64,000 nt of DNA from Pseudanabaena sp. lw0831 (lineage in GTDB: Bacteria; Cyanobacteriota; Cyanobacteriia; Pseudanabaenales; Pseudanabaenaceae), in assembly GCF_016584665.1 (NCBI RefSeq), contig NZ_BBJB01000057.1:1-64000 (forward strand), written 5' to 3'. Position numbers and translations under genes: made by a program. Each line of letters opens with the position of its first letter. Within the stretch, counting starts at the first letter, position 1. The notes beneath the pieces were generated by a model that made no database searches, was not told the DNA's origin, and was given only the letters and a program-made list of their open reading frames with translations. Shown here piece by piece: positions 1-64,000 of this stretch.

Positions 1-1601
1 GCGTCGCCTTTGCGCCCGATGGCAAGAGCGTAGTCACGGGGAGTGGGGCAGTGCTGCGGGGAGATGGAATAAATACTTATGGAACGGCGAAGTTGTGGAG
101 CATAGACGGACGCTTGTTGCAAACCTTCCAAGAATCTCGTGTCACGAGCGTCGCCTTTGCGCCCGATGGAAAAACTATTCTCACGGGCAGTAGTGATAAT
201 ACAGCGAAGTTGTGGAGCATAGACGGACGCTTGTTGCAAACCTTTAGAGAGCGTGTATCTATCTTTAGCGTTGCTTTTGCGCCTGATGGCAAGAGCCTTC
301 TAACGAACGGTGGAATTAACTCTTTCAGTGGCAGAGGGAGAGGGAATAGTATTGCAAAGTTATGGAGTACTGATAGTAGATTATTGCAAACCTTTCAAAA
401 TCCTAAAAATTCTATCATTAGCGTTGCGGTTTCACCCGATGGTAAGAGCATTCTCGCTGGGAGTAGATATGAAAGAAATGTATCTATGATAAAAATCAAG
501 CAATATAGCAAGAGTATTCTCACTAGCGTTACAGATAGTAATTTGAATCTGTGGAGCATTGATGGCAGATTATTACAAACTTTTCAACGGTATCGGTCTG
601 ATGTCAATAGCGTTACCTTTGCGCCAGATGGCAAGAGCATTCTCATAGGTAGTGGGGATTTGATTGGAGGTGGAGAGAAGGCGGCGAAGTTATGGAGCAT
701 TGATGGTAGATTATTGCAAACCTTTCAGAGTGAAAACCAACGTCCTGTCGATAAAATTGCCTTTGCACCCGATGGGAAAGCCATCCTTACAGTTAGCGGG
801 GATGAAGCGAAGTTATGGAGCATTGATGGTAGATTATTGCAAACCTTTCAGGGGCATCAAGATTCCGTCGATAACGTAGCGTTTGCGCCTGATGGAAAAA
901 CCATTCTCACGGGTAGCAGGGATAACACGGCGAAGTTGTGGAGCATTGATGGCAGATTGCAAACAACCTTTCAAGGTCACCAAGATACTATCTTTAGTGT
1001 AGCGTTTGCGCCCGATGGAAAAACCATTCTCACGGGTAGCAGGGATAACACGGCGAAGTTGTGGAGCATTGATGGCAGATTGCAAACAACCTTTCAAGGT
1101 CACCAAGATTACGTCACTAATGTAGCGTTTGCGCCCGACGGAAAAACCATTCTCACTGGCAGCAAAGATGACACGGCAAAATTGTGGAGCCTTGACGGTC
1201 GCTTGCTGCATACATTCCAAGAGCGTCAAGATCAAGAGCGTCAAGATCAAGAGCGTCAAGATCAAGAGCGTCAAGAAGAGCGTGAGCGTCGAAATCCTCA
1301 ATATACTGTCTCTAGCTTGGCATTTACACCTGACGGCAAGAGTATTCTTACGGGTAATACAGATGGACTAATAACGTTATGGGATCTCAATCTTGATCAT
1401 TCGCTCTCAGCAATATGTGAGCATCTGCGGGATTTCGCCTCCCTCAGCAACGATCGCACCATCCCCGAAGAAGACCGCAAACTCCGCCAACGCGCCAAAA
1501 CCGCCTGTGAAGGCATCCCTCCACCCAAGACCTCCTTCAACTTCCTAAAAAATGGAAACCTAACCCTTCTCTCCTCCATTTTTATCGGTAAGAGAGATTA
1601 A
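1..1601 (+). CDS. WD40 repeat protein, 5' end outside window
   Basis: The reading frame is open from base 3, so the gene starts before the window; the GTG at 51 is internal. About ten WD40 blades are visible, each with the pattern VAFAPDGK-TILTGS-DNTAKLWSIDGRL. Blades 7-9 are almost identical, which indicates recent duplication. The last blade is preceded by a charged ERQDQ tandem insert. The C-terminal tail (DLNLDHSLSAICEHLRDF, then EEDRKLRQRA) is the usual ending of cyanobacterial WD40 proteins that carry N-terminal NTPase or protease modules. A WD40 propeller is a protein-binding scaffold. The missing N-terminus probably holds a STAND-type NTPase or caspase-like domain, but that is inference. 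A DUF559 gene follows after 18 bp. Confidence 0.9.
   Translation, partial: VAFAPDGKSVVTGSGAVLRGDGINTYGTAKLWSIDGRLLQTFQESRVTSVAFAPDGKTILTGSSDNTAKLWSIDGRLLQTFRERVSIFSVAFAPDGKSLLTNGGINSFSGRGRGNSIAKLWSTDSRLLQTFQNPKNSIISVAVSPDGKSILAGSRYERNVSMIKIKQYSKSILTSVTDSNLNLWSIDGRLLQTFQRYRSDVNSVTFAPDGKSILIGSGDLIGGGEKAAKLWSIDGRLLQTFQSENQRPVDKIAFAPDGKAILTVSGDEAKLWSIDGRLLQTFQGHQDSVDNVAFAPDGKTILTGSRDNTAKLWSIDGRLQTTFQGHQDTIFSVAFAPDGKTILTGSRDNTAKLWSIDGRLQTTFQGHQDYVTNVAFAPDGKTILTGSKDDTAKLWSLDGRLLHTFQERQDQERQDQERQDQERQEERERRNPQYTVSSLAFTPDGKSILTGNTDGLITLWDLNLDHSLSAICEHLRDFASLSNDRTIPEEDRKLRQRAKTACEGIPPPKTSFNFLKNGNLTLLSSIFIGKRD
876..1109 (+). repeat. Near-identical 123-bp-period tandem duplication in WD40 gene
   Basis: Bases 876-986 and 999-1109 differ at only one position that I can see (GCGCCT against GCGCCC). 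The period of 123 bp equals 41 codons, one WD40 blade. Such low divergence at DNA level points to recent unequal recombination or gene conversion. Confidence 0.85.
1221..1280 (+). repeat. 15-bp in-frame minisatellite
   Basis: The unit GAGCGTCAAGATCAA occurs three times exactly and a fourth time partly. It encodes ERQDQ repeats between WD40 blades 9 and 10. The unit is a multiple of three, so copy changes would alter loop length without a frameshift. Confidence 0.9.
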
Positions 1602-1619
1602 GAAGGTATTTGAGAAAAT

Positions 1620-1997
1620 ATGAAAAGCTCTAATCGAATTCGTGGTACTACAAGAGAGATCGAAGAATCTGCCCGTCGCTTACGGAAACAGTTAACACCT
1701 GCTGAAGAAATATTGTGGCAATCATTGCGAGGACGAAAAATCGGTCAACTTAAATTTCGTTGTCAGCATCCTGTTGGAAGATTTATCGTTGACTTTTATT
1801 GTCCTAGCGCCAAATTGGTAATAGAAGTCGATGGTGGCATTCATAGTCAACAACAATCCTACGATCAAGCACGAACAGATGAACTACAAACCTTTGGTTA
1901 TCACGTTCTCAGATTTACCAACGAAGAAGTGATTAATGATTTATCAAACGTCCTGCTCCAAATTGCTAAATTCGCTCAAATAGAGTTCTTCCCATGA
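1620..1997 (+). CDS. DUF559 family endonuclease-like protein
   Basis: This 125-residue protein matches the DUF559 family, a small PD-(D/E)XK/Vsr-related nuclease fold. Visible family features are RKQLTPAEEILWQSLRGRK near the N-terminus, FRCQHPVGRFIVDFYCPSAKLVIEVDGG as the core with the acidic residues (D in IVDFYC, E and D in VIEVDGG), and YHVLRFTNEEV near the end. Family length is typically 110-130 residues, so it is complete. The biological role of DUF559 proteins is not firmly established; they are frequent in cyanobacterial accessory regions. The gene lies 18 bp after the WD40 gene and just before a palindromic repeat. Confidence 0.85.
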   Translation: MKSSNRIRGTTREIEESARRLRKQLTPAEEILWQSLRGRKIGQLKFRCQHPVGRFIVDFYCPSAKLVIEVDGGIHSQQQSYDQARTDELQTFGYHVLRFTNEEVINDLSNVLLQIAKFAQIEFFP

Positions 1998-2007
1998 TTG
2001 AACTATC

Positions 2008-2093
2008 TAGCCCCCCTAGCCCCCCAATTCTGGGGGGAACAAGATAAATCCAAACTCTTCAAGTCCCCCAGAATTGGGGGATTTAGGGGGCTA
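2008..2093. repeat. C/G-rich palindromic repeat with terminal inverted repeats
   Basis: The left arm (2008-2036) and right arm (2065-2093) are imperfect inverted copies, beginning TAGCCCCC and ending GGGGGCTA, with CCAATTCTGG-type cores. It lies between the DUF559 gene and the ATPase. A reading frame could run through it from 1998, but translating it gives low-complexity sequence, so it is treated as an intergenic element. Related C/G-run elements occur inside the CHAT gene at 34542-34667 and about 35025-35058. Confidence 0.8.
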
Positions 2094-2135
2094 AACACAT
2101 CAAACCGAAGCCAAAGTTCACCCATCCATAAACCC

Positions 2136-3494
2136 ATGACCTTCGACCCTCTCAAATTTTTCAAAGCTTGCAACCCCAACAAAACCCTCATTGTCTCCAA
2201 CGAAACAGACCGCAGCTACTACATCGACTTCACCGCAGCCAGAAGCGGCAAACGCAAAACCGTCAGCCTCATCGACGAACTCTATCGCACCATTACCCGT
2301 AGCGACGATCGCAGCCACCAACTCTTTACAGGACACATCGGCTGCGGCAAATCCACCGAACTCGGCAAACTCAAATACGAACTCGAACGCGAAGGCTTTC
2401 ACGTCGTCTATCTCGACTCCAGCGAAGACCTCGTTATGACCGACGTAGACATATCCGACATCCTCCTCACCGTCGCCCGCCAGATCGGTAAAAGTCTCAC
2501 CGCCGCAAAAATCGAACTTAATCCCACAGGCTTTCAGGGACTCCTCCAAAAAACTTGGAGCGTCCTCCAAAGTGATGTCAGCATCTCAGGCGAAGGGAAC
2601 ATTCCCCTGATTGGCAAAGTCTCCGCCAGCACCACAGGTGAAGTCTCCGCCGACCTCCTCGGCATCGGCAAATTTAGCGCCAAACTCAAAGGCAACCCCG
2701 ACGCACGCGCCCGACTGCGCCAACACCTCGAACCCCAAACCGATAACCTACTAGAACTCATCAACAAAGAACTCCTCGAACCCGCCAACAAGGCACTCCA
2801 AGAACGCGGACAAAAAGGGATAGTTGCCATCGTCGATAGCCTCGATCGCCTCGAAAACACCAAAGAACGCAACCAAGCCGAATATATCTTCGTCACACGC
2901 GGCGAAAAACTCCGTCAATTCCATTGCCACATCGTCTACACCACCCCCCTCGTCCTCAACTTCTCTAACTCGATCGCACCACTCAGCGATCGCTTCGGCG
3001 GCGCACCCAAAGTCCTACCAATGGTGCGCGTCAAAAATCGCGACAACCAACTCCACACCGAAGGCATCCACCTCTTACGCGACATGGTTCTCGCCCGTGC
3101 TTTTCCCGATCTGTCCTCAGAGGAACGCGCCCAATATCTCGACCAAGTATTTGAAAATCAAGAAACTTGCGATCGGCTCTGCACCGTCAGTGGCGGTCAC
3201 GTTCGCAACCTCCTCGTTCTCCTCTACGGCTGCCTCCAAAAACAAGACCCACCCATCGATCGCGACACCCTCGAAGAAGTGATCGCCACCCAACGCGATT
3301 CCCTCGTCAGAGCGATCACTGCCAATGAATGGGAACTTCTGCAACAAGTCAAGGCTCAAAAAGCCGTAGTCGGTGAAGAAGGCTATCAAACCCTCCTTCG
3401 CAGTCTCTTTGTCTTCGAGTATCTCGACGAACTCGGCACATGGTTCGGACTCAACCCCATCCTCGCTGAAGCCGAACAATTGAAAGTGTCATAA
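2136..3494 (+). CDS. AAA-type P-loop ATPase
   Basis: The start is placed at ATG 2136 (MTFDPLKFFKACNPNKTL), because upstream codons would translate the palindromic repeat. The product has about 452 residues. A Walker A motif, GHIGCGKST, lies near residue 65, and a Walker B-like stretch, GIVAIVDSLDRLE, near residue 230. The middle contains a G/S-rich segment (SGEGNIPLIGKVSASTTGEV). The protein resembles stand-alone AAA/STAND-like ATPases found next to WD40 or CHAT effectors in cyanobacteria. The exact role is unknown. The gene is strongly C-biased at third positions (CTC, GCC, ACC, GAC), unlike the AT-richer neighbours on both sides, which suggests separate ancestry. Confidence 0.75.
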   Translation: MTFDPLKFFKACNPNKTLIVSNETDRSYYIDFTAARSGKRKTVSLIDELYRTITRSDDRSHQLFTGHIGCGKSTELGKLKYELEREGFHVVYLDSSEDLVMTDVDISDILLTVARQIGKSLTAAKIELNPTGFQGLLQKTWSVLQSDVSISGEGNIPLIGKVSASTTGEVSADLLGIGKFSAKLKGNPDARARLRQHLEPQTDNLLELINKELLEPANKALQERGQKGIVAIVDSLDRLENTKERNQAEYIFVTRGEKLRQFHCHIVYTTPLVLNFSNSIAPLSDRFGGAPKVLPMVRVKNRDNQLHTEGIHLLRDMVLARAFPDLSSEERAQYLDQVFENQETCDRLCTVSGGHVRNLLVLLYGCLQKQDPPIDRDTLEEVIATQRDSLVRAITANEWELLQQVKAQKAVVGEEGYQTLLRSLFVFEYLDELGTWFGLNPILAEAEQLKVS

Positions 3495-3536
3495 TATTAA
3501 TCATCGTAACCAATGCGATCGCCACAGGTAAATTTT

Positions 3537-3893
3537 ATGAACACTAAACTGCTGAATGGACAAACTAAGCTATCTATTAATGTCTTAGTCAAAAACGAGA
3601 AAGATGGCAAGGTCAGCGCCAGAGTATTAGGGCTGCCAGAATATAGCGTTACTAGCAGCGATCGCAACTCAGCTATTTCTGAATTAGATCGATTAATTAC
3701 TGCAAATTTATTGGGGAATGAAGTCATATCCTTAGAACTAGAAATCCCCAAATCTGAACATCCTTGGCGAAAGTTTGCAGGAATTTACAAGGACAGTCAG
3801 CTATTTGACTCCGTATTAACCAACATTGAATCTCACCGCCATGAACTCGATTCACAGACGGCAACTGACTATGAAGAGGGAAAAATCGCTTGA
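3537..3893 (+). CDS. Probable antitoxin paired with PIN toxin
   Basis: The 118-residue protein starts at ATG 3537; an in-frame upstream codon at 3513 is less likely. The N-terminal half (LSINVLVKNEKDGKVSARVLG) has a HicB-like beta pattern. The C-terminus (HPWRKFAGIYKDSQLFDSVL, then IESHRHELD) resembles proteins commonly found immediately upstream of VapC-type PIN toxins in cyanobacteria. Its stop codon overlaps the TTG start of the PIN gene (TTGA), which implies translational coupling. The antitoxin role rests on this arrangement and on the recalled C-terminal pattern. The toxin frame downstream is interrupted, so this may now be an orphan. Confidence 0.6.
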   Translation: MNTKLLNGQTKLSINVLVKNEKDGKVSARVLGLPEYSVTSSDRNSAISELDRLITANLLGNEVISLELEIPKSEHPWRKFAGIYKDSQLFDSVLTNIESHRHELDSQTATDYEEGKIA

Positions 3894-4321
3894 GTTTACT
3901 GATACTTGATACCGATCATGCTTCTTTATTTCTTAAAGGCAATGCTCTAATTTGCGATCGCGTATTTCAAACTGATCCAGAAAACCTTGCCATCTCAGTC
4001 ATAACGGCTGAAGAGATTTGCCAAGGATGGCTTAGTGAAATTAATAAACATAGCCAAGCAGCACAATCATCAAGACTACTGTTAGCCTATTCAGAGTTTG
4101 AGAAAGCTTTAGATTTCTTCTAAACTATACAGAGAGTGAGTTTTGACATTAGCGCTTATCATCAGTTTGAGATTTTACGTCGCCAATTTAGACGTTTGGG
4201 TACGAGAGATTTAAGAATTGCCGCGATCGCTTTATCTATCAACGCCACCGTAATTACACGCAATGCAAAAGATTTTGGACAGATCCAAAGTCTATCAATC
4301 GAAGACTGGTCTACAGTCTAA
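3890..4321 (+). pseudogene. VapC-like PIN toxin interrupted by one in-frame stop
   Basis: Bases 3890-4123 encode the N-terminal part of a PIN nuclease (LLILDTDHASL, then VITAEEICQGW). After a TAA at 4121-4123 the same frame continues as TIQRVSFDISAYHQFE, then RLGTRDLRIAAIALSINATVI and NAKDFGQI, ending at 4321. Both parts share reading phase, so no frameshift is needed: a single CAA-to-TAA change would explain the break. The acidic PIN residues (D in LDTDH, E in AEE, D in TRDLRIA) are all still present. Full length would be 143 residues, normal for this family. It could be a genuine nonsense mutation, a suppressed stop or a sequencing error. A GTG at 4136 could restart translation but would lack the first catalytic residues. 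Confidence 0.8.
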
Positions 4322-4461
4322 GTTTATCGAGCATCGAATGTCGAGCAATTAAAATAGCCCTTTGCCCCAATTATGGCAACTCTTTAAAAATTATTACAAA
4401 TATATTATGTATTTTTGTATACTGGTAGGTTGAATGGGATATACAAAAGGTATTTATCAGC

Positions 4462-6156
4462 GTGAGTCAGCATCCCCTCGAACAGCTAAATCGCTACGAC
4501 GCAAAAGCCAATGCCGAATATTACGGTCGTCGTCCTTGGTTAGCGATCGCACGTATTTTCAAAATAATTTATTTTGCATTGAGCTTTGGTCTCGCCTTTG
4601 GCTGGGATGTCTTGACAGGCAACACAGTCAGTCAGCCTAAGCTAGCCGAGCAGTTACGCCGCATCATTACCGCTCTTGGCCCCACCTATATCAAAGTCGG
4701 GCAAGCACTATCGACAAGACCTGACTTGGTGAGGATCGATTTCCTAGAAGAACTAACGAAACTGCAAGACCAGTTACCGCCTTTTTCTAACCAACAAGCT
4801 TTTGCAATTATTGAGTCAGAGCTAGGCAAACCCGTAAATGCAGTTTATCGCATCATCTCTGAAGACGCAGTCGCGGCAGCAAGTTTAGGACAGGTTTATA
4901 AAGCCACGCTTTACACTGGCGAAGAAGTAGCCGTCAAGGTACAACGTCCAGCCTTAGTGCCTACACTCACCCTCGATCTCTACATCATGCGTGGCATTGC
5001 AGGATGGCTGGGACCACTTTTGCCGCTTAACTTAGGTAATAGTTTAGAAGCGATCGTCGATGAGTTCGGCTTAAAGCTATTTGAAGAAATCGATTACGTT
5101 CATGAGGCAACCAACGCCGAGCGTTTCGCTGGTTATTTCAAAAACGATCCTGATGTCAAAGTTCCATCAATTTATCGTCAGTTCAGCACCCATCGAGTCC
5201 TAACACTGGAATGGATTAATGGCATCAAGCTCACTGAAATCGACCAAATTAAATCCGCAGGACTAAACACAGACAATCTCGTAAAAATTGGCGTTATGTC
5301 TGGTTTACGTCAACTTCTAGAATTTGGCTTTTTCCACGCCGATCCTCACCCTGGTAATCTCTTCGCCACCTACGATGGAAAGATGGCATATATCGATTTT
5401 GGCATGATGGATCAATTAGATCTCACCACCAAAGAGCAGTTAGTTGATTCAGTCGTTCACTTGCTGAATAAGGATTACGACGAGCTGGGACAAGACTATG
5501 TAAGACTGGGATTCCTGCAACCTGACATCGAGATGAAGCCAATTGTCAACGCTCTCGAATCAGTTTTAGGCGATATCATGTCCGAGAAAGTGAAAGACTT
5601 CAACTTTAAAGTTGTGACCGATCGCTTCTCGAAAGTGATGTATGACTATCCATTCTGTTTACCTGCCAAGTTTGCACTCATCATTCGTTCTGTAATTACC
5701 CAAGAAGGTGTGGCTCTGAGCCTAAATCCAGAATTTCAGATTGTGCAGGTTGCCTACCCCTATGTAGCGAGACGGTTGCTCACTGATGAATCAGAAAGTC
5801 TGCGTCAAAGATTAGTTGGCATTTTGTTTAAAGATGATAAGTTCCAATGGGCAAGATTGGAGAATTTATTGGCGATCGCAAAATCCGATAGTGATTTTGA
5901 CATTATCCCGACTGCAAGTATGGGATTGAAATTCTTGACTTCCAAGGATGGTGCATATATCCGCCGCCGCATTTTGTTAGCTCTTACCGAAGATAATCGC
6001 CTTCATACCGAGGAGCTAATGCGGATCTGGCAAATGATCGGTGCTGATCTTGAACCTGCGAAGTTATGGGATATGGCAGTTAAGACTCTAACTGGAGCAG
6101 TTCCTAAAGCGATCGCAGCGGCTCTCCCCTTCGCTGCCTTTCAAAATATCAATTAA
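4462..6156 (+). CDS. ABC1/AarF/UbiB family atypical kinase
   Basis: The 564-residue protein shows the UbiB (ABC1/ADCK) signature: the KxGQ-type motif YIKVGQALSTRPDL near residue 75, the alanine-rich nucleotide loop AAASLGQVYKA followed by VAVKVQRP, the catalytic loop GFFHADPHPGNLF and the metal-binding YIDFGMMDQ. Family members act in prenylquinone (plastoquinone, tocopherol) metabolism or membrane lipid homeostasis; the precise substrate is unknown for most cyanobacterial paralogues. Translation starts at GTG 4462 (MSQHPLEQLNRYDAKANAEYY), the position where cyanobacterial homologues normally begin. A strong hairpin terminator follows the gene. Confidence 0.92.
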   Translation: MSQHPLEQLNRYDAKANAEYYGRRPWLAIARIFKIIYFALSFGLAFGWDVLTGNTVSQPKLAEQLRRIITALGPTYIKVGQALSTRPDLVRIDFLEELTKLQDQLPPFSNQQAFAIIESELGKPVNAVYRIISEDAVAAASLGQVYKATLYTGEEVAVKVQRPALVPTLTLDLYIMRGIAGWLGPLLPLNLGNSLEAIVDEFGLKLFEEIDYVHEATNAERFAGYFKNDPDVKVPSIYRQFSTHRVLTLEWINGIKLTEIDQIKSAGLNTDNLVKIGVMSGLRQLLEFGFFHADPHPGNLFATYDGKMAYIDFGMMDQLDLTTKEQLVDSVVHLLNKDYDELGQDYVRLGFLQPDIEMKPIVNALESVLGDIMSEKVKDFNFKVVTDRFSKVMYDYPFCLPAKFALIIRSVITQEGVALSLNPEFQIVQVAYPYVARRLLTDESESLRQRLVGILFKDDKFQWARLENLLAIAKSDSDFDIIPTASMGLKFLTSKDGAYIRRRILLALTEDNRLHTEELMRIWQMIGADLEPAKLWDMAVKTLTGAVPKAIAAALPFAAFQNIN

Positions 6157-6180
6157 CAAACTTGGCGTAATCAAAAACAA

Positions 6181-6221
6181 AAAAAGGAAAATCGACCGCG
6201 TAGCGGTCGATTTTCCTTTTT
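6181..6221 (+). terminator. Hairpin terminator after AarF-like gene
   Basis: A perfect 19-bp stem (6181-6199 with 6203-6221) closes on a GTA loop. The arms begin with AAAAAGGAAAATC and end with the matching CCTTTTT, so the 3' arm supplies a T-rich tail. It is 24 bp after the stop codon. Confidence 0.8.
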
Positions 6222-6242
6222 ACATGTACAATCAAATTTGAT

Positions 6243-7199
6243 ATGAATCTAGAAATCATTCCTACAGCGAATAATAATACTAACTTGATTAAAGTCGGGA
6301 CAGATTTGATTAAATCTGAGCGAATTGATCGCTTCTTAGCTCATCACCTCACCGAACTATCACGATCGCGAGTACAAGCATTAATTGATGAAGGCTATGT
6401 CACCGTTAATGACGTTCTTTGTAATAACAAAAAGGATTTAATCAAAGCAGGCGATCGCATTCAGCTAATTACTCCCGACGCAACGCCCCTTGATATCGTT
6501 GCCCAAGAAATTCCCCTAGATGTTTTGTACGAAGATGAACATTTAATTGTAATTAATAAAGCTGCGGGAATAGTCGTCCATCCTGCGGCGGGACATAGCG
6601 ATGGGACTCTAGTGAATGCGCTTTTAGCACATTGCACAGAGCTGTCGGGGATAAATGGAACTCAGCGCCCAGGGATTGTGCATCGTTTAGATAAAGATAC
6701 CAGTGGCGTAATGGTGGTTGCCAAGAGCGATCGCGCTCATCAAGATTTACAAGCCCAGATTCAAGCAAAAACAGCGCGACGGGAATATCTAGGCATTGTG
6801 CGCGGCGTACCCAAGGGTGAATCAGGCATAATTGACGCTGCGATCGCTAGACACAAGAGCGATCGCAAAAAAATGGCAGTCATTGCCGATGGCAGAAAAG
6901 CGATTACGCATTGGCAAATTCAGGAGCGTCTAGGAAATTACACGCTTGTTAAGTTTGATTTAGAAACAGGGCGCACCCATCAAATTCGGGTGCATTCGGC
7001 ATATATGGGCTGGGCGATCGCTGGCGATCCTGTCTATGGATATCCAAACAAGGAAACTTCGCAATATCTTACAGGTCAAGCACTACATGCATGGCGGCTT
7101 ACCTTTACCCATCCAGTTTCAGGCGCATTAATTGAAAATACTGCCCCCTTACCCGAAGGCTTCGAGAAGCTATTAGCTTTTTTACGCCGCAGAAAATAA
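6243..7199 (+). CDS. RluA/RluD family 23S rRNA pseudouridine synthase
   Basis: This 318-residue enzyme has an N-terminal S4 RNA-binding region (RIDRFLAHHLTELSRSRVQALIDEG, then VNDVLCNNKKDLIKAGDRI). The catalytic domain follows, with LYEDEHLIVINKAAGIVVHP, the signature GIVHRLDKDTSGVMVVAK containing the catalytic Asp, and the RTHQIRVHSAYMGWAIAGDP motif. This architecture is that of RluD, which isomerises uridines in helix 69 of 23S rRNA, although RluC-like assignments cannot be excluded. The gene ends tail-to-tail with rsmI in a shared hairpin. Confidence 0.9.
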   Translation: MNLEIIPTANNNTNLIKVGTDLIKSERIDRFLAHHLTELSRSRVQALIDEGYVTVNDVLCNNKKDLIKAGDRIQLITPDATPLDIVAQEIPLDVLYEDEHLIVINKAAGIVVHPAAGHSDGTLVNALLAHCTELSGINGTQRPGIVHRLDKDTSGVMVVAKSDRAHQDLQAQIQAKTARREYLGIVRGVPKGESGIIDAAIARHKSDRKKMAVIADGRKAITHWQIQERLGNYTLVKFDLETGRTHQIRVHSAYMGWAIAGDPVYGYPNKETSQYLTGQALHAWRLTFTHPVSGALIENTAPLPEGFEKLLAFLRRRK

Positions 7200-7226
7200 A
7201 ATGTTGTGCGAGCACAACATTTTATT
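7195..7226. terminator. Bidirectional hairpin between rluD-like gene and rsmI
   Basis: A perfect 15-bp stem (7195-7209 with 7212-7226) contains the stop codons of both convergent genes within its arms. Both ends are A/T-rich, so it can terminate transcription from either side. Confidence 0.8.
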
Positions 7227-8064
7227 CTTGTAGCGTCAGCGCTAGCTGATAAATTTGGCGGCGTGGTAAATCGGCTAGTTCGGCTAATTGACGGCTTGCC
7301 TCTGATCGCGAAACACCAGAATCAATCAAATTTTGCAACTCTTTTAAAATTACGTCCTCTGTCCAAGCAGGTTTTAGACGAGCTTTCGCTCCTTCTAAAA
7401 CCAATGTAAATTCGCCTCTAGGAGCCTGAATCGTAAAATGGGCGATCGCATCTTCGATGGAACCGCGCCAAAACTCCTCATGTAATTTGGTTAATTCTCT
7501 AGCGATCGCAATTCGACGATCTCTTCCCAAACTTTCGGCAAGCTCTTCGAGAGTTCGCAATAACCGATGTGGCGATTCATAAAGAATCATCGTGCGAGTT
7601 TCTAATCGCAAAATTTCGAGGCGATCGCGTTTTTCTTTTTTATCAGTTGGCAAAAATCCATCAAACCCAAAATGCTGTGTCGCTAATCCTGATGCCGTTA
7701 ATGCGGCAATCCCTGCGGTGACGACAGGAATCGGGACAATCCGAATTCCTGCTGCAATACAACCCTGTACAAGTTCTACCCCAGGGTCAGAAATCGCGGG
7801 CATTCCTGCATCGGTGACTAAGGCGATCGCCATACCTTGCAACAACTTTTCTACTAGTTCGGGGACACGCTTAAAAGCATTATGTTCGTGATAGCTTGTC
7901 TGCGGAGTCTCAATCCCAAAATGATGCAGCAGCTTCCCCGTATGTCTAGTATCCTCCGCCGCAATTAAATCCACCTGTTTCAGCGTCGCGATCGCTCTGA
8001 AAGTCATATCCTCCAAATTACCGATCGGCGTACCCACCAAATACAGAATCCCTGAAGCTTCCAT
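7222..8064 (-). CDS. rsmI: 16S rRNA (cytidine-1402-2'-O)-methyltransferase
   Basis: The 280-residue protein begins LYLVGTPIGNLEDMTFRAIATL, then LIAAEDTRHTGKLLHHFGI, the hallmark of RsmI. Further family motifs are LVTDAGMPAISDPG, the proline-rich SAM pocket, and RTMILYESPHRLLRTLEEL with REFTKLHEEF-like sequence (ARELTKLHEEFWRG). The enzyme 2'-O-methylates C1402 of 16S rRNA in the ribosomal P site using S-adenosylmethionine. Length is normal. It lies 3 bp after a small phasin-like gene on the same strand and converges with the pseudouridine synthase gene, so two rRNA-modifying genes are adjacent. Confidence 0.95.
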   Translation of the reverse strand: MEASGILYLVGTPIGNLEDMTFRAIATLKQVDLIAAEDTRHTGKLLHHFGIETPQTSYHEHNAFKRVPELVEKLLQGMAIALVTDAGMPAISDPGVELVQGCIAAGIRIVPIPVVTAGIAALTASGLATQHFGFDGFLPTDKKEKRDRLEILRLETRTMILYESPHRLLRTLEELAESLGRDRRIAIARELTKLHEEFWRGSIEDAIAHFTIQAPRGEFTLVLEGAKARLKPAWTEDVILKELQNLIDSGVSRSEASRQLAELADLPRRQIYQLALTLQE

Positions 8065-8067
8065 TAA

Positions 8068-8391
8068 TTAGCGCCACTGTTTATTTTCTAATTCGCGAAG
8101 CTGACGCTCTAGGCGATCGATTCGCCCACGCAATTCATCCATTTCATTTTGACGTGGTACACCCAAATCTTGCATCACATTACGAATCTGCCGCTGAATT
8201 AAAGTCTCCAGATTTCCCTGTTCTGACTTGAGTCGGCTTGCAATATCATTGAGGATCTCTGAAGCCTGTTCAGGATCGATTTTGCCATCTTTGACCCAAT
8301 CTTCACTAGCTTCTTTTATTTTTTCTAGCACCATCGAAGTCGTGCCAACTCCAAGCATGAGTAACTGCTTGAGCAAATTATTGCTATCCAT
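8068..8391 (-). CDS. Phasin-like small coiled-coil protein
   Basis: The 107-residue protein (NLLKQLLMLGVGTTSMVLEK at the start) is mostly helical, with a C-terminal coiled coil (DELRGRIDRLERQLRELE). This pattern is that of the phasin/PhaF-PhaI-like superfamily proteins widespread in cyanobacteria, including species without polyhydroxyalkanoate granules, so a granule role should not be assumed. It ends 3 bp before rsmI and is probably co-transcribed with it. Confidence 0.7.
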   Translation of the reverse strand: MDSNNLLKQLLMLGVGTTSMVLEKIKEASEDWVKDGKIDPEQASEILNDIASRLKSEQGNLETLIQRQIRNVMQDLGVPRQNEMDELRGRIDRLERQLRELENKQWR

Positions 8392-8448
8392 AACTATATG
8401 TGATCCTCAAAGCCGATCTATCACTCCATCATACTACTTCCTTCTCTG

Positions 8449-8493
8449 TCAAAAACAGTGGAGTGGGGCTTAGCCCCACTCCACTGTTTTTGA
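8449..8493. repeat. Perfect intergenic hairpin, 22-bp stem
   Basis: Arms 8449-8470 and 8472-8493 are exact inverted copies around a single central base, with a GTGGGGCT core and AAAAACAG outer parts. It is the first of three hairpins in the 367-bp gap 8392-8758, which has no other recognisable feature apart from the promoter region of the cyclophilin gene. Confidence 0.85.
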
Positions 8494-8512
8494 CTATAGA
8501 AATGCAAATTCT

Positions 8513-8565
8513 AAAACCCCAAGAATAGTAGCGGCGCTCTGCGCCGCTACTATTCTTGGGGTTTT
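8513..8565. repeat. Perfect hairpin with GCGGCGC apex, 25-bp stem
   Basis: Arms 8513-8537 and 8541-8565 are exact inverted copies with a TCT loop. The apex is GCGGCGC-TCT-GCGCCGC and the outer arm begins AAAACCCC. It belongs to the apex-sharing hairpin group also seen at 14386, 16390, 21726, 37404, 57893 and 59697. Confidence 0.88.
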
Positions 8566-8640
8566 ATGTCCTCCTCCCTTCCCAGCCAAGAATTGGTGAT
8601 ATGGGGCGAACTAATTCAAGCATCGCTATAAAAAACAAAC

Positions 8641-8676
8641 AAAAGCAGTGGTAATTCATGAATTACCACTGCTTTT
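8641..8676. repeat. Hairpin with GTGGTAATTC palindromic core
   Basis: Arms 8641-8657 and 8660-8676 pair exactly (AAAAGCAGTGGTAATTC and its reverse complement). The same inner palindrome recurs at 42679-42732 with different outer arms. Confidence 0.85.
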
Positions 8677-8758
8677 GAGTTTTTGCATCTTAACCACCTT
8701 AGCGGTTGCTATACTTTAAGCTGATTTAAATTTCAAAAACTTTTAGGTAAGTCTACTT

Positions 8759-9241
8759 ATGATCCGTGCTGTAATCGAGACTGCTAAGGGAACCATCCGT
8801 GCTGAGTTTGACGATCAACACGCCCCAATCACTGTCAAAAATTTCGTAGACCTAGCCAAGCATGGTTTTTATGATGGACTAACTTTTCATCGTGTCGAAC
8901 CAGGATTTGTAATTCAAGGCGGCGATCCCCTTGGTAATGGTACTGGTGGATCAGGCGATCGCATCAAACTCGAAATCTGGGCTGATGGCGATACTGAAGC
9001 CACCATTGGCAACATCCTAACTGGTGGTAAAAAGCCCGTAATTAAGCACAACAAAGCAGGTGTTTTCTCAATGGCCCGCACGAATGATCCTAACAGTGCT
9101 ACTAGTCAATTTTTCATCACCCTTGGTGATGCATCATTTTTGGATGGTCAATACGCAGCTTTTGGTTATACAGAAGATACCGAAGTCGCACAAGCAATTC
9201 GTCGTGGTGACAAAATCCTCTCAATTAAAGTGGAAGAATAA
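8759..9241 (+). CDS. Cyclophilin-type peptidylprolyl isomerase
   Basis: The 160-residue protein is a single cyclophilin domain. It contains the catalytic strand LTFHRVEPGFVIQGGDPLGNG with the active-site Arg, then GVFSMARTNDPNSATSQFFI and LDGQYAAFGYT. It accelerates cis-trans isomerisation at proline. No signal peptide is visible, so it is predicted to be cytoplasmic (PpiB-like). The start at ATG 8759 is preceded by a short AGGTA sequence. It converges with the HmpF gene on a shared 28-bp-stem terminator. Confidence 0.93.
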   Translation: MIRAVIETAKGTIRAEFDDQHAPITVKNFVDLAKHGFYDGLTFHRVEPGFVIQGGDPLGNGTGGSGDRIKLEIWADGDTEATIGNILTGGKKPVIKHNKAGVFSMARTNDPNSATSQFFITLGDASFLDGQYAAFGYTEDTEVAQAIRRGDKILSIKVEE

Positions 9242-9305
9242 AAACTAAAACAAAAAAAGCAAAGATCCCGCTAGGTAGGATCTTTGCTTTTTTTGTTTTA
9301 GTTTT
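9241..9305. terminator. Bidirectional hairpin between cyclophilin gene and hmpF
   Basis: Arms 9241-9268 and 9278-9305 form a perfect 28-bp stem, starting at the last base of one stop codon and ending 1 bp before the other gene's end. A-rich and T-rich tracts in the arms fit terminator function in both directions. Confidence 0.85.
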
Positions 9306-9306
9306 C

Positions 9307-10995
9307 TTAAGAAGAAACTAAACTCTGAATAACGGATTGTAAGTCAGTGAGAATTTTTGAGGAGCTATTACCATTTGACATAACTCCCAAATCCTGAACC
9401 GCCGCCTCTAACTGCGGACGTAACGTGTCCACAATATCCTGCACAGGACGTAAAAGCTGCTCCTGAGCGCTAATTTGCCCCAACAACTCAGCCACAACTC
9501 TAATCTGATCTTGCTGTTGAGCTTCGGCTGCACGAATTGATTGCTCTTGTTGCTGATGTTCCTGAGTTTGCTTAGCGAGAACATCTTGCTGCTGCTGCGT
9601 ATAATTTCTAACTGCCTCAATTTGGCTTTCCATCTTCCGCAGTTCTTGTTCTTGGCGGTTCTTTTGGGATTCAATTTGCGATAACAAAGGCAATAAACTT
9701 TGGACTGGATTTGAATCAACCGCAAGTCCTTTGCGACGATCCAGAATTGCCTTTTGCTTATTTAGAATGGAAAGGCGCTGTTGCATTGCCCCTCTTGACC
9801 CCATCACGCTATCTTCAAGAACCTTGTACTGCTCTTCTGCAAAATCCTTATTGCTTTCTAGTTCAATGCGATCAAATTGATCCGCAGTTTCTACCTGACT
9901 CTGTAGATCTGCAATTTCGCCTTCAAGCCCAGCTAGCTCATCTTCTTGAGCACTAACATAATTAGCTAACCTATCAAAATCAGCTTGTAATGCCTTAATT
10001 GTCGATTCTAGTTCTTCAATAGACATTGACTGTAAGCGGCTTTCTTCTTCTGGACTAAGTACATCCATACTGCCTGGCCCCCCAAACTCCTCGATCGCAT
10101 TGAATGTCTGCTGATAGAGGTCAATTTGATCGTCAAGTTGCACCCTAGACATCGCCATATTATTTTCCTGTAACTTCAGGATGCCACGCTGAGCTTTAAG
10201 CTCCGCTTGAGCATCGGCAAGAGCAACTTGAGTATGTTGCCATTGAGTCTTACGCACATTAAGGTCTTCTGTTGATTTGCTTAGACTACCTTTTTGCTTC
10301 TCAGCTTCATTTTTTAGTCTATCTAAATTTTGCCAAAATCCTGTAAGTATCTCTTGACGTTGGTTGAGCAGATCAATAGCGCTATGGATTCTGGTCCTAA
10401 GAGAGTCTGGATTTGTAAAACTTGTTGATAACTGGCCGATCAGCGTTTTGATATGCTCAGCCTGATCGACAGTTAAGGCTGCTGCCTTAGCTTCAAACTG
10501 CCCCCGTTCTAATTCAATATTTTTGCGTAATTGCTCAATTTCACCGCGCTCTTTGCCAAACTTGGATTCTAACTCCTCAATTTCTTGTTTTCTAGCATCA
10601 AGATGTTCTAGCTCTAGTTCTTTTTGCTCTAACTCCTGCTCACGCCGATGCAACTCTTGGCTCTGAAAATTAAGAGATTGCTTCCACTGTTCAACTTCTT
10701 CTTCGGCGGATTTATTTTTTTCTTGCGATCGCGAAAAAGCCTGCAAGATATTGACAATTTTTTTAGAAGCATCTTGGATACTTTGCACTTGGTTACTGCC
10801 AGTGATCTCGGCAATTACCATCTGACCATCTTTAAATTCTTTCGCCTGCGCCGCATCTTGAATTGGTAAAACTTGTTCGTTAGTAATCGGCTGCCAAATA
10901 TTTTCACCCGTATTACGTGCTAATAGACGGACTGACGAGTTACCGCCTAATCCAAAAGCTGCTTTCGATATTTGAAGTTCCGCTAAGTACTGCAC
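9307..10995 (-). CDS. hmpF: HmpF-like coiled-coil pilus motility protein
   Basis: The 562-residue protein opens with a short conserved globular part (MQYLAELQISKAAFGLGGNS, then VRLLARNTGENIWQPI). The rest, from about residue 85 to 520, is almost continuous coiled coil rich in Gln and Glu. This matches my recollection of HmpF, a cyanobacterium-specific protein needed for type IV pilus-driven motility and phototaxis. The start is GTG 10995 with AGGAG about ten bases upstream. It is monocistronic here. Assignment rests on the N-terminal pattern and architecture; a generic coiled-coil protein is the alternative. Confidence 0.75.
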   Translation of the reverse strand: MQYLAELQISKAAFGLGGNSSVRLLARNTGENIWQPITNEQVLPIQDAAQAKEFKDGQMVIAEITGSNQVQSIQDASKKIVNILQAFSRSQEKNKSAEEEVEQWKQSLNFQSQELHRREQELEQKELELEHLDARKQEIEELESKFGKERGEIEQLRKNIELERGQFEAKAAALTVDQAEHIKTLIGQLSTSFTNPDSLRTRIHSAIDLLNQRQEILTGFWQNLDRLKNEAEKQKGSLSKSTEDLNVRKTQWQHTQVALADAQAELKAQRGILKLQENNMAMSRVQLDDQIDLYQQTFNAIEEFGGPGSMDVLSPEEESRLQSMSIEELESTIKALQADFDRLANYVSAQEDELAGLEGEIADLQSQVETADQFDRIELESNKDFAEEQYKVLEDSVMGSRGAMQQRLSILNKQKAILDRRKGLAVDSNPVQSLLPLLSQIESQKNRQEQELRKMESQIEAVRNYTQQQQDVLAKQTQEHQQQEQSIRAAEAQQQDQIRVVAELLGQISAQEQLLRPVQDIVDTLRPQLEAAVQDLGVMSNGNSSSKILTDLQSVIQSLVSS

Positions 10996-11164
10996 GCTGA
11001 ATATACTCCTATTTTGCTGATGCTAACTTTCAGATTGACATGACGAAAGAGCAAAAACCCGTCACAAACAATACAAAATAGCCTAAATCCTAGTCTCATA
11101 CTACCTAATTACCTAAGCATTTTGGCGACATATTTTAAGACTGTTGGGACTTTTTTTAAAAAGT

Positions 11165-12193
11165 CTATTGCCTAATGTTTTTGGGGTCAAGGGCATCGCG
11201 TAAACTATCACCCAAGAGATTAAATGATAGCACCGTCAATACGATCGCTAATGCAGGAACCCATACAAGCCAAGGTTGCAGAATTACAATCGAGGCATTT
11301 GTAGACACAGACAGCATATTACCCCATGAGGGATCAGGCGGCTGGATGCCCAATCCTACAAGACTTAAAACTGCTTCTACAACGATAAATCGGGGGATAT
11401 CGAGGGTTGCTGAGATAATAATAAATGTGATGGTTTGTGGTAAGACGTGATTGACAATGATCCTTAATGGGCTTGCTCCTGATGCACGAGCTGCCAAAAT
11501 AAAAGTCTGTTCTTTGATGGACAGTACTTGTCCTCGAATAATTCTTGCTAGTCCTGCCCATGATACAAATGAAATGATCGCAATGATTAACGCGAATCGC
11601 TCAGTATTACTGATTTCAGGTGGCAAAATTGCAGTTAATGCTACTAACAAATAAATTGAAGGAACTGACATCAGGACCTCGACAAAACGCATTAATACCA
11701 CATCAAGCCAGCCGCCAACATAGCCTGAAATACCACCAACAAGGCAGCCTACAGTGTAGGAGATAATTGTCCCAATAAAGCCAATTAAGAGACTAATCCT
11801 ACCGCCATAAAGTAAGCGGGTCAGCTGATCCCGTCCTTGCTCATCGGTTCCAAGTATATTCAGTTGGGCACTACTAGTGGAACTAAACAAATGTCCACCA
11901 TGAAAAAGCTGAATCTGTGAGGGTTTGGTGTAGTCAACGATTAAGGCGCGATCGCCAGTTTCCATATCGACTTTGCCCTGAGTAGTCGGATAGACATGAG
12001 CACCAATATATTGCCCTTGGCGATCGCGCCAATGAATTTGGGTGGGCGGTAGTAATGCTCCATTTTTAGCTGATTCATTAACACCATAGGGGGTTACAAA
12101 ATTCGCAAATAGAGCCAAGCCATAGAAAGTCGTTAAAATTACAATACCAATCCAAGCTAGAGGATTGGCTCTGAGTCTTTTCCACCAAGTCAT
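11165..12193 (-). CDS. Peptide/nickel-type ABC transporter permease (DppC-like)
   Basis: The 342-residue inner-membrane protein has an N-terminal helix (NPLAWIGIVILTTFYGLALF), a periplasmic loop, then five further helices. The EAA loop that contacts the ATPase is LAARASGASPLRIIVNHVLP. The C-terminal SFNLLGDSLRDALDP is typical of DppC/OppC permeases. No partner DppB, ATPase or binding protein is in the window, which is common for scattered cyanobacterial transporters. Its ATG overlaps the stop of the upstream 61-residue gene (TAATG), so the two are likely translationally coupled. Confidence 0.9.
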   Translation of the reverse strand: MTWWKRLRANPLAWIGIVILTTFYGLALFANFVTPYGVNESAKNGALLPPTQIHWRDRQGQYIGAHVYPTTQGKVDMETGDRALIVDYTKPSQIQLFHGGHLFSSTSSAQLNILGTDEQGRDQLTRLLYGGRISLLIGFIGTIISYTVGCLVGGISGYVGGWLDVVLMRFVEVLMSVPSIYLLVALTAILPPEISNTERFALIIAIISFVSWAGLARIIRGQVLSIKEQTFILAARASGASPLRIIVNHVLPQTITFIIISATLDIPRFIVVEAVLSLVGLGIQPPDPSWGNMLSVSTNASIVILQPWLVWVPALAIVLTVLSFNLLGDSLRDALDPKNIRQ

Positions 12194-12378
12194 TAGGAGC
12201 CTTTAAGTGCTTTAAAGAAATTTTTGCGGTAGTTGCCATTCATGACGAATAAGACTGGCCAGAGCAAGGCTAGTCCGATCTGATTACCTTCAAAATCGGT
12301 GCGACGAAATCCCAACAAAAATTTTATAGCGCCAAATATGTAGGCGATTAGTAGCAAAATTCCAATTAGCTGTGGCAT
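12193..12378 (-). CDS. Small membrane protein, unknown function
   Basis: The 61-residue protein has one clear hydrophobic segment (LIGILLLIAYIFGAIKFLLGF) and a second weaker one (IGLALLWPVLFVM), then a basic tail. I do not recognise the family beyond seeing it as a plausible conserved cyanobacterial small membrane protein. Its stop codon overlaps the start of the ABC permease gene, which supports real translation and a linked role. Confidence 0.6.
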   Translation of the reverse strand: MPQLIGILLLIAYIFGAIKFLLGFRRTDFEGNQIGLALLWPVLFVMNGNYRKNFFKALKGS

Positions 12379-12396
12379 ATATCAGTTTCTCTTGAC

Positions 12397-13143
12397 TTAG
12401 TTATCTAATTTAACATCAAAAACTCCAGACCATTCTGCCCATAGCTGATCGCCTTTTATTGCTCCTTTGGTCAAGATTTCCTGATTTTGATTGGCAATAT
12501 AGCCAAGCTCACCCAAAAAAGCGGCGGCGATTGCCCCAGATTGGAGGGTGATTTGGAGATCGTTTGGATTATTCGATTGTGGATGCCTTTGAGCGCGTTC
12601 AGTGATTAAGTGCCAACTGTGGGGTGTACTCAGGAAATAATACAAACTACTAGCGATCGAGTCAGACAATCCATTGTCACTATGGGCTGCGATCGCGCTT
12701 GCACCTTGATTAACAAATTTTTGCGTTAGTTGCAATTGCTCTAGGCACTTTTGTTGAGATTTAAGATCGCGACTGAGAGATCTTCTTTTATTAAAATCGT
12801 GACAAACCTGATTAGTAAATGATTGCGGTTTCATCTCCCCTCGACAGGCTAAGGCGATCGCATAAGCTAACACCAATTCTTGAATATCAGCATTGCTATG
12901 GGACTGTAATCCTAATATTCGCGATCTAACTTCTTGTAAGTCTTGATGCCAATATGCACCGATAGCAATCGTCACTATAGTTATATCTATTTCGTCTATT
13001 AGTTCTAGATTACTCAGCCTGTCATTAATTACGGAGTTTGTCAGAGTTTTTAGGCGATCGGCAAAATTTGGCGGTGCAATTAGCAAAATGCTTGTAAAAA
13101 TAGCGCGGAATCGACTTTTCAAAGATCTTTGTATTGTTAACAT
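12397..13143 (-). CDS. ADP-ribosylglycohydrolase-like family protein
   Basis: The start is set at ATG 13143 (MLTIQRSLKSRFRAIFTSI), since the longer frame overlaps the upstream gene; the product has 248 residues. The N-terminal SRF-A pattern and the C-terminal blocks SIASSLYYFLSTPHSWHLIT and WAEWSGVFDVKL match a cyanobacterial branch of the ADP-ribosylglycohydrolase fold. Canonical metal-binding motifs of active hydrolases are not evident, so it may be catalytically inactive. It follows the GIY-YIG gene by 5 bp and is presumably co-transcribed with it. Confidence 0.65.
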   Translation of the reverse strand: MLTIQRSLKSRFRAIFTSILLIAPPNFADRLKTLTNSVINDRLSNLELIDEIDITIVTIAIGAYWHQDLQEVRSRILGLQSHSNADIQELVLAYAIALACRGEMKPQSFTNQVCHDFNKRRSLSRDLKSQQKCLEQLQLTQKFVNQGASAIAAHSDNGLSDSIASSLYYFLSTPHSWHLITERAQRHPQSNNPNDLQITLQSGAIAAAFLGELGYIANQNQEILTKGAIKGDQLWAEWSGVFDVKLDN

Positions 13144-13148
13144 AAAAT

Positions 13149-13556
13149 TCAATTTGATAGCAAATAGACAAGAGCAGCGATCGCAAGCAGTAGCAGCAAA
13201 ACATAAATGATCACCCGTCCCCACACTGCCACAAACAGACATAGTAAATTCCAAAAGGTCACTCTTGCCGTGCCATTCCATGCAGGACGAAATCGCGCAA
13301 TCTCAGCTTTTTCGTAGGAGTGGAGCTGAGTAGTTGTTAAAACTTTGTAATGCAGTCTTCCAAAAGGATGTAGCAGTTTAAATTGTTGATAGCGATGATG
13401 GGCGGTTTTCCAGCGATTGCGTAAATTTTTTGCTTTGCCGACATATAGCACAATCCATAGAGCCGTAATGTAATATACACCTGCATCTTGGGGTAATTCT
13501 TTTAACTTCTTTACGGGTTTAGATGGTAGCCAAAAAATACGAAGCCATTCAGTCAT
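13149..13556 (-). CDS. GIY-YIG domain protein with C-terminal membrane helix
   Basis: The 135-residue protein contains a GIY-YIG nuclease domain: GVYYITALWIVLYVGKAKNL with the Arg of LRNRW, then HYKVL and the Glu of YEKAEIARFRPAWN. After the domain comes a hydrophobic segment from about residue 102 (FWNLLCLFVAVWGRVIIYVL, then LLLLAIAALVYLL), a probable membrane anchor. GIY-YIG domains cleave DNA in repair, restriction and homing enzymes; membrane attachment is unusual and the role here is unknown. It heads a two-gene unit with the ADP-ribosylglycohydrolase-like gene. Confidence 0.8.
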   Translation of the reverse strand: MTEWLRIFWLPSKPVKKLKELPQDAGVYYITALWIVLYVGKAKNLRNRWKTAHHRYQQFKLLHPFGRLHYKVLTTTQLHSYEKAEIARFRPAWNGTARVTFWNLLCLFVAVWGRVIIYVLLLLLAIAALVYLLSN

Positions 13557-13686
13557 AGGTAATTTGCTATCCTAGCGTGCTTATTCCCAGAGATTTGATT
13601 ACTTTTGCGCGATCGCTATAAGAGTTGAGCTATAACTACATTGTTTTGCTTAGGTAATCTAAATCATTTAGTTAGGTTTTGCTTGT

Positions 13687-13821
13687 ATGACAGATTTTAA
13701 TCGCGGCATCATGAAGTTTGAAAATGCTGACAGCCCTTTGTCAATTGTGCTTTCTAGCGTTGTCGTTTTGAGTGCGATCGGATTCTTACTCTGGTGGGGA
13801 TTCCAGACTGCTTACGTCTAG
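13687..13821 (+). CDS. Small single-pass membrane protein (44 aa)
   Basis: A 44-residue frame reads MTDFNRGIMKFENADSPLSI, then a membrane helix (VLSSVVVLSAIGFLLWWGF) and QTAYV. It has a soluble N-terminus and one helix, the build of small photosystem or thylakoid subunits, and I believe similar sequences are conserved in cyanobacteria. The exact identity is not certain, so no symbol is given. A GC-rich hairpin terminator follows 13 bp after the stop, supporting a short independent transcript. Confidence 0.65.
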   Translation: MTDFNRGIMKFENADSPLSIVLSSVVVLSAIGFLLWWGFQTAYV

Positions 13822-13834
13822 GCTTATATTTGAT

Positions 13835-13861
13835 AAAAAGCGGCGCATTGCGCCGCTTTTT
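13835..13861 (+). terminator. GC-rich hairpin terminator
   Basis: AAAAAGCGGCGC pairs with its exact reverse complement around an ATT loop, ending in a T run. It is the minimal version of the GCGGCGC-apex hairpins and ends the 44-residue gene. Confidence 0.85.
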
Positions 13862-13908
13862 ATTTGCTAAGTTAAGCTAAAACAACTCTTTTATAATTTT
13901 AGTGAATA

Positions 13909-14397
13909 ATGACCGTTACCACTTCTCAAGATGAACAGCTCGGAGCCGCAATTGGCGCGATCCCAAGTGGATTGTTTATTGTTACATCTCAACAAAATGG
14001 CAAAACTGCCACCATGCTCGCTTCATGGATACAACAGTCTGGGTTTGCTCCGCCCTCAGTAACGATTATCGTTGCCAAAGGCAGACCAATTGAGTCTTTT
14101 TTAACAGTCGGTAGTCCTGTCGTGATTAATATCGCCGAAAAAGGACAGGGCAAAATCATCGGACATTTTGCCAAGGGTTTTGCTCCAGATATCGATCCTT
14201 TTGATGGTATCGAAACTGCAACTGCACCGAGCGGACAACCGTATCTAACCGATGCGATCGCCTACCTCGATGCAACTGTTGTTGGCAGTCTCGATGCAGG
14301 TGACCACACCGTAATTTTGGCAAACATCATTGCAGGCGAGCGCCTCCGTGAAGGCGAATCTGCGATCCACACGCGCAAAAATGGTTTCAAGTATTAA
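13909..14397 (+). CDS. Flavin reductase-like domain protein
   Basis: The 162-residue protein consists of one flavin reductase-like (FMN-binding split barrel) domain: LGAAIGAIPSGLFIVTSQQN, then ATMLASWIQQSGFAPPSVTI and GDHTVILANIIAGE. It resembles the C-terminal reductase domain of cyanobacterial diflavin flavoproteins but stands alone, without lactamase or flavodoxin modules. It probably uses NAD(P)H to reduce FMN or another acceptor; the partner is unknown. The last codons (FKY and stop) lie inside the outer arm of a 25-bp hairpin. Confidence 0.85.
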   Translation: MTVTTSQDEQLGAAIGAIPSGLFIVTSQQNGKTATMLASWIQQSGFAPPSVTIIVAKGRPIESFLTVGSPVVINIAEKGQGKIIGHFAKGFAPDIDPFDGIETATAPSGQPYLTDAIAYLDATVVGSLDAGDHTVILANIIAGERLREGESAIHTRKNGFKY

Positions 14398-14438
14398 AAT
14401 AAGGCGGCGCAAAGCGCCGCCTTATTTTAATACTTGAA
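14386..14438 (+). terminator. Perfect hairpin overlapping the 3' end of the flavin reductase gene
   Basis: Arms 14386-14410 and 14414-14438 form a perfect 25-bp stem with an AAA loop and GCGGCGC apex. The left arm includes the last four codons of the preceding gene and its stop, so the right arm is an inverted copy of coding sequence. Confidence 0.88.
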
Positions 14439-14506
14439 AAAATAGTTGACATTGTTCCCAATGTTTGTCATATTAGTAAAGCGCTAAACGCAAAAGACTG
14501 CAAAGT

Positions 14507-14578
14507 GCGGGTGTGGCTCAGTGGTAGAGCATCTCCTTGCCAAGGAGAATGTCGTGGGTTCGAATCCCATCACCCGCT
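14507..14578 (+). tRNA. tRNA-Gly (GCC)
   Basis: The 72-nt cloverleaf is complete: acceptor GCGGGTG pairs with CACCCGC followed by discriminator T, the D-arm is GCTC-AGTGGTA-GAGC, the anticodon arm is CTCCT-TGCCAAG-style with anticodon GCC (stem CTCCT/AGGAG), and the T-arm is GTGGGTTCGAATCCCAT. No CCA is encoded. It reads glycine codons GGC and GGU. Confidence 0.97.
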
Positions 14579-14589
14579 TAATAATTGAT

Positions 14590-14624
14590 AAAGTAAAAGG
14601 GACGCATTGCGTACCTTTTACTTT
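14590..14624 (+). terminator. Imperfect hairpin after tRNA-Gly
   Basis: AAAGTAAAAGG (14590-14600) pairs with CCTTTTACTTT (14614-14624), continuing to an ACGC/GCGT apex with one G-A mismatch. It lies 12 bp after the tRNA and just before tldD. Confidence 0.65.
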
Positions 14625-14638
14625 ACGGATTTTTCCTG

Positions 14639-16081
14639 ATGCAATTTGATTTAAAAGCTGCCTTATCTCATATTGATCTGCCATCTGCCGAATGGATCGG
14701 CTTGCGTGAAGTCCAAGAAATTAATACGACTCGGTATGTACGCGATCGCAAACCACAGTCCAATGGACGTAGCCAATCCCATGGCGTAATGATCGAAGTG
14801 CTAGCCAACGGACAATTTGGCTATGCCAGCACCAATCATCTTGATCTCGCAAATATTCAATTAACGGCGCAGAAAGCTTATCAACAAGCGAAAACATCGG
14901 CGCAGTGGGCAGTACATCACTTTGCGATCGTGCAAAGACCAAAGGCGATTGGGCAGTATTTCTCACCATTTCTCAAACCATCGGATGCGATCGCCCCGAA
15001 AGAAATAAACGAACTCCTGATCGAAATCTGCGACACCTTAAAGGTTTCCGATCAAATCGTTAAAACTAGTGCCTATGCCGTAATTACCGAAATCGAGACT
15101 AAATTTGTCAGCAGTAATGGTTCTGACATTTATCAAAAATTTCTCACCATCGCCACAGACTATGCCGCTACAGCCCAAGACGGCGCAATTATTCAAAAAC
15201 GCAGCGATAATGGACAACTGGCTCGTTGTAATCAGATCGGTATGGAAGTATTTGATCGTGAGGAAATCTTACAAAGAGCGCAAGTTGTCGGTGAACAAGC
15301 AGTTGAATTACTCACCGCCACAGAATGTCCCACGGAAACTACGGCACTAGTTTTAGCACCAGATCAAATGTTGCTACAAATCCATGAAAGCATCGGGCAT
15401 CCCTTAGAAATTGATCGCATCTTAGGCGATGAGCGCAACTATGCAGGCGGCAGCTTTATCAAGCTCGAAGACTTTGGCAACATGCAGTATGGCTCATCGC
15501 TAATGAATGTCTCCTTCGACCCCACAATGGCTGGCGAATTTGCTAGTTATGCCTTTGATGATGCTGGGATTCCAGCCACCAAAGAATATTTAATTAAAGA
15601 AGGTAAATTATTGCGCGGTTTAGGCAGTTCTGAGAGTCAAGTGCGCTCTGGCATTGAAGGTGTAGCTAATGCCAGAGCCAACTCATGGAACCGTCCTGCA
15701 ATCGATCGCATGGCAAATATTAATCTTGAGTCGGGAGAATATGCTTTTCAGGAAATGATCGCCGATATCGAACGCGGCGTATATATGGAGTCAAATCGCT
15801 CATGGTCAATTGATGATTATCGCAACAAGTTCCAATTTGGCTGTGAATACGCGAAACTCATTGAAAATGGCAAATTAACCAAAACCCTCCGCAATCCTAA
15901 CTATCGCGGTATCACCAATCAATTTTGGAATAGTCTTACTAAAGTCGGCGATTGCGACACCGTCGAGGCTTATGGTTCTCCCTTTTGCGGTAAAGGTGAG
16001 CCTAACCAAGTAATTCGTGTAGGACATGCTTCGCCTGTTTGCTTATTTGCAAACATTGAAGTCTTTGGCGGTGCTACCTAA
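14639..16081 (+). CDS. TldD/PmbA family metallopeptidase
   Basis: The 480-residue protein has the TldD hallmark HESIGHPLEIDR (residues about 257-268), where the HExxxH helix binds zinc, and the downstream SFDPTMAGEFASYAFDDAGI and GVYMESNRSWSIDDYRNKFQFG blocks. TldD and TldE together form a protease that trims unfolded peptides; the HExxxH motif marks this as the TldD-type catalytic subunit. No TldE/PmbA partner is in the window. Length is normal. The start at ATG 14639 is 14 bp after the preceding hairpin. Its stop codon is part of the next hairpin. Confidence 0.92.
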   Translation: MQFDLKAALSHIDLPSAEWIGLREVQEINTTRYVRDRKPQSNGRSQSHGVMIEVLANGQFGYASTNHLDLANIQLTAQKAYQQAKTSAQWAVHHFAIVQRPKAIGQYFSPFLKPSDAIAPKEINELLIEICDTLKVSDQIVKTSAYAVITEIETKFVSSNGSDIYQKFLTIATDYAATAQDGAIIQKRSDNGQLARCNQIGMEVFDREEILQRAQVVGEQAVELLTATECPTETTALVLAPDQMLLQIHESIGHPLEIDRILGDERNYAGGSFIKLEDFGNMQYGSSLMNVSFDPTMAGEFASYAFDDAGIPATKEYLIKEGKLLRGLGSSESQVRSGIEGVANARANSWNRPAIDRMANINLESGEYAFQEMIADIERGVYMESNRSWSIDDYRNKFQFGCEYAKLIENGKLTKTLRNPNYRGITNQFWNSLTKVGDCDTVEAYGSPFCGKGEPNQVIRVGHASPVCLFANIEVFGGAT

Positions 16082-16113
16082 AAAAGAAGGGCGCTTTGCG
16101 CCCTTCTTTTTTA
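16079..16113. terminator. Bidirectional hairpin spanning two stop codons
   Basis: A perfect 16-bp stem (16079-16094 with 16098-16113, TTT loop) includes the stop of tldD on one side and the stop of the convergent 51-residue gene on the other. GGGCGC/GCGCCC forms the apex. Confidence 0.88.
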
Positions 16114-16266
16114 ATTTAAGCCCAGTTGCTTCATTTCTTGTTCAAGGACATTTAGTAATCCAGCATCATTATTAGTACGAGCAACTTCCATACGGCGTTT
16201 AATTGAAGCTGATAGATTGGCTTTATGATTTGCTGCTGCTTCTGCCTTTCTTTGAACTGTATTCAT
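16111..16266 (-). CDS. Small helical protein (51 aa), unknown
   Basis: The frame reads MNTVQRKAEAAANHKANLSA, then SIKRRMEVARTNNDAGLLNV and LEQEMKQLGLN. It is charged, without membrane segments, and predicted to be helical. I do not recognise a named family. Support for coding comes from an open frame with an ATG, an AT-rich upstream region, an AAGGAT sequence 7 bp before the start and a terminator hairpin exactly at its stop. Confidence 0.55.
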   Translation of the reverse strand: MNTVQRKAEAAANHKANLSASIKRRMEVARTNNDAGLLNVLEQEMKQLGLN

Positions 16267-16389
16267 CACTAATATCCTTATAAATTACATATTGTTTATA
16301 TATAGCTACCATAACATATAATTATCCAAACGGTAGCATACACTACTAAAATTCCATTAAAAAAAGGTTAAGAAAAGCCTCAGGATATG

Positions 16390-16440
16390 AAACCGAAAAG
16401 AGAGTTGCGGCGCTTCGTGCCGCAGCTCTCTTTTCGGTTT
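16390..16440. repeat. Hairpin with GCGGCGC apex and two G-T wobbles
   Basis: Arms 16390-16413 and 16417-16440 pair over 24 positions with a TTC loop. The only two non-Watson-Crick positions are G-T pairs on the plus strand. Outer arms are AAACCGAAAAG. It lies downstream of the GH57 gene and could be its terminator. Confidence 0.85.
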
Positions 16441-16457
16441 TGGGACTATAGCTATGA

Positions 16458-18056
16458 TTAGCCAGCAGTCAATGGACGGTAAGTTCTGTAATTGATATCG
16501 GGAAATATATTGTCAATATATTCAATTTTTTCTAGCCAGCCAGCATCGATTGTGCCAGCTTCAATATCATCAAATAGTTTTTCCAACCGCATTAAGTGCG
16601 ATCGCGTCCTTCTAATTGCATAGGGAACCATCGTGCCAGTTCGCATAATAAAAGCCCAATCAGATGACTGTGCTAAAAGCAACTCACGCGCAGCTTGATT
16701 TAATGCCCGCCATTCTAACTCGTCAACAGGCTCACGATAGGACAAATGAATCATCCTCTCCGCACCTTTATGCAGATGTTGATAAACCCAAGCATTCGTC
16801 TCATTGAGCCAGTATTCATGGAATCCCTTATAGCCCCAACTAGATTGAGCAGGACGAGATACTTGTTGGGTTGGATTGCCACGTAGATAGTCTGCAAGAT
16901 GCGTCATCTCAAAAGTGGTTTGATCGTAATGAGACTTACGAATCAGAAAATCAATAAACCAAGGCCCCTCATACCACCAATGCCCAAACAATTCTGCATC
17001 ATAAGGAGATACCACAAGTGGCGGGCGCCCCATCATGTCATGAAGATAGCCGATCTGACTTTCACGATTTTGCATGAAATTAGTCGCATGTTCAGCTGCT
17101 TTCTCCTTTGCCCAATATGGATCATAAAGCTGCTTTGCATCTAGCCCAAAATCACTTCCTGTAATGCGGTGATACTTGACACCTGTATTTTTGCGCTGAC
17201 CGTTAGGCATGATAAACGGCTTGATATATTCATACTCTGCCTCCCATCCTAAGTCTTTATAAAATTCTCGATAAACAGCATTCCCAGGGTAGCCAACTTT
17301 TGATGACCATACCTGCTGTGATGACTCATGATCGCGGGCAAATGCAGCCACGCCTGTCTCTGTAAAAATAGGTGCATATGTCCCAAAGCGAGGTCGGGGC
17401 TGACCATACAAAAGCCCATGCCCATCAGTCAGAAAATAGCGCAATCCTACATCCGCCAATAATCTCTCTAGACCATCGTAATACGCACATTCTGGCAACC
17501 AAATTCCATTGGGCGCTCGTCCAAACTCTTGGGTGTAATGTTCTACGGCGACTTCTAATTGTGCCCAGACGGCCTCTGGATACATTTTCATCAGTGGCAA
17601 ATAGCCATGCGTCGCGCCACAAGTGATGATCTCAAGGTTATTTGTATCCTGAAACTGTTTGAATGCAGTTATAAGATCGCCACCATATTTTTCCCAAGTT
17701 TCGCGAGTTTCGGCAAATTCTTTAACGTAATACTCAGCAAGATACTTGACATGACCATTATGTTCATTGCGAATTACTTCAAGTTCAACTAATTGCTGTA
17801 GCATCGCTAGATGCTTGTCATAACGTTCTTGCAGAAGTGGATCGCGAAGCATTGATACAAGTGGCGGTGTCATGCTCATGGTCATTTTGAAATCAATGCC
17901 ATCTCGCCTAAGTCCCTCGTAGACTTTGATGAGGGGAATATAAGTCTCGGTGATCGCCTCATATAGCCATTCTTCTTCAAGTACGTAGTCGCTTTCGGGA
18001 TGGCGGACGTAAGGCAGGTGAGCGTGTAAGACCAGCGCGAGATATCCAATGCTCAT
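16458..18056 (-). CDS. GH57 1,4-alpha-glucan branching enzyme
   Basis: The 532-residue protein opens with GYLALVLHAHLPYVRHPESD, as GH57 branching enzymes do. The nucleophile motif is GIWLPECAYYDGLERLL near residue 190, and the second catalytic region is VVSPYDAELFGHWWYEGPWF with the acid/base Asp near residue 355. The C-terminal domain of unknown function (DUF1957 type) includes SSDWAFIMRTGTMVPYAIRR. The enzyme introduces alpha-1,6 branches into glycogen. Cyanobacteria often have this in addition to GH13 GlgB. It is monocistronic, with a long AT-rich upstream region. Confidence 0.92.
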   Translation of the reverse strand: MSIGYLALVLHAHLPYVRHPESDYVLEEEWLYEAITETYIPLIKVYEGLRRDGIDFKMTMSMTPPLVSMLRDPLLQERYDKHLAMLQQLVELEVIRNEHNGHVKYLAEYYVKEFAETRETWEKYGGDLITAFKQFQDTNNLEIITCGATHGYLPLMKMYPEAVWAQLEVAVEHYTQEFGRAPNGIWLPECAYYDGLERLLADVGLRYFLTDGHGLLYGQPRPRFGTYAPIFTETGVAAFARDHESSQQVWSSKVGYPGNAVYREFYKDLGWEAEYEYIKPFIMPNGQRKNTGVKYHRITGSDFGLDAKQLYDPYWAKEKAAEHATNFMQNRESQIGYLHDMMGRPPLVVSPYDAELFGHWWYEGPWFIDFLIRKSHYDQTTFEMTHLADYLRGNPTQQVSRPAQSSWGYKGFHEYWLNETNAWVYQHLHKGAERMIHLSYREPVDELEWRALNQAARELLLAQSSDWAFIMRTGTMVPYAIRRTRSHLMRLEKLFDDIEAGTIDAGWLEKIEYIDNIFPDINYRTYRPLTAG

Positions 18057-18386
18057 AGATCTTCTTTTCCTAAAAAGTCTTTAAATTAGCCGATAGTGCT
18101 AAAAATGGCAGAATTTCGATATCCCGACAGACAACGCTATATGTTGCCTATTTTGATATTGAGATCTACTCATTAGTTTGACAACTGGTTTCAAGCAAAT
18201 AAAGTACGTTAAAGCTGGTCTACCCTAATTTTAAAGATGGGTAGGGTCTCTGTACATTATGTGATGCTGATGAAAGCTGTTATCTACAAATGTGATTTCA
18301 TTTTTTAAGGCATTTTTAAAGTAATTTTAAGCTATTCCTGTACCTAATGTGATTATGTATACATCTTGACAGCAATTCTAATTATG
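18057..18386. other. AT-rich intergenic region upstream of GH57 gene
   Basis: I see no gene or structured RNA here. It holds the likely promoter and leader of the minus-strand branching enzyme gene, with TTTTCC-type sequence close to the start. Confidence 0.5.
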
Positions 18387-18475
18387 AAAACTATATTGGG
18401 GCTTTCAGCGCCGCAGGCGCTGAAAGCCCCAATATAGTTTTTGAAGCAAGTCCGCCGCCGGCGGACTTGTTTCAA
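18387..18475. repeat. Two abutting hairpins
   Basis: The first (18387-18412 with 18416-18441) is a perfect 26-bp stem with GGGGCTTTCAGCGCC core and GCA loop. The second (18441-18456 with 18460-18475) is a 16-bp stem, AAGTCCGCC with loop GCC, having one G-T pair. They share base 18441. Confidence 0.85.
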
Positions 18476-19188
18476 AATCAATTTTTATAATGAGCATTGA
18501 TGACATATTTGGCGATTGATCGCTATACATGAAAATTAAGTAAGGAGATCGCTATGGAATCTAGATGAGCCTATCTCATCTAAAAACTCTAACCAAAAGA
18601 TAAAAAAATCCTGTAAATCACCAACTTGAGATTTATTTTGTAAATTTTTTCCAGCAAATTGTTAAAAAATGATTACATAATGAGACAAAGCAATTTCAAT
18701 CGTTAAATGCAGTAAATAAGAGCAAAGTGGAGATATTAAGAGCTAACCACTATGAAAAACTATAATAGCTGCTATTGCTATCTGTGGAGATGAGAGATAC
18801 CTTAGGAACTCGAATTAAGCAAAATCATTTTGTAGACTCAAAAAAGAGATCGATTCGGAAATAAGGTTTTCAACAAAAACTATCTTTAGGTATAGTTAAG
18901 TACAAATTGATTTTTTAAAGATTTTGCAAGATTATTTTACCAAACTGATGGTTGACAAAACTATTCTTTATATGCATCAAGGAGGAAGAATTACTTCAAT
19001 GCATACAATCTATTTTTTTACTGTTCACCATGAACTTGTTTTAAGGAAAAAAGCAAGGTAACTTATTAATTGTAATTGCTCCTTGAGTTGGGTTAATAGT
19101 TTGGCAATTTAAAGCTTAATTATTTAACTCGCTTTATTCTCACACTTGGTTTAATAGGAGCAAAGCTAGTTAAGAGGAGGCAGTTTTT
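18476..19188. other. Long AT-rich leader before the LysM/M23 gene
   Basis: This stretch of about 710 bp has no convincing gene. A 20-codon frame at 18999-19061 follows a GGAGG with too wide a gap (12 bases) to be convincing. Close to the LysM gene, GAGGAGG at 19174-19180 sits 8 bp before the TTG start and is a strong ribosome binding site. I looked for the c-di-AMP (ydaO) riboswitch often linked to LysM/peptidase genes and did not see its conserved blocks. Confidence 0.5.
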
Positions 19189-21705
19189 TTGAAAAAGATA
19201 TCTTCCAAAGACGAGGATCTAACAACTAATGTTTCCCTGACATTGGGTGCAAAGATGTCCTCTTTGAAGGTTCGTCGTTCGCTTGCAGTTTTAGGATTTG
19301 CTCTATCCGCTGGGACTGTGGGGGTGTTGGTCAACCAACAAACAGCGAATAATAATCTCAAAGCTTCGCCTGTTGCTGAGTCATCTCGCACCTTGACTGA
19401 TGTGATGGCACAAAATCAGGATCGCAAATATGAAATGGCAAGAACCGCGATCGCCTCAGGTTCATGGGATAACTCCCAAGGCGTAATTGTCCATGAGGTT
19501 CGTGAAGATGAGACCTTATGGAAATTAACTCAAGTTTATCAAGTTGACGCGGCAGCGATCGCTGCTTCAAATAACATAAGTGCAAATACTGAGTTGCAGC
19601 CAGGGACAAAGCTGGTAATCCCTCCCGTGAACGGTTTGGTTCACAAGGTTAAATCGGGAGACACTTTAGAAGCTATCTCCAGTTATTACAACGTTCCTAA
19701 AAGCGAAATTATTAAGTATACGTCTTTAAGTTCTGGCGACTTTTTGGCTATCGACCAGTCTCTAGTAATTCCAGGAAATGTCTCGACTTTAATGCAAGTT
19801 AAAGAAGGTCATGTCAAGAGACAGTTAGTGGCGGAAAAAGAGCGCTTAATGCAGCGTTTGCAGGAATTAGAAGGCAAAAAAGCTTTAGCGACCCTAGCTA
19901 GCCACAGTTCTAAGTCAACTGTGGCTGAGAACGAGATCGCGAAGCAGCCAAAGTATACTTCCTACCGAGTTCAGAATGGCGACACAATTGAGACAGTTGC
20001 TCGTCGCTACGGGATTACGCAAAAGTCAATCATTGTGGCTAATAAGCTAGAGAACCCTCAATGGTTAGAGCTTAATCAAGAGTTAAAGCTTCCTCAAGAG
20101 CGCAACCTACCTTCGACCCAAACAGTCGCATCTGTAAATGAAAAGCCAATCAAGCAGGTTCCATCACCCGTAGCATCCTTGTCTGAGACTACTAGATTAG
20201 AGCCTACTAGAGTTGAAGCTGTTAGGGTTACTGCGGCAACACCGATGGTTTTGCCCAAAGATGCAGTAAAAATTGCAGCAGTTAATCGCATTTCTCCTTG
20301 GGACGGTTTAATGCAGCTAACTGGAACAGAGGCTTCTACTAATCTGCCAATTGCTCCTGCTCAAGAGCAATCAGCTAGTTTACAAACTAAAGTAACGGCT
20401 ATGCAACCAAGCTTACCTGTCGCTGGTGAGCCAGCAATTAAGGTTGCAGTTGCGCTTTTCCCGTTTGCGCCCAATCAGCTATTGGGAGAATTAGGCGGGC
20501 TTAATAACAATAAGAATCCTGCGATGTCTTCAACGGCGCTTAATTTGCCAGCCAGATCGATCGCAACACCATCGATCCCCGCATCAAGTGCAGCCGAACA
20601 GTTCAGTAACAATCGCTCAATTCCCATTGAAGCAAACTCTTCTCAGCCAGTAGCTGAACCGAAGATTCAGTTCTCACCTAGAATTGCGGCGGCGTTATCA
20701 GTACCACAGATTCCTACAGCCATGCTTAAGGAGCAGAGAGTCAGTGTGGTTAATACTCCTGTGGAAACATTAAATCAACCAGCAGCCGAGCCAGTTACAA
20801 AGCCTGCACCAGTAGCTGCAATCTCGACTCCGGCTATTCCTGTAAATCGAGCAATCGAGCAAAGCAGTAACTCTAACTCCGATCCTGTATCTGTTATACC
20901 TCAACCTGCTTCTGAGCCAAACGTTCAGATCCCTGCAAGGCTAGCAGCTAACCTCTCACCAAAAGTGCCTGCGTCAGTTTCTGTCGAGCAACAGACTGGG
21001 ATCATTGCTCAGCCCAATCAAGTTGCTCTATTACCAGAGCCTGAAGCAAGGATGACTTCTCTGGAAGTAAAGCGTCTGGAATCAGAAGTTGATCAACTTA
21101 ATGCGAAAGTCCGCGATGCTGAAATTAAGGAAGCATCTCGTAAAGCTGAAGCAGCTAGGATTGCAGCGGCAAATTTAAATGCCTCGCCTAATCCCGATCG
21201 CAATTTCGATGGTAATCGTAGCGCGATCGCAAATCCAGGTGATCGTTCAGGAATTTCTCCACAGTTGCCACAACTGACAGCTAGTGCTTACTTGCCTGAT
21301 GTCCAAGACTATGGACTATCGACTGGGTTTGTCTGGCCCGCAGATGGTGTATTTACCTCTGGATATGGTTGGCGTTGGGGCAGAATTCATGCAGGTATCG
21401 ACATTGCCGCACCTGTTGGTACTCCAATTTTGGCAGCAGCATCAGGCGTAATTGAGTATGCCACTTGGAATGATGGTGGCTATGGCAATATGATCGATAT
21501 TCGTCACGCTGATGGCACGATCACCAGATATGCCCACATGAATGAGCTCTATGTCAAAGAAGGTCAAACCGTTAGCCAAGGTCAAACCATTGGCGCAATG
21601 GGAAGCACTGGTTTTAGTACTGGCCCTCACCTTCACTTTGAAATACGTCCGAACGGTGGCAGTGCGATCGACCCAATGGCATTCTTAGCTAGTGCCAAAA
21701 GATAA
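19189..21705 (+). CDS. LysM and M23 (LytM) peptidase envelope protein
   Basis: The 838-residue protein starts at TTG 19189 behind GAGGAGG. A membrane or signal helix (SLAVLGFALSAGTVGVLV) lies near residue 32. Three LysM domains follow at about 105-150 (VHEVREDETLWKLTQVYQVD), 153-200 (VHKVKSGDTLEAISSYYNVP) and 257-305 (SYRVQNGDTIETVARRYGIT). A long Pro/Ala/Ser-rich linker leads to an M23 domain at about 705-835 (FTSGYGWRWGRIHAGIDIAA, then GNMIDIRHADGTITRYAHM and TGPHLHFEIRPNG). H in HAGID, D in GIDIA and HxH in HLHFE form the zinc site, so it looks catalytically intact. Likely role: peptidoglycan remodelling at division or during growth. Confidence 0.92.
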   Translation: MKKISSKDEDLTTNVSLTLGAKMSSLKVRRSLAVLGFALSAGTVGVLVNQQTANNNLKASPVAESSRTLTDVMAQNQDRKYEMARTAIASGSWDNSQGVIVHEVREDETLWKLTQVYQVDAAAIAASNNISANTELQPGTKLVIPPVNGLVHKVKSGDTLEAISSYYNVPKSEIIKYTSLSSGDFLAIDQSLVIPGNVSTLMQVKEGHVKRQLVAEKERLMQRLQELEGKKALATLASHSSKSTVAENEIAKQPKYTSYRVQNGDTIETVARRYGITQKSIIVANKLENPQWLELNQELKLPQERNLPSTQTVASVNEKPIKQVPSPVASLSETTRLEPTRVEAVRVTAATPMVLPKDAVKIAAVNRISPWDGLMQLTGTEASTNLPIAPAQEQSASLQTKVTAMQPSLPVAGEPAIKVAVALFPFAPNQLLGELGGLNNNKNPAMSSTALNLPARSIATPSIPASSAAEQFSNNRSIPIEANSSQPVAEPKIQFSPRIAAALSVPQIPTAMLKEQRVSVVNTPVETLNQPAAEPVTKPAPVAAISTPAIPVNRAIEQSSNSNSDPVSVIPQPASEPNVQIPARLAANLSPKVPASVSVEQQTGIIAQPNQVALLPEPEARMTSLEVKRLESEVDQLNAKVRDAEIKEASRKAEAARIAAANLNASPNPDRNFDGNRSAIANPGDRSGISPQLPQLTASAYLPDVQDYGLSTGFVWPADGVFTSGYGWRWGRIHAGIDIAAPVGTPILAAASGVIEYATWNDGGYGNMIDIRHADGTITRYAHMNELYVKEGQTVSQGQTIGAMGSTGFSTGPHLHFEIRPNGGSAIDPMAFLASAKR

Positions 21706-21725
21706 AGTTTGATCGTAAATTCGAG

Positions 21726-21780
21726 TAAAAAGCAAAATAGAGTTGCGGGGCAAAGCGCCGCAACTCTATTTTGCTTTTTA
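21726..21780 (+). terminator. GCGGCGC-type hairpin after LysM/M23 gene
   Basis: Arms 21726-21751 and 21755-21780 pair over 26 positions with one G-G mismatch near the apex and an AAA loop; the 3' arm ends in a T-rich run 20 bp past the stop codon. Confidence 0.82.
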
Positions 21781-21894
21781 CAGACTATAGCTATAGAGCA
21801 GTACCAAGAAAATTTAGAGATCACCACAGAGTTTGTATTTTTTCTGCTAAAGTTAGGACAGAAAAAATTCTTCATAAACAAATAGGAAGCGTTG

Positions 21895-22899
21895 ATGGCA
21901 ACGGACTTAGAGGGCTTAACCGCTCAATTGCAATCTCTAGCAGAACTCGCAACAAAATCAGTTGGAGATGTGCAAACTCCTGAAGAATTAGACCAGTTAA
22001 GAGTTGAGTATTTAGGAAAGAAAGGTACTCTTTCTCAGATACTTGGCGCGATGGGTAAATTATCAGCTGAAGAACGTCCTCAAGTTGGCGCGATCGCCAA
22101 TCAGGTTAAGCAAACATTACAAACTCAGCTAGAAGAACGCAAAACCACAATCCAACAATTATTAATTGCCAAGCGTCTGGAATCAGAAACCCTTGACGTA
22201 ACAATGCCAGGAATACTACATTCCTATCAAGGTAGACAACACCCAATCCAAAGCACAATTGACCGTATGTTGGACATTTTGGTTGGTTTGGGCTTTACAG
22301 TTGCTCAAGGACCAGAAATTGAGACCGATTATTATAACTTTGAAGCCCTAAATACTCCTGCCGACCATCCAGCTCGTGACATGGCAGATACTCTATATTT
22401 GAGTGATGGTAAATTACTGCGATCGCAAACTTCCTCAGTACAAATTCACTATATGGAAGAGAATGAACCTCCCTTAAGAATTGCTTGCCCTGGACGTGTC
22501 TATCGCAAAGATGAAATTGATGCTACTCACTCACCAATTTTTCATCAAATCGAGCTTTTAGCTGTCGAAGAAGGGCTAACATTTGGAGATCTTAAAGGGA
22601 CTGTCAAAACCTTTGTTGAAGAACTTTTAGGCGACTGCCCAATTCGCTTTCGACCTAGTTATTTTCCGTTTACCGAACCATCTGCCGAGGTCGATGTGAT
22701 GTGGAATGGACGATGGCTGGAGCTCGGCGGCTGCGGTATGGTTGATCCCAACGTTTTCAAGGCTGTGGGCTACGATCCTGAGCTAGTCACTGGCTTTGCT
22801 TGGGGATTTGGCGTAGATCGTGTTGCTATGGTTTTGCATAAAATAGATGATATCCGCCGTCTATTCACAAGTGATTCACGCTTCCTGCGCCAGTTCTAA
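21895..22899 (+). CDS. pheS: Phenylalanine--tRNA ligase alpha subunit
   Basis: The start is ATG 21895, with AGGAAG about 7 bp upstream; a TTG one codon earlier is less likely. The 334-residue protein has the N-terminal coiled coil ([20 protein letters not shown]) and the class II catalytic core: motif 2 region [26 protein letters not shown], then [20 protein letters not shown] and motif 3 [14 protein letters not shown]. It charges tRNA-Phe as an alpha2-beta2 enzyme; pheT is not in the window, which is normal for cyanobacteria where the two genes are separate. Confidence 0.97.
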
Positions 22900-22952
22900 G
22901 AGTCTGTTAAATAAGATCTATGATTAATTGTTTATTTTTTAAGTAAGATCAT

Positions 22953-24800
22953 ATGCAGAAATTCTTAGCGTCTTTACGAAGCCTAATTAAAGTTACTTCT
23001 TTTTGGAAAGAAAATTATGTTTTTCTAAGAGAATTTAAGTATTTTTGGGGTGTAGCAGTCCTTGCAATTATATTTTCATTTTTAGGTGCAATTTTTGAAG
23101 GCGCAGCATTAGCTGTGATCAATGCTTTTCTCCAAGTTTTAACTAGCCCTGATAAACCACCCGTCAAATTGGTGTTTGAGTGGCTGAATCTATGGGTGTT
23201 TGGTGCACAATCTAACACAAGCGATCGCCTGCTTCGCCTTGGGCTATTAGTGATATGTTTAGCTTGGCTGCGATCGCTTTTCGCCTATTTAGGCCCAGTT
23301 TATGCCCAATTAACTGACGCATCCTTTGCTGACCGAATGAGGAAGTCCATGTTTGAGCAATTAATCAGCTTAAATCTCGGTTACTATTCTCAGACGAGAT
23401 CGGGCGATTTAATAAACATCCTCAATAGTGAGATTGCCACTATTCAGAGAGGTTTTGGTGCTGCCTCTGCCTTTGCAATTAGAGTTTCAACGCTGCTTGT
23501 TTATATTGTGGCAATGTTTTTGATATCTTGGCAACTATCGATTATATCTCTAGCGCTTTTTGGAATGCTCTCCGTAATCATATCCAGTTTCGTGGCTCGC
23601 GTAAGGGAAGCGAGTTTTCCAGTATCACAGGCTGGTGCAGATTTTACGTCTACAGGCATTGAATTGATTAGCGCCATGCGAACAATCAAGACATCCTCTA
23701 CACAGAATTTTGAGAGGACTCGCTTTTATAAGGTTTCTGAACAAGTCAAACAGGCATTATATCGACTAAATAAATCTGGCAATATGATTCGTCCTCTATC
23801 CGAGGCAATTTCTACAACGATTTTAATCTCTGTGATTGTTACTGCTTTTAACATTTTTGTGGTGAGTGGTCAGTTGCAAACTGCTTCTCTACTTACTTTT
23901 ATGTTTGTTCTATTTAGAATGATGCCTCTAGTTGAGCAAGTAAATGGATTAAGAGTTGAACTAGGCAGTTATGGAGGGTCGATTGCTAAGATCAAAGGGA
24001 TTTTAGCAACGGAAGATAAGATTTATCTAAAGGATGGGGAATTAGAGTTTACAGCTCTAAAGAATTCGATTGATTTCTTTTCTGTTGACTTTAGTTATAA
24101 TGCCTTAGACAATCCTGTATTACATGATATTAATTTGTCAATTAAGCGGGGGCAAACAACCGCTTTGGTGGGTACTTCTGGGGCGGGGAAGACGACCTTA
24201 GCTGATCTAATTCCGAGGTTGTATGATCCGACAAATGGAATGATTTTTATCGATGGAATTGATTTAAAGGATCTAAAAATTAGTTCACTGCGCAACCGAA
24301 TGGCTATAGTTAGTCAAAGTACATTTATTTTCAATGCTTCAGTGCGATATAACATTGCCTATGGAGTTGATGACATTGACGAAGATCTTGTGGTAAAGGT
24401 GGCGGAGCAAGCCAATGCTCTTGACTTTATTTTAGATATGCCACAAGGCTTTGATACTGTACTAGGCGATCGCGGTGTACGATTGTCAGGTGGTCAATGT
24501 CAAAGAATTGCGATCGCCCGTGCTTTACTCCGCAAACCAGATATTTTGATCTTAGATGAAGCGACAAGTGCGCTGGATTCTGTAACGGAACGTTTGATTC
24601 AAGAATCACTTGATCGTCTATCCAAGGGATGTACTGTAATTGCGATCGCCCATCGTCTTTCGACTATAGTTCGAGCGGATAAAGTGGTTGTGATTGAGAA
24701 AGGTAGAATAGTTGAGCAAGGAAAATATCAAGAACTAATTGAAAGGAAAGGAGCACTATGGAAATACCATCAGATGCAAAATTCTTCTGAGCAAGGCTAA
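22953..24800 (+). CDS. MsbA-type ABC exporter (fused membrane and ATPase domains)
   Basis: The 615-residue half-transporter has six membrane helices in residues about 30-330, then an ATPase domain: Walker A GTSGAGKTT near residue 408, signature LSGGQCQRIAIARALL and Walker B ILILDEATSALD, with the H-loop in IAIAHRLSTI. Such proteins export lipids, glycolipids or peptides as homodimers; in heterocyst formers HepA is a relative. The substrate is not deducible. An ABC-2 permease gene follows after 21 bp, so the two probably form an envelope-polysaccharide or glycolipid export operon. Confidence 0.9.
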   Translation: MQKFLASLRSLIKVTSFWKENYVFLREFKYFWGVAVLAIIFSFLGAIFEGAALAVINAFLQVLTSPDKPPVKLVFEWLNLWVFGAQSNTSDRLLRLGLLVICLAWLRSLFAYLGPVYAQLTDASFADRMRKSMFEQLISLNLGYYSQTRSGDLINILNSEIATIQRGFGAASAFAIRVSTLLVYIVAMFLISWQLSIISLALFGMLSVIISSFVARVREASFPVSQAGADFTSTGIELISAMRTIKTSSTQNFERTRFYKVSEQVKQALYRLNKSGNMIRPLSEAISTTILISVIVTAFNIFVVSGQLQTASLLTFMFVLFRMMPLVEQVNGLRVELGSYGGSIAKIKGILATEDKIYLKDGELEFTALKNSIDFFSVDFSYNALDNPVLHDINLSIKRGQTTALVGTSGAGKTTLADLIPRLYDPTNGMIFIDGIDLKDLKISSLRNRMAIVSQSTFIFNASVRYNIAYGVDDIDEDLVVKVAEQANALDFILDMPQGFDTVLGDRGVRLSGGQCQRIAIARALLRKPDILILDEATSALDSVTERLIQESLDRLSKGCTVIAIAHRLSTIVRADKVVVIEKGRIVEQGKYQELIERKGALWKYHQMQNSSEQG

Positions 24801-24821
24801 TCCCAAGTAAAATTTAAATGT

Positions 24822-25664
24822 ATGAAAGAACAAAATGTTGCTCCTACAAAGGAACTAATAATTGAAGCTGGGAGAACAGAGAAGCAATATTGGGGAGATT
24901 TGTGGCGCTATCGAGAACTATTTTATTTTTTAGCATGGCGCGATATTTTAGTGCGCTACAAGCAAACCGCGATCGGGATTACTTGGGCATTGATTAGACC
25001 ATTTTTGACTATGGTCGTGTTCACTGTAGTTTTTGGACAGTTAGCTAAATTACCTGATCAAGGAGTACCTTATCCAATTCTTGTTTTTGCAGGAATGCTC
25101 CCTTGGCAGTTTTTTTCTAATGCATTGGGTGAATGCAGCAACAGTTTAGTTGGAAATGCAAATTTGATTTCTAAGGTGTACTTTCCTCGATTGATTGTGC
25201 CGACTAGTGCTGTGATCGTGAGTTTTGTGGATTTCTTGATTTCAGGGATGATTCTTTTTGGATTAATGGCATATTATAGCTTTGTCCCTGATTGGCGCAT
25301 TTTGACTTTGCCAATTTTTGTTCTGATAGCCTTTGCGGCTTCGATGGGCGTAGGTTTATGGTTAGCGGCGCTGACTGTACAGTATCGAGACTTTCGGTTT
25401 GTTGTACCTTTTATCATCCAATTTGGGCTGTATATTTCTCCTGTTGGTTTTAGTAGCAGTATTGTTCCAGACCAATGGCGGTTGCTATATTCCATCAACC
25501 CAATAGTAGGTGTGATTGATGGTTTCCGTTGGGCAATTTTAGGGGGTGAATCTAAGCTTTATTTACCGGGCTTTATTCTATCTTTGGCACTTGTTTTGTT
25601 GTTTCTTTGGAGTGGTATTTGGTATTTTCGCAAAATGGAACGAACGTTTGCTGATGTTATCTAA
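24822..25664 (+). CDS. ABC-2 type polysaccharide export permease
   Basis: The 280-residue membrane protein has six predicted helices and the ABC-2/KpsM/Wzm family features: WRYRELFYFLAWRDILVRYK before the first helix, WALIRPFLTMVVFTVVFGQL, and SPVGFSSSIVPDQWRLLYSI, then NPIVGVIDGFRWAI near the end. It would form the channel of an O-antigen, capsule or teichoic-acid type exporter. The dedicated ATPase (Wzt/KpsT) is not in the window, and the MsbA-type protein upstream is not a usual substitute. Confidence 0.9.
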   Translation: MKEQNVAPTKELIIEAGRTEKQYWGDLWRYRELFYFLAWRDILVRYKQTAIGITWALIRPFLTMVVFTVVFGQLAKLPDQGVPYPILVFAGMLPWQFFSNALGECSNSLVGNANLISKVYFPRLIVPTSAVIVSFVDFLISGMILFGLMAYYSFVPDWRILTLPIFVLIAFAASMGVGLWLAALTVQYRDFRFVVPFIIQFGLYISPVGFSSSIVPDQWRLLYSINPIVGVIDGFRWAILGGESKLYLPGFILSLALVLLFLWSGIWYFRKMERTFADVI

Positions 25665-25676
25665 TTGTTAAGAACT

Positions 25677-25731
25677 AAACCTCAAAAAAGCAAAGCGACC
25701 GCTACATGGGCGCTTTGCTTTTTTTGGGTTT
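25677..25731. terminator. Imperfect hairpin after the ABC genes
   Basis: AAACCTCAAAAAAGCAAAGCG pairs imperfectly with CGCTTTGC followed by a run of seven T and GGGTTT. It lies between convergent genes and probably serves both. Confidence 0.75.
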
Positions 25732-25753
25732 AAGCGTTCTTCTGTTGATTTAC

Positions 25754-26533
25754 TTAGTAATCGTATGGGTTTTTTGGTTCAGCGATCGCAGTTATATTAC
25801 TCGCGACGATCACAACTTGGCGCTTACCGTTGGAGGTTTCCACATCGGCTTGACCTTCTATTTGTAACCAGCGATCGGGTGGATAGATAGAACGGCTTTC
25901 GGTAATCTTGACTGGCAAGCTGACAGGATATACATCCGCAGCACAGCAGGTAATCACAAACCGCGTAATCAGAAACATATTGTCTGGCTGATCGGGAGCA
26001 TGGACAACAAAGCCTGTAAGTTTTACCTTCTGCCCCTTATAGGCATCAGGCTCAGGATAGGCGCTGATTGTACGCACCCATTCTACAAGAGTCCGCTCTT
26101 CGGGACGGTTACTAGAGCGAAATGATTTAGGAATAGTTCTGGCATCAGCAATGTTGTCAATTACGCCACGATGAATTGCTTTTTCGCTAGTGAAAGGGCG
26201 AGGATTGATACATAAAGCGACGATCGCTACTATTAAAAGTAAACTACTGCTCAAGGATGGCTTGATCAATGCCACATGTTGCTGAGTATTGGTATAACCT
26301 TGCCGCCGCTTTGCTACGCGCCAAGCCTCTGCTATGCCAACAACAGTTAGTCCTATGCCAGCACTTATGGTTAGGGGAATATAATTGGGATGGACTAAGA
26401 GATATAGCTGTCCAGCAAGCCATAGCTTCAGTAGCGTGATTCCCCAAGCCGCGATCGCACAGGATTCTAGCCAAGGTGAGAACTTTTGCCAGTACTTATT
26501 TATAAGCGACGAATTCGCGGAACGAGATGGCAT
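25754..26533 (-). CDS. TIGR03943/DUF1980 family putative permease subunit
   Basis: The 259-residue protein has helices at about 22-40, 45-65 and 90-108, then a soluble C-terminal part. The block MFLITRFVITCCAADVYPVS with twin cysteines, and VKLTGFVVHAPDQPDNMF, are the TIGR03943 (YcgQ-like) signature. Members are usually encoded next to a DUF318 permease (YcgR/YraQ), thought to act in metal or other transport. That partner is not present here. Confidence 0.82.
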   Translation of the reverse strand: MPSRSANSSLINKYWQKFSPWLESCAIAAWGITLLKLWLAGQLYLLVHPNYIPLTISAGIGLTVVGIAEAWRVAKRRQGYTNTQQHVALIKPSLSSSLLLIVAIVALCINPRPFTSEKAIHRGVIDNIADARTIPKSFRSSNRPEERTLVEWVRTISAYPEPDAYKGQKVKLTGFVVHAPDQPDNMFLITRFVITCCAADVYPVSLPVKITESRSIYPPDRWLQIEGQADVETSNGKRQVVIVASNITAIAEPKNPYDY

Positions 26534-26570
26534 GGAGTAGGACTGCTAAATGGTTACTAGTTTGTATCTT

Positions 26571-26613
26571 ATACCAATTCTCAAAATGGCGTTGCCATTT
26601 TGAGAATTGGTAT
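26571..26613. repeat. Perfect 20-bp-stem hairpin
   Basis: ATACCAATTCTCAAAATGGC pairs exactly with its reverse complement around a GTT loop, between two minus-strand genes. It follows the methyltransferase stop by about 25 bp in transcription direction and could terminate it. Confidence 0.85.
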
Positions 26614-26636
26614 GACAGCACTTTTTGGGATACTGA

Positions 26637-27833
26637 TTAGATTTTATTCAAAAGAATAATTTGTTGTTTTTGAAGCGATCGCACATCTTCTAAACTTGCA
26701 TCTACAGACTGTAAGATCTGAGCAACAGTTTGCTGTTTAGTTTGGTTTTCGTCACAAGCTAGCAAAAACTTCCATGCAGCATCACCAATTTTCGCAAGTT
26801 GATAATTATAGTCAAAGAAGTTAGGACTATCTTTCCAGCCATATATGCAGGGACTAGGCTCAGGAATTACTGGGAGAAGATCCGCATCAAGTTCCCAAGT
26901 TTGCTTAGGAATTGGAGGACGTGCCAAAAAGAACTCATAATGAGAGATTGTCTGGGGATCGAGAACTTCAATGAGTCGGTAGCGCTGACGTTCTGTAAGA
27001 TGTTGCGATCGCTCTATTAGGTCTGGAACTTTGCCAATTAAGCGATCTAAATCCCAGACATGTGGATTAGAAAAACCAAGAAATTCCAAACCCGATGCAT
27101 CAATTAATTCAAACAGCGTATTAACGTTGTAATCAATTTCTTGAGGATGCACATACATATCAGCAAAACAAGCATCCTGAGTATTTTCCATTGACCATCG
27201 TTCTTTCTCACGACGACTTAGAGCATTAGTCTCAGGAAGGTTCGCAAATAGCTCTCGCCCAATTTTTACGCCATCGACATAATCTCCACGTTTGTCACCT
27301 TGCAATAGAGAGATCGCCTCTTGCATCAGTCTGATTTCCCATCGTCCTAATTCGCCATAGACAAAGATATGCAACAATCCCCCAGGAGCCAGCTTATTTG
27401 CCAAAGCTTGAATTCCCCGAATCGGATCGGATGTATGGTGAAGCACTCCCACTGAGTTGATTAAATCAAATTCGCCTTCAAGTTGATCGGCATCAAATAA
27501 GCTGAGATGATGGAATTCGACTCTGGTTGCTCCCGATCTTTTACAGCGTTCCTTGGCAACTGCGAGAGTTCCTTCACTGAGATCAATTCCAACTACATGC
27601 GCGTCAGGATTCAGGTGGACTAGATATTCTGTACTAACTCCCGATCCACAACCAGCATCAAGAATCCGAATATTGTCTGTTGCAGGCTTTTGCCCAGTAC
27701 AAAAACTATAAGCTGCTTGCCAATTCCAGCGCCAGTTATACCCTGGTGGTGGCTCATCCAAGATTGGCTCTGGCGGGAAAGGATAAGTATTATAGAGACT
27801 GGCTACGGCGGCGCTAACTTTGGGATCAGACAT
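26637..27833 (-). CDS. Class I SAM-dependent methyltransferase
   Basis: The start is placed at ATG 27833 (MSDPKVSAAVASLYNTYPFP); a TTG eight codons earlier is possible. The 398-residue protein has a Rossmann methyltransferase core with motif I RILDAGCGSGVSTEYLVHL, the acidic VVGIDLSEGTL and FDLINSVGVLHHTSDPIRGI. A C-terminal extension of about 200 residues follows. The N-terminal YNTYPFPPEP motif is seen in a bacterial family of uncharacterised methyltransferases. The substrate is unknown. Confidence 0.85.
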   Translation of the reverse strand: MSDPKVSAAVASLYNTYPFPPEPILDEPPPGYNWRWNWQAAYSFCTGQKPATDNIRILDAGCGSGVSTEYLVHLNPDAHVVGIDLSEGTLAVAKERCKRSGATRVEFHHLSLFDADQLEGEFDLINSVGVLHHTSDPIRGIQALANKLAPGGLLHIFVYGELGRWEIRLMQEAISLLQGDKRGDYVDGVKIGRELFANLPETNALSRREKERWSMENTQDACFADMYVHPQEIDYNVNTLFELIDASGLEFLGFSNPHVWDLDRLIGKVPDLIERSQHLTERQRYRLIEVLDPQTISHYEFFLARPPIPKQTWELDADLLPVIPEPSPCIYGWKDSPNFFDYNYQLAKIGDAAWKFLLACDENQTKQQTVAQILQSVDASLEDVRSLQKQQIILLNKI

Positions 27834-27879
27834 GGTATTCGGGAGTTTTTCCTTCAAAAAAGACTGCTAGCATATTAAC

Positions 27880-28109
27880 CTAAGCTTGTCCTCTCTTAAA
27901 ACCTGCCATCATCTCTAGTCTAGGGAATGCACTAGTTGCAGTATTGACGACAGGATTAGGATCTTGCAGCGCTGTTTTTAAACCTTGCACACCTTCGGGT
28001 GACAATGGCTTCTCAGGATGATCACCACTTGCGCGATCGCCTTCGCAGCACTTCCTCTCACGGTTACATTGTCACTATGCAGCATAGCTTGCACCATAGG
28101 CTTTGTCAT
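27880..28109 (-). pseudogene. Frameshifted HEAT-repeat remnant
   Basis: One frame reads MTKPMVQAMLHSDNVTVRGS then AAKAIAQ, a HEAT-like helix pair. The next frame continues ASGDHPEKPLSPEGVQGLKT, then ALQDPNPVVNTATSAFPRLE and MMAGFKRGQA with a stop at 27880-27882. Joining the two near 28030-28045 gives one coherent HEAT-repeat sequence of about 75 residues. It has no full-length counterpart here and is most likely the decayed end of a HEAT-repeat gene. Confidence 0.6.
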
Positions 28110-28150
28110 CAAAATGGATGCGGCGCTTCACTCTTCATCCCATTTTGATG
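28107..28150. repeat. Short inverted repeat
   Basis: CATCAAAATGG (28107-28117) pairs with CCATTTTGATG (28140-28150) across a 22-base loop that contains GCGGCGC. It lies at the 5' end of the HEAT remnant and about 100 bp before the MalK-type gene. Confidence 0.6.
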
Positions 28151-28248
28151 AAAGGGGCAAAGTGACCCTGTACTGATTGAATTTAGCGATAAGATCAATC
28201 AGGCTGTTCTTTGGAGTAGCTCTAGGATCACTTTTAGGATGTTTTGCG

Positions 28249-29394
28249 ATGGCTCCCGTTCGTTTGTGTGGCATTACCAAGAAATTTGGACAAAATATAG
28301 TTCTTCGTGAGATTGACCTAGAAGTGCAAGATCGGGAGTTTATGGTATTGGTGGGGCCATCGGGCTGTGGCAAAAGTACTTTGTTACGGCTGATTGCAGG
28401 ATTGGAGGAAGTGACTGACGGCTCTATATATTTGGGCGATCGCCAAATTAATCATTTGCCGCCCAAGGTACGTGATATCGCGATGGTTTTTCAAAGTTAT
28501 GCGCTTTATCCTCACATGACTGTATATAACAATATTGCTTTTGGTTTGAGGCGACAGCGATCGCGCCAATTAGCTTCTTGGTTTATGCCTCTGCCCAAAA
28601 AACAACGCGCAGAAATTGATCAGAGGGTGCAACAAGTTGCCGAGTCTTTGCAAATCTCTCATTTACTCGATCGCAAACCTAAAGAATTATCGGGCGGTCA
28701 AAAACAACGGGTTGCTCTAGGTCGAGCGATCGCCCGAAGCCCGCAAGTTTTTTTGATGGATGAGCCGTTATCCAATCTCGATGCTCAGTTACGCAGTGAT
28801 ACACGATCGCAAATTGTGCAGTTACAAAAGCAGTTGCAGGTAACCACGATTTATGTGACTCACGATCAAGTAGAAGCGATGACAATGGGCGATCGGATTG
28901 TGGTTTTAAATAAAGGTGATATTCAGCAAGTAGATACACCACTGAATATCTATCGCAAACCCGCAAATCAATTTGTCGCTGGATTTATGGGTTCGCCACC
29001 GATGAATTTTCTGTCCGTAAAAGTTGATGCTAATGGATGTTTGCAAGGAGAAAGTTTGCTCAAGCCAATTTCTATTAATGAGTTCTCAATCAAAGAAATT
29101 GATTGCGATCGCCCATTTATATTAGGATTTCGTCCCGAAGATTTGCAACCTGCAACGGCTGATATGGCACATATTGAAGGAACTGTAGAATTAGTAGAAG
29201 CTCTCGGCTCAGAAACAATTGTGCTATTAAGGCTACAAGATAGCGAATTGCGGGCGCGAGTTTCAGCGGATATTGGTTTAGAACATCATTGGCAAATTGG
29301 CGATCGCAGTTTCTGGCGATTTGATTTAAATAAGCTCTATGGATTTAATGCAGAGTCAGGCGTTACTTTGCATCATCCTTACAGCAAGATTTAG
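28249..29394 (+). CDS. MalK/UgpC-type ABC transporter ATP-binding protein
   Basis: The start is ATG 28249 (MAPVRLCGITKKFGQNIVLR); the upstream extension to 28177 has no homologous look. The 381-residue ATPase has Walker A GPSGCGKST, Q-loop MVFQSYALYPHMTVYNNIAF, signature LSGGQKQRVALGRAIARSPQ, Walker B VFLMDEPLSNLDAQL and the H-loop VTHDQVEAMTMGD. A C-terminal OB/TOBE regulatory domain follows (FILGFRPEDLQPA). This family powers CUT1 sugar or glycerol-phosphate importers. An unusual 13-residue insertion (RRQRSRQLASWFMPLPKKQR) lies after the Q-loop. No permease genes are nearby. Confidence 0.92.
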   Translation: MAPVRLCGITKKFGQNIVLREIDLEVQDREFMVLVGPSGCGKSTLLRLIAGLEEVTDGSIYLGDRQINHLPPKVRDIAMVFQSYALYPHMTVYNNIAFGLRRQRSRQLASWFMPLPKKQRAEIDQRVQQVAESLQISHLLDRKPKELSGGQKQRVALGRAIARSPQVFLMDEPLSNLDAQLRSDTRSQIVQLQKQLQVTTIYVTHDQVEAMTMGDRIVVLNKGDIQQVDTPLNIYRKPANQFVAGFMGSPPMNFLSVKVDANGCLQGESLLKPISINEFSIKEIDCDRPFILGFRPEDLQPATADMAHIEGTVELVEALGSETIVLLRLQDSELRARVSADIGLEHHWQIGDRSFWRFDLNKLYGFNAESGVTLHHPYSKI

Positions 29395-29397
29395 CTT

Positions 29398-29973
29398 TTA
29401 CCAAATGGAGGCTAAATCTAGAACAAATTCGGGTAATACGGTTTCGCCAGAAAGCGTAATTGGTGATTGGAGAATTTCCACTGGTTGTCCAATGCGATAA
29501 ATTTCAACTTGGCGATCGCGACGATTGATCAGCCAGCCTAGTCTTGCGCCGTTGTCTTGATATTCTTGCATTTTGGCTTGGACGGTGGACAAGATATCGG
29601 TTCTCGACATTAACTCGATCACGAAATCTGGACAAATTGGTGCAAATTTAGATTGTTGTTCTGGAGTTAGCGCATCCCATCTCTCTTTTAATATCCAACA
29701 AGCATCAGGCGATCGCATTGCACCATTAGGCAATATAAAGCCCTTGGAAGAACCAAATGTAAAGCCTAGTTTTTTCTGTTGATTCCAAAGCCAGAGGTAA
29801 CCATTTACGTCAGAACTACGCATTCCTGTATCACTACCTTCGGGAGCCATGATCGTAATATCTCCTTGAGCGCTACGCTCGAATCTTAAATCGCGATTTT
29901 TTTTGCAGAGTTGAAAGAACTTTTCTTCGGTCAGTTCAAATATTGGCTCTAGGCTTATAGTTAGGGCGTTCAT
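29398..29973 (-). CDS. Uma2 family (DUF820) endonuclease-like protein
   Basis: The 191-residue protein belongs to the Uma2/DUF820 PD-(D/E)XK family abundant in cyanobacteria. Visible landmarks are FFQLCKKNRDLRFERSAQGD, ITIMAPEGSDTG, the core RSPDACWILKERWDAL, then CPDFVIELMS with the acidic D and E, and YQDNGARLGWLINRRDRQVE. The cellular role is unknown. It closely resembles the gene at 49904-50479 along the whole length, including the same first nine residues apart from one. Confidence 0.9.
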   Translation of the reverse strand: MNALTISLEPIFELTEEKFFQLCKKNRDLRFERSAQGDITIMAPEGSDTGMRSSDVNGYLWLWNQQKKLGFTFGSSKGFILPNGAMRSPDACWILKERWDALTPEQQSKFAPICPDFVIELMSRTDILSTVQAKMQEYQDNGARLGWLINRRDRQVEIYRIGQPVEILQSPITLSGETVLPEFVLDLASIW

Positions 29974-30063
29974 AAATAATATTTACCTCTTGCTGCTAGG
30001 TATTGCAGATCCCAATTTTCATTATGACAGAATTATCAGAACAACCCAATAGGCGATCGCATT

Positions 30064-30270
30064 CTAATCATCGGGAAATTGCCAGCACATAATCCGTTCG
30101 ACACTTTTGGAGCCACATCGACAGGCTTCGGCATGGGATGCGACCCATTCATAATCGCATTTGCGACAGTGATGTAGGACATTATTGATGTTAGCGGCGG
30201 CAATGCGATCGCGTCCTGCTTTTAGTTCTTCAGGTGTGAGGACAGATTCAGGATCATTTGCCTCAGTCAT
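30064..30270 (-). CDS. Small zinc-ribbon protein
   Basis: The 68-residue protein contains CRKCDYEWVASHAEACRCGS, two Cys pairs that would bind zinc. The start at ATG 30270 overlaps the stop of the PIN gene (TAATG), the same coupling as elsewhere in this run of genes. Function is unknown; a nucleic-acid binding or regulatory partner of the adjacent toxin pair is possible but unsupported beyond position. Confidence 0.6.
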   Translation of the reverse strand: MTEANDPESVLTPEELKAGRDRIAAANINNVLHHCRKCDYEWVASHAEACRCGSKSVERIMCWQFPDD

Positions 30271-30656
30271 TATTTCCACAATATCTGTATTGGATAATTA
30301 TTGAAAGATTGGTCGCAACCGACGATAGTTAAATTGTTGCTGATTGCCTGTGAAATTATCATTCGATCAAATGGATCTCCATGATGTAAGGGAAGATTTT
30401 TATAAATCTTCGTATCGGCAAAGGTAATTGATAAAATCTCGATTTGTAATGAATTTAAAACATCTAATAAATCATCAAATTGGTTTTGCAGCGTAAGTTG
30501 ATTTTTACCAGTTTTGATTGCAATTTCCCAAAGGCTAATAATACTCAGATATACTTTGTCGGCTGACAGTTCGATCGCTTCTCTAGCTTTTTCGGTTAAC
30601 TTTGAGTTGCCATCGATATACCAGATGAACGTATGCGTATCTAAAAGTATGTTCAT
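30270..30656 (-). CDS. VapC-type PIN domain toxin
   Basis: The 128-residue PIN protein starts MNILLDTHTFIWYIDGNSKL, with the first catalytic Asp in LLDTH. Further conserved positions are ISLWEIAIKTGKNQL (acidic E), HHGDPFDRMIISQAI (D) and IVGCDQSFNNY. It is predicted to be a ribonuclease toxin. Its ATG lies 2 bp after the stop of the DUF2281 antitoxin gene and its stop overlaps the zinc-ribbon start, so the three form one unit. Confidence 0.88.
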   Translation of the reverse strand: MNILLDTHTFIWYIDGNSKLTEKAREAIELSADKVYLSIISLWEIAIKTGKNQLTLQNQFDDLLDVLNSLQIEILSITFADTKIYKNLPLHHGDPFDRMIISQAISNNLTIVGCDQSFNNYPIQILWK

Positions 30657-30658
30657 GT

Positions 30659-30913
30659 TTACATATACTCTTCAAATTCTGCCATTGGCGCATCAAAATC
30701 GTCGGACATGGTAATTTTTCCTTGCCAAATACCAAATCCATCGCGATTTTTAGTCTTTTTCTCTTCCAAAACTTCTATGCTGCTATTATTTTGCTTGGCA
30801 TAGTTACTTTTCAGAAACTCAATATAATGAAACACTTCTATCTGTAGAGAATGGGGCAGTTGCTTTAGGCTTTCTTCAATATTTTGGAAGGTTGTTGTTT
30901 GCAGCACGATCAC
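30659..30913 (-). CDS. DUF2281/VapB-type antitoxin
   Basis: The 84-residue protein starts at GTG 30913. The N-terminal IEESLKQLPHSLQIEVFHYI and the C-terminal tail GIWQGKITMSDDFDAPMAEF are the usual DUF2281 antitoxin layout: a helical dimer-binding region and a tail that blocks the PIN toxin. It directly precedes the VapC gene by 2 bp. Confidence 0.85.
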   Translation of the reverse strand: MIVLQTTTFQNIEESLKQLPHSLQIEVFHYIEFLKSNYAKQNNSSIEVLEEKKTKNRDGFGIWQGKITMSDDFDAPMAEFEEYM

Positions 30914-30976
30914 GCCTCCTTGCTAACTTTAACTAAAAATATCATAACTTTGTTTCATAGCGTTTGGCGAATCTAG

Positions 30977-31390
30977 CTAAGCTGAAATCAGTTGCAGGGT
31001 TTGTTGATTTTGTAGATACTCTAAGACCAATAATCTGAGATAGTCCAACATACAGATATATGACTGCATCTGTGGATAATGCGATCGCGCTTCGCTATAA
31101 AGTTGAACGATGAGATGATTGTTAAATACGCTTAGTTGTTGTAGTTCGGCGATCGCTTGGCGATCGTTTTTTAAACTTCCTGATGCGGCGATTTGGCTGG
31201 CATAGCCTTGAATACTTACTGTCAGTAATTCAATTTCTTCTAATGGGGTAAATTCTGCTTTAGAATTGGAGAAATTTTTGGCAATTTGTTTGCGTTCTAG
31301 TTTGGTGTTTTGATAGTTCACGGTTAACTGCTCTAGGAGTTGAGCAATATAGTTTTGTTGAGATGTTAATTGATTTTGATTTTGTGCCAT
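30977..31390 (-). CDS. Helical protein of unknown function (137 aa)
   Basis: The protein is Gln- and Leu-rich and predicted to be all helical (QQNYIAQLLEQLTVNYQNTK, then LLTVSIQGYASQIAASGSLK and LLVLEYLQNQQTLQL). I recognise no domain. Its ATG is 1 bp after the stop of the upstream PIN gene, so it is almost certainly translated from the same message as that toxin pair. Confidence 0.6.
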   Translation of the reverse strand: MAQNQNQLTSQQNYIAQLLEQLTVNYQNTKLERKQIAKNFSNSKAEFTPLEEIELLTVSIQGYASQIAASGSLKNDRQAIAELQQLSVFNNHLIVQLYSEARSHYPQMQSYICMLDYLRLLVLEYLQNQQTLQLISA

Positions 31391-31391
31391 T

Positions 31392-31805
31392 TTAGGGACT
31401 TTGGGTTAGGAAGTCGGCTGGGGTGAGAATCTGGATATCTCTAAAGGGATGTAGAACTAACAAGTCGCGATCGCCTGTGATCAAATAGTCAGCTTTGCCA
31501 TTGACTGCCACTTCTAGAAATTTATCGTCTTTGCGATCGCGACAAACACTAATCGTTTCTCTAATTTCTATGATTTCTGCATCGGCAAAAAACTTGGCAA
31601 CAAATTTTATACGCTCTTCCATTGAGAAATATTTTTCAAATTTCTTGCGACTTAGAATTTCTTCTAATTCTCGAACTGTTGCTGAAGATACTAAAATTTT
31701 ACCTGTGGCATAAGCAAGGTTAAATGCTTGTCTTGGCAAAGAACGGGGAAACATCAAAGCGCTGACAATAACATTCGTGTCAAAGACAAGCCGATTAGTC
31801 TTCAT
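31392..31805 (-). CDS. PIN-family toxin (COG1569 type)
   Basis: Start at ATG 31805 (MKTNRLVFDTNVIVSALMFP); it overlaps the upstream antitoxin by 11 bp. The 137-residue protein has the PIN acidic residues in VFDTNVIVSAL, ATVRELEEILS, VCRDRKDDKFLEVAV and LITGDRDLLVL. This is the COG1569 branch of PIN toxins, predicted ribonucleases. The 139-codon frame with a TTG start two codons earlier is less likely. Confidence 0.85.
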   Translation of the reverse strand: MKTNRLVFDTNVIVSALMFPRSLPRQAFNLAYATGKILVSSATVRELEEILSRKKFEKYFSMEERIKFVAKFFADAEIIEIRETISVCRDRKDDKFLEVAVNGKADYLITGDRDLLVLHPFRDIQILTPADFLTQSP

Positions 31806-32109
31806 TAGCAAGGATTGATTCGAGGATTTCTGGAGTTAATCCATTCTTTTCAGCTTGATAGCCAATATCATCCATAATTTGCATTAGAGATATGTCCTCT
31901 AACTCTTTTAAGATTTCTTCGGGTAAAGGTTTGTCAAGGTTTTGCTGAATAGAAAATTCGCCAGCGTGGAGGGCATGAGGTTTTGGTGCAGTTAGTGGTT
32001 TATTTTGTTGTCTGCGAGTTTGTACGAATAGCAAGAAGTCAAAAAGCTCTTCTACTAGTTCTTCGGGAACATGGGATATTTCTTGAATGAGTTTTTCTCT
32101 GGTGGTCAT
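31795..32109 (-). CDS. Antitoxin partner of COG1569 PIN toxin
   Basis: The 104-residue protein has an N-terminal DUF2281-like helix (LIQEISHVPEELVEELFDFL) and ends with NGLTPEILESILANED. Its 3' end overlaps the PIN gene by 11 bp. The C-terminal motif GLTxEIL-x-x-IL-N-ED is shared with the separate 74-residue gene just upstream, suggesting a shared interaction element. Confidence 0.75.
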   Translation of the reverse strand: MTTREKLIQEISHVPEELVEELFDFLLFVQTRRQQNKPLTAPKPHALHAGEFSIQQNLDKPLPEEILKELEDISLMQIMDDIGYQAEKNGLTPEILESILANED

Positions 32110-32152
32110 TTGTTTGTTCTCTTAGTTATTTGTATCTATAACAAATCTCGGT

Positions 32153-32377
32153 TTAGTAATCGTCTTCATTCAATATTTCATCAAGGATCTCTTGGGTTAG
32201 CCCTTTGGCTTTGGCTTGTGTTTGCATTTCTTGAATGGTGTCTTCTAAAGATCGAGTGTTCATGATTTGTTTGAACAAAACGTTGAAAGTCAACTGTATT
32301 TTTTTACGTTCTGTAGAGCTTGAGTTTTGATATGCTCTAGCAATTTCTGGTTCGACTTCGATGGTGATGGTTTCCAT
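32153..32377 (-). CDS. Small antitoxin-like protein (74 aa)
   Basis: The protein begins METITIEVEPEIARAYQNSS, a common cyanobacterial small antitoxin-like N-terminus, and ends KAKGLTQEILDEILNEDDY. It has no toxin gene of its own next to it; downstream on the same strand is the 104-residue antitoxin. It may be a solitary antitoxin or part of that pair. It lies 23 bp after the CHAT gene. Confidence 0.65.
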   Translation of the reverse strand: METITIEVEPEIARAYQNSSSTERKKIQLTFNVLFKQIMNTRSLEDTIQEMQTQAKAKGLTQEILDEILNEDDY

Positions 32378-32400
32378 AATTTATCTCCAATTTTTACTTT

Positions 32401-35400
32401 TTACTTTTTACCTTTTACTTGTCCAAGGATGGCAAGGACAATTTGAGAACCTATATCATTCAATCCTTTGCAGAGAATATCTTCATCACGTTCTCCGTTG
32501 AGGATTTGCCGAATCGCATTCAAGAGGATATTTCGACCTTCTGGATCGGCTTCTTGTAATTGAGATTCTAATTGCTGTCTAATCTCGGTATCGTGAACGG
32601 CACTCACTACAGCCTCGATAAGCGGGGCGTGTTGGCGTAGCTCGTACTCAGTGGCTGCAAAGTTGGCGCGGGCGGTGCGAGAAAGACGGCGATAGTCCTT
32701 TGCTTTGGCTGGATCGCCTTGTTGATCGCTAATCTCTGCCAAAGTGTTGTAAGTCAACCAAATCTGAGCCGCCGCAGGATCGAGGTTTTCCTTAATGGCT
32801 AGGGACTCTTCGGCTAACTGTTGGGCTTCGTTGAGGCGATTTGGAAATTGTTGGAGTAAATAGGCAAGGTTACTGAGTGCTAAAGAAGCATTGATACGAT
32901 CGCCTGTCGGTATAAACCCCTCATAAATCGCCTTCCGATACCATGCCTCCGCCTCCGTCAGTTTCCCAGCACCTTTACTCACGTTTGCCAAGTTATTCCA
33001 AGTCGTTGCTGCTCCATTTGTTCCACCAATTAAGCCCTGTGCTTCCTTAATCTGGGCGGACTGGCGATAAGCTTGCTCTGCGGCTTCCCATTGGCGAGAT
33101 TTTTCAAAGGTAATGCCCAACTGATGCCATGCGGTTGCTACTAATGAGGGTTCGTTGAGTTGCTGAAAGATTTGCAGTGCTTCTTGATAGCGTTGGGCGG
33201 CTTCGGTGAGGTTGTTCTGCACTAGTTCCAAAGTTCCAAGTTGGTTTTGTACAACGGCTATTTGACGGTTATCTTTCTGTTCTTGAGAAATCTCTAACGA
33301 TGCCTCGTAGGACTCACGGGCGCGATCGTAGTCCCCAATATGTCTCAACACATCCCCTAAATCTGACTGTAATGCGCCCATCTGTCGCTTCACGCTGTTA
33401 TTTTTCTCTAGCAGTCCCGCCACCTCTAATGCAAGGCGATAGGTTGCCGCCGCCCGTTCTGGCTGTCCCATTGACTCATAGCAACGTCCGAGTCTGTTGA
33501 GCGTGATACAGCGCTCATAGCTAGGAGTCGCGCCCAAGCCTCCCAAAATCTCCTGAAACACCGCCTCTGCTTCGGCATAGCGTCCTGCATTCTGTAACTG
33601 TTCGCCTGTATTACTGCGCGTCAGATACCAAGTTTGGGAGCCAACCTCACCGCCCATGTGTTGCACCATTTCTGTCAAGTCCGCCCGATCTTGATTCAGC
33701 CCGAAGTCACCAAGAATGCTGTTAACGTTACGCACAAACTCCACTGCAAAGTTTTCACCTGCTTCGATGCTACCGCGCACTGCATACAGCAAATTCGGTA
33801 GTTCTCGTTGAGCTATGGCTCTCGCAGAAAAGGGATTTTTACGATCCTCAACATACAAATAACCCGACAGTTGGTAATAGCGTTGGCGTTGGCGGCTGAA
33901 GAGTTGCTGTTGTTCGGGTTCGGTCAGTCGTGACCACATCGCAGGGGCAAGAGTCGGATGAAACTTGAGAAAAGTTTGACCACTTTCCAAAGCTTCAGAG
34001 CGAATTAGCCCCGTTGCCTCTAGCTGCGTTCTGAGTTCATTCCATTCCGTTTCCGCAATTTCAGTAATCGCAAGTAGATTAACTTCCAATGCTCCACCCT
34101 GAAATACTCCCAACCGCTTAATCCATTCCTGTGCTTCAGGATCGAGCCGACTCACCGACAGATTCAGCGAAGCCAGCAAAGGATTATTGGGAGTATCCGA
34201 AACTAACTGCTCTAACTCCCGATGCACCTCTAGCGCCCTTCTTTGCTTCAGTTGCCCCGCCAACAATCCCAACGACAAAGGATGATAGTCCAGCAACTTA
34301 AACAACTCCAACAAACCCTCACGGGGCGGCAACCCAAACTGTGGCTCTGGTGGCAACTTAATCAAACTTTGGAAATAGTCCAGCGCATCATTTTCCGACA
34401 AACCCCGCAACGGCAAAGGAATATGCTTCAAACTCCCCTGATTGGGATAATCACGATGCTGCAAATCCGCCGCCCTCGTCGTCAGCAACACCCGACTATT
34501 TCCCGCCTCCGACCATTCTTTTGCGATGTCGAGCAGGGCTTGATCCCCCCTACCCCCCTTACTAAGCTTACTAAGGGGGGCTTTTTCCGAATCCTCTTTG
34601 CCATTGACAAAGGGATCTTGATCGGAATCTTCTTTGCCCCCCTTCACAAGGGGGGGTAGGGGGGATCTAATTGTCTCCAAATTATCCAAAATCACCAACA
34701 CAGCCTGTTCCCTCAGCGCCCTAGTCGCCGCCGCCCCATCGATCAGATTGGTATCCAACACCGTCGCCAACACACTCACCGCATAACTCACAGGATCGAC
34801 ACCCTGATAATCCGCAAAACTGATAAAACACACCCGCGCAAACATTCCCGTCCGCAACAACCACCGCCCCGCCTCTTCAGCCAGATAGGTTTTCCCCATC
34901 CCCCCAAACCCCGAAATCGTAATCCGCCGCGTCCCCCGCACATACGCCCTCTCGATCGCCCACAACTCCCGCGACCTACCCCAAAAACCCGCTTCCTGCA
35001 CCTCCCGCAGATTCGACCCACTCTTCTCCCCCCTTTCCAAGGGGGGCTGGGGGGGATCAACCACCTGAAACAACGCTCCATCATTCCCCACCTGATACAA
35101 AGCAGGTAAAAACCAATCCTGCACCTTCAAAACCACCCGCTCCTTACCCCTTGCGCGATCGCCCCGTTCCTTATTCAGATACAGATCCCGCCGCGCATTT
35201 TCCAACGCCTCACCCACACCCTGACCTCGCAGCAAAAAGCCATAAAACTTGCCAAACAACTGCCTCGCCGTCACCGCCAACACCGAATATTGCATCGCCA
35301 ACACCGACGGCATCCCCGCCTGAGTCAACCGCGCCGCCACACTCCCTAAAGCATCATCACCACCAACAGCCGCCGACTGACAAGCCGACAAAATAATCGC

Positions 35401-36261
35401 ACTCACCCTTTGCCGATTCAGCATATCCCCCAAAGTTTCCGCCGTAATCAGTGCCGATTTGCCCTCACTATCCTCAAACAACAAATAGCCCGTATTCGCC
35501 GCCGCCTTTGCATCCGCCTTAGTTGCGGCAACTGGATCGCTCATCTTTGCCCGCTCGTGTAACCTACCATCAGGATCGAACGCCCCATGTCCATCAAAAT
35601 GCACAATATCCACCGCAGGCAAGCGATCGTCTTCTAAGCGATCGATCAACTTATCCAAAGTCGCAGGACGCAAAAACTCTACGGTTACGCGATCGCCCAC
35701 ATCACCGATCGCTTCCAACAATGCCAATCCTTCTGCCCTTGGATCGAGAAACCCCGCATCACTAGGACGACTAACCACCATCAACACCCGCAATTGTTCT
35801 TTAGGATTTACCCGCGCCGCACTGCGTCCACCACCCACACCCGCAAACTTACGCCGAATCGCAATACGCGGATTTTCATGCAATAAATAAGTCCCCTTCG
35901 GATCGCGCAACAATTCCCAAGGCAAAGACAAAATAAGCGGATGACTTGCCCCAATGGTTAAAATCTTGCCCCGCCCGTCACTATCCTGAAAATCATTAAA
36001 CATCCTCGCCGCCGCGCGATCGCTAAAAATCGCCTCAAACAAAGCCTCTCCCCATTTAGGCAACTGCGCCTCAATCCTCTCCGCCCTGCGATCGTCCACA
36101 TCCATCATGTAATGCGCGGCATAGCTCTCCAAATACCACCGCATCTCAGCGCGATCGCCATCATTCACAGGTGCTTTAAATTCCAGACCATCCGTCTCGC
36201 GATCGTCGAACTTGATGACAAAGCGATCGCTACTCGTAAACCGCACATTTAGCTCAATCAT
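32401..36261 (-). CDS. CHAT protease - STAND NTPase - TPR protein
   Basis: The start is ATG 36261, which overlaps the RelE-type gene's TGA (TGATG); the product has 1286 residues. Residues about 150-400 form a CHAT (caspase-like) domain with the dyad His in VDIVHFDGHGAFD and Cys in SAIILSACQSAAVGG. Residues about 430-720 are an NB-ARC-like STAND NTPase: Walker A ISGFGGMGKTYLAEEAGRW and Walker B AVLVILDNLETI, then SRVLLTTRAAD. Residues about 870-1190 contain TPR repeats (ALEVAGLLEKNNSVKRQMGA region onward). The family is a predicted self-activating protease in programmed cell death or phage defence. Two C/G-rich palindromic repeats are translated inside it. It sits between toxin-antitoxin genes. 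Confidence 0.9.
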   Translation of the reverse strand: MIELNVRFTSSDRFVIKFDDRETDGLEFKAPVNDGDRAEMRWYLESYAAHYMMDVDDRRAERIEAQLPKWGEALFEAIFSDRAAARMFNDFQDSDGRGKILTIGASHPLILSLPWELLRDPKGTYLLHENPRIAIRRKFAGVGGGRSAARVNPKEQLRVLMVVSRPSDAGFLDPRAEGLALLEAIGDVGDRVTVEFLRPATLDKLIDRLEDDRLPAVDIVHFDGHGAFDPDGRLHERAKMSDPVAATKADAKAAANTGYLLFEDSEGKSALITAETLGDMLNRQRVSAIILSACQSAAVGGDDALGSVAARLTQAGMPSVLAMQYSVLAVTARQLFGKFYGFLLRGQGVGEALENARRDLYLNKERGDRARGKERVVLKVQDWFLPALYQVGNDGALFQVVDPPQPPLERGEKSGSNLREVQEAGFWGRSRELWAIERAYVRGTRRITISGFGGMGKTYLAEEAGRWLLRTGMFARVCFISFADYQGVDPVSYAVSVLATVLDTNLIDGAAATRALREQAVLVILDNLETIRSPLPPLVKGGKEDSDQDPFVNGKEDSEKAPLSKLSKGGRGDQALLDIAKEWSEAGNSRVLLTTRAADLQHRDYPNQGSLKHIPLPLRGLSENDALDYFQSLIKLPPEPQFGLPPREGLLELFKLLDYHPLSLGLLAGQLKQRRALEVHRELEQLVSDTPNNPLLASLNLSVSRLDPEAQEWIKRLGVFQGGALEVNLLAITEIAETEWNELRTQLEATGLIRSEALESGQTFLKFHPTLAPAMWSRLTEPEQQQLFSRQRQRYYQLSGYLYVEDRKNPFSARAIAQRELPNLLYAVRGSIEAGENFAVEFVRNVNSILGDFGLNQDRADLTEMVQHMGGEVGSQTWYLTRSNTGEQLQNAGRYAEAEAVFQEILGGLGATPSYERCITLNRLGRCYESMGQPERAAATYRLALEVAGLLEKNNSVKRQMGALQSDLGDVLRHIGDYDRARESYEASLEISQEQKDNRQIAVVQNQLGTLELVQNNLTEAAQRYQEALQIFQQLNEPSLVATAWHQLGITFEKSRQWEAAEQAYRQSAQIKEAQGLIGGTNGAATTWNNLANVSKGAGKLTEAEAWYRKAIYEGFIPTGDRINASLALSNLAYLLQQFPNRLNEAQQLAEESLAIKENLDPAAAQIWLTYNTLAEISDQQGDPAKAKDYRRLSRTARANFAATEYELRQHAPLIEAVVSAVHDTEIRQQLESQLQEADPEGRNILLNAIRQILNGERDEDILCKGLNDIGSQIVLAILGQVKGKK
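34542..34667. repeat. 126-bp palindromic element inside the CHAT gene
   Basis: The terminal inverted repeats are GATCCCCCCTACCCCCCTT at 34542-34560 and its inverted copy (one extra G) ending at 34667. The length of 126 bp is 42 codons, so the host frame is kept. The encoded insert includes SPLPPLVKGGKEDSDQDPF and APLSKLSKGGRGDQ and falls between the Walker B region and the TTRAAD motif of the NTPase domain. Confidence 0.88.
35025..35058. repeat. Short C/G-rich palindrome inside the CHAT gene
   Basis: CTCCCCCCTTTCCAAGGGGG and following CTGGGGGGGATC form a partial hairpin translated as DPPQPPLERGEK, between the CHAT and NTPase domains. It looks like a half-size relative of the 34542-34667 element. 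Confidence 0.75.
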
Positions 36262-36530
36262 CAATAAACCTCATCATGAGTACCAATATCGACAAACACC
36301 GCCTTGTCATCATCTGAGAAATAAAATATCACCCTTGCATCGTACTCAATACTAAAGCTCCACATATTTTTCATTTTCCCAGAAAGTTTATGCGTCCTTA
36401 ATGTTGCCTGAAAAGGATCTTGCTGAAATTGTGCGACCTTTTGCCAAAACCTTGCTTGCAAATCGCTATTTCCTGTAATACGTTTGCGAAAGGCACGCTG
36501 AAATGTAGAGCTAAAGGTAACTTCAATCAT
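36261..36530 (-). CDS. RelE/YafQ-type toxin
   Basis: The 89-residue protein has the RelE superfamily fold pattern: VTFSSTFQRAFRKRI at the start, a central HKLSGKMKNMWSFSI and ARVIFYFSDDDKAVFVDIGT before HDEVY. Family members cleave mRNA at the ribosome. It overlaps its antitoxin gene by 8 bp, and its TGA overlaps the ATG of the CHAT gene, linking a toxin pair to the large protease gene. Confidence 0.85.
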   Translation of the reverse strand: MIEVTFSSTFQRAFRKRITGNSDLQARFWQKVAQFQQDPFQATLRTHKLSGKMKNMWSFSIEYDARVIFYFSDDDKAVFVDIGTHDEVY

Positions 36531-36765
36531 TAACCTCTACCAACTTTTTCAATTCTTCAATATCAGTAGTAAATGTCAGGTTGCCGTTTTTTTCCTCAGC
36601 CACACTAGCTAGATAATTCTGATAGATCTCCTCTCGACGCAACTCAATAGCACTCGATTTCATCAAAAATATTGCCTCAATCGTCGCCCCTTCTGGCAGA
36701 TCAGAAAATGGAACCTCAATCCGCCCATTTTTACCAACCACAACTTCATACTTAAAAGCATTCAT
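36523..36765 (-). CDS. Antitoxin of RelE-type pair
   Basis: The 80-residue protein has an AbrB-like N-terminus (YEVVVGKNGRIEVPFSDLPE, then GATIEAIFLM) and a helical C-terminus (FTTDIEELKKLVEVND). Its last 8 bp overlap the toxin start. DNA binding for autoregulation would be expected from the N-terminal part; this is inferred from the pair layout. Confidence 0.8.
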   Translation of the reverse strand: MNAFKYEVVVGKNGRIEVPFSDLPEGATIEAIFLMKSSAIELRREEIYQNYLASVAEEKNGNLTFTTDIEELKKLVEVND

Positions 36766-36793
36766 GATTTCTTCCTAAGTTTTACAAAAGTTA

Positions 36794-36955
36794 TCACTCA
36801 ATCATCATAGACCGTAGCTCAGCGATCGCCTCTTCTGCTGTGTAAGACTTTAATTCTCCTGCTCGATATGCAGCCAATGCCTCACGTCCATTTTGAGCAA
36901 TCTCATCACGCCGCCGCTTAATTTTAATTTTACGAATTTTCTTTGCAATCGCCAT
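36794..36955 (-). CDS. Small basic antitoxin-like protein (53 aa)
   Basis: The frame reads MAIAKKIRKIKIKRRRDEIA, then QNGREALAAYRAGELKSYTA and EEAIAELRSMMIE. The N-terminus is strongly basic and the C-terminus resembles the toxin-binding tail of small antitoxins (GELKSYTAEEAIAELR). Its start overlaps the end of the 140-residue gene upstream by 26 bp. It may belong with that gene rather than with the RelE pair 29 bp downstream. Confidence 0.55.
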   Translation of the reverse strand: MAIAKKIRKIKIKRRRDEIAQNGREALAAYRAGELKSYTAEEAIAELRSMMIE

Positions 36956-37349
36956 ATTCATCACAAAACGCCTTCACACCAATATGCAAAACAATCACCA
37001 TCACCGCTACCAAAGCCGATGACAACAAATTACCAGTTAGTCCCAATCCTGTTAAAACCACCTTAAATTTATCCATCGCCTCCTTATTATCAAGATCGCC
37101 CCACTTCTTCCATTGCTTATACAGTACCCCATCTTCCTCACAGAGATCCGCCTTAGCAGCTTTCCAAAACTTTTGCAAAAAACTCTTCGCTGGTTCCTTA
37201 GTTGCTGTGGCGATCGCCTGATTTTGCTTAACAAGTTGTGTCTCTTTGTCACCAGATTTTAGAGATGTATCACCAGACAGCGATCGCAACTCCAATAACT
37301 GAGCATCAATTTCCGCCGTCAGTTGAGAAATTTCTTGATCCGAAAACAT
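36930..37349 (-). CDS. Protein with C-terminal membrane helix, unknown
   Basis: The start is ATG 37349, with AAGGAG 8 bp upstream. The 139-residue protein has a helical N-terminus (EISQLTAEIDAQLLELRSLS), a central KSFLQKFWKAAKADLCEEDG, and a C-terminal hydrophobic part (GLTGNLLSSALVAVMVIVLH, then IGVKAFCDEYGDC). I recognise no named family. It is the first gene of the minus-strand run that includes the RelE pair and the CHAT protein. Coupling to the 53-residue gene by overlap suggests a two-component module. Confidence 0.55.
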   Translation of the reverse strand: MFSDQEISQLTAEIDAQLLELRSLSGDTSLKSGDKETQLVKQNQAIATATKEPAKSFLQKFWKAAKADLCEEDGVLYKQWKKWGDLDNKEAMDKFKVVLTGLGLTGNLLSSALVAVMVIVLHIGVKAFCDEYGDCKENS

Positions 37350-37403
37350 TGCCTTCACTCCTTACTGATATGACTAAACACAAGACAGCATACACGACCT
37401 CAA

Positions 37404-37442
37404 AGGAGAGTTGCGGCGCAAAGCGCCGCAACTCTCCTTTCG
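37404..37442. repeat. GCGGCGC-apex hairpin
   Basis: AAAGGAGAGTTGCGGCGC pairs exactly with its reverse complement around an AAA loop. It lies between divergent genes, where a terminator is not expected, 48 bp upstream of the minus-strand run. Confidence 0.85.
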
Positions 37443-37519
37443 GTTTTGATCTTGGCTATAAACATCAGAAACCGAACTGATATCATGGGATAAATTATTT
37501 AGTTGTAGGAGCATTAGCT

Positions 37520-37738
37520 ATGGGCGAGTCAAAGCGCCGTAAGGAAGTCATGGGTGAAAAGTATGGAAGCCCTGAGCCGATCGCATCTTGGATTCCTTTT
37601 TTGACCAAAGACAAGGCTGAAACATTTGTGAAAGTTTCTACCCAAGCAGCTTGGTATGGGATTGGTGCAATGGTGGTCATTTGGTTGACGATTCGGTTTA
37701 TTGGGCCAGCCTTTGGTTGGTGGCATCTTGCCGATTAA
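37520..37738 (+). CDS. DUF2839 family membrane protein
   Basis: The 72-residue protein has the family start MGESKRRKEVMGEKYGSPEP, a membrane helix (AAWYGIGAMVVIWLTIRFIG) and the conserved ending GPAFGWWHLAD. DUF2839 is restricted to cyanobacteria and plastid-bearing lineages as far as I recall; function is unknown. It ends 3 bp before ispD and is likely co-transcribed. Confidence 0.88.
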   Translation: MGESKRRKEVMGEKYGSPEPIASWIPFLTKDKAETFVKVSTQAAWYGIGAMVVIWLTIRFIGPAFGWWHLAD

Positions 37739-37741
37739 CCT

Positions 37742-38428
37742 ATGACCTGTCATTTATTAATTCCTGCGGCGGGTAGCGGCAAACGCATGGGAGCCGATCG
37801 CAATAAATTGCTGCTACCACTGCTAGGTAAACCAATTTTGCAATGGACTCTAGAAGCTGCGATCGCATCAGAAGCGATCGCTTGGATTGGTGTGATGGGT
37901 CAGCCCCGTGACTATCCAGAATTTCAAAAGATTTTTAATGAGATTAGTCAACTTAAACCAATTCGACTAATTCAAGGCGGCGCAACCCGTCAAGCTTCTG
38001 TATTTAATGGCTTAAAAGCTTTACCAATAGACTGCGATCGCGTTTTAATTCATGATGGTGCGAGATGTTTAGCCACCCCTGAATTATTCGATCGCTGTGA
38101 CGAAGCTTTGCAAAAGATGCAAGGTTTCATTGCTGCCGTCCCAGTCAAAGATACGATTAAAATCGTCGATGGTCTAACCATTGTAGACACCCCCAACCGC
38201 GATCATCTCTGGGCTGCTCAAACTCCTCAAGGTTTCCAATTAGAAGTGATCAAAAATGCTCATCTCACGGCAATAGAGCTAGGATGGGAAGTCACCGATG
38301 ATGCAGCTCTATTAGAAAAAGTTGGTTTAGCAGTACAAATTGTGATGGGAGAAGAAACTAATCTCAAAATAACCACTCAACAAGATCTAGCGATCGCTGA
38401 ATTTATCTTGAAACAAAGAGCTTCATAA
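37742..38428 (+). CDS. ispD: 2-C-methyl-D-erythritol 4-phosphate cytidylyltransferase
   Basis: The 228-residue enzyme shows LIPAAGSGKRMGADRNKLLL, the CTP-binding loop, then RVLIHDGARCLATPELFDRC, VPVKDTIKIVD and the AAQTPQGFQLEVI motif. It couples CTP to MEP in the third step of the plastidial-type isoprenoid pathway that supplies carotenoids, phytol and quinones. Length is normal. The stop codon lies within the following hairpin. Confidence 0.96.
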   Translation: MTCHLLIPAAGSGKRMGADRNKLLLPLLGKPILQWTLEAAIASEAIAWIGVMGQPRDYPEFQKIFNEISQLKPIRLIQGGATRQASVFNGLKALPIDCDRVLIHDGARCLATPELFDRCDEALQKMQGFIAAVPVKDTIKIVDGLTIVDTPNRDHLWAAQTPQGFQLEVIKNAHLTAIELGWEVTDDAALLEKVGLAVQIVMGEETNLKITTQQDLAIAEFILKQRAS

Positions 38429-38467
38429 AAAGCAGATGGAGTGCAAAGCATTCCATCTGCTTTTTAT
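38425..38467. terminator. Bidirectional hairpin between ispD and SH3 gene
   Basis: ATAAAAAGCAGATGGAGTGC pairs with its inverted copy around an AAA loop, with a single G-T pair on the plus strand. It contains the ispD stop and touches the SH3 gene stop. Confidence 0.82.
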
Positions 38468-38853
38468 GGATTAGGACATTTTAGTCTCAAGAAATCTGCC
38501 CTGATCCAGCCCTTATACTCACTTGCTCTATATCTTGTGGTTAAGTACCAGACATCTCCTTGGCTATCTTTACGGCTAAGTGGAGCGACAACACCACTTT
38601 TGTCTCGGTCGTCATTAGCAACAATCACTAGATTGCCTACCGATACTGTACCTATGACGTTAAAAATGGTTCCTGCACCAGAACGGATATTAACTTGAGA
38701 ACCAATATCTTTACCGATAATATCGGCAACACAGCTTTTATCTGTGATGGATTGAGCACTGACCCTAGAGGTAAATTGTGATGCGAATGTGGCTAGAGTA
38801 GCTATCTCCGCAAGGATGAAAGCGCAAATTTTGATAGATTTCATAAGTGACAT
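38464..38853 (-). CDS. Secreted SH3-like domain protein
   Basis: The 129-residue protein has a signal peptide (ICAFILAEIATLATFASQFT) ending near SAQS, then a bacterial SH3 domain: SQVNIRSGAGTIFNVIGTVS, VIVANDDRDKSG and VWYLTTRYRASEYKGWIRAD with FLRLKC at the end. Such domains bind peptidoglycan or other envelope ligands. A second ATG three codons in is an equally possible start. Confidence 0.82.
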   Translation of the reverse strand: MSLMKSIKICAFILAEIATLATFASQFTSRVSAQSITDKSCVADIIGKDIGSQVNIRSGAGTIFNVIGTVSVGNLVIVANDDRDKSGVVAPLSRKDSQGDVWYLTTRYRASEYKGWIRADFLRLKCPNP

Positions 38854-38909
38854 CCCAAACTGATTTTTGAGATTAAGATGAGCACTAATTTAAGCAGTCC
38901 ATCTTAATT

Positions 38910-39362
38910 CTACGATTTGAGACTTCGCAATACGACTAAGAGTTCCGAATCTTCACGCTTAAAGACTGGCAAAAATTCAATATGCTTGTAACGGACGATG
39001 CCGTGAATATCGATGATGCAGTAGGCGCGTTTACTACCAAACAAACCTGCCACCCCATATTTTTTGCAAACATCTTGGTTGCGATCGCTGAGCAGGGGAA
39101 ACTGTAAGCCCAACTTTTTGGAAAAAGCAATATGCTTTTCGATTGGATCAGTACTAATACCTAAAATCTCTGCTCCAGCTTCACGAAACTTTGTCCAATC
39201 ATCTGCAAAGCACTGCATTTCATTAGTACAAAGAGGCGAAAAATCCCCTGGGTAAAATGCTAGTACGACGTTTGTTTTGCCTTCGTAGCGACTGAGTGTA
39301 ATATCGCCGCGATCGCTAGGTAAAGTAAAATCTGGAGCTTTTTGACCAACTTCGACAGACAT
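38910..39362 (-). CDS. Peroxiredoxin (AhpC/TSA family)
   Basis: The start is ATG 39362 (MSVEVGQKAPDFTLPSDRGD), with AGGAA 7 bp upstream; codons before it run into a repeat element. The 150-residue thioredoxin-fold protein has the peroxidatic motif FYPGDFSPLCTNEMQCF, with Cys45 and a second Cys at 51. It reduces hydrogen peroxide or organic peroxides. The usual T-x-x-C is S-x-x-C, which is a tolerated variant. The spacing between the two Cys is one residue longer than in typical PrxQ/BCP proteins, so the subclass is uncertain. Confidence 0.88.
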   Translation of the reverse strand: MSVEVGQKAPDFTLPSDRGDITLSRYEGKTNVVLAFYPGDFSPLCTNEMQCFADDWTKFREAGAEILGISTDPIEKHIAFSKKLGLQFPLLSDRNQDVCKKYGVAGLFGSKRAYCIIDIHGIVRYKHIEFLPVFKREDSELLVVLRSLKS

Positions 39363-39407
39363 AGAATTTCCTGTATTACCTTTTGATTTGGGATTTAGAC
39401 TGGAGCA

Positions 39408-39510
39408 TAAGTAGATGAGCATAATTAATTACAAGCCCAAACCCGTAAAGTTGCGCCCCTCAGGGGCGCAACTTTACGGGTTTGGATAATTTATTTTGCA
39501 CAAGTACTTA
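39408..39510. mobile_element. MITE-like repeat, copy A
   Basis: Ends are TAAGTAGATGAGCATAATTA (left) and, reversed, TAAGTACTTGTGCAAAATAA (right). The interior is a perfect 24-bp-stem hairpin (39437-39485) with GTTGCGCCCCT apex. The right end is 45 bp before the next gene start. Closest relative is copy D at 47839-47940. Confidence 0.8.
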
Positions 39511-39555
39511 GCACTTGTTTCACAGCCAATCATAATCTTATCAAGAATACTCACC

Positions 39556-40056
39556 ATGGAACGTTCTAAACCTCAAAGCCCCAACCACCTACTAACGATC
39601 GAGCTATCTGATGAACTTTATGCAGCTTTGCTAGAACAAGTCCAAATAACTGGCAAAAGCGAAACCGATTTAGTAGTAGAGGGATTACGACAAGTTTTAA
39701 ATCAGACTGATGACAAAAAAACAGAAAAAGATCGTTTTGCGATCCTCGAAGCTAATTTAGAAAAAAAGCTCAAGCAATATGTAGACAGCTTAATCAAAGA
39801 TCGCCAAAGCAATGTTGCGGCAAATCCAGAAATAAGCGATCTCAAATCCTTTGAGAAAGTTCTGCCAACTCCCACAATTAGACCCTTACAAGTAGGCGAT
39901 CGCGTATTGATTCTTGAACCCGATAGTCCTTACTACATGGCAAAGCTATTAGTAATTCGCACTAGCTTAATCAGAGCAACAGTGGATACCGATACAGGTG
40001 AAAAAACATTCTTAAAAAGAGATTTACGTTTTGTGGAATCTGCTGCAAAACAATAA
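39556..40056 (+). CDS. Hypothetical protein with RHH-like N-terminus
   Basis: The start is ATG 39556; the earlier in-frame TTG at 39496 lies in the repeat. The 166-residue protein has LLTIELSDELYAALLEQVQI then TGKSETDLVVEGLRQVL, which resembles a ribbon-helix-helix or CopG-like segment, a central lysine-rich helix and a C-terminal beta-rich part (PLQVGDRVLILEPDSPYYMA). I do not recognise a named family. Confidence 0.65.
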   Translation: MERSKPQSPNHLLTIELSDELYAALLEQVQITGKSETDLVVEGLRQVLNQTDDKKTEKDRFAILEANLEKKLKQYVDSLIKDRQSNVAANPEISDLKSFEKVLPTPTIRPLQVGDRVLILEPDSPYYMAKLLVIRTSLIRATVDTDTGEKTFLKRDLRFVESAAKQ

Positions 40057-40067
40057 AAGCGGCGCTT

Positions 40068-40628
40068 TTACTTCCTAACTTTGGGCGATCGCAGAACTTT
40101 GATGGCGGTGAATCCTGTAATTGCGCCATAGATCGACCCTTGCAAGGCGCTAGCCAATATTGTGGATTTCGCCATATAACCGAAATATAGCCCCAAAGTA
40201 CTCAATGACAAAGCGATCGGGCTAACAAGTAACCACAACCCCGCCGACCGAAATGATTTGAGTAATTGCCATTGGCAAATACCAACGATTGTCCCAATAA
40301 TTGCAAAATCAATCATTAAAATTGATAGTGATGGCATGTTTTGCACATGAGAACGTAGTGACAGGTTTGGCAGAAAAAATACAATCGCTAGCCCCAAAAC
40401 CCACCCACACAGAGTTAGCGGCAACCACCAGCCCTCTTTGGCAAAGCGATCGCGCAGCACTAAAGACTGAGCGATGGAAATCCCTACTCCATGCAGTATT
40501 TCGTTAAGAAAAATACGCGATCGCAAATCGTAAGGGTCTTCCCAAACAAAGCTAGATAACAGCATATTGCCAATAACATTTGCAATCAGCCATAGCCACC
40601 AAAAGCTCCGTCCTACTTTTTTTGACAT
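40068..40628 (-). CDS. Membrane protein of unknown function
   Basis: The 186-residue protein has four to five predicted helices (WLWLIANVIGNMLLSSFVWE, LPLTLCGWVLGLAIVFFLPN, LSILMIDFAIIGTIVGICQW, GLWLLVSPIALSLSTLGLYF). The pattern with GICQW-x-L recalls small cyanobacterial integral membrane proteins with repeated G-x-x-Q-W motifs, but no function is known. Confidence 0.65.
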   Translation of the reverse strand: MSKKVGRSFWWLWLIANVIGNMLLSSFVWEDPYDLRSRIFLNEILHGVGISIAQSLVLRDRFAKEGWWLPLTLCGWVLGLAIVFFLPNLSLRSHVQNMPSLSILMIDFAIIGTIVGICQWQLLKSFRSAGLWLLVSPIALSLSTLGLYFGYMAKSTILASALQGSIYGAITGFTAIKVLRSPKVRK

Positions 40629-40668
40629 AGACCTTTGACTTAGAGTTTTGACTTAAACTAAGTAGCTA

Positions 40669-40763
40669 GGCACAATTAAATATAAAGCCCTAAAATCTGT
40701 ACCGCCCGCTGCGAGGGCGGTACAGATTTTGGTTCTGGATTTTTAATTATGCCGAAGTACTTA
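40669..40763. mobile_element. MITE-like repeat, copy B
   Basis: Ends are TAAGTAGCTAGGCACAATTA (left) and, reversed, TAAGTACTTCGGCATAATTA (right). The interior hairpin is AAAATCTGTACCGCCC (40692-40707) with its exact inverted copy (40715-40730). The right end is 19 bp before the SDR start codon. Confidence 0.85.
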
Positions 40764-40782
40764 AAGGAAAACAAATTAAACC

Positions 40783-41517
40783 ATGACAGATACAGTATCA
40801 GGTAAATTAGCAGGCAAGAGAGCGATCGTTACTGGAGCAAGTAGCGGTATTGGCAAAGAAGTAGCATTGCGACTATTACAATCGGGCGCACAGGTTAGTC
40901 TGGTTAGCCGTAATCCCGATCGCATTCTCCACGAATTACCCTCAGGTAGTAATGCTAAAGGCTATGCAATTGATCTTAGTGATATCTCTCAAGTCCCGGC
41001 AAAGATACAGGCTATCGTTGCCGATATGGGCGGCGTAGATATTTTAATTAACAACGCAGGCATGGCTTATATCGGCGAATTGATTGATATGCCTCTGACT
41101 GAATGGCAGAAGTTGTTTGATCTCAACCTAACCAGTATATTTCAGTGCTTACAAGCAACGTTGCCAACCATGCGATCGCAAAAAAGCGGCACGGTGATTA
41201 ACGTCGCCTCGATCGCGGCTAAGCAAGGTTTTCCAAATTGGGGTGCATATTGTGCTAGTAAATTTGCGCTATTGGGCTTAACTCAGGCGATCATGATAGA
41301 GGAAAAGCCTCACGGCATCAAAATTATGGCAATCTGTCCTGGCTCAGTCGATACACCCCTATGGGATACCCTCGGTGATAAAGTGCCGCCAAGTTTTAAT
41401 CGCGCAGCCATGCTAAGCCCAGCCACAGTCGCCGATGCAATCATGACTTTGGTAAATCTTCCCGCCGATGCGATGATCAATGACTTTGTGATCATGCCTA
41501 ACGGAGAAGCTTTTTAG
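40783..41517 (+). CDS. Short-chain dehydrogenase/reductase
   Basis: The 244-residue protein is a classical SDR: cofactor loop VTGASSGIGKEVAL, NNAGMAYIG, the catalytic Ser in VINVASIAAKQG and Tyr-Lys in YCASKFALLG. The C-terminal ICPGSVDTPLWDTLG is also typical. It uses NAD(P)H; the substrate is unknown, with 3-oxoacyl reductase-like activity one option. Its short upstream region consists largely of repeat copy B. Confidence 0.9.
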   Translation: MTDTVSGKLAGKRAIVTGASSGIGKEVALRLLQSGAQVSLVSRNPDRILHELPSGSNAKGYAIDLSDISQVPAKIQAIVADMGGVDILINNAGMAYIGELIDMPLTEWQKLFDLNLTSIFQCLQATLPTMRSQKSGTVINVASIAAKQGFPNWGAYCASKFALLGLTQAIMIEEKPHGIKIMAICPGSVDTPLWDTLGDKVPPSFNRAAMLSPATVADAIMTLVNLPADAMINDFVIMPNGEAF

Positions 41518-41554
41518 AAAGTGAAGGCGGTGCGGTGCGCCGCCTTCACTTTCT
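41516..41554 (+). terminator. Hairpin terminator after SDR gene
   Basis: AGAAAGTGAAGGCGGTGC pairs with GCGCCGCCTTCACTTTCT around a GGT loop, with one T-G pair. It begins inside the SDR stop codon. Confidence 0.82.
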
Positions 41555-41892
41555 GGGGTGATCACATCTCTATCTTATGGATGGAATTAACTGAAACTTA
41601 ACCCCAAAGCGCCTAAGCAACAAAGGAATAGTCTAGAATTGTGAATGAAAATCAAATCGCGATAGAAAAATTTCAATCTATTGAGAGAAGAAATAACTTC
41701 CAGCGATCTGTAAATATAGGAAAATATATATTAAATTTTACAGTTTGAATTGCTAGTTAAACACCTTCTTATGATGGTTTAGTTAGCTTGGCTCAAACAC
41801 AAAATTTTGATGTTTAATTACTGTGTTTTCGGCATTCTTTCGGATTCCTCAGTTTTAATTTAATTCACTAGATATCTAGTAAGTATCACAAT
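41555..41892. other. AT-rich upstream region of GTP cyclohydrolase gene
   Basis: No gene or structured RNA was recognised. The part 41690-41880 is strongly AT-rich and presumably holds the promoter and leader; CTAGATATCTAG at 41867-41878 is a short palindrome close to the start codon and could be an operator. Confidence 0.45.
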
Positions 41893-42660
41893 ATGACGAT
41901 CAGTATTTCTCGCCCTGTCAGCAATATTTCCGAGAACGATGCAAAACTCGCCAAATCTCTCGAATCTCTGCCCAGCCGCAAAGCAATTTCACAAATTATT
42001 CGCGATCGTGTGATCGCGGCTGGAGATCCTTTCTTTGCAAATGACACGATCGCCCATCACATCAGCGAGATCGAACGGGAAGAGCTAAAAAAAGAAATTG
42101 AAGGGAAACTACAAGGAGTTTTTGACTCTTTGATTATTGATACCGCCAATGATCACAACACGAAAGAAACAGCTCGTCGGGTAGCCAAGATGTATGTGGA
42201 TGAAGTGTTCAAAGGTCGTTATCATCCCATGCCTAAGGTTACAGATTTTCCTAATGCCAAAGAACTTGATGAAATCTATACTCTTGGTCCAATTACCGTC
42301 CGTTCGGCTTGCTCTCACCACTTTGTGCCAATCGTTGGTCAAGCATGGATTGGTATCGTGCCAAGCGATCGCGTAATTGGTATATCAAAATTTAATCGCA
42401 TCGTGGACTGGGTGATGAGTCGTCCTCATATCCAAGAAGAAGCAGCGATTATGGTCGCTGACACCATCGAAGATTTGATCAAACCTAAAGGACTTGCCTT
42501 TGTGATCAAGGCTCAGCATATGTGCATGACTTGGCGCGGAGTCAAAGAACCCGAAACTAAGATGGTTAACTCGATCGTGCGCGGTTCTTTCAGACAAGAC
42601 CCATCGATGAAAAAAGAATTCTTCGATCTGATTCGCGCTCATGGCTTTGGCGACTCATAA
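41893..42660 (+). CDS. folE: GTP cyclohydrolase I
   Basis: The 255-residue protein has the FolE core: TARRVAKMYVDEVFKGRYHP, then ITVRSACSHHFVPIVGQAWI with the zinc-binding Cys and His, GISKFNRIVDWVMSRPHIQE and KAQHMCMTWRGVKEPETKMV with the second zinc Cys. It converts GTP to dihydroneopterin triphosphate for folate or pterin synthesis. The N-terminus is about 60 residues longer than minimal forms, and the motif MCMTWRGV replaces the common MCMxxRGV with Trp, so it may be a divergent pterin-pathway paralogue. Confidence 0.9.
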   Translation: MTISISRPVSNISENDAKLAKSLESLPSRKAISQIIRDRVIAAGDPFFANDTIAHHISEIEREELKKEIEGKLQGVFDSLIIDTANDHNTKETARRVAKMYVDEVFKGRYHPMPKVTDFPNAKELDEIYTLGPITVRSACSHHFVPIVGQAWIGIVPSDRVIGISKFNRIVDWVMSRPHIQEEAAIMVADTIEDLIKPKGLAFVIKAQHMCMTWRGVKEPETKMVNSIVRGSFRQDPSMKKEFFDLIRAHGFGDS

Positions 42661-42678
42661 AGTGTTGTGCGCTTTACA

Positions 42679-42732
42679 AAAACCCGAAAATGTAGTGGTA
42701 ATTCATGAATTACCACTACATTTTCGGGTTTT
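42679..42732 (+). terminator. Hairpin with GTGGTAATTC core after folE
   Basis: Arms 42679-42704 and 42707-42732 pair exactly over 26 bp (AAAACCCGAAAATGTA outer part). The inner palindrome is identical to the one at 8641-8676. Confidence 0.85.
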
Positions 42733-42795
42733 AATTTGTTTCGTGCGTCTTGCTTGTAGATATAGTGATTGGTAGCAGAATTTATATTGAAGATA

Positions 42796-43377
42796 ATGAA
42801 AAATTGGCTGAAGCGATCTTTTGATTTGATTTTTTTTGTGGCGATCGCAAGTTGTATAAGTCTAAGTATATTGCTAGGAGCAGTATTTGGTGATGCTCAA
42901 CCCGTTCAAGCAAGACTTACCGATGATACCTATGATGGCAATATATTTGCCCTCTATGGTGGTAATGGCTCCATTGTGCCACCTCGGATTAGTTTAGCTC
43001 AATCCCTTGAGCAAGGTCGGGCTGCGATGTTAGTCTTTTATGTTGATGACAGTGCCGACTGCAAAAGATTTTCGCCAATTCTCAATCTAGCTCAAGGGTT
43101 TTATGGCAAAACTATCAGTCTGATCGCAGTTCCTGTCGATAGTTTGGACTTACAAACAAACAACTACACCCCAGCAGACGAAGCATACTATTACAAAGGT
43201 ACAGTGCCCCAAACAGTGCTAATTTCTGGTGAAGGCAAAGTTAGCTACGATCGCGAAGGGCTGTTTGGATTTGAAGAACTAGACTCGGCAATTCGCGACT
43301 TACTGCATCTACCTGATGCTCCTCCCGAATTAAAATTCCGTAAAACCGATAGAGTCATCAACGAATTGAATCCCTAA
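42796..43377 (+). CDS. Thylakoid photosystem I accumulation factor-like protein
   Basis: The start is ATG 42796 (MKNWLKRSFDLIFFVAIASC). The 193-residue protein has one N-terminal membrane/signal helix, then a thioredoxin-like domain: LTDDTYDGNIFALYGGNGSI, AAMLVFYVDDSADCKRFSPI and YYYKGTVPQTVLISGEGKVS. The CxxC of thioredoxins is reduced to a single Cys (DDSADCK). This pattern matches the cyanobacterial protein named thylakoid membrane photosystem I accumulation factor. It precedes a ferredoxin-like gene by about 100 bp with a hairpin between. Confidence 0.85.
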   Translation: MKNWLKRSFDLIFFVAIASCISLSILLGAVFGDAQPVQARLTDDTYDGNIFALYGGNGSIVPPRISLAQSLEQGRAAMLVFYVDDSADCKRFSPILNLAQGFYGKTISLIAVPVDSLDLQTNNYTPADEAYYYKGTVPQTVLISGEGKVSYDREGLFGFEELDSAIRDLLHLPDAPPELKFRKTDRVINELNP

Positions 43378-43423
43378 ATAAAAAAATTTGTGGCGCGGCT
43401 TCGCCGTGCCACAAATTTTTTAT
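43378..43423 (+). terminator. Hairpin after PSI-factor gene
   Basis: AAAAATTTGTGGCGCGGC pairs with its inverted copy around a TTC loop, with one G-T pair; A/T runs flank both ends (AATAAA and TTTATT). Confidence 0.8.
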
Positions 43424-43482
43424 TAAACTCTCTCCTTGCAAAGGAGAAGGGAAATAGAGAAATTATTACTTCAGATTTAGTG

Positions 43483-43866
43483 ATGAATGAAGATCTTGTC
43501 TTAGATTTAGATTTGGTTCGCCAACAGTTAGCAAATCGCGCTCAGCAATTATCAATTCCCCAGATCGAGAAACATTTATTCCTATGTGCCGATCAGACTA
43601 AGCCCCTCTGTTGCCAAAAAGAAGTCGGTTTACAAGCATGGGACTATCTCAAACGCCGTATTAAAGAACTCGATCTCGAAGCGAAAATCTTTCGGACGAA
43701 AACTAATTGCTTGCGTGTATGCGATCGTGGGCCGATCTTATTAGTCTATCCAGATGGGGTTTGGTATCACTCGGCAACCGCAGAGGTACTAGAGCGAGTC
43801 CTTCAAGAACATATTATTGGCGGCGAAATCGTCTCAGACTATGCTTTTGTTACACCAGAAAACTAA
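43483..43866 (+). CDS. (2Fe-2S) thioredoxin-like ferredoxin
   Basis: Start ATG 43483 ([20 protein letters not shown]); earlier codons would translate the hairpin. The 127-residue protein has [20 protein letters not shown] with two cluster cysteines and [20 protein letters not shown] with the other two, then [20 protein letters not shown]. This is the thioredoxin-like [2Fe-2S] ferredoxin family of cyanobacteria. Electron partners are unknown. Confidence 0.85.
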
Positions 43867-43925
43867 ATCCAAGATTTTTGTTGAGAGTGTTGCAAATCAA
43901 CACTCTCAACAAAAATTTTGGATTT
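43865..43925. terminator. Bidirectional 28-bp-stem hairpin
   Basis: Arms 43865-43892 and 43898-43925 pair with one G-T exception. It starts inside the stop codon of the ferredoxin gene and lies 12 bp from the end of the convergent HD-domain gene. Confidence 0.82.
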
Positions 43926-43937
43926 TATAACATGGCG

Positions 43938-45296
43938 CTACTGAGAAAGTGCGGCTTTGCGAGAGTCGAATAGCTGCAAAACTGCACTCTTGATCATTGA
44001 CATTACATAGGGATCGCAGCTTGCAATTAATTCCTCGGAGGTTAAGTTCCCCTTAAAAAATTCCTTGGAAAGATCTAACATACGTTGCATTTCCGTAAAG
44101 CCGATTGATTTCACCATAAAAGTTGCCACAGGCGAATTCTTGACATCATAACTAGAGTCAACTGTGCGTCCCTTATCTAAAAGTTCTAATACTTCAGCTT
44201 CAACTGGACTCGAAGGCTGTTGTGGCGTGGTGATTTCTGGCAAGAACTGTTCTAATCCCACCACTGGTCTGTCTTCTAACGGCAATTCCCCCATCATGGT
44301 CGAGAGCGAAATATCACGCCCAATCCGAAACGATAGGGCTTCCAAAATTGCGATCGACGTGAGTTTTGTTCCTAAATACAATCTTGCTACTTCTAAATTT
44401 TGCTTGGTTTGGGCAAGTAATTTGTAATAGTCTTTTTCATTTGGCTCATTGCGATAGCGCCGAAAAACAATTTCAGGTGAGAGGAAGTTCATAAATCCTT
44501 CCATTTTTTGGATGGAAACTCGATAGCCATGCACACTATAGGAGTTCACATTCTTAAGATCGTGATTTGTCTCAGGAATCAAGTTCCAAGTATTGTTGAG
44601 AAACCGCGATGAATTAGTACTAGCAAAATTTTCGACATCACGATTAGATAAACGGACTGCTCTCTTGACAATTTCCGCGATTTCTCGATCGCCCCACCCA
44701 AACTTAAATGTTTCATTTGCCTCAACTAAGCGCCCAAATAGCAAGTCAGAACAAGTCAGCCCAGAATCTAATTGTGGACGAAACGGAATTGTAGCTTCGA
44801 TACAAGCAGCTATTTCTGTCAATGTCGCTAAAGGCAGCATGTTTTCTAGGGCTTTGATGGCAATAAGTGCACTAAGGAATTCATTTTGCCCAGACATTGG
44901 TAGTAGAGGTCGTCCATGCTCAAAGCCAAACAGCATTGTTACCATTTTAAAAATCATGTCTTCTTGAAGTTCAGGAGGATCAAGAATGACTAATTGCTCG
45001 CGATCTTGTTTGATATAGGGTGAAATATAGCGACTAATATTGACGCTGATGCCTTGATCTACCTGTACATATACCAGATCGTGAAATATTGCTGATATTA
45101 CTTCGATCGCATCTCCCCCCTCACCAACCTCGAAAATATGATTTGGTGTATGAAACGATCGCCAAGGGCCAGTCATGGTCTGAATGATCAAATTGGAGAT
45201 TTTAGTCAATTGCTCTATGTCAACTTGACCATTTAAGTCTGCGATCGCTTTTGTTAAGCAATCTAGACATTTCTGTTTATCCTTTGCAGTACTCAT
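43938..45296 (-). CDS. Predicted HD-domain-like protein (452 aa)
   Basis: The N-terminal region contains FHTPNHIFEV and, 20 residues later, AIFHDLVYVQVDQG: the H...H...HD arrangement of HD-superfamily metal phosphohydrolases. The rest is helical, with ESNKD-free, conserved-looking blocks such as MNFLSPEIVFRRYRNEPNEK and a C-terminal part ending in LFDSRKAALSQ. I know no characterised homologue; nucleotide or cyclic-nucleotide hydrolysis is a possibility only. It is monocistronic with a 330-bp plain region upstream. Confidence 0.6.
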   Translation of the reverse strand: MSTAKDKQKCLDCLTKAIADLNGQVDIEQLTKISNLIIQTMTGPWRSFHTPNHIFEVGEGGDAIEVISAIFHDLVYVQVDQGISVNISRYISPYIKQDREQLVILDPPELQEDMIFKMVTMLFGFEHGRPLLPMSGQNEFLSALIAIKALENMLPLATLTEIAACIEATIPFRPQLDSGLTCSDLLFGRLVEANETFKFGWGDREIAEIVKRAVRLSNRDVENFASTNSSRFLNNTWNLIPETNHDLKNVNSYSVHGYRVSIQKMEGFMNFLSPEIVFRRYRNEPNEKDYYKLLAQTKQNLEVARLYLGTKLTSIAILEALSFRIGRDISLSTMMGELPLEDRPVVGLEQFLPEITTPQQPSSPVEAEVLELLDKGRTVDSSYDVKNSPVATFMVKSIGFTEMQRMLDLSKEFFKGNLTSEELIASCDPYVMSMIKSAVLQLFDSRKAALSQ

Positions 45297-45628
45297 CCAA
45301 TCCTCTCCGCATTTAATATCTTCTTATTTACAGCGTTTTTCCAAGCATCTCAACCACAAAATGCTGGTGATTATCTAAACAATTACCTAATGGGTTGCTC
45401 CTAAATTTGTTGGTATTTTTTTAAGCGCAAGGCGCTGTAGGCTATGTATTGCATGAAACTTACACTGACTTGTATTAATGATTGATTGGATTTGTGTGAT
45501 TTTGCTTAGAGTTTTTAGTTAATTCAAAAGATGGGCAGCCCAAAACTTTTCCCATCTTTAAACATATTAATACGACGCTTTGAAGATGACAGAAAATCTA
45601 GCATAATCTGTTGGTCACTAAACGCAAG
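45297..45628. other. Intergenic region upstream of HD-domain gene
   Basis: I see no gene or hairpin in this stretch. It should contain the promoter of the minus-strand gene ending at 43938. Confidence 0.45.
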
Positions 45629-45733
45629 TAAGTACCTCGGCATAATTAAAAAACCAGAGCCAAAATCTGTACCGTCCGCGTAGCGGGCGGTACAGATTTT
45701 GGGGTTTTATATTTAATTGAGCCTAGCTACTTA
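45629..45733. mobile_element. MITE-like repeat, copy C
   Basis: Ends are TAAGTACCTCGGCATAATTA (left) and, reversed, TAAGTAGCTAGGCTCAATTA (right). The interior hairpin 45660-45701 (CCAAAATCTGTACCGTCCGC) has a single T-G pair. The interior is closely related to copies B and E. Confidence 0.85.
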
Positions 45734-45814
45734 GCTCATTTTCAGTCCCATTACTCATAATTCATCAAATTTGAGTTTATGTATATGGTCAGTTTGGCTG
45801 GAAATCGCTTGGAC

Positions 45815-45881
45815 AAACCAAACCCATATTTTTGTAAAAGCCACCCGAAGCATGGCTTTTACAAAAATATGGGTTTGGTTT
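45815..45881. repeat. 29-bp-stem hairpin in M16 gene leader
   Basis: Arms 45815-45843 and 45853-45881 are exact inverted copies (AAACCAAACCCATATTTTTG, then TAAAAGCCA), 100 bp upstream of the peptidase-like gene. It is placed where a terminator for this strand is not expected. Confidence 0.85.
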
Positions 45882-45980
45882 ATCGAAATTTGCCGTAAGC
45901 TAAGAATATTAAAGGTATCGCCAGTCACTACGCCTAATGTTTGTTTTTTGTAAGTTGGGGAGTAAAATTTGTCACTAACA

Positions 45981-47234
45981 ATGTCACAACGAATCAGCGA
46001 TCGCTTGGTATTATCCAATGGCATTGTGGTCTTAGTAACCGAAAACCCCACGGCTGACATCATCGCAGCACGATGCTTTTTTGCAGGTGGTGAGCGCGTC
46101 CAAACCTCGGCAAAATCAGGACTAACCCATCTAGCCGCCTCCCTAATGACACGTGGTACTGAGAGATATTCCTCCCTAGAAATTGCTGAACAGGTGGAGT
46201 CGATCGGCGCATCATTGGGTACGGAATGCTCAAGTGATTATTTTTTGCTGTCATTGAAAACAATTTCATCGGATTTCCATGACATATTGCTGCTGGGATC
46301 GGAGATTTTGCGATCGCCTAGTTATCCTGAAAGTGAACTCGATCTCGAAAGAAGGCTAACGATTCAATCGATCCGATCGCAGCAGGAGCGACCATTTACG
46401 ATCGCCTACGATCACCTGCAACACATGATGTATGGGGATCATCCCTACGGATTTCCTAGCCTTGGGACAGAATCAACCGTCAGCAACCTCACTCGCAATG
46501 ACTTGGTTGATTTTCACCAAACTTATTTGCGTCCCGATCAGATGGTAGTTAGCATCGCAGGTAAGATTTCGCCAGAGCAAGCACTCTCTCTTGTGGGAGA
46601 AGCCTTTGGTGATTGGAAAAAGCCTCATCAACCAACTGTTATTTCGACACCCACACCCAATTTTCAGTCGCGATTAGTTACCCATGAGCAGGATACACAA
46701 CAGGCGATCGTCATAATTGGCTATCCTGCGCCATCGGTTAGCTCGCCAGATTATGCAGCGCTGAAAATTATCTCGACCTATTTAGGCAATGGATTATCAA
46801 GCCGCTTGTTTGTGGAATTACGTGAAAAGCGGGGGCTTGCTTACGAAGTATCTGCTTTTTATCCGACTAGATTAGAAGCTTCACAATTTGTCGCCTACAT
46901 GGGGACGGCTTCGCAAAATACGGGAATTGCGCTGGAAGGTTTGCGTCATGAATGTGAGCGACTTGCCACAGTTGCAATTACAAAGGAAGAGTTGACAATT
47001 TGCAAGAGTAAATTATTGGGACAATATGCCCTTGGCAAACAAACTAATGGTCAAATTGCTCAAGTGTATGGATGGTATGAGGTGATGGGGCTAGGGCTAG
47101 AGTTCGATCGCCAATTTGTCGAGGCAATTGAAGGAGTAACGGTCGCTGATGTCCAGAATGTGGCGCAAAAATATTTTGTAACACCTGCTATTTCAGTAGC
47201 AGGCTCGGCAGATGCTTTGAAACAGGTAAAATGA
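45981..47234 (+). CDS. M16 (insulinase/MPP) family protein lacking HxxEH
   Basis: The start is ATG 45981. The 417-residue protein has the M16 fold with FFAGGERVQTSAKSGLTHLA, then SLMTRGTERY and the C-terminal RGLAYEVSAFYPTRLEASQF. At the position of the zinc motif HxxEH it reads HLAAS, so the second His and the catalytic Glu are missing. It is thus probably the non-catalytic subunit of an M16 pair, like the alpha subunit of mitochondrial processing peptidase; the active partner is not in the window. Confidence 0.88.
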   Translation: MSQRISDRLVLSNGIVVLVTENPTADIIAARCFFAGGERVQTSAKSGLTHLAASLMTRGTERYSSLEIAEQVESIGASLGTECSSDYFLLSLKTISSDFHDILLLGSEILRSPSYPESELDLERRLTIQSIRSQQERPFTIAYDHLQHMMYGDHPYGFPSLGTESTVSNLTRNDLVDFHQTYLRPDQMVVSIAGKISPEQALSLVGEAFGDWKKPHQPTVISTPTPNFQSRLVTHEQDTQQAIVIIGYPAPSVSSPDYAALKIISTYLGNGLSSRLFVELREKRGLAYEVSAFYPTRLEASQFVAYMGTASQNTGIALEGLRHECERLATVAITKEELTICKSKLLGQYALGKQTNGQIAQVYGWYEVMGLGLEFDRQFVEAIEGVTVADVQNVAQKYFVTPAISVAGSADALKQVK

Positions 47235-47303
47235 TCTTGGTGTCGCGCAAAGCGCCCACAACAAACTTATCAGATCTATATTTATAAAGGAGTACTTTTT
47301 TCT

Positions 47304-47762
47304 GTGTTGAATTTCAAAAATTATTGGAAAGGTTTCAAAAAAGTTGCGATCGCCTTTTGCTTAATGCTGGTACTAGTCGGCACGCTGTTTGCACCTGTTT
47401 TAACTCAGCCTGCGATCGCTCAAAGTGGATCTCAATCGGCTGCTCTTGCTGCCTCTGCTGAAAAGCTAGATGTGCTTAGCGATCGCTTTGATCGTCTCGA
47501 AAAATTTGTATATGCCCAAAAATGGAATGATGTGATTACTTACATTCATGGTCCATTTGGCGAAATTCGTCGTGAGCTAAGATTAATCGCAGGTCAGTTG
47601 AGCAAAACTCAAAAAGAAACTGCTAATGATTTAGCTAACAACCTATTCAAAAATTTTGTGATCCTTGATAATGCAGCCAAGGATAGAGATGCGATCGCGG
47701 CGGAGAATGCGTTTAAAAATGCCCTCCAAGATTTTGAAAGTATTGTTGATTTAGTAAGCTAA
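47304..47762 (+). CDS. psbQ: Photosystem II PsbQ-like protein (CyanoQ)
   Basis: The 152-residue protein begins with a signal peptide (VAIAFCLMLVLVGTLFAPVL) ending at AIAQ, then a four-helix bundle with LDVLSDRFDRLEKFVYAQKW, TYIHGPFGEIRRELRLIAGQ and the C-terminal ALQDFESIVDLV, the PsbQ family pattern. It stabilises the oxygen-evolving side of PSII. Many cyanobacterial PsbQ proteins are lipoproteins; here no lipobox Cys follows the hydrophobic core. The start is GTG 47304 after AAAGGAG. Confidence 0.9.
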   Translation: MLNFKNYWKGFKKVAIAFCLMLVLVGTLFAPVLTQPAIAQSGSQSAALAASAEKLDVLSDRFDRLEKFVYAQKWNDVITYIHGPFGEIRRELRLIAGQLSKTQKETANDLANNLFKNFVILDNAAKDRDAIAAENAFKNALQDFESIVDLVS

Positions 47763-47793
47763 TTAAAAAAGGGACGCAAAGCATCTCTTCTAT

Positions 47794-47830
47794 AAGATCA
47801 AAGAGGGCGCATCGCGCCCTCTTTGATCTT
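47794..47830 (+). terminator. Perfect hairpin after psbQ
   Basis: AAGATCAAAGAGGGCGC pairs exactly with its reverse complement around an ATC loop, 32 bp after the psbQ stop. Confidence 0.82.
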
Positions 47831-47838
47831 TAAAGCTA

Positions 47839-47940
47839 TAAGTAAATGGACATAATTAATTACAAACCCAAGCCCGTAAGGTTGCGCCCCTCAGGGGCGC
47901 AACCTTACGGGCTTGGGTAATTTATTCTGCACAAGTACTA
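47839..47940. mobile_element. MITE-like repeat, copy D, abutting a start codon
   Basis: The left end is TAAGTAAATGGACATAATTA and the right end, reversed, TAGTACTTGTGCAGAATAAA. The interior is a perfect 25-bp-stem hairpin (47867-47917) closely matching copy A. The last base of the repeat is directly followed by the ATG of the cysteine desulfurase gene, so its ribosome binding region lies in the repeat. Confidence 0.82.
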
Positions 47941-49083
47941 ATGCAAAGACCTATTTATCTAGATTGTCATGCCACAACACCCGTCGATGAGAGGGTGTTA
48001 GAGGCGATGCTGCCATATTTTCGGGAATCATTTGGCAATGCAGCAAGTATTGGACATTTTTATGGCTGGGAAGCTGAAGCGACGGTCAAGTTAGCGCGTG
48101 AGGCGATCGCCAAAGCCATCAATGCAACACCTGAAGAAATTATCTTTACGAGTGGCGCAACCGAAGCGAATAATCTGGCTCTTAAGGGAGTAGCTGAGGC
48201 ATATCACCAAAAAGGGCGGCATATCATCACCGTACAAACTGAACATAGCGCGGTGCTTGATCCCTGTGCTTATTTGCAATCTCTTGGGTTTGAGATTACC
48301 TACTTACCTGTCAAATCTGATGGCTTAATTGATTTGCCGCAACTGGAATCAGCAATTCGTGCCGATACAATTTTAGTCTCGGTGATGGCGGCGAATAACG
48401 AGATTGGGGTGCTACAACCGATCGCAGAAATTGGTCAAATTTGTCACGATCGCCAAGTTTTATTCCATAGCGATGCTGCTCAAGCGATCGGCAAAATCCC
48501 TCTTGATGTGAACGCGATGCAAATCGATTTGATGTCGCTTACCGCCCATAAAATCTACGGTGCAAAGGGAATCGGTGCTTTGTATGTGCGTCGCCGCCCA
48601 AGGGTGAGTCTTGCAACCCAATTACATGGTGGCGGACATGAGCGAGGAATGCGTTCTGGTACTCTCTACACACCGCAGATTGTCGGCTTTGCGAAGGCTC
48701 TAGAAATTGCGATCGCGTCTCAAGTTGAGGAGCAGCAGAAAGCTCTAGATCTGCGTGAACATTTATGGCAGAGATTAAGCGAACTCGATCGCATTATTCT
48801 CAATGGACATCCGACGCAGAGACTCGCGGGGAATCTGAATGTTAGTTTTGCAGAAGTTAATGGAGCCGCCTTAATGCTTGCTTTGCAGTCAGTTGTCGCT
48901 GTCTCTTCTGGCTCTGCTTGTACTTCTGCAAAGACTGCACCTTCTCATGTGCTTACCTGTTTGGGGCATTCTAAGGAGTTAGCCTACGCTTCCATTCGGT
49001 TTGGCATTGGTAAATTCAATACTTTTGATGAGATAGAAACTGTCGCTAATCATGTAATTGCTTCAGTGCGATCTCTACAATAA
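47941..49083 (+). CDS. Cysteine desulfurase (NifS/IscS family)
   Basis: The 380-residue PLP enzyme starts MQRPIYLDCHATTPVDERVL. Key parts are FTSGATEANNLALKG, the cofactor Lys in SLTAHKIYGAKGIGALYVRR, and the catalytic Cys loop AVSSGSACTSAKTAPSHVLT with RFGIGKFNT near the end. It removes sulfur from cysteine for iron-sulfur cluster and other sulfur pathways. The long Cys loop places it in the IscS/NifS class rather than SufS. The start codon touches repeat copy D. Confidence 0.95.
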   Translation: MQRPIYLDCHATTPVDERVLEAMLPYFRESFGNAASIGHFYGWEAEATVKLAREAIAKAINATPEEIIFTSGATEANNLALKGVAEAYHQKGRHIITVQTEHSAVLDPCAYLQSLGFEITYLPVKSDGLIDLPQLESAIRADTILVSVMAANNEIGVLQPIAEIGQICHDRQVLFHSDAAQAIGKIPLDVNAMQIDLMSLTAHKIYGAKGIGALYVRRRPRVSLATQLHGGGHERGMRSGTLYTPQIVGFAKALEIAIASQVEEQQKALDLREHLWQRLSELDRIILNGHPTQRLAGNLNVSFAEVNGAALMLALQSVVAVSSGSACTSAKTAPSHVLTCLGHSKELAYASIRFGIGKFNTFDEIETVANHVIASVRSLQ

Positions 49084-49137
49084 AACCCAAAAAAGCAAAT
49101 CACCAGCATAGCTGGTGATTTGCTTTTTTGGGTTTTA
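49081..49137. terminator. Bidirectional 27-bp-stem hairpin
   Basis: Arms 49081-49107 and 49111-49137 are exact inverted copies (TAAAACCCAAAAAAGCAAAT, then CACCAGC) with an ATA loop. It starts at the desulfurase stop and ends directly at the Uma2 gene's stop. Confidence 0.88.
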
Positions 49138-49782
49138 TTATTTAACATCTATGATGCGTCGATAAATTTCTGCAAGGGGAACTTCTATATTGAGACTGTG
49201 CAGTATAATCTTCTGCTCTATGCGATCGCAGATTTGAAACTGCCAGATATCACTATTCTCAGGCTTAAAATAATGCTCAATATATGGCTCTGATTGACTG
49301 ACGAGTAGATATTCTCTCAGGCTAGGAATGGAGCGATATTTACGGAATTTTTCACCGCGATCGTAGCCCTGTGTTGATGGTGATAAAACTTCCACGATTA
49401 AAGCTGGATTAAGAATTTCGTCTGTGCGATCGCCATTAAACTCTGGTGCACCATCGATCACTAGCGCATCTGCATAAGTACCGCAATTAAATTCTGGAAT
49501 CCAGATCCGCATATCGCCATTACAAACCTCAAAGCTGGTATCGCGAAGAGCAATACCTAGAATAACCATGATATTTACAGCAATACGGCTATGGGGATGT
49601 GAGCCTCCAGACATAATAAAAATTTCTCCATCGCGATATTCGAGACGTTCTACTGCGGTTTCGGAGATCGCTCGATATTCTTCTAAAGTTACAAGAATTT
49701 GACTATTTTGCACACCATTTTGATCTGAAGATATTTCAGGGGGTATTGCTTCAATGAGATCGATAACTGGAGTAGTGACCAT
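49138..49782 (-). CDS. Uma2 family endonuclease-like protein
   Basis: The 214-residue protein is a Uma2/DUF820 member of a different subgroup from the other two here: YRAISETAVERLEYRDGEIF, SGGSHPHSRIAVNIMV, TYADALVIDGAPEF and ALIVEVLSPSTQGYDRGEKF, then LREYLLVSQSEPYIEHY. The D and E-x-L core of the PD-(D/E)XK fold is intact. Function is unknown. Confidence 0.9.
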   Translation of the reverse strand: MVTTPVIDLIEAIPPEISSDQNGVQNSQILVTLEEYRAISETAVERLEYRDGEIFIMSGGSHPHSRIAVNIMVILGIALRDTSFEVCNGDMRIWIPEFNCGTYADALVIDGAPEFNGDRTDEILNPALIVEVLSPSTQGYDRGEKFRKYRSIPSLREYLLVSQSEPYIEHYFKPENSDIWQFQICDRIEQKIILHSLNIEVPLAEIYRRIIDVK

Positions 49783-49903
49783 GACTGCACCTTTGAGTTA
49801 ATCTGTGATAATTATATAGCGATAATCTTGCGATCGCTCTAAACACCTTGACTCAGCGCTTGTGATAAAATCGGAATGTAGGCTCCAGACTTTACTGAGA
49901 ACT

Positions 49904-50479
49904 ATGAATGCTTTAACGATCAGCCTAGAATCTGTCATCGATCTTACTGACGAACAGTTTTTTCAACTTTGCCGCAAAAATAGCGACCTCAGATTCGAGC
50001 GCAATGTTCAAGGGGATATCACAATTATGGCTCCAGAAGGCGGCGGCACAGGAATGCGTAGTGCCAGTATTACAATCGATCTAGGGATTTGGAATCGCAA
50101 AACTAAGTTAGGCTTTACTTTTGGATCGTCAACGGGCTTTAAACTTCCGAATGGGAGCGATCGCTCTCCTGATGCTTCATGGATCTTGAGAGAACGTTGG
50201 GAAGCATTAACGACCGAGCAACAGGCTAAGTTTGCGCCAATTTGTCCAGATTTTGTAATTGAATTGATGTCGCCTAGTGATAATTTGAAGGTTACGCAAG
50301 TCAAGATGCAGGAATATCAGGATAATGGAGCAAGGCTCGGCTGGCTGATTAATCGCAAAGATCGGGAGGTGGAAGTTTATCGGATTGGGAAACCTAAGGA
50401 AGTTTTGCAAAATCCGAGTTCTCTCTCTGGGGAAGATGTTTTACCTGAGTTCGTTTTGAGTCTTCCGGAAATTTGGTAA
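49904..50479 (+). CDS. Uma2 family endonuclease-like protein, paralogue of 29398-29973
   Basis: The start is ATG 49904 (MNALTISLESVIDLTDEQFF). The 191-residue protein has the same length as the gene at 29398-29973 and matches it along its full length: ITIMAPEGGGTGMRSASITI, RSPDASWILRERWEALTTEQ, CPDFVIELMSPSDNLKVTQV and YQDNGARLGWLINRKDREVE. The acidic core is intact. The two are clear paralogues 20 kb apart on opposite strands. Confidence 0.9.
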   Translation: MNALTISLESVIDLTDEQFFQLCRKNSDLRFERNVQGDITIMAPEGGGTGMRSASITIDLGIWNRKTKLGFTFGSSTGFKLPNGSDRSPDASWILRERWEALTTEQQAKFAPICPDFVIELMSPSDNLKVTQVKMQEYQDNGARLGWLINRKDREVEVYRIGKPKEVLQNPSSLSGEDVLPEFVLSLPEIW

Positions 50480-50541
50480 TGTTATACATTAGAATGCGTG
50501 ATCGCCTTAAGCACCATGACTCAAAATCTAAATGAGAAAAT

Positions 50542-50874
50542 TTAGTACATGGTCAACAGCCCCAAAGATTCTGTGTTGGTTAAATCCTGAATGTCAAGAT
50601 AATGTTTTCTCAAAATATTCTCAATTTCGTTGGTTGAGCAGTTGCCACGGCGAATCCAAATTATTTTTGGCGGAAATCCCAACAAGATTAGCAACTCATT
50701 GTAGTCGCCATCTTTTGTAACAATCGTAAAATCATTTGTCTTCGCATATTGCCAGACTTGTCGATCTTCCACTCGATCTAATCCCAAATGATAAACATGA
50801 TTGGAATTAGGAAATAATTCTGCTAAGCGATAAACCAATTTTGGAGAAAGATTGTGATCGAAAAGTAGCTTCAT
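50542..50874 (-). CDS. DUF5615 PIN-like toxin
   Basis: The 110-residue protein begins MKLLFDHNLSPKLVYRLAEL, typical of the DUF5615 PIN-like family, with TNDFTIVTKDGDYNELLILL and IIWIRRGNC as other landmarks. Its partner is the DUF433 gene upstream; the two overlap by 4 bp (ATGA). Predicted ribonuclease toxin of a type II system. Confidence 0.85.
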   Translation of the reverse strand: MKLLFDHNLSPKLVYRLAELFPNSNHVYHLGLDRVEDRQVWQYAKTNDFTIVTKDGDYNELLILLGFPPKIIWIRRGNCSTNEIENILRKHYLDIQDLTNTESLGLLTMY

Positions 50875-51125
50875 GCTTGAATCAGGAGAGTTTGTTGTTC
50901 TCGGTCGGCGGCATAGCTTAAACAGGCAAAGATATCTTCTTGAGTAAGGTATGGGAAGTCTTCAAGGACTTCTTGGTAGGTCATGCCAGAGGCAAGATAG
51001 GACAGAACGTCATAAACGGTGATTCGCATTCCTCTGATGCAAGGTTTTCCACTACGTTTTCCTGATTCAATGGTGATGCGATCGCGATAGTTCATATTTT
51101 TTAGCTCGTTCTTTTGATTGCTCAT
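50871..51125 (-). CDS. DUF433 antitoxin
   Basis: The 84-residue protein (74 if ATG 51095 is used) shows RITIESGKRSGKPCIRGMRI, then TVYDVLSYLASGMTYQEVLE and DFPYLTQEDIFACLSYAADR, the DUF433 helix-turn-helix antitoxin. It lies divergent to the NACHT gene with 76 bp between the two starts, so it may influence that promoter. Confidence 0.85.
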   Translation of the reverse strand: MSNQKNELKNMNYRDRITIESGKRSGKPCIRGMRITVYDVLSYLASGMTYQEVLEDFPYLTQEDIFACLSYAADREQQTLLIQA

Positions 51126-51201
51126 TTTTGATCATACCAATTTATTTTATCGCTTTATAATACAGAGAATTAATGCTGACAATGCGATCGCCATAAACAC
51201 C

Positions 51202-53571
51202 ATGACTCAAGAGCCAGAGCCAAAAGATACTGATAAGCCTACAAGCTCAATTCCAGAGAAACAGATTTTTTTTGGAATTGACGTTACTGATGCTCCCAAA
51301 ATTTTAAGCTGGTCATCATTGGGTGGTACTGGCGGGTTATGCATCAATTTCCTGATTCAGGGAGATTGGACGAAGGCGGCGATCTTTTTTCTTTTGTTTG
51401 TCATCACGGCAAGTTGGGGATTGATTTGGGCTTTTGGCAAAAGCTTTTTGGATACGCTTAAAGATGGCTTAGCAGGAACGGGCAAAACTCGCGCTGAACG
51501 TTTATTAGTAAGCATGGAGCAGCAGGAAAAAATCTCAGCAGAAAAGTCTATCCAAAATGCGGCTAAACAAGCTGAGATAAAAAGACTTACTGATTTTGAA
51601 TCAAGATATCTGGAAGAGCAAAAAGATACTTGTCATCGTGATGAGGCGGATGGGGTTAGGGAAGAAGATCATCTCGATAACTATCCTGTATTGCAAGAAA
51701 TATTTGTACCTCTGCGACTGATCGATAGTCCTAGAGAACTTGGGTTTAACCGATACGAAGAATTGGAAGGTGGTCAGATATCGGACATTTGGCAATTGTT
51801 GAGAAATAGCCAAGATAAGGAAAAACTTAAAAGGATCTCGATTCGGGCAAGGGGCGGCTATGGTAAAACCACACTTTTGAAATATCTTGCCTATACCTAC
51901 AGTAATCGTGCCTCTGGAGACTACAAAGCACCAAAGTTTATTCCCTTTTTGCTGTACTTATCCCGTTGTGTCAAATTTATAAATCAAGACGATTCGCTCC
52001 AATTACCGCAACTGTTAACCGATCATGCCCATAAATTATTAGAGAATCAAGTCTTTACTGCTCCTGATGATTGGGCAAAAAATTTGCTTTTAAATGGGCA
52101 AGCATTGGTGATGTTGGATGGTTTTGATGAAATACCAAGTTCTGAGGAGCGGGTCAAAGTTAGTGCTTGGCTCAATCGTGAAATGCAAAAATATAGAAAA
52201 TCGGTTTTCATCCTGACTTCGCGCCCAACTGCTTACAGATTAGATTATCCAAACAAGAAGCCATTCATGAATTATTGGATAAATGACTTTAATGATAAGC
52301 AGCGTCAAGAATTTCTGGAAAAATGGTATATCTACCAAGAAGGAAAAGCCGCTAAGGGGCTGGATCGAGGTATTGAGAAAAAGGCAAAAACGAGGGCTAA
52401 GTCTCTACTCGATCAAATTGATATGCGTCCAGAACTCAAGGCGCTCTCTGGTAATGCCCTGATGCTAAATATGATGGTGCGATATCATCGCGATAAAAAA
52501 GGAAAGGATCTGCCACAGCGTAAGTTTGAGCTATATCGTGGCATTTTGGAATTGCAGTTAGACCGCAGACCGACTGAGAAAGGGATTACATTGTCACTCA
52601 ATTCTGCGGCGGAACGTCAACAGGTGTTGCAGTTGGTGGCGCTAGCGATGATGCAACAGGTGACGAGTAGTACTAAAAAGGATGATGAAGGTTTTAAACA
52701 AATCTCTCACGAGCATTTAATCAAATCAATTGAACAAGCATTGACAAACAAGGGTTGGACAATTAAAGCCGATGAGTTTTTAAAGCAGATGGTGGATGTG
52801 AGCGAACTTTTAGTCAAGCGCGATGAAAATTATGAGTTTTCTCATCTTAGCTTTCAATCTTTTCTTGCTGCTTGGGAACTTTATGATTTAAAAGCAGAAG
52901 GTGAGAAGTTAATCTATGCCAAGTCTAGTTTAGATAAGTGGAAAGAGATCGATGCTTGGAAAGATACATTTGTTTTTTATGCCAATTTGGTCGATCCCAA
53001 TCAACTAATTCAAAAGCTAGTTGAACTTGATCAAGAGGACTTAGCGGATTTTATATATCGCCAAATCAACAGGGCTGATGTTGCCGAGCCGATTAGGAAG
53101 TTAGTCACGAATAATCTCTATCAGCAATTAGAGGAATATCTGGAAAATCAGCAATGGTATGAGGCGGATCAGGAAACTTGGAAGCTGATGCTTAAGGTAA
53201 CGAATCGGGAGGAAGAGGGATGGTTAGAGTTAGAAAATATTAAAAATTTCCCTTACGAAGATTTATTAACGCTAGATCGCCTGTGGGTGGAATATAGCAA
53301 GAAACATGGATTTGAGTTTGGCTTTAGTGTCCAGAAGCAGATTTATGTCGAGTGTGGTGGTATTCTAGACTTTAGTGATCCTAGTTCTAAAACTTGGAAT
53401 GAATTTTGCGATCGCACAGCATGGAAAAGCGAGGGTAAATGGGTGGACTATCCCGACCAATTTTTTCGAGTAAATTTTATGAATGTAAACGGGCACCTCC
53501 CGAGAGAGGGGGGATCCATCAGGGCTAGACAGATGGGTATCTTTTCTCGCATCAAGACTTGTGAAGTGTAA
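51202..53571 (+). CDS. Membrane-anchored NACHT NTPase with C-terminal GUN4 domain
   Basis: The start is ATG 51202 (MTQEPEPKDTDKPTSSIPEK); the product has 789 residues. Two hydrophobic segments near residues 40-85 (GGLCINFLIQGDWTKAAIFF, then LLFVITASWGLIWAF) anchor it. A linker leads to a NACHT domain: Walker A IRARGGYGKTTLLKYL near residue 217, Walker B ALVMLDGFDEIPSS and VFILTSRPTAYR. A helical region (SALSGNALMLNMMVRYHRDK part) follows. Residues about 660-789 are a GUN4 domain: LEEYLENQQWYEADQETWKL, KNFPYEDLLTLDRLWVEYSK, FGFSVQKQIYVECGG and NGHLPREGGSIRARQMGIFS. GUN4 binds Mg-porphyrins and bilins; NACHT proteins are oligomerising switches in defence and cell death. Confidence 0.88.
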   Translation: MTQEPEPKDTDKPTSSIPEKQIFFGIDVTDAPKILSWSSLGGTGGLCINFLIQGDWTKAAIFFLLFVITASWGLIWAFGKSFLDTLKDGLAGTGKTRAERLLVSMEQQEKISAEKSIQNAAKQAEIKRLTDFESRYLEEQKDTCHRDEADGVREEDHLDNYPVLQEIFVPLRLIDSPRELGFNRYEELEGGQISDIWQLLRNSQDKEKLKRISIRARGGYGKTTLLKYLAYTYSNRASGDYKAPKFIPFLLYLSRCVKFINQDDSLQLPQLLTDHAHKLLENQVFTAPDDWAKNLLLNGQALVMLDGFDEIPSSEERVKVSAWLNREMQKYRKSVFILTSRPTAYRLDYPNKKPFMNYWINDFNDKQRQEFLEKWYIYQEGKAAKGLDRGIEKKAKTRAKSLLDQIDMRPELKALSGNALMLNMMVRYHRDKKGKDLPQRKFELYRGILELQLDRRPTEKGITLSLNSAAERQQVLQLVALAMMQQVTSSTKKDDEGFKQISHEHLIKSIEQALTNKGWTIKADEFLKQMVDVSELLVKRDENYEFSHLSFQSFLAAWELYDLKAEGEKLIYAKSSLDKWKEIDAWKDTFVFYANLVDPNQLIQKLVELDQEDLADFIYRQINRADVAEPIRKLVTNNLYQQLEEYLENQQWYEADQETWKLMLKVTNREEEGWLELENIKNFPYEDLLTLDRLWVEYSKKHGFEFGFSVQKQIYVECGGILDFSDPSSKTWNEFCDRTAWKSEGKWVDYPDQFFRVNFMNVNGHLPREGGSIRARQMGIFSRIKTCEV

Positions 53572-53598
53572 ACCATAAAGCTTTCACACTTCTATATC

Positions 53599-53729
53599 AA
53601 GGAAAAAGTAGAAAGGAAAAAGGAAAAAATAAGATGCAGATAGATTTGTTTTTTTGCAATGTTATTCGTTAATATCAAAAGAAATTTTTACTTTTTACTT
53701 TTTACTTTTTACTTTTCCCCTTTTCCTTG
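53599..53729. repeat. A/G- and T/C-rich inverted repeat, left flank of S23 gene
   Basis: It runs from AAGGAAAAAGTAGAAAGGAA to a matching T/C-rich arm (TTTTACTTTTTACTTTTCCC, then CTTTTCCTTG) with ATAAGATG and AAAAGAAATTTTTAC inside. The copy at 54079-54188 on the other side of the S23 gene has the same order of motifs in the same orientation. Confidence 0.75.
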
Positions 53730-53731
53730 AA

Positions 53732-54085
53732 ATGCAACCCATCCCCGATCGCACCTTCCAATTCGCTATCCGTATAGTCAAACTTTACCAACATCTCGAA
53801 GAATCAAGTGGAGTCGCACGAACGATTGGCAAACAACTACTGCGTTCTGGAACATCTATCGGCGCAAACGTCCAAGAAGGACAAGCAGGACAAAGCAAAG
53901 CCGACTTTATTAGCAAAAATTATATTGCACTCAAAGAAGCAAGGGAAACACTCTACTGGCTAAAACTTCTCGCCGCCACAGAAATCATTCCCGAAATTCG
54001 CCTCAGTCCCATCTCCCAAGAAGCCGAAGAAATTACCCGAATCTTAGGAGCAATTATTGTCAAGGCAAAAGGAACAATCAAGTAA
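53732..54085 (+). CDS. Four-helix bundle protein (S23 / rRNA intervening-sequence type)
   Basis: The start is ATG 53732. The 117-residue protein has the family motif LLRSGTSIGANVQEGQAGQS, then KADFISKNYIALKEARETLY and a final helix EAEEITRILGAIIVKAKGT. Related proteins were first found encoded in intervening sequences of 23S rRNA; most are free-standing and form pentamers of helical bundles, with unknown function. The gene fills the space between two copies of one repeat, which recalls a mobile cassette. Confidence 0.88.
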   Translation: MQPIPDRTFQFAIRIVKLYQHLEESSGVARTIGKQLLRSGTSIGANVQEGQAGQSKADFISKNYIALKEARETLYWLKLLAATEIIPEIRLSPISQEAEEITRILGAIIVKAKGTIK

Positions 54086-54188
54086 AAAGGAAAAAGGAAA
54101 AATTAAGATGTTAATGGGTTTAGATTTTCCATTATGGTTAGTTAAGATAAAAAGAAATTTTTCCTTTTTCCTTTATACTTTTTCCTTG
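54079..54188. repeat. A/G- and T/C-rich inverted repeat, right flank of S23 gene
   Basis: Starts CAAGTAAAAAGGAAAAAGGA and ends TTTTTCCTTTATACTTTTTC, then CTTG, with AATTAAGATG and AAAAGAAATTTTTCC inside. It overlaps the last codons of the S23 gene and mirrors the left-flank copy. Confidence 0.75.
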
Positions 54189-54190
54189 AT

Positions 54191-54964
54191 CTAGCCAACC
54201 TTAGGAGCAGCAATCAGCAAAATCTTTTCCATTAGAGATGGAAAGAGCCGATGACCCCAAACAGCCAGATGACTTTGCCATCCGACAAGGATTTCAGGAG
54301 CCTCACGATCTAGCCCCGCAATCAGAGCCTTAGCGACCTGCTTCGGAGTCATCATCGCCACCCAGCGAAACCATTCCAAATCATGCGCCATATCCGTATC
54401 AGTAAGAGATGGAAGTAACGCCGACACCTTGATATTGTAAGCAGCCAACTCACCACGCAGCGCCTGAGTAAACCCCACGATCGCAAATTTAGTTGCCGAA
54501 TAAGTTGCCATCGTCGGCGCAGCGACCTTACCCATCAGGCTAGAGACATTGACAATTCTGCCATTGCGCAGCACCGCCATCCGCCTTGCCACCATCCGCG
54601 TGATCGCATACATACCCAGCAAATTGACCTCGATTTCCGATTGCACATCTTGAAAGCGCGATCGCAAAAAAGATGATTGATGCGCCACACCAGCACAGTT
54701 AACCAGAATATCAATTGGGCCAAAATCTCGCCATACATGTGCGATCGCAATGTTTACCTCGACTGTCTGCGATAGATCTAGAGGTAAACTCACCGCTTCT
54801 ATTCCTAAAGCTTCCACTTCCGAAGCAACAGAATTTAATCGTTCAAGATCGCGAGCAACCAAAATCAAACATTTAACACCCTGTTGAGCGAGTTCCAATG
54901 CTATCGCTCTTCCAATACCTCGTGAAGCTCCAGTAATTAGAGCCGTTTTTCCACGAACATTCAT
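54191..54964 (-). CDS. Short-chain dehydrogenase/reductase
   Basis: The 257-residue SDR has ITGASRGIGRAIALELAQQG, NCAGVAHQSSFL, the catalytic Ser in NVSSLMGKVAAPTMA and YSATKFAIVGF with Tyr and Lys. The C-terminal ALLPSLTDTDMAHDLEWFRW and the hydrophobic tail (SLMEKILLIAAPKVG) are found in membrane-associated SDRs acting on lipids. Substrate unknown. Confidence 0.9.
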   Translation of the reverse strand: MNVRGKTALITGASRGIGRAIALELAQQGVKCLILVARDLERLNSVASEVEALGIEAVSLPLDLSQTVEVNIAIAHVWRDFGPIDILVNCAGVAHQSSFLRSRFQDVQSEIEVNLLGMYAITRMVARRMAVLRNGRIVNVSSLMGKVAAPTMATYSATKFAIVGFTQALRGELAAYNIKVSALLPSLTDTDMAHDLEWFRWVAMMTPKQVAKALIAGLDREAPEILVGWQSHLAVWGHRLFPSLMEKILLIAAPKVG

Positions 54965-55488
54965 AAAACCTCCAATATTGAGGTCTCACTAGTTTTACTA
55001 TTTGTTAATGATGCAAGTTTTCTAGCCTATGCCGCTAACTAAAACTTACACAAAGTAAATTCTGTGAGACGGTTAACAATCTCGTTGCAAACAACTTGTG
55101 ACCAAACTTCTATATGCGTTGAGTTTTAAAAAGTTTTTGTTCAGTCACGTTGCCCACAACAAGTAAGCAGTCGAAAATCAATCTTTGAAGCCTATCCCCA
55201 GTTCTGTCATGTCGTTACCTCCTTTAGGAAACATGGTCTATGCAGTAATAAAGGAAAATCAATACAGACTTTTAACATGGATAAAACCTTACATCTGTTT
55301 CCATAATATGTAAAGTATTGTTAAACACACTTTCAATCTGTTTACATAGAGTCATTAACAACTTAATCAAAGCAAACAATGCTTACTCTATCTACTTTAC
55401 AAGCTTTTATTTATTCAAAATCTAATAGATAATCATCATAAATCAGAAATTAAAAATAAGCCTAAAGAGTTATCTCTAAAGATATAAT
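54965..55488. other. AT-rich intergenic region
   Basis: Between an SDR gene and a receiver-kinase gene on the same strand there are about 520 bp with no ordinary gene. The only notable item is an 11-codon frame behind an excellent ribosome binding site at 55178-55210 (listed separately). Confidence 0.45.
55178..55210 (-). CDS. Micro-ORF of 10 codons with strong ribosome binding site
   Basis: AAAGGAGGTAACGAC precedes ATG 55210 (six bases between GGAGGT and ATG). The frame encodes MTELGIGFKD and stops at 55178-55180. The Shine-Dalgarno is the best in the window. It could be a leader peptide for the downstream SDR gene, a signalling peptide, or chance. Confidence 0.3.
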   Translation of the reverse strand: MTELGIGFKD

Positions 55489-55542
55489 AAATCCCAAAAT
55501 ATGTACCATCCACGCATCGGATGGTACATATTTTGGGGATTT
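55489..55542 (-). terminator. Hairpin after receiver-kinase gene
   Basis: AAATCCCAAAATATGTACCA and following TCC pair with the inverted copy, apart from one extra G, around a 7-base loop. The core resembles that of MITE copies B, C and E but the terminal repeats are absent. It ends 2 bp before the kinase gene's stop. Confidence 0.78.
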
Positions 55543-55543
55543 A

Positions 55544-56656
55544 CTATGCTGAAGGTAAAACAACTGTAAACTTTGTACCCATATTGACTTCACTCTCTAT
55601 AGTAATTTTTCCAGAATGAGCTTCTACAGCTTGCTTTACTATATATAAACCCATTCCTAATCCCTTGACAGACCCAACATTATCAGCTCTTAAGAATGGC
55701 AAAAATAGATTGTTTAAATATTCATCAGGTATACCAATACCATGGTCACCAATACTTAGAAATAACTGCTTTGATTCACAGATCAATTCCACATCAATAG
55801 TCCCCCCTTCGTATGAATATTTAATAGCGTTAGAGACCAAGTTCATAAATATATGCCATAGCAGTTTCTTATCTAACTTCAACTTTTGACATTGTCCATG
55901 GCTATGAAATTTAATCCGACACTTACGCATACTTTCTTCTGTGTCAAAGCTATCTACAAGTTGTCGGCAATAGGCGATCGTATCTACATTTTCAGGATTA
56001 AATGGGAATTTCCCAGATTCAGAACAGGCAATAAATTTCACCTCTTCAAGTAACCAGTTAATATCTTTAATTGCTGATTGAATAGAAGCAAGATTTTTGG
56101 CTCTACTTTCTTTAGTTATTTGCTCTTCAAAGGTTTGTAATTTCCAAATTAATAATCGAATTACCGACATTGGCGTTGAAAATTCATGGGATGCCATGGC
56201 AAGTAAACGAGACTTTAAAGTATGAAGCTCTTTTTCTTTGTCCAGAGCTTCTTGCAATATTTTTTCTTCATGATGCTTCTTCAGAGCCAGCATGATCGCA
56301 ACATTAACTTCCGCATATCTAAGTGGCTTAGTGAGATATCCGTAGGGAGAAGTAGCGATCGCTTTTTCTAAAGTCTCAGGATCGCTAAAAGCAGTTAGAT
56401 AAATTACGGGGATAGCTGCTATTTTATGAATCTCATTAGCCGCAGTGATCCCACTAACTGAACCTCTTAGTTTAATATCCATCAAAACAATATCTGGGAT
56501 CTGATGATGGATAGAAGCAATTGCGCCATCACTACTATCAGCTATAGCCAGAACTCGATAGCCCCTATCAGCTAAAACATCTGATAGGGCATTTGCAGTA
56601 ACAAGTTCATCTTCTACAATCAGGACATCAGCGATCGTCTTAGTTTTCACTGCCAT
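55544..56656 (-). CDS. Receiver - histidine kinase hybrid
   Basis: ATG 56656 (MAVKTKTIADVLIVEDELVT) is chosen as start; GTG 56665 is possible. Residues 1-125 are a receiver domain with phospho-acceptor Asp in DIVLMDIKLRGS and Lys in PYGYLTKPLRYAEV. A HisKA domain follows with the phospho-His in LAMASHEFSTPMSVIRLL, then the ATPase domain: MNLVSNAIKYSYEGGTI, LSIGDHGIGIPDEYL and GLGMGLYIVKQAVEAHSG. No sensory domain or membrane helix is present, so input comes through the receiver. This layout is common in cyanobacterial phosphorelays. No response-regulator partner is adjacent. Confidence 0.9.
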   Translation of the reverse strand: MAVKTKTIADVLIVEDELVTANALSDVLADRGYRVLAIADSSDGAIASIHHQIPDIVLMDIKLRGSVSGITAANEIHKIAAIPVIYLTAFSDPETLEKAIATSPYGYLTKPLRYAEVNVAIMLALKKHHEEKILQEALDKEKELHTLKSRLLAMASHEFSTPMSVIRLLIWKLQTFEEQITKESRAKNLASIQSAIKDINWLLEEVKFIACSESGKFPFNPENVDTIAYCRQLVDSFDTEESMRKCRIKFHSHGQCQKLKLDKKLLWHIFMNLVSNAIKYSYEGGTIDVELICESKQLFLSIGDHGIGIPDEYLNNLFLPFLRADNVGSVKGLGMGLYIVKQAVEAHSGKITIESEVNMGTKFTVVLPSA

Positions 56657-56744
56657 ATTTTTCACTATGCCTCTATTGCGCCTAAGCTAAATAGCTCTTT
56701 GATCCACTTATTGTAATTATACGATTAATATATAAAATTAGCCC

Positions 56745-56785
56745 AAAAGATAAAGGTTGTCACTCTGTGACAACCTTTATCTTTT
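56745..56785. repeat. Perfect 19-bp-stem hairpin
   Basis: AAAAGATAAAGGTTGTCAC pairs exactly with its reverse complement around TCT. It is the first of three structures in the 412-bp gap between the kinase and rpsF starts. Confidence 0.85.
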
Positions 56786-56794
56786 GTTATGAAG

Positions 56795-56843
56795 CCAATT
56801 TTGGGATTTTCAGTGCCTCGGACACTGAAAATCCCAAAATTGG
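56795..56843. repeat. Perfect 21-bp-stem hairpin
   Basis: CCAATTTTGGGATTTTCAGT, then G, pairs exactly with its inverted copy at 56823-56843 around a 7-base loop. Confidence 0.83.
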
Positions 56844-56849
56844 TTTTGG

Positions 56850-56954
56850 CAAATCCCTCGGCATAATTAAAAAATCAGAGACAAAATATGTCCCGCCCGC
56901 GCAGCGGGCGGGACATATTTTTGGGTTTTATATTTAATTGTGCCAAGCTACTTA
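56850..56954. mobile_element. MITE-like repeat, copy E
   Basis: The left end has CTCGGCATAATTAA (outermost bases diverged) and the right end, reversed, is TAAGTAGCTTGGCACAATTA. The interior hairpin AAAATATGTCCCGCCCGC with its exact inverted copy around GCA is close to copies B and C. The right end is 123 bp upstream of rpsF. Confidence 0.8.
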
Positions 56955-57077
56955 GTTTGAATTGCTGTATTTCCTGAAAATCTATTTTTTGAACGCCTTA
57001 ACGCGATATGATAATAAATCCTTGCTTCTGAACCTAAACCAACAGAAGCCAAATACTGACCGTAAGGAAAAAATTCA

Positions 57078-57530
57078 ATGACTGTTAAGCGTTTGTACGA
57101 AACCATGTATATCCTGCGTCCCGATCTTCCCGATCAGGAAGCCGATGCCGCGATCGCTAAATATCAAGACTTCTTAGTACAACAAGAATCTGAAGATATT
57201 ACGATTCAACATCGTGGCAGACGCAGATTAGCCTACGACATTAAAGGTCACCGCGAAGGCATTTACATTCAAGTAAATTACACCGCAACTCCTAAAACCA
57301 TCGAAAGCTTAGAAAAATCCATGCGTCTTGCCGATGATGTGATTCGTTATATGACGATCAAATTAGAGCCAGAAGCCGTTGAAGAAGAAGATGCTGAAGC
57401 AATCATTCCTGACGCTGAAGAACCAGTAGCTGTTGCTGAACCAGTAGCTGTTGCTAAACCAGTAGCTGCTGCTGAAATATCTGCTGTTGCTGAACCAGTA
57501 GCTGTTGCTGAAGTTGCTGCTGCTGAATAA
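57078..57530 (+). CDS. rpsF: 30S ribosomal protein S6 with extended C-terminus
   Basis: Residues 1-95 are S6: [20 protein letters not shown], then [20 protein letters not shown] and [19 protein letters not shown]. It binds the 30S platform with S18. Bacterial S6 is usually near 95-110 residues; here a tail of about 50 residues follows, acidic first ([18 protein letters not shown]) then repeats of the type AVAEPV. The start has TAAGGA 9 bp upstream. It is followed by a palindromic terminator; rpsR is not adjacent. Confidence 0.95.
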
Positions 57531-57554
57531 AACAAAGGCGCTTCACAGCCTTGA

Positions 57555-57604
57555 TTTAGCCAATAAAAAAGCCTCGACTAGTCGAGGCTTTTTTATTGGC
57601 TAAA
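57555..57604. terminator. Perfect 50-bp palindrome between rpsF and HLIP gene
   Basis: TTTAGCCAATAAAAAAGCCT, then CGACT, is followed at once by its exact reverse complement. It can end transcription from both convergent genes. Confidence 0.88.
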
Positions 57605-57614
57605 TATTAAAAAA

Positions 57615-57767
57615 TTACAGGATGCCCCAGAAGTGCAAAACGCCTTGACCGCTAATTAATTCGATCGCTAATGCGGATACAAATCCGATCATCGCTAAGC
57701 GTCCATTCCAGTTTTCAGCACCAGAAGTGAAACCCCAATTCCAAACGTTACGGCTTTCGTCAGACAT
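57615..57767 (-). CDS. High-light-inducible protein (HLIP/SCP)
   Basis: The 50-residue protein reads MSDESRNVWNWGFTSGAENW, then the chlorophyll-binding helix NGRLAMIGFVSALAIELISG and QGVLHFWGIL. The E-x-x-N-G-R-x-A-M-I-G-F motif is the defining HLIP pattern, with Glu, Asn and Arg as chlorophyll ligands and helix-pair partners. It binds chlorophyll and carotenoid and protects newly made photosystem II. A promoter responding to high light is expected in the gap upstream. Confidence 0.93.
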   Translation of the reverse strand: MSDESRNVWNWGFTSGAENWNGRLAMIGFVSALAIELISGQGVLHFWGIL

Positions 57768-57892
57768 AATCGAATTACCTTTGTAGTTAGTTAACTTATA
57801 TTTAGCAATGTAACAGATTATTTAGTTATTCGCAATCTTTCTTTATATTTTCTGCCTTTAGATAGATAAACTTGATATTCGTAAAGACATTC

Positions 57893-57957
57893 AAGCCAAA
57901 CCCAAAAAATATAATTGCGGCGCGAAGCGCCGCAATTATATTTTTTGGGTTTGGCTT
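57893..57957. repeat. Longest hairpin: perfect 31-bp stem with GCGGCGC apex
   Basis: Arms 57893-57923 and 57927-57957 are exact inverted copies with a GAA loop; outer parts read AAGCCAAACCCAAAAAATAT. It lies in the divergent gap between the HLIP gene and the TPR gene, so it is not at any gene's 3' end. Confidence 0.9.
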
Positions 57958-58044
57958 AGCAACATCTATAGGTGCGATCGCTATCGAATTGGGTAGAATC
58001 CAAGAGATATTCACGCAATAATCTACGCAAGGACAAAATTAACT

Positions 58045-59577
58045 ATGCGAAAAATATGGATGCGGCTTCTGGCTGGCTGCTTAGCATTGTTAGTCAATCT
58101 GACAACAACTGGCGCAGTATGGGCAGCTAGTCCCAAAAAGTCGGGAGATGCAAAGTTTCAGGGTGTCCCACTTCAGTGCTTCGTGTCATTGGCAGATGCA
58201 GGGACATCCCCCGAAGCCAAGGTTGCTGCCTACACTGAAATCGCAGGTAAATATTTAGAATTACAGCGTCCAGACCAAGCTAAGAAAGTTTTAGAAAAAA
58301 GCTTAACCACAGCCAACACGATCGCTACGCCATCTCTCCAAGCTTTTGCGCTATTGGATACAGCAGGTCGCCTAACCAAAGCTGAGCAGCCCAAGTTAGC
58401 AGTGAATGCGCTTAATGATGCCTTAGCGATCGCCAAAACATTACCCGATCCTGTCGATAGAGTTTTTGCCAACATCAAAATTGCACAAGCCTATGGGGAA
58501 GCAGGTAAAAAAGAGAATGCTCAGAATTTACTCGCCGATACAACTCAGGCAACACCTGAGATCATAGATTCCTATGTCCGATCGCGGGCTTTTGCCGCGA
58601 TCGCCAATGTCTATACCGAGATTGGCGATGATTTTAATTCTGAAGCTTCGATTTCAGCAGCAACTGACTTGTTACCGATGATCGAAGATCCCAATATCAA
58701 AGCTAGAGCGCGAGTTGAAATTACTGGTAGCTACGCCCAAGCGGGAAATCATGCCAAAGCGATTGCTTCATTAAATGCGGTCTTCCAAGAATTTGATGCG
58801 ATGCGTGACAATTCGATCGCTTCGGCAAAAGAAGCGGCAAAGAATGCCAAAACCACTAAAAAACCTACTCTAAAACTAGCGAATAAAGCTTTAAAAGCTA
58901 GTGCGCCTAAGGAGGAAAAAGCCACGCCCGATCCTAAAGCTGTCGAACAAGCCGCGATCGCAAATGCTGAACTTTTAAAGACGAGATCGCTTTTTTTGGT
59001 TGCAAGTCAATACTTAGTATCCAAGCAATATGACAAAGCCCTAGAAGTTATTGGCAACCTTGATGAGAAATCGATTGAAAAAAGCGTTGGTATAGCCAAT
59101 GTGGCGATCGCCTACACCAAGGACAAGAAAAACGATGTTGCCATCAAATTATTCGATCAAAGTCTGCAAGGGCTAAGCGCTGTTGCACCTTCAATGGATG
59201 TCTTTACGCTACTAGTAGAAATCGGTCGCCAATATCAAGCCATCAAATCGACTGATTTAGCGGCTAAAGCTTGGGATCAATCCTTAGCGATCGCCAAGGA
59301 TCTACCACAACCCATTGATCGTCTTTTCGCTTTCAATATTGTGGCAAGTACCTATGGTGAATTTGGGCTAACTGAAAAGGTGGAGCCAATTTTGCAAGAG
59401 AGTCTTGCGATCGCCAAAACTGCGCCAGATCCCAACATTCGCTCCAGAGCGTACTCAGACATCAGCAGTACCTATTGGGCGATCGGTCAACGCGATAAAG
59501 CCAAGGAAATCGCTCAAACCATCGAAAATCCCACAGAGAAATCACAACTAGAAAAGTTATTTGCCTGCGCTGGCTAA
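58045..59577 (+). CDS. Secreted TPR-like repeat protein
   Basis: The 510-residue protein has a signal peptide (LLAGCLALLVNLTTTGAVWA) with cleavage likely after AWA. The rest is helical repeats of about 35-40 residues (KVLEKSLTTANTIATPSLQA, ALNDALAIAKTLPDPVDRVF, AWDQSLAIAKDLPQPIDRLF, ILQESLAIAKTAPDPNIRSR). The motif AL-AIAKTLPDP-DR repeats. A lysine-rich low-complexity linker lies near residues 265-300. A periplasmic or lumenal scaffold role is plausible; function is unknown. Confidence 0.82.
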   Translation: MRKIWMRLLAGCLALLVNLTTTGAVWAASPKKSGDAKFQGVPLQCFVSLADAGTSPEAKVAAYTEIAGKYLELQRPDQAKKVLEKSLTTANTIATPSLQAFALLDTAGRLTKAEQPKLAVNALNDALAIAKTLPDPVDRVFANIKIAQAYGEAGKKENAQNLLADTTQATPEIIDSYVRSRAFAAIANVYTEIGDDFNSEASISAATDLLPMIEDPNIKARARVEITGSYAQAGNHAKAIASLNAVFQEFDAMRDNSIASAKEAAKNAKTTKKPTLKLANKALKASAPKEEKATPDPKAVEQAAIANAELLKTRSLFLVASQYLVSKQYDKALEVIGNLDEKSIEKSVGIANVAIAYTKDKKNDVAIKLFDQSLQGLSAVAPSMDVFTLLVEIGRQYQAIKSTDLAAKAWDQSLAIAKDLPQPIDRLFAFNIVASTYGEFGLTEKVEPILQESLAIAKTAPDPNIRSRAYSDISSTYWAIGQRDKAKEIAQTIENPTEKSQLEKLFACAG

Positions 59578-59579
59578 CA

Positions 59580-59608
59580 AAAAATGGCGTGCTTTGCACG
59601 CCATTTTT
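59580..59608 (+). terminator. Hairpin terminator after TPR gene
   Basis: AAAAATGGCGTGC pairs exactly with GCACGCCATTTTT around TTT, 3 bp after the stop. Confidence 0.85.
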
Positions 59609-59612
59609 ATAT

Positions 59613-59648
59613 CAAGTCCCGAAAGTATAGTCACGCTTTCGGGACTTG
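59613..59648. repeat. Short hairpin, 14-bp stem
   Basis: CAAGTCCCGAAAGT pairs with GCTTTCGGGACTTG with a terminal T-G pair, directly after the previous terminator. Confidence 0.75.
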
Positions 59649-59696
59649 GAACCCCCAACCTATCGCAATACTCGAATTAGTTAGAAAAAATCACAG

Positions 59697-59741
59697 CCCA
59701 AAGAATAATAGCGGCGCGCCGCGCCGCTATTATTCTTTGGG
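59697..59741. repeat. Perfect 21-bp-stem hairpin with GCGGCGC apex
   Basis: CCCAAAGAATAATAGCGGCG, then C, pairs exactly with its inverted copy around GCC. It lies between convergent genes. Confidence 0.87.
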
Positions 59742-59771
59742 TTTATAGCAACGCCATTTGGGTGATTGCTA

Positions 59772-60275
59772 TTATTCAGGTAGTTTTAAGGAATTTAAAA
59801 TTTCCCATCGCTTATCGATAGGAGCTTTTGAGCCGTCAAGACAGTTTGTATCTGTAATTTCAAGAGCAGGCGCATCAGGTGCAATCTTCGGATAGGGAAT
59901 AGCTAAAATTAATTGCTCGTATAGCCAAGCCGCAGGATCAAAATAACCAGATGGCGATATAGACTCTACTAAGTCACCCGTTTCAATTTCTCGCTCTCTG
60001 GGATACTCACTTTCTGGCAAAGGCTCAGCCAGACAAATCCTCTCAGAATTGTCGATCGCCAACCTGTAGTTAAATTGCACCAACGTGCGATCGCAAGTCA
60101 AAGTCATAATCGTCGAAGCTTTAGAACTAACTTCGAGAAAAGAGCCAACATGCCTGACACTAATCATCCCTTGTACAGGAGTTAATGTCTCCAGCCCCTC
60201 AATAAATTCTTTGAATTCAAAAGTTTCAGTCGCCTCTACGGCTCTAGCAATCTGAGGTATATATAACTTTTCCAT
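59772..60275 (-). CDS. yceD: YceD/DUF177 family protein
   Basis: The 167-residue protein belongs to DUF177 (YceD), with TLTPVQGMISVRHVGSFLEV, the Cys in MTLTCDRTLVQFNYRL, and DLVESISPSGYFDPAAWLYE, then DSNCLDG-like TNCLDGSKAPIDKRWEIL. YceD proteins are linked to 23S rRNA/large-subunit biogenesis in plants and bacteria. Its ATG overlaps the khpB stop (TAATG), so it is translationally coupled to that gene. Confidence 0.85.
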   Translation of the reverse strand: MEKLYIPQIARAVEATETFEFKEFIEGLETLTPVQGMISVRHVGSFLEVSSKASTIMTLTCDRTLVQFNYRLAIDNSERICLAEPLPESEYPREREIETGDLVESISPSGYFDPAAWLYEQLILAIPYPKIAPDAPALEITDTNCLDGSKAPIDKRWEILNSLKLPE

Positions 60276-60793
60276 TAGCTCTGCAACAACTTGACAATCA
60301 AATGACGATTTGGCTCTCGACCCTGACTATGGGTTTCAATATCTGGAAAATCTTCTAAAAGCTGATGAATATGTCTGCGATCGGCAGACGACAATTGCTT
60401 AATTACAAACTCAGTTTGCGTCTCGCGAACCTGCCGCACCGCATTTTCTGCCAAAGCCTGTAAGTCAGCTATACGATTTGATCGATAGCCATTTAGTTCG
60501 ACTGTGTAAAAATTTCGATTTTCCGTTTCGGCATTGTCTGATGGTAAGTGACGATTCAAAAGAATACTGGACAAATACTGTAACGAATCAATTACTATGC
60601 CATCTTTCCCAATTAATCTTTGAATTTGATGATCCTGTAAACCATGAGCATTTATCTCTAGCCAATAGTTCTTGGAGCCAGCGGCAACTTGTTCTGGAGA
60701 TACTTCGGCAATACTAATATCAACCGAAGTCGCATAACCCATCAAACTTAAAAGCTCTTGCAGCCAATTTGCACTTGCTGAAGTATCTTCCAT
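60275..60793 (-). CDS. khpB: KH-R3H RNA-binding protein (Jag/KhpB)
   Basis: The start is ATG 60793 (MEDTSASANWLQELLSLMGY), preceded by AAGG; the longer frame from 60814 is less likely. The 172-residue protein has a KH domain (QIQRLIGKDGIVIDSLQYLS) and a C-terminal R3H domain (LSSADRRHIHQLLEDFPDIE, then SQGREPNRHLIV). The Jag-N domain of firmicute homologues is absent, as is usual in cyanobacteria. It lies downstream of yidC, the conserved order. Confidence 0.92.
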   Translation of the reverse strand: MEDTSASANWLQELLSLMGYATSVDISIAEVSPEQVAAGSKNYWLEINAHGLQDHQIQRLIGKDGIVIDSLQYLSSILLNRHLPSDNAETENRNFYTVELNGYRSNRIADLQALAENAVRQVRETQTEFVIKQLSSADRRHIHQLLEDFPDIETHSQGREPNRHLIVKLLQS

Positions 60794-60839
60794 AAACCTT
60801 ACTTGCCTGATCAAATTTCTATTAAATATAATTCCAATA

Positions 60840-60874
60840 CTAAATTGGGTGACGCTTTACATCACCCAGTTTAG
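60840..60874. terminator. Short hairpin after yidC
   Basis: CTAAATTGGGTGA pairs with TCACCCAGTTTAG, with one T-G pair. It lies directly at the yidC stop codon, between yidC and khpB. Confidence 0.7.
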
Positions 60875-62176
60875 TTAAGAGCCTTTCTTCTTTTTCTTAT
60901 TAGACGAGTTAGGCTCAAATGGTATAGCAGACTTTGTCGGACTCTTTGTATCACTATCTTTATCGTCAACTACAACTTTAGCTTTGGCATCAACAGTCTT
61001 TGTCGTTTCAGATTTGCTAGAGACGCTAGTTTTACTGTCAGACTTAGAGCTAGCTTTAGCTGAAGGCGCAGAATTCGCAGAAACCGCTACCAACTTTTGC
61101 AAGTTTTCAGGCAGTGGTTCTTTAGCAACAATAAAGGCTTGCAAAGTTTGGAAAATATTCGCAATCAACATGTAAAGCATTACACCCGATGGCAGTGGGA
61201 AAAACAAAAACATACCAGAGAAAATAATTGGTGTGAGTTTGTTCATCGTGTCCTGTTGCGAAGCTTCAGGGGTGGCATTGCTAGGCTTAGGCGTGGATCC
61301 ACTCGAAATATTTTGGTTGGCATAAAGACTGATGCCGAATCCCAATACCATGATCACGATATCCCAGTTAATGCTGCCATCAGCATTGGTAACACCAGTT
61401 TTACCGAGGGCTTTAATGAACAGGAATCCTTTATTTGATGCTAGCCCAGGAACTGTTGCTTGAACTGTTACATCACCAGCTTGCTTGGCAATTACGGTTC
61501 CATCATCTAGAACTTCAACCAAGTCTTGCCCCTTAGTCACTTTCCACTTAGTTGTTAGCTCCACATCTGGGTATTCAGTAGCTAGTGCGTTAAAGTCTTT
61601 TCCGAGGGAAGTCTGCAACACAATCTTCGATTGCTCACCTATCGCTAAGTTTGTACCGTTTACAGCGGTTGCAAGAACTGGGAAATGCACGCGATCGGCA
61701 AAATAAACGTTCTGGCTAGGGGAGGTAAAAGGCTGATGTTGAATCTCGGCTTGATTTTCAGGAGTCGCAATCTGAAAGTTGAGAGAATAATTGATATCTG
61801 CAAAGGGCGATCCCCTCAAGGTTGCAAACAAGGCAAACAGGATTGGCAACTGAATTAGTGCAGGGAGACATCCCGACAAAGGATTTCCAAATTCTTTGAA
61901 GTTAGCTGAGTTGACCTTTGCTAGCTCTTCTTGCTGCTTAGCGGGATCGCTCTTGTAGCGCTCTTGAACTTCTTTGATTCTTTGTTGCATCACAGGGTTA
62001 GCGATTTTCATGCGGCGCATACTGCGAAGCTGATTAGCGCTAACTGGGAACAACACAAAACGTACAACCAACGTTAATGCAATAATTGCCAATCCATAGT
62101 TCGGCACGATGCCGTAGAAAAAATCTAGGAAAGGCAACATTATGTTGTTGGAAAGAAAACCTACACCGAAATCCAT
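60875..62176 (-). CDS. yidC: YidC/Oxa1 membrane protein insertase
   Basis: The 433-residue protein has the YidC core: helix LDFFYGIVPNYGLAIIALTL, the hydrophilic-groove region FVLFPVSANQLRSMRRMKIA with its Arg, PLSGCLPALIQLPILFALFA, and C-terminal helices FSGMFLFFPLPSGVMLYMLI, then ANIFQTLQ. The loop after the third helix (VEVLDDGTVIAKQAGDVTVQ) resembles a Big_2 immunoglobulin-like fold; I recall such an insert from other cyanobacterial YidC proteins. The C-terminus is Lys/Ser-rich. It inserts membrane proteins, in cyanobacteria including photosystem subunits. Confidence 0.95.
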   Translation of the reverse strand: MDFGVGFLSNNIMLPFLDFFYGIVPNYGLAIIALTLVVRFVLFPVSANQLRSMRRMKIANPVMQQRIKEVQERYKSDPAKQQEELAKVNSANFKEFGNPLSGCLPALIQLPILFALFATLRGSPFADINYSLNFQIATPENQAEIQHQPFTSPSQNVYFADRVHFPVLATAVNGTNLAIGEQSKIVLQTSLGKDFNALATEYPDVELTTKWKVTKGQDLVEVLDDGTVIAKQAGDVTVQATVPGLASNKGFLFIKALGKTGVTNADGSINWDIVIMVLGFGISLYANQNISSGSTPKPSNATPEASQQDTMNKLTPIIFSGMFLFFPLPSGVMLYMLIANIFQTLQAFIVAKEPLPENLQKLVAVSANSAPSAKASSKSDSKTSVSSKSETTKTVDAKAKVVVDDKDSDTKSPTKSAIPFEPNSSNKKKKKGS

Positions 62177-62278
62177 TTTCTACTTTACTGTTGTGTTTGC
62201 ATCCGAATGATAACGAATATCACTCATCAAAATTAGGATCGCCCAATAACTAATGTTGGAGAGCGATCCTTAAATATT

Positions 62279-62677
62279 TTAGGCTTTGCCACCAATCGCG
62301 CCACTTATGTCTTGCGCTTTGAGGCTTAGCTTCGATTCGATATATTCGTATGTTTCTCGAAATTTAGGCAAAGATTTTAGTTCAAGGCGAGAACCATCTT
62401 TGAGGGTCAGTACCATATCACCCCAACTGCCAAAACCACGAGGAACTGTGACAATCTTGGCAATTTCCGCGTACACAATATCTGTACGGGTTTGACTTCT
62501 CCAACCACCTGTTACGGTAATGCGTCGGTTGGTGATCCGATAACGTACCCACAATGCTCTTGCGATCGCGGCAATGCCAAAGGGAATTGTGATCACAAAA
62601 ATACTCATCAGCAAGCTAATAATTAGATCGCCAATGTGGGGTGCGCCTTCGTAGTAAACTTCCTCGTTAACTGCCAT
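62279..62677 (-). CDS. PH domain-containing membrane protein
   Basis: The 132-residue protein has two N-terminal helices (HIGDLIISLLMSIFVITIPF, then IAAIARALWV) and a bacterial PH-like domain (YRITNRRITVTGGWRSQTRT, DIVYAEIAKIVTVPRGFGSW, GDMVLTLKDGSRLELKSLP). This gene is conserved between rnpA and yidC in cyanobacteria. It overlaps the rnpA 3' end by 11 bp. Role unknown, possibly membrane-protein or lipid linked. Confidence 0.85.
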   Translation of the reverse strand: MAVNEEVYYEGAPHIGDLIISLLMSIFVITIPFGIAAIARALWVRYRITNRRITVTGGWRSQTRTDIVYAEIAKIVTVPRGFGSWGDMVLTLKDGSRLELKSLPKFRETYEYIESKLSLKAQDISGAIGGKA

Positions 62678-63017
62678 GCAAAACCTTCGCCTTTGCTAAT
62701 AAATTCTTTAGGTCATCCCAAAGCTCTTGATAACTTGGCTTGCTCTGAACAGTAGTCACTGTTACAACTATTTGCAATCCATTCTTCAATTGTGACAGAA
62801 GTTGACGAAAAATGGCGCGAAGTTGACGTTTAAATCGATTACGGGTTACCGCCAACTTGCTGACTTTTTTGCTAACAACTATGCCTATCCTTGTTAAAGG
62901 GTCATTGCTATCAAAAAGAATTCGCAGACTCAAGTAAGTGCCTCTGTAGCGATCGCCTTTGGCATATACTTTTGCGAAGTCTTCACGCCGCCGCAGACGG
63001 TTTTGATTAGGAAGCAC
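62667..63017 (-). CDS. rnpA: Ribonuclease P protein component
   Basis: The 116-residue basic protein starts at GTG 63017 (MLPNQNRLRRREDFAKVYAK). The RNR-type motif is SKKVSKLAVTRNRFKRQLRA, which contacts the P RNA. It aids RNase P in trimming tRNA 5' leaders. It follows rpmH, the near-universal bacterial arrangement, and overlaps the PH-domain gene. Confidence 0.95.
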   Translation of the reverse strand: MLPNQNRLRRREDFAKVYAKGDRYRGTYLSLRILFDSNDPLTRIGIVVSKKVSKLAVTRNRFKRQLRAIFRQLLSQLKNGLQIVVTVTTVQSKPSYQELWDDLKNLLAKAKVLHGS

Positions 63018-63093
63018 TAGTGATTAACAATTGCAAATCGATTACAAATTATGGTTATGAATTAAATCTAGTAATAGCCGATCGCTAGATCGT

Positions 63094-63234
63094 TTATACA
63101 GTTGTGAGGCGAATCCGACCCCTGCTACGACGCGCTCTGATTACTCGGCGACCTGTAGGCGTTTGCATTCTGGCCCGAAATCCAGAGGTGCGCTTCTTTT
63201 TGCGGACACTACCGCGTAGGGTACGTTTTGTCAT
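63094..63234 (-). CDS. rpmH: 50S ribosomal protein L34
   Basis: The 46-residue very basic protein reads [20 protein letters not shown], then [20 protein letters not shown] and IRLTTV. This matches L34 (T-x-R-x-x-R-T-x-G-F-R-x-R-M-x-T-x-x-G-R). It is the first gene of the rpmH-rnpA-PH-yidC-khpB-yceD cluster. Confidence 0.97.
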
Positions 63235-63351
63235 AACCGTTACTTACTTATTTAGTTTCTAAGGATGTCATTTTTTTTCACAGGCTTCTAAGTATAACAC
63301 CTGTGTTTAGCCTATGTATAGGATTACCGAAAATCTGCAGGACTCACCAAG

Positions 63352-63453
63352 TTACAGGTTTATAATTTTCGTCATTTGCGATCGCAACAAAACATCAACG
63401 GTTAAACCACCGAGTGCCACATTAGCGCAGGTTGCTTTGATTGACTCACTCAT
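63352..63453 (-). CDS. Short ORF, first copy of duplicated start region
   Basis: The 33-residue frame MSESIKATCANVALGGLTVD, then VLLRSQMTKIINL, shares its first eleven codons and the preceding AAAAAATC with the frame at 63906-63980. After that the two diverge. It may be a duplicated and decayed gene start rather than a functional gene. Confidence 0.25.
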   Translation of the reverse strand: MSESIKATCANVALGGLTVDVLLRSQMTKIINL

Positions 63454-63482
63454 GATTTTTTGGCTGTAGCGAGATCGCCTAA

Positions 63483-63839
63483 TTAAGCCTGTTTCCTATT
63501 AAGCATTTCAATCATTAATCGAATATTGTCGGCTTGAGTTTTGGCTGTATCAGACTGGACTTTGACTGATTCAGCTTGGGCTTGTGCTGCAAGGGCTTGG
63601 GCTTGGGCTGCATTGGCATAGCGATCGGCGGTTAAAGCTTGCTGTTTAAACACCTCTTTAAATTCGTACAATTCATTTTTGATGTCTACTACATCATTGG
63701 CTACCACATCATTTCTTGTATAAAGATGCTCAACTAGGCTGTTGAGATTGTTATTAGTAACTCTAGTCTCTTCTATCAAAGTCTGCACAGACTGAGTTAG
63801 AGCCAATAAAGCCGCTTCTAATCGTGGGGCTTCCGTCAT
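63483..63839 (-). CDS. Coiled-coil protein of unknown function (118 aa)
   Basis: The protein has an N-terminal helix (RLEAALLALTQSVQTLIEET), an Asn-rich part and a C-terminal Ala/Gln coiled coil (ANAAQAQALAAQAQAESVKV, then QSDTAKTQADNI). The heptad-like AQ repeats suggest an oligomer. I recognise no named family. It lies between two copies of a short repeated segment. Confidence 0.65.
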   Translation of the reverse strand: MTEAPRLEAALLALTQSVQTLIEETRVTNNNLNSLVEHLYTRNDVVANDVVDIKNELYEFKEVFKQQALTADRYANAAQAQALAAQAQAESVKVQSDTAKTQADNIRLMIEMLNRKQA

Positions 63840-63905
63840 TTGTTTTTTGCTCCTTATCTAAGTAATGTTACTGTGTACTGCCTTAAAAACAAAAAAGCGA
63901 TCGCA

Positions 63906-63980
63906 TTATTTCCTAAACTCTTGCAATAAAACTAACCAGCTTTCGACATTAGCGCGGCTTGCTTTGATGGACTCACTCAT
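63906..63980 (-). CDS. Short ORF, second copy of duplicated start region
   Basis: The 24-residue frame MSESIKASRANVESWLVLLQ, then EFRK, lies upstream of the coiled-coil gene on the same strand. Its first part is repeated at 63427-63466. It could be a short translated leader or a gene remnant. Confidence 0.3.
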   Translation of the reverse strand: MSESIKASRANVESWLVLLQEFRK

Positions 63981-64000
63981 GATTTTTTTGCTGTGGTGTG

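What the first reader, a model, noticed from the sequence alone, without database searches (positions are those of the whole stretch)
51202..53571. NACHT NTPase fused to a GUN4 tetrapyrrole-binding domain
The protein combines N-terminal membrane helices, a NACHT switch with intact Walker motifs and a C-terminal GUN4 domain with the typical FPYEDLLTLDRLW, GFSVQKQIY and GHLP motifs. In NACHT/NLR-like proteins the C-terminus is normally the sensor. GUN4 binds Mg-protoporphyrin and bilins and signals chlorophyll-pathway status. The arrangement predicts a membrane-bound, porphyrin- or bilin-gated NTPase, which would tie a defence or death switch to photosynthetic pigment state.
Basis: partly seen in the sequence, partly recalled or inferred. 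Interest (0 to 1): 0.78.

Follow-up and report, generated by a model that had tools for sequence, protein, structure and literature searches.

The report
Hypervariable immune-receptor loop beside a transposase
In cyanobacteria, immune-like switch proteins carry a former pigment-binding domain whose tip differs, as a random-looking stretch, in almost every copy examined, often next to a DNA-cutting enzyme, which looks like a bacterial way of making ever-new recognition receptors.

Summary
The reported architecture is real: window 51202-53571 encodes a NACHT-GUN4 protein with a hydrophobic N-terminal span; both domains score above Pfam cut-offs. Porphyrin/bilin gating is not supported: the loop that carries the bilin motif LxNxLR in true GUN4 is replaced by a hypervariable segment.

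Right after the GHLP codons of many cyanobacterial fused GUN4 domains, 13-141 nt of unrelated, G-rich, C-poor sequence sits between conserved DNA on both sides. The conserved downstream element (about 119 nt) is entered in all three frames. In-frame stops occur in 1 of 96 segments, against about 53 expected. Four paralogues on one Cylindrospermopsis plasmid have 85-98% identical upstream and 98-100% identical downstream flanks but unrelated segments.

The element ends a GUN4 gene in 102 of 104 testable cases, fused to NACHT, TIR-NACHT, TIR, caspase or kinase. Of 43 near-intact copies (at least 59% identity) of one RAYT/HUH transposase clade, 37 lie convergent to a GUN4 gene; 47 of 101 elements have such a gene or a remnant downstream.

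Best reading: GUN4 has become a scaffold for a hypervariable recognition loop on NLR-like and death effectors, diversified by a length-changing mechanism unlike known retroelements, with RAYT as prime suspect. Function and enzyme role are inferred.

The parts
51202..53571 (+). NACHT-GUN4 protein gene (ATG start; ORF open from TTG 51118)
51349..51441 (+). Hydrophobic segment, aa 50-80: likely membrane anchor, possible effector end
   Evidence: hydropathy above 1.6 in windows starting aa 50 and 57-62
51850..52329 (+). NACHT domain, aa 217-376
   Evidence: Pfam PF05729 E 2.7e-12
53113..53508 (+). GUN4 domain, aa 638-769, scaffold of the variable loop
   Evidence: Pfam PF05419 E 4.2e-32
53491..53502 (+). 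GHLP codons (GGGCACCTCCCG), left border of the variable segment
53503..53537 (+). Hypervariable segment of the window copy, 35 nt; no counterpart found elsewhere in the own genome
53538..53654 (+). Conserved 3' element: last codons, stop and noncoding DNA (in the window the likeness to relatives ends at about 53595)
   Evidence: profile R1 match E 1.1e-7; alignment
53563..53592 (+). Candidate hairpin GAAGTGT...ACACTTC around the stop codon
   Evidence: suggestive only; not found by RNAalifold in the relatives

Best explanation
The C-terminal GUN4 domain is a scaffold whose tetrapyrrole-binding loop has been turned into a hypervariable recognition loop. It is shared, as a swappable C-terminal sensor, by NACHT, TIR-NACHT, TIR, caspase, kinase and trypsin proteins of cyanobacterial conflict/death systems. 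Diversity arises at the DNA level at one fixed place: a segment between the GHLP codons and a conserved 3' element is replaced by new, G-rich, C-poor sequence of any length, so the downstream DNA is entered in any frame; selection keeps the open ones. A convergent RAYT-type HUH nuclease, encoded next to the element in part of the loci, probably nicks there to start the replacement. In the window protein, recognition of an invader product by the loop would switch NACHT to its ATP-bound, assembled state and let the membrane segment act. Shown: domains, hypervariability, borders, three-frame use, open-frame bias, near-exclusive GUN4 association, RAYT linkage. Inferred: RAYT as the engine, non-templated synthesis, antigen sensing, membrane effector.
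For: Segments: 96 measured from 106 distinct elements; 13-141 nt (median 54); frames 35/32/29 (p 0.75); G 42%, C 9% against 27% and 18% in the 300 nt upstream; C lower in 85 of 95; in-frame stops in 1 of 96 against 47 and 54 of 96 in the other frames, shuffles expect 43 stop-free. Among sites picked by a DNA tag in loci fetched for GUN4 or NACHT matches: stops in 0 of 32, 12.2 stop-free expected. 277 pairs with alike upstream DNA: segment identity equals shuffled (mean z 0.02, none above 4), 6 of 277 of equal length. One plasmid, four paralogues: upstream 170-195 of 200 and downstream 108-110 of 110 identical, segments of 38-87 nt unrelated, no donor on that plasmid (chromosome not searched). 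102 of 104 elements end a GUN4 ORF; 19 of 19 tag sites in 26 genus genomes do, reversed-pattern control 0 (matched by eye to GUN4 places). RAYT: of 43 copies with at least 200 aa matched at 59% identity or more, 31 are convergent at -17 to 231 nt from a listed element and 6 more face a GUN4 gene; HuH and Tyr motifs in 38 of 38 distinct open copies in fetched loci. Effectors.
Against: No strain or read data show change within a clone; variation is between species and paralogues. Only 47 of 101 elements with 1000 nt or more held downstream have a RAYT match there, 25 of them with at least 200 aa; the own genome has none. 17 further RAYT copies (45-50% identity, at least 200 aa) lie in genomes with a single GUN4, so the wider family has other roles. 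G021 and G008 NACHT-GUN4 copies share one segment (..MSGK[ED]GRRGDGDFFARI), 3 of 4560 pairs share a 14-mer, and the five best local segment matches (39-49) exceed the shuffled maximum of 38, so some stretches are inherited, copied or repetitive. Weak codon periodicity remains (Cramer V 0.048, p 4e-4; last 60 nt upstream 0.101). Internal 7-mer repeats exceed shuffles (157 against 102 and 116), so slippage may contribute. No phage or antigen link was tested. Both structure models failed (pLDDT 35 and 34), so the loop's place on the fold rests on sequence alignment. The hairpin is only suggestive (9 of 32).
Confidence: 0.7

Rival explanations
1. Tetrapyrrole sensor (first reader; Kaur et al. for GUN4 in conflict systems): porphyrin or bilin binding to GUN4 gates the NACHT switch and ties it to photosynthetic state.
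For: GUN4 fold is clear. Above-cut-off GUN4 was found in 141 of 291 phylum genomes, all of the own class (recalled to be the photosynthetic one), with one sub-threshold hit outside it. N219G mutant GUN4 still binds porphyrin. Idea in print.
Against: LxNxLR is lost in 96 of 96 segments and the loop has no conserved sequence or length, which does not fit one conserved ligand; cyanobacterial GUN4 paralogues are already proposed to have lost bilin binding.
Confidence: 0.08
2. A diversity-generating retroelement acting in trans rewrites the segment from a template repeat.
For: Same niche: DGRs diversify C-terminal lectin-like domains of NACHT, kinase and caspase proteins. Most genus genomes have some reverse transcriptase (21 of 26).
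Against: DGRs mutate adenines against a template and keep length (recalled); here lengths run 13-141 nt in any frame. No RVT_1 hit in G002 (one contig), G010 and G011, which carry the element; G016 likewise, but its element match is weak and it is 76% complete. The own genome's only RVT_1 protein looks retron-like by motif (recalled). No template copy in the own genome. DGR-type RTs were not searched for as such.
Confidence: 0.07
3. Selfish-element scar: the RAYT is an ordinary transposon that landed at GUN4 gene ends, its end supplies the stop codon, and the segment is neutral junk.
For: Y1_Tnp family; decayed copies keep the last codons; 54 of 101 elements have no RAYT match downstream; multi-copy relatives elsewhere.
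Against: One gene class (102 of 104), the same codon, almost no in-frame stops, intact catalytic motifs in 38 of 38 open copies, near-identical flanks with unrelated segments on one plasmid.
Confidence: 0.1
4. Gene conversion from silent donor cassettes (as in pilin or VlsE switching).
For: Two genomes share one segment in otherwise different genes; a few segment pairs share stretches.
Against: No donor in the own genome or on the C. curvispora plasmid, only 11-12-mers; 3 of 4560 segment pairs share a 14-mer.
Confidence: 0.05

Closest known systems
DGR-diversified sensors on NACHT, kinase and caspase proteins (PMC10907252 passages; PMC7517822 passages and section 6)
   Same: Hypervariable C-terminal sensor domain fused to immune or death effectors; 3' position in the gene
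   Different: GUN4 instead of C-type lectin fold; length and frame vary; C-poor insert; no template copy found, RT absent from some carriers; convergent HUH nuclease in part of the loci. In the passages seen, GUN4-like is listed among less-common domains of DGR variable proteins
NLR-like bacterial NACHT and Avs proteins
   Same: Effector-NACHT-sensor order; TIR-NACHT-GUN4 forms
   Different: Sensor is GUN4 with a hypervariable loop
Conflict systems of Kaur et al. 2020 and 2021 (PMC7159879, PMC8195603; passages)
   Same: GUN4 with caspase, TIR, kinase, trypsin; iSTAND-MoxR loci
   Different: They propose tetrapyrrole sensing; hypervariability of GUN4, the element and the RAYT are not mentioned in the passages seen
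RAYT/TnpA_REP (PMC6006769, passages)
   Same: Y1_Tnp domain, HuH and Y..NP motifs, gene beside its putative DNA element
   Different: Few element copies per genome, tied to one receptor class
V(D)J recombination with junctional N-addition (recalled)
   Same: Transposase-family nuclease at fixed sites beside variable-length, frame-changing receptor sequence
   Different: HUH not DDE family; single site, no gene segments joined; somatic variation not shown

Membership tests
GUN4-like domain (PF05419) | Profile score over curated cut-off | tested here: met
   111.7 bits, cut-off 29.2
Canonical tetrapyrrole-binding GUN4 | LxNxLR bilin motif after GHLP | tested here: not met
   0 of 96 fused segments; 25 of 25 canonical loci
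Canonical tetrapyrrole-binding GUN4 | Porphyrin-contact Phe (At F191) | tested here: inconclusive
   Alignment column shifted by one
NACHT NTPase | Profile score over cut-off | tested here: met
   47.3 bits, cut-off 26.7
Bacterial NACHT antiphage system | Protection against phage | not testable with these tools
   No experiment; PADLOC gave only PD-T4-6 (GUN4 part) and mad8 at E 1.4e-4
DGR variable protein | Template and variable repeat of equal length | tested here: not met
   Lengths 13-141, 6 of 277 close pairs equal; no second copy in own genome
DGR variable protein | Reverse transcriptase in the genome | tested here: not met
   No RVT_1 in G002, G010, G011, which carry the element; present in 21 of 26 genus genomes, RT type not sorted
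RAYT/TnpA_REP | Y1_Tnp domain with HuH and Tyr motifs | tested here: met
   E 3.8e-18; 38 of 38
RAYT/TnpA_REP | Many dispersed REP copies | tested here: not met
   1-6 element matches in each of the 111 genomes with a match
PD-T4-6 defence kinase (PADLOC) | Kinase part of the model matched | tested here: not met
   Match is to model 284-448, the part that GUN4 genes match

The most novel reading that the evidence does not exclude
A bacterial counterpart of junctional antigen-receptor diversity: a domesticated HUH transposase cuts at a conserved element and the gap is refilled with largely non-templated, C-poor sequence, so that cyanobacteria keep making new recognition loops on a GUN4 scaffold for NLR-like, TIR, caspase and kinase death effectors.
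Probability: 0.4. Interest if true: 0.98.

Novelty: categorically new. Interest (0 to 1): 0.93.

Why it matters
Targeted receptor diversification in bacteria is known from retroelements that change bases at fixed positions. Here the length, frame and sequence of a receptor loop all change, at one site, on a fold borrowed from chlorophyll synthesis, in many cases next to a transposase-family nuclease. It would be a separate invention of what vertebrates do at receptor junctions, in NLR-like proteins. It also questions a published inference, because the GUN4 of these conflict proteins need not sense pigments. The question is directly testable by sequencing one amplicon from a clonal culture.

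Tried and rejected
Bilin/porphyrin gating: tested by motif; rejected for bilin, open for porphyrin. PADLOC PD-T4-6 hit: only the part of a kinase model that GUN4 genes match. DGR: see rivals. Rfam: best scores 15-23 bits, all far below gathering scores. RNAalifold found no hairpin; a position scan gave 9 of 32 perfect 8-bp stems, so the hairpin is only suggestive. P-nucleotide-like copies at the left border: 1 of 96 at 3 nt, fewer than the swap control of 3.1. Structure prediction with two sequences failed, so no fold search was run. Phages: no match to the protein. Tolypothrix plasmids of three sub-lines carry GUN4 followed by a separate WD40 gene; no element was sought there, so they tell nothing on rate. 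Nostoc CENA543 plasmid GUN4 fetched, not analysed.

Limits of the counts: the best-ranked element matches were fetched (30 loci; 60 regions; the listing was cut off), so weak ones are under-sampled. Of 106 distinct elements, 2 at contig edges, 2 without a GUN4 ORF and 6 without an anchor were dropped before the count of 96. In one search an ORF had to be open to 30 nt before the element; at most those 2 misses were lost to that. My first count of canonical GUN4 with the motif (23 of 23) was circular, because the motif had been used to label them; one search repeats it on loci chosen by score alone (25 of 25). In one search I compared RAYT places with element places copied from the cut-off listing, so 31 of 43 is a lower bound; of the other 12, six face a GUN4 gene, four lie within about 365 nt of a contig end and two do not. 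The 43 leave out 17 copies of 45-50% identity from genomes with one GUN4.

Full report
What was checked. The window protein (51202-53571, +) is a NACHT-GUN4 fusion with one clear hydrophobic N-terminal span: Pfam GUN4 E 4.2e-32 and NACHT E 2.7e-12, both above the curated cut-offs, with the GUN4 part matching solved GUN4 proteins. The architecture recurs in the own genus and in four further families and at 79% identity in a Coleofasciculaceae MAG. NCBIfam gave no match; PADLOC's PD-T4-6 hit covers only the part of a kinase model that GUN4 genes match.

Why the pigment reading fails. Above-cut-off GUN4 occurs in 141 of 291 sampled phylum genomes, all of the own class. In true GUN4 the bilin loop carries LxNxLR directly after GHLP (PMC10156173: sections 7 and 11 and part 1 of section 6 read; the position after GHLP is from my alignment); porphyrin contacts lie in helix alpha2 and a flexible loop between alpha6 and alpha7 (PMC8967248, passages). 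In the genus, 25 of 25 canonical GUN4 loci, chosen by score alone, read LSNQLR there, while 0 of 96 hypervariable segments have the motif. The fused domains are alike up to GHLP and then unrelated to each other.

The hypervariable segment. At the DNA level the genes are alike up to the GHLP codons, differ completely for 13-141 nt, and are alike again from a short pyrimidine-rich border on. The downstream DNA is conserved regardless of frame, so the same bases end proteins as ..FSHRDL..FSRIETCEV or ..LASRLVKCKA. In loci fetched for GUN4 or NACHT matches, 33 sites were found by a 20-nt tag; 32 had the left border; 0 of 32 segments hold an in-frame stop, against 18 and 20 of 32 in the other frames, and 12.2 +- 2.5 stop-free expected from shuffles. 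A 119-nt profile made from 28 elements matched 111 of 291 class genomes, 58 of 130 genera. The 30 loci returned each end a GUN4 ORF. With 60 more regions there were 106 distinct elements: 2 at contig edges, and 102 of the other 104 end an open frame with GUN4. Ninety-six segments could be measured: median 54 nt, frames 35/32/29, base make-up A 17, C 9, G 42, T 32% against 29, 18, 27, 26% in the 300 nt upstream; 1 of 96 has an in-frame stop, 47 and 54 of 96 have stops in the other frames. Codon periodicity is about half that of the last 60 nt upstream, but not absent. Among 277 pairs with similar upstream DNA, segments are no more alike than shuffled ones; yet over all pairs the five best local matches exceed the shuffled maximum, and internal repeats exceed shuffles, so copying or slippage may add to the process.

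A natural experiment. On the plasmid NZ_CP060823.1 of Cylindrospermopsis curvispora GIHE-G1 four GUN4 genes (RS17585, RS17625, RS18600, RS18605) share 170-195 of 200 upstream and 108-110 of 110 downstream bases pairwise, while their segments of 70, 38, 87 and 44 nt are unrelated and have no donor on the plasmid (the chromosome was not searched). Two further GUN4 genes there have other or diverged ends. RS18605, in which Pfam sees only GUN4, stands in an iSTAND-MoxR-GUN4 locus, the kind of ternary conflict system described by Kaur et al.; the other three are trypsin-GUN4 proteins, one of them behind a run of helicase and DNA-methylase genes. RS17625 and RS18605 are each followed by a convergent gene annotated as transposase, Y1_Tnp in the case tested. 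The plasmid also bears a type I CRISPR locus.

The neighbour enzyme. In 10 of 22 NACHT-GUN4 loci members or pieces of one gene family lie downstream in convergent orientation, some about 1 kb away: an IS200-like Y1 transposase of RAYT type (Pfam E 3.8e-18). In the genus all four full-length copies face a hypervariable GUN4 gene. In the class, 43 copies match over at least 200 aa at 59% identity or more; 31 are convergent at -17 to 231 nt from a listed element; of the other 12, six face a GUN4 gene, four lie near contig ends and two do not. Seen from the element, 47 of 101 with 1000 nt or more held downstream have a convergent RAYT match, 25 over at least 200 aa, and no match lies on the same strand. 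HuH and Tyr motifs are intact in 38 of 38 distinct open copies in fetched loci (motif patterns from PMC6006769, passages). The own genome has no copy, so the window locus may now be fixed, or served by something else.

What carries it. Of 102 element-bearing proteins, sorted by similarity to seeds, 54 have NACHT (11 with an FGE match, 2 with TIR), 22 caspase, 10 TIR without NACHT, 8 kinase, 8 unassigned; 35 of the 102 are cut at their 5' end. Pfam confirmed NACHT, TIR-NACHT, TIR, caspase, kinase and trypsin fusions in samples. On a GUN4 tree of 96 rows and 129 columns the six labels need 25 changes (least possible 5; shuffled mean 43), so the module moves between effectors though not freely. 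Among the closest GUN4 domains outside NACHT proteins are those of caspase and kinase proteins of the same genus, at 45-63% identity over the aligned part.

Mechanism. Shown: the borders, the loop's place in sequence, the diversity, the open-frame bias, the near-exclusive GUN4 association and the RAYT linkage. Inferred: that RAYT nicks the element, that refilling is largely non-templated, that the loop binds invader molecules, and that NACHT assembly then frees the membrane segment to act. Retroelement templating fits poorly, because length varies and three well-covered genus genomes with the element show no RVT_1 match. Against: no within-clone data, no RAYT match behind 54 of 101 elements, and one segment shared by two genomes.

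Literature. Searched: GUN4 with NACHT, GUN4 with tetrapyrrole structure terms, GUN4 domain with cyanobacteria, NACHT antiphage sensor terms, PD-T4-6, retroelement with cyanobacteria and GUN4, RAYT with hypervariable and NACHT terms, GUN4 with hypervariable (two papers), HUH and junctional diversity terms. Passages only were seen of PMC7159879, PMC8195603, PMC2853523, PMC7475262, PMC3501461, PMC10811720, PMC8967248, PMC10907252, PMC11514479, PMC6006769 and PMC10910872; passages and section 6 of PMC7517822. In these (above all) GUN4 is treated as a tetrapyrrole sensor or as one of several domains of conflict or DGR variable proteins; none mentions a hypervariable GUN4 loop, this element or its RAYT. 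The library holds open-licence papers; most subscription papers and bioRxiv preprints were not searched.

Noticed in passing
window 50542-51125 (-): DUF433/DUF5615 toxin-antitoxin-like pair divergent from the NACHT gene; the DUF433 family occurs in 10 of 22 NACHT-GUN4 loci.
   Followed up: partly
window 53654-54085 (+): 23S rRNA-intervening-sequence protein downstream; relatives lie downstream in L043 and L053 too.
   Followed up: no
L056 (own genome contig C66): A second NACHT-GUN4 gene of the own genome is broken by stops but its segment and element are readable.
   Followed up: partly
L134/L003 (own genome contig C55): GUN4 fragment with the element but no GHLP, overlapping the end of a caspase-like ORF that seems to hold a DnaJ-like cysteine-rich region (by eye).
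   Followed up: no
L110, L113, L119: Caspase and kinase proteins with two GUN4 domains in tandem.
   Followed up: no
L047 and L049/L228: NACHT-GUN4 genes of two species share one segment but differ upstream: inheritance, exchange or conversion.
   Followed up: no
G215, G169, G288, G249, G263, G298 (small genomes of family f2, probably picocyanobacteria): Relatives of the RAYT (45-53% identity, several copies in most of them) in genomes with only one GUN4; what they serve is unknown.
   Followed up: no
L071, L073, L074: Related NACHT proteins with HEAT or leucine-rich-repeat C-termini instead of GUN4.
   Followed up: no
L173: The own genome's only RVT_1 protein looks retron-like by motif (recalled), not DGR-like.
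   Followed up: partly
PADLOC model PDLC04062: The PD-T4-6 model scores stand-alone GUN4 proteins, so cyanobacterial PD-T4-6 calls may be spurious.
   Followed up: no
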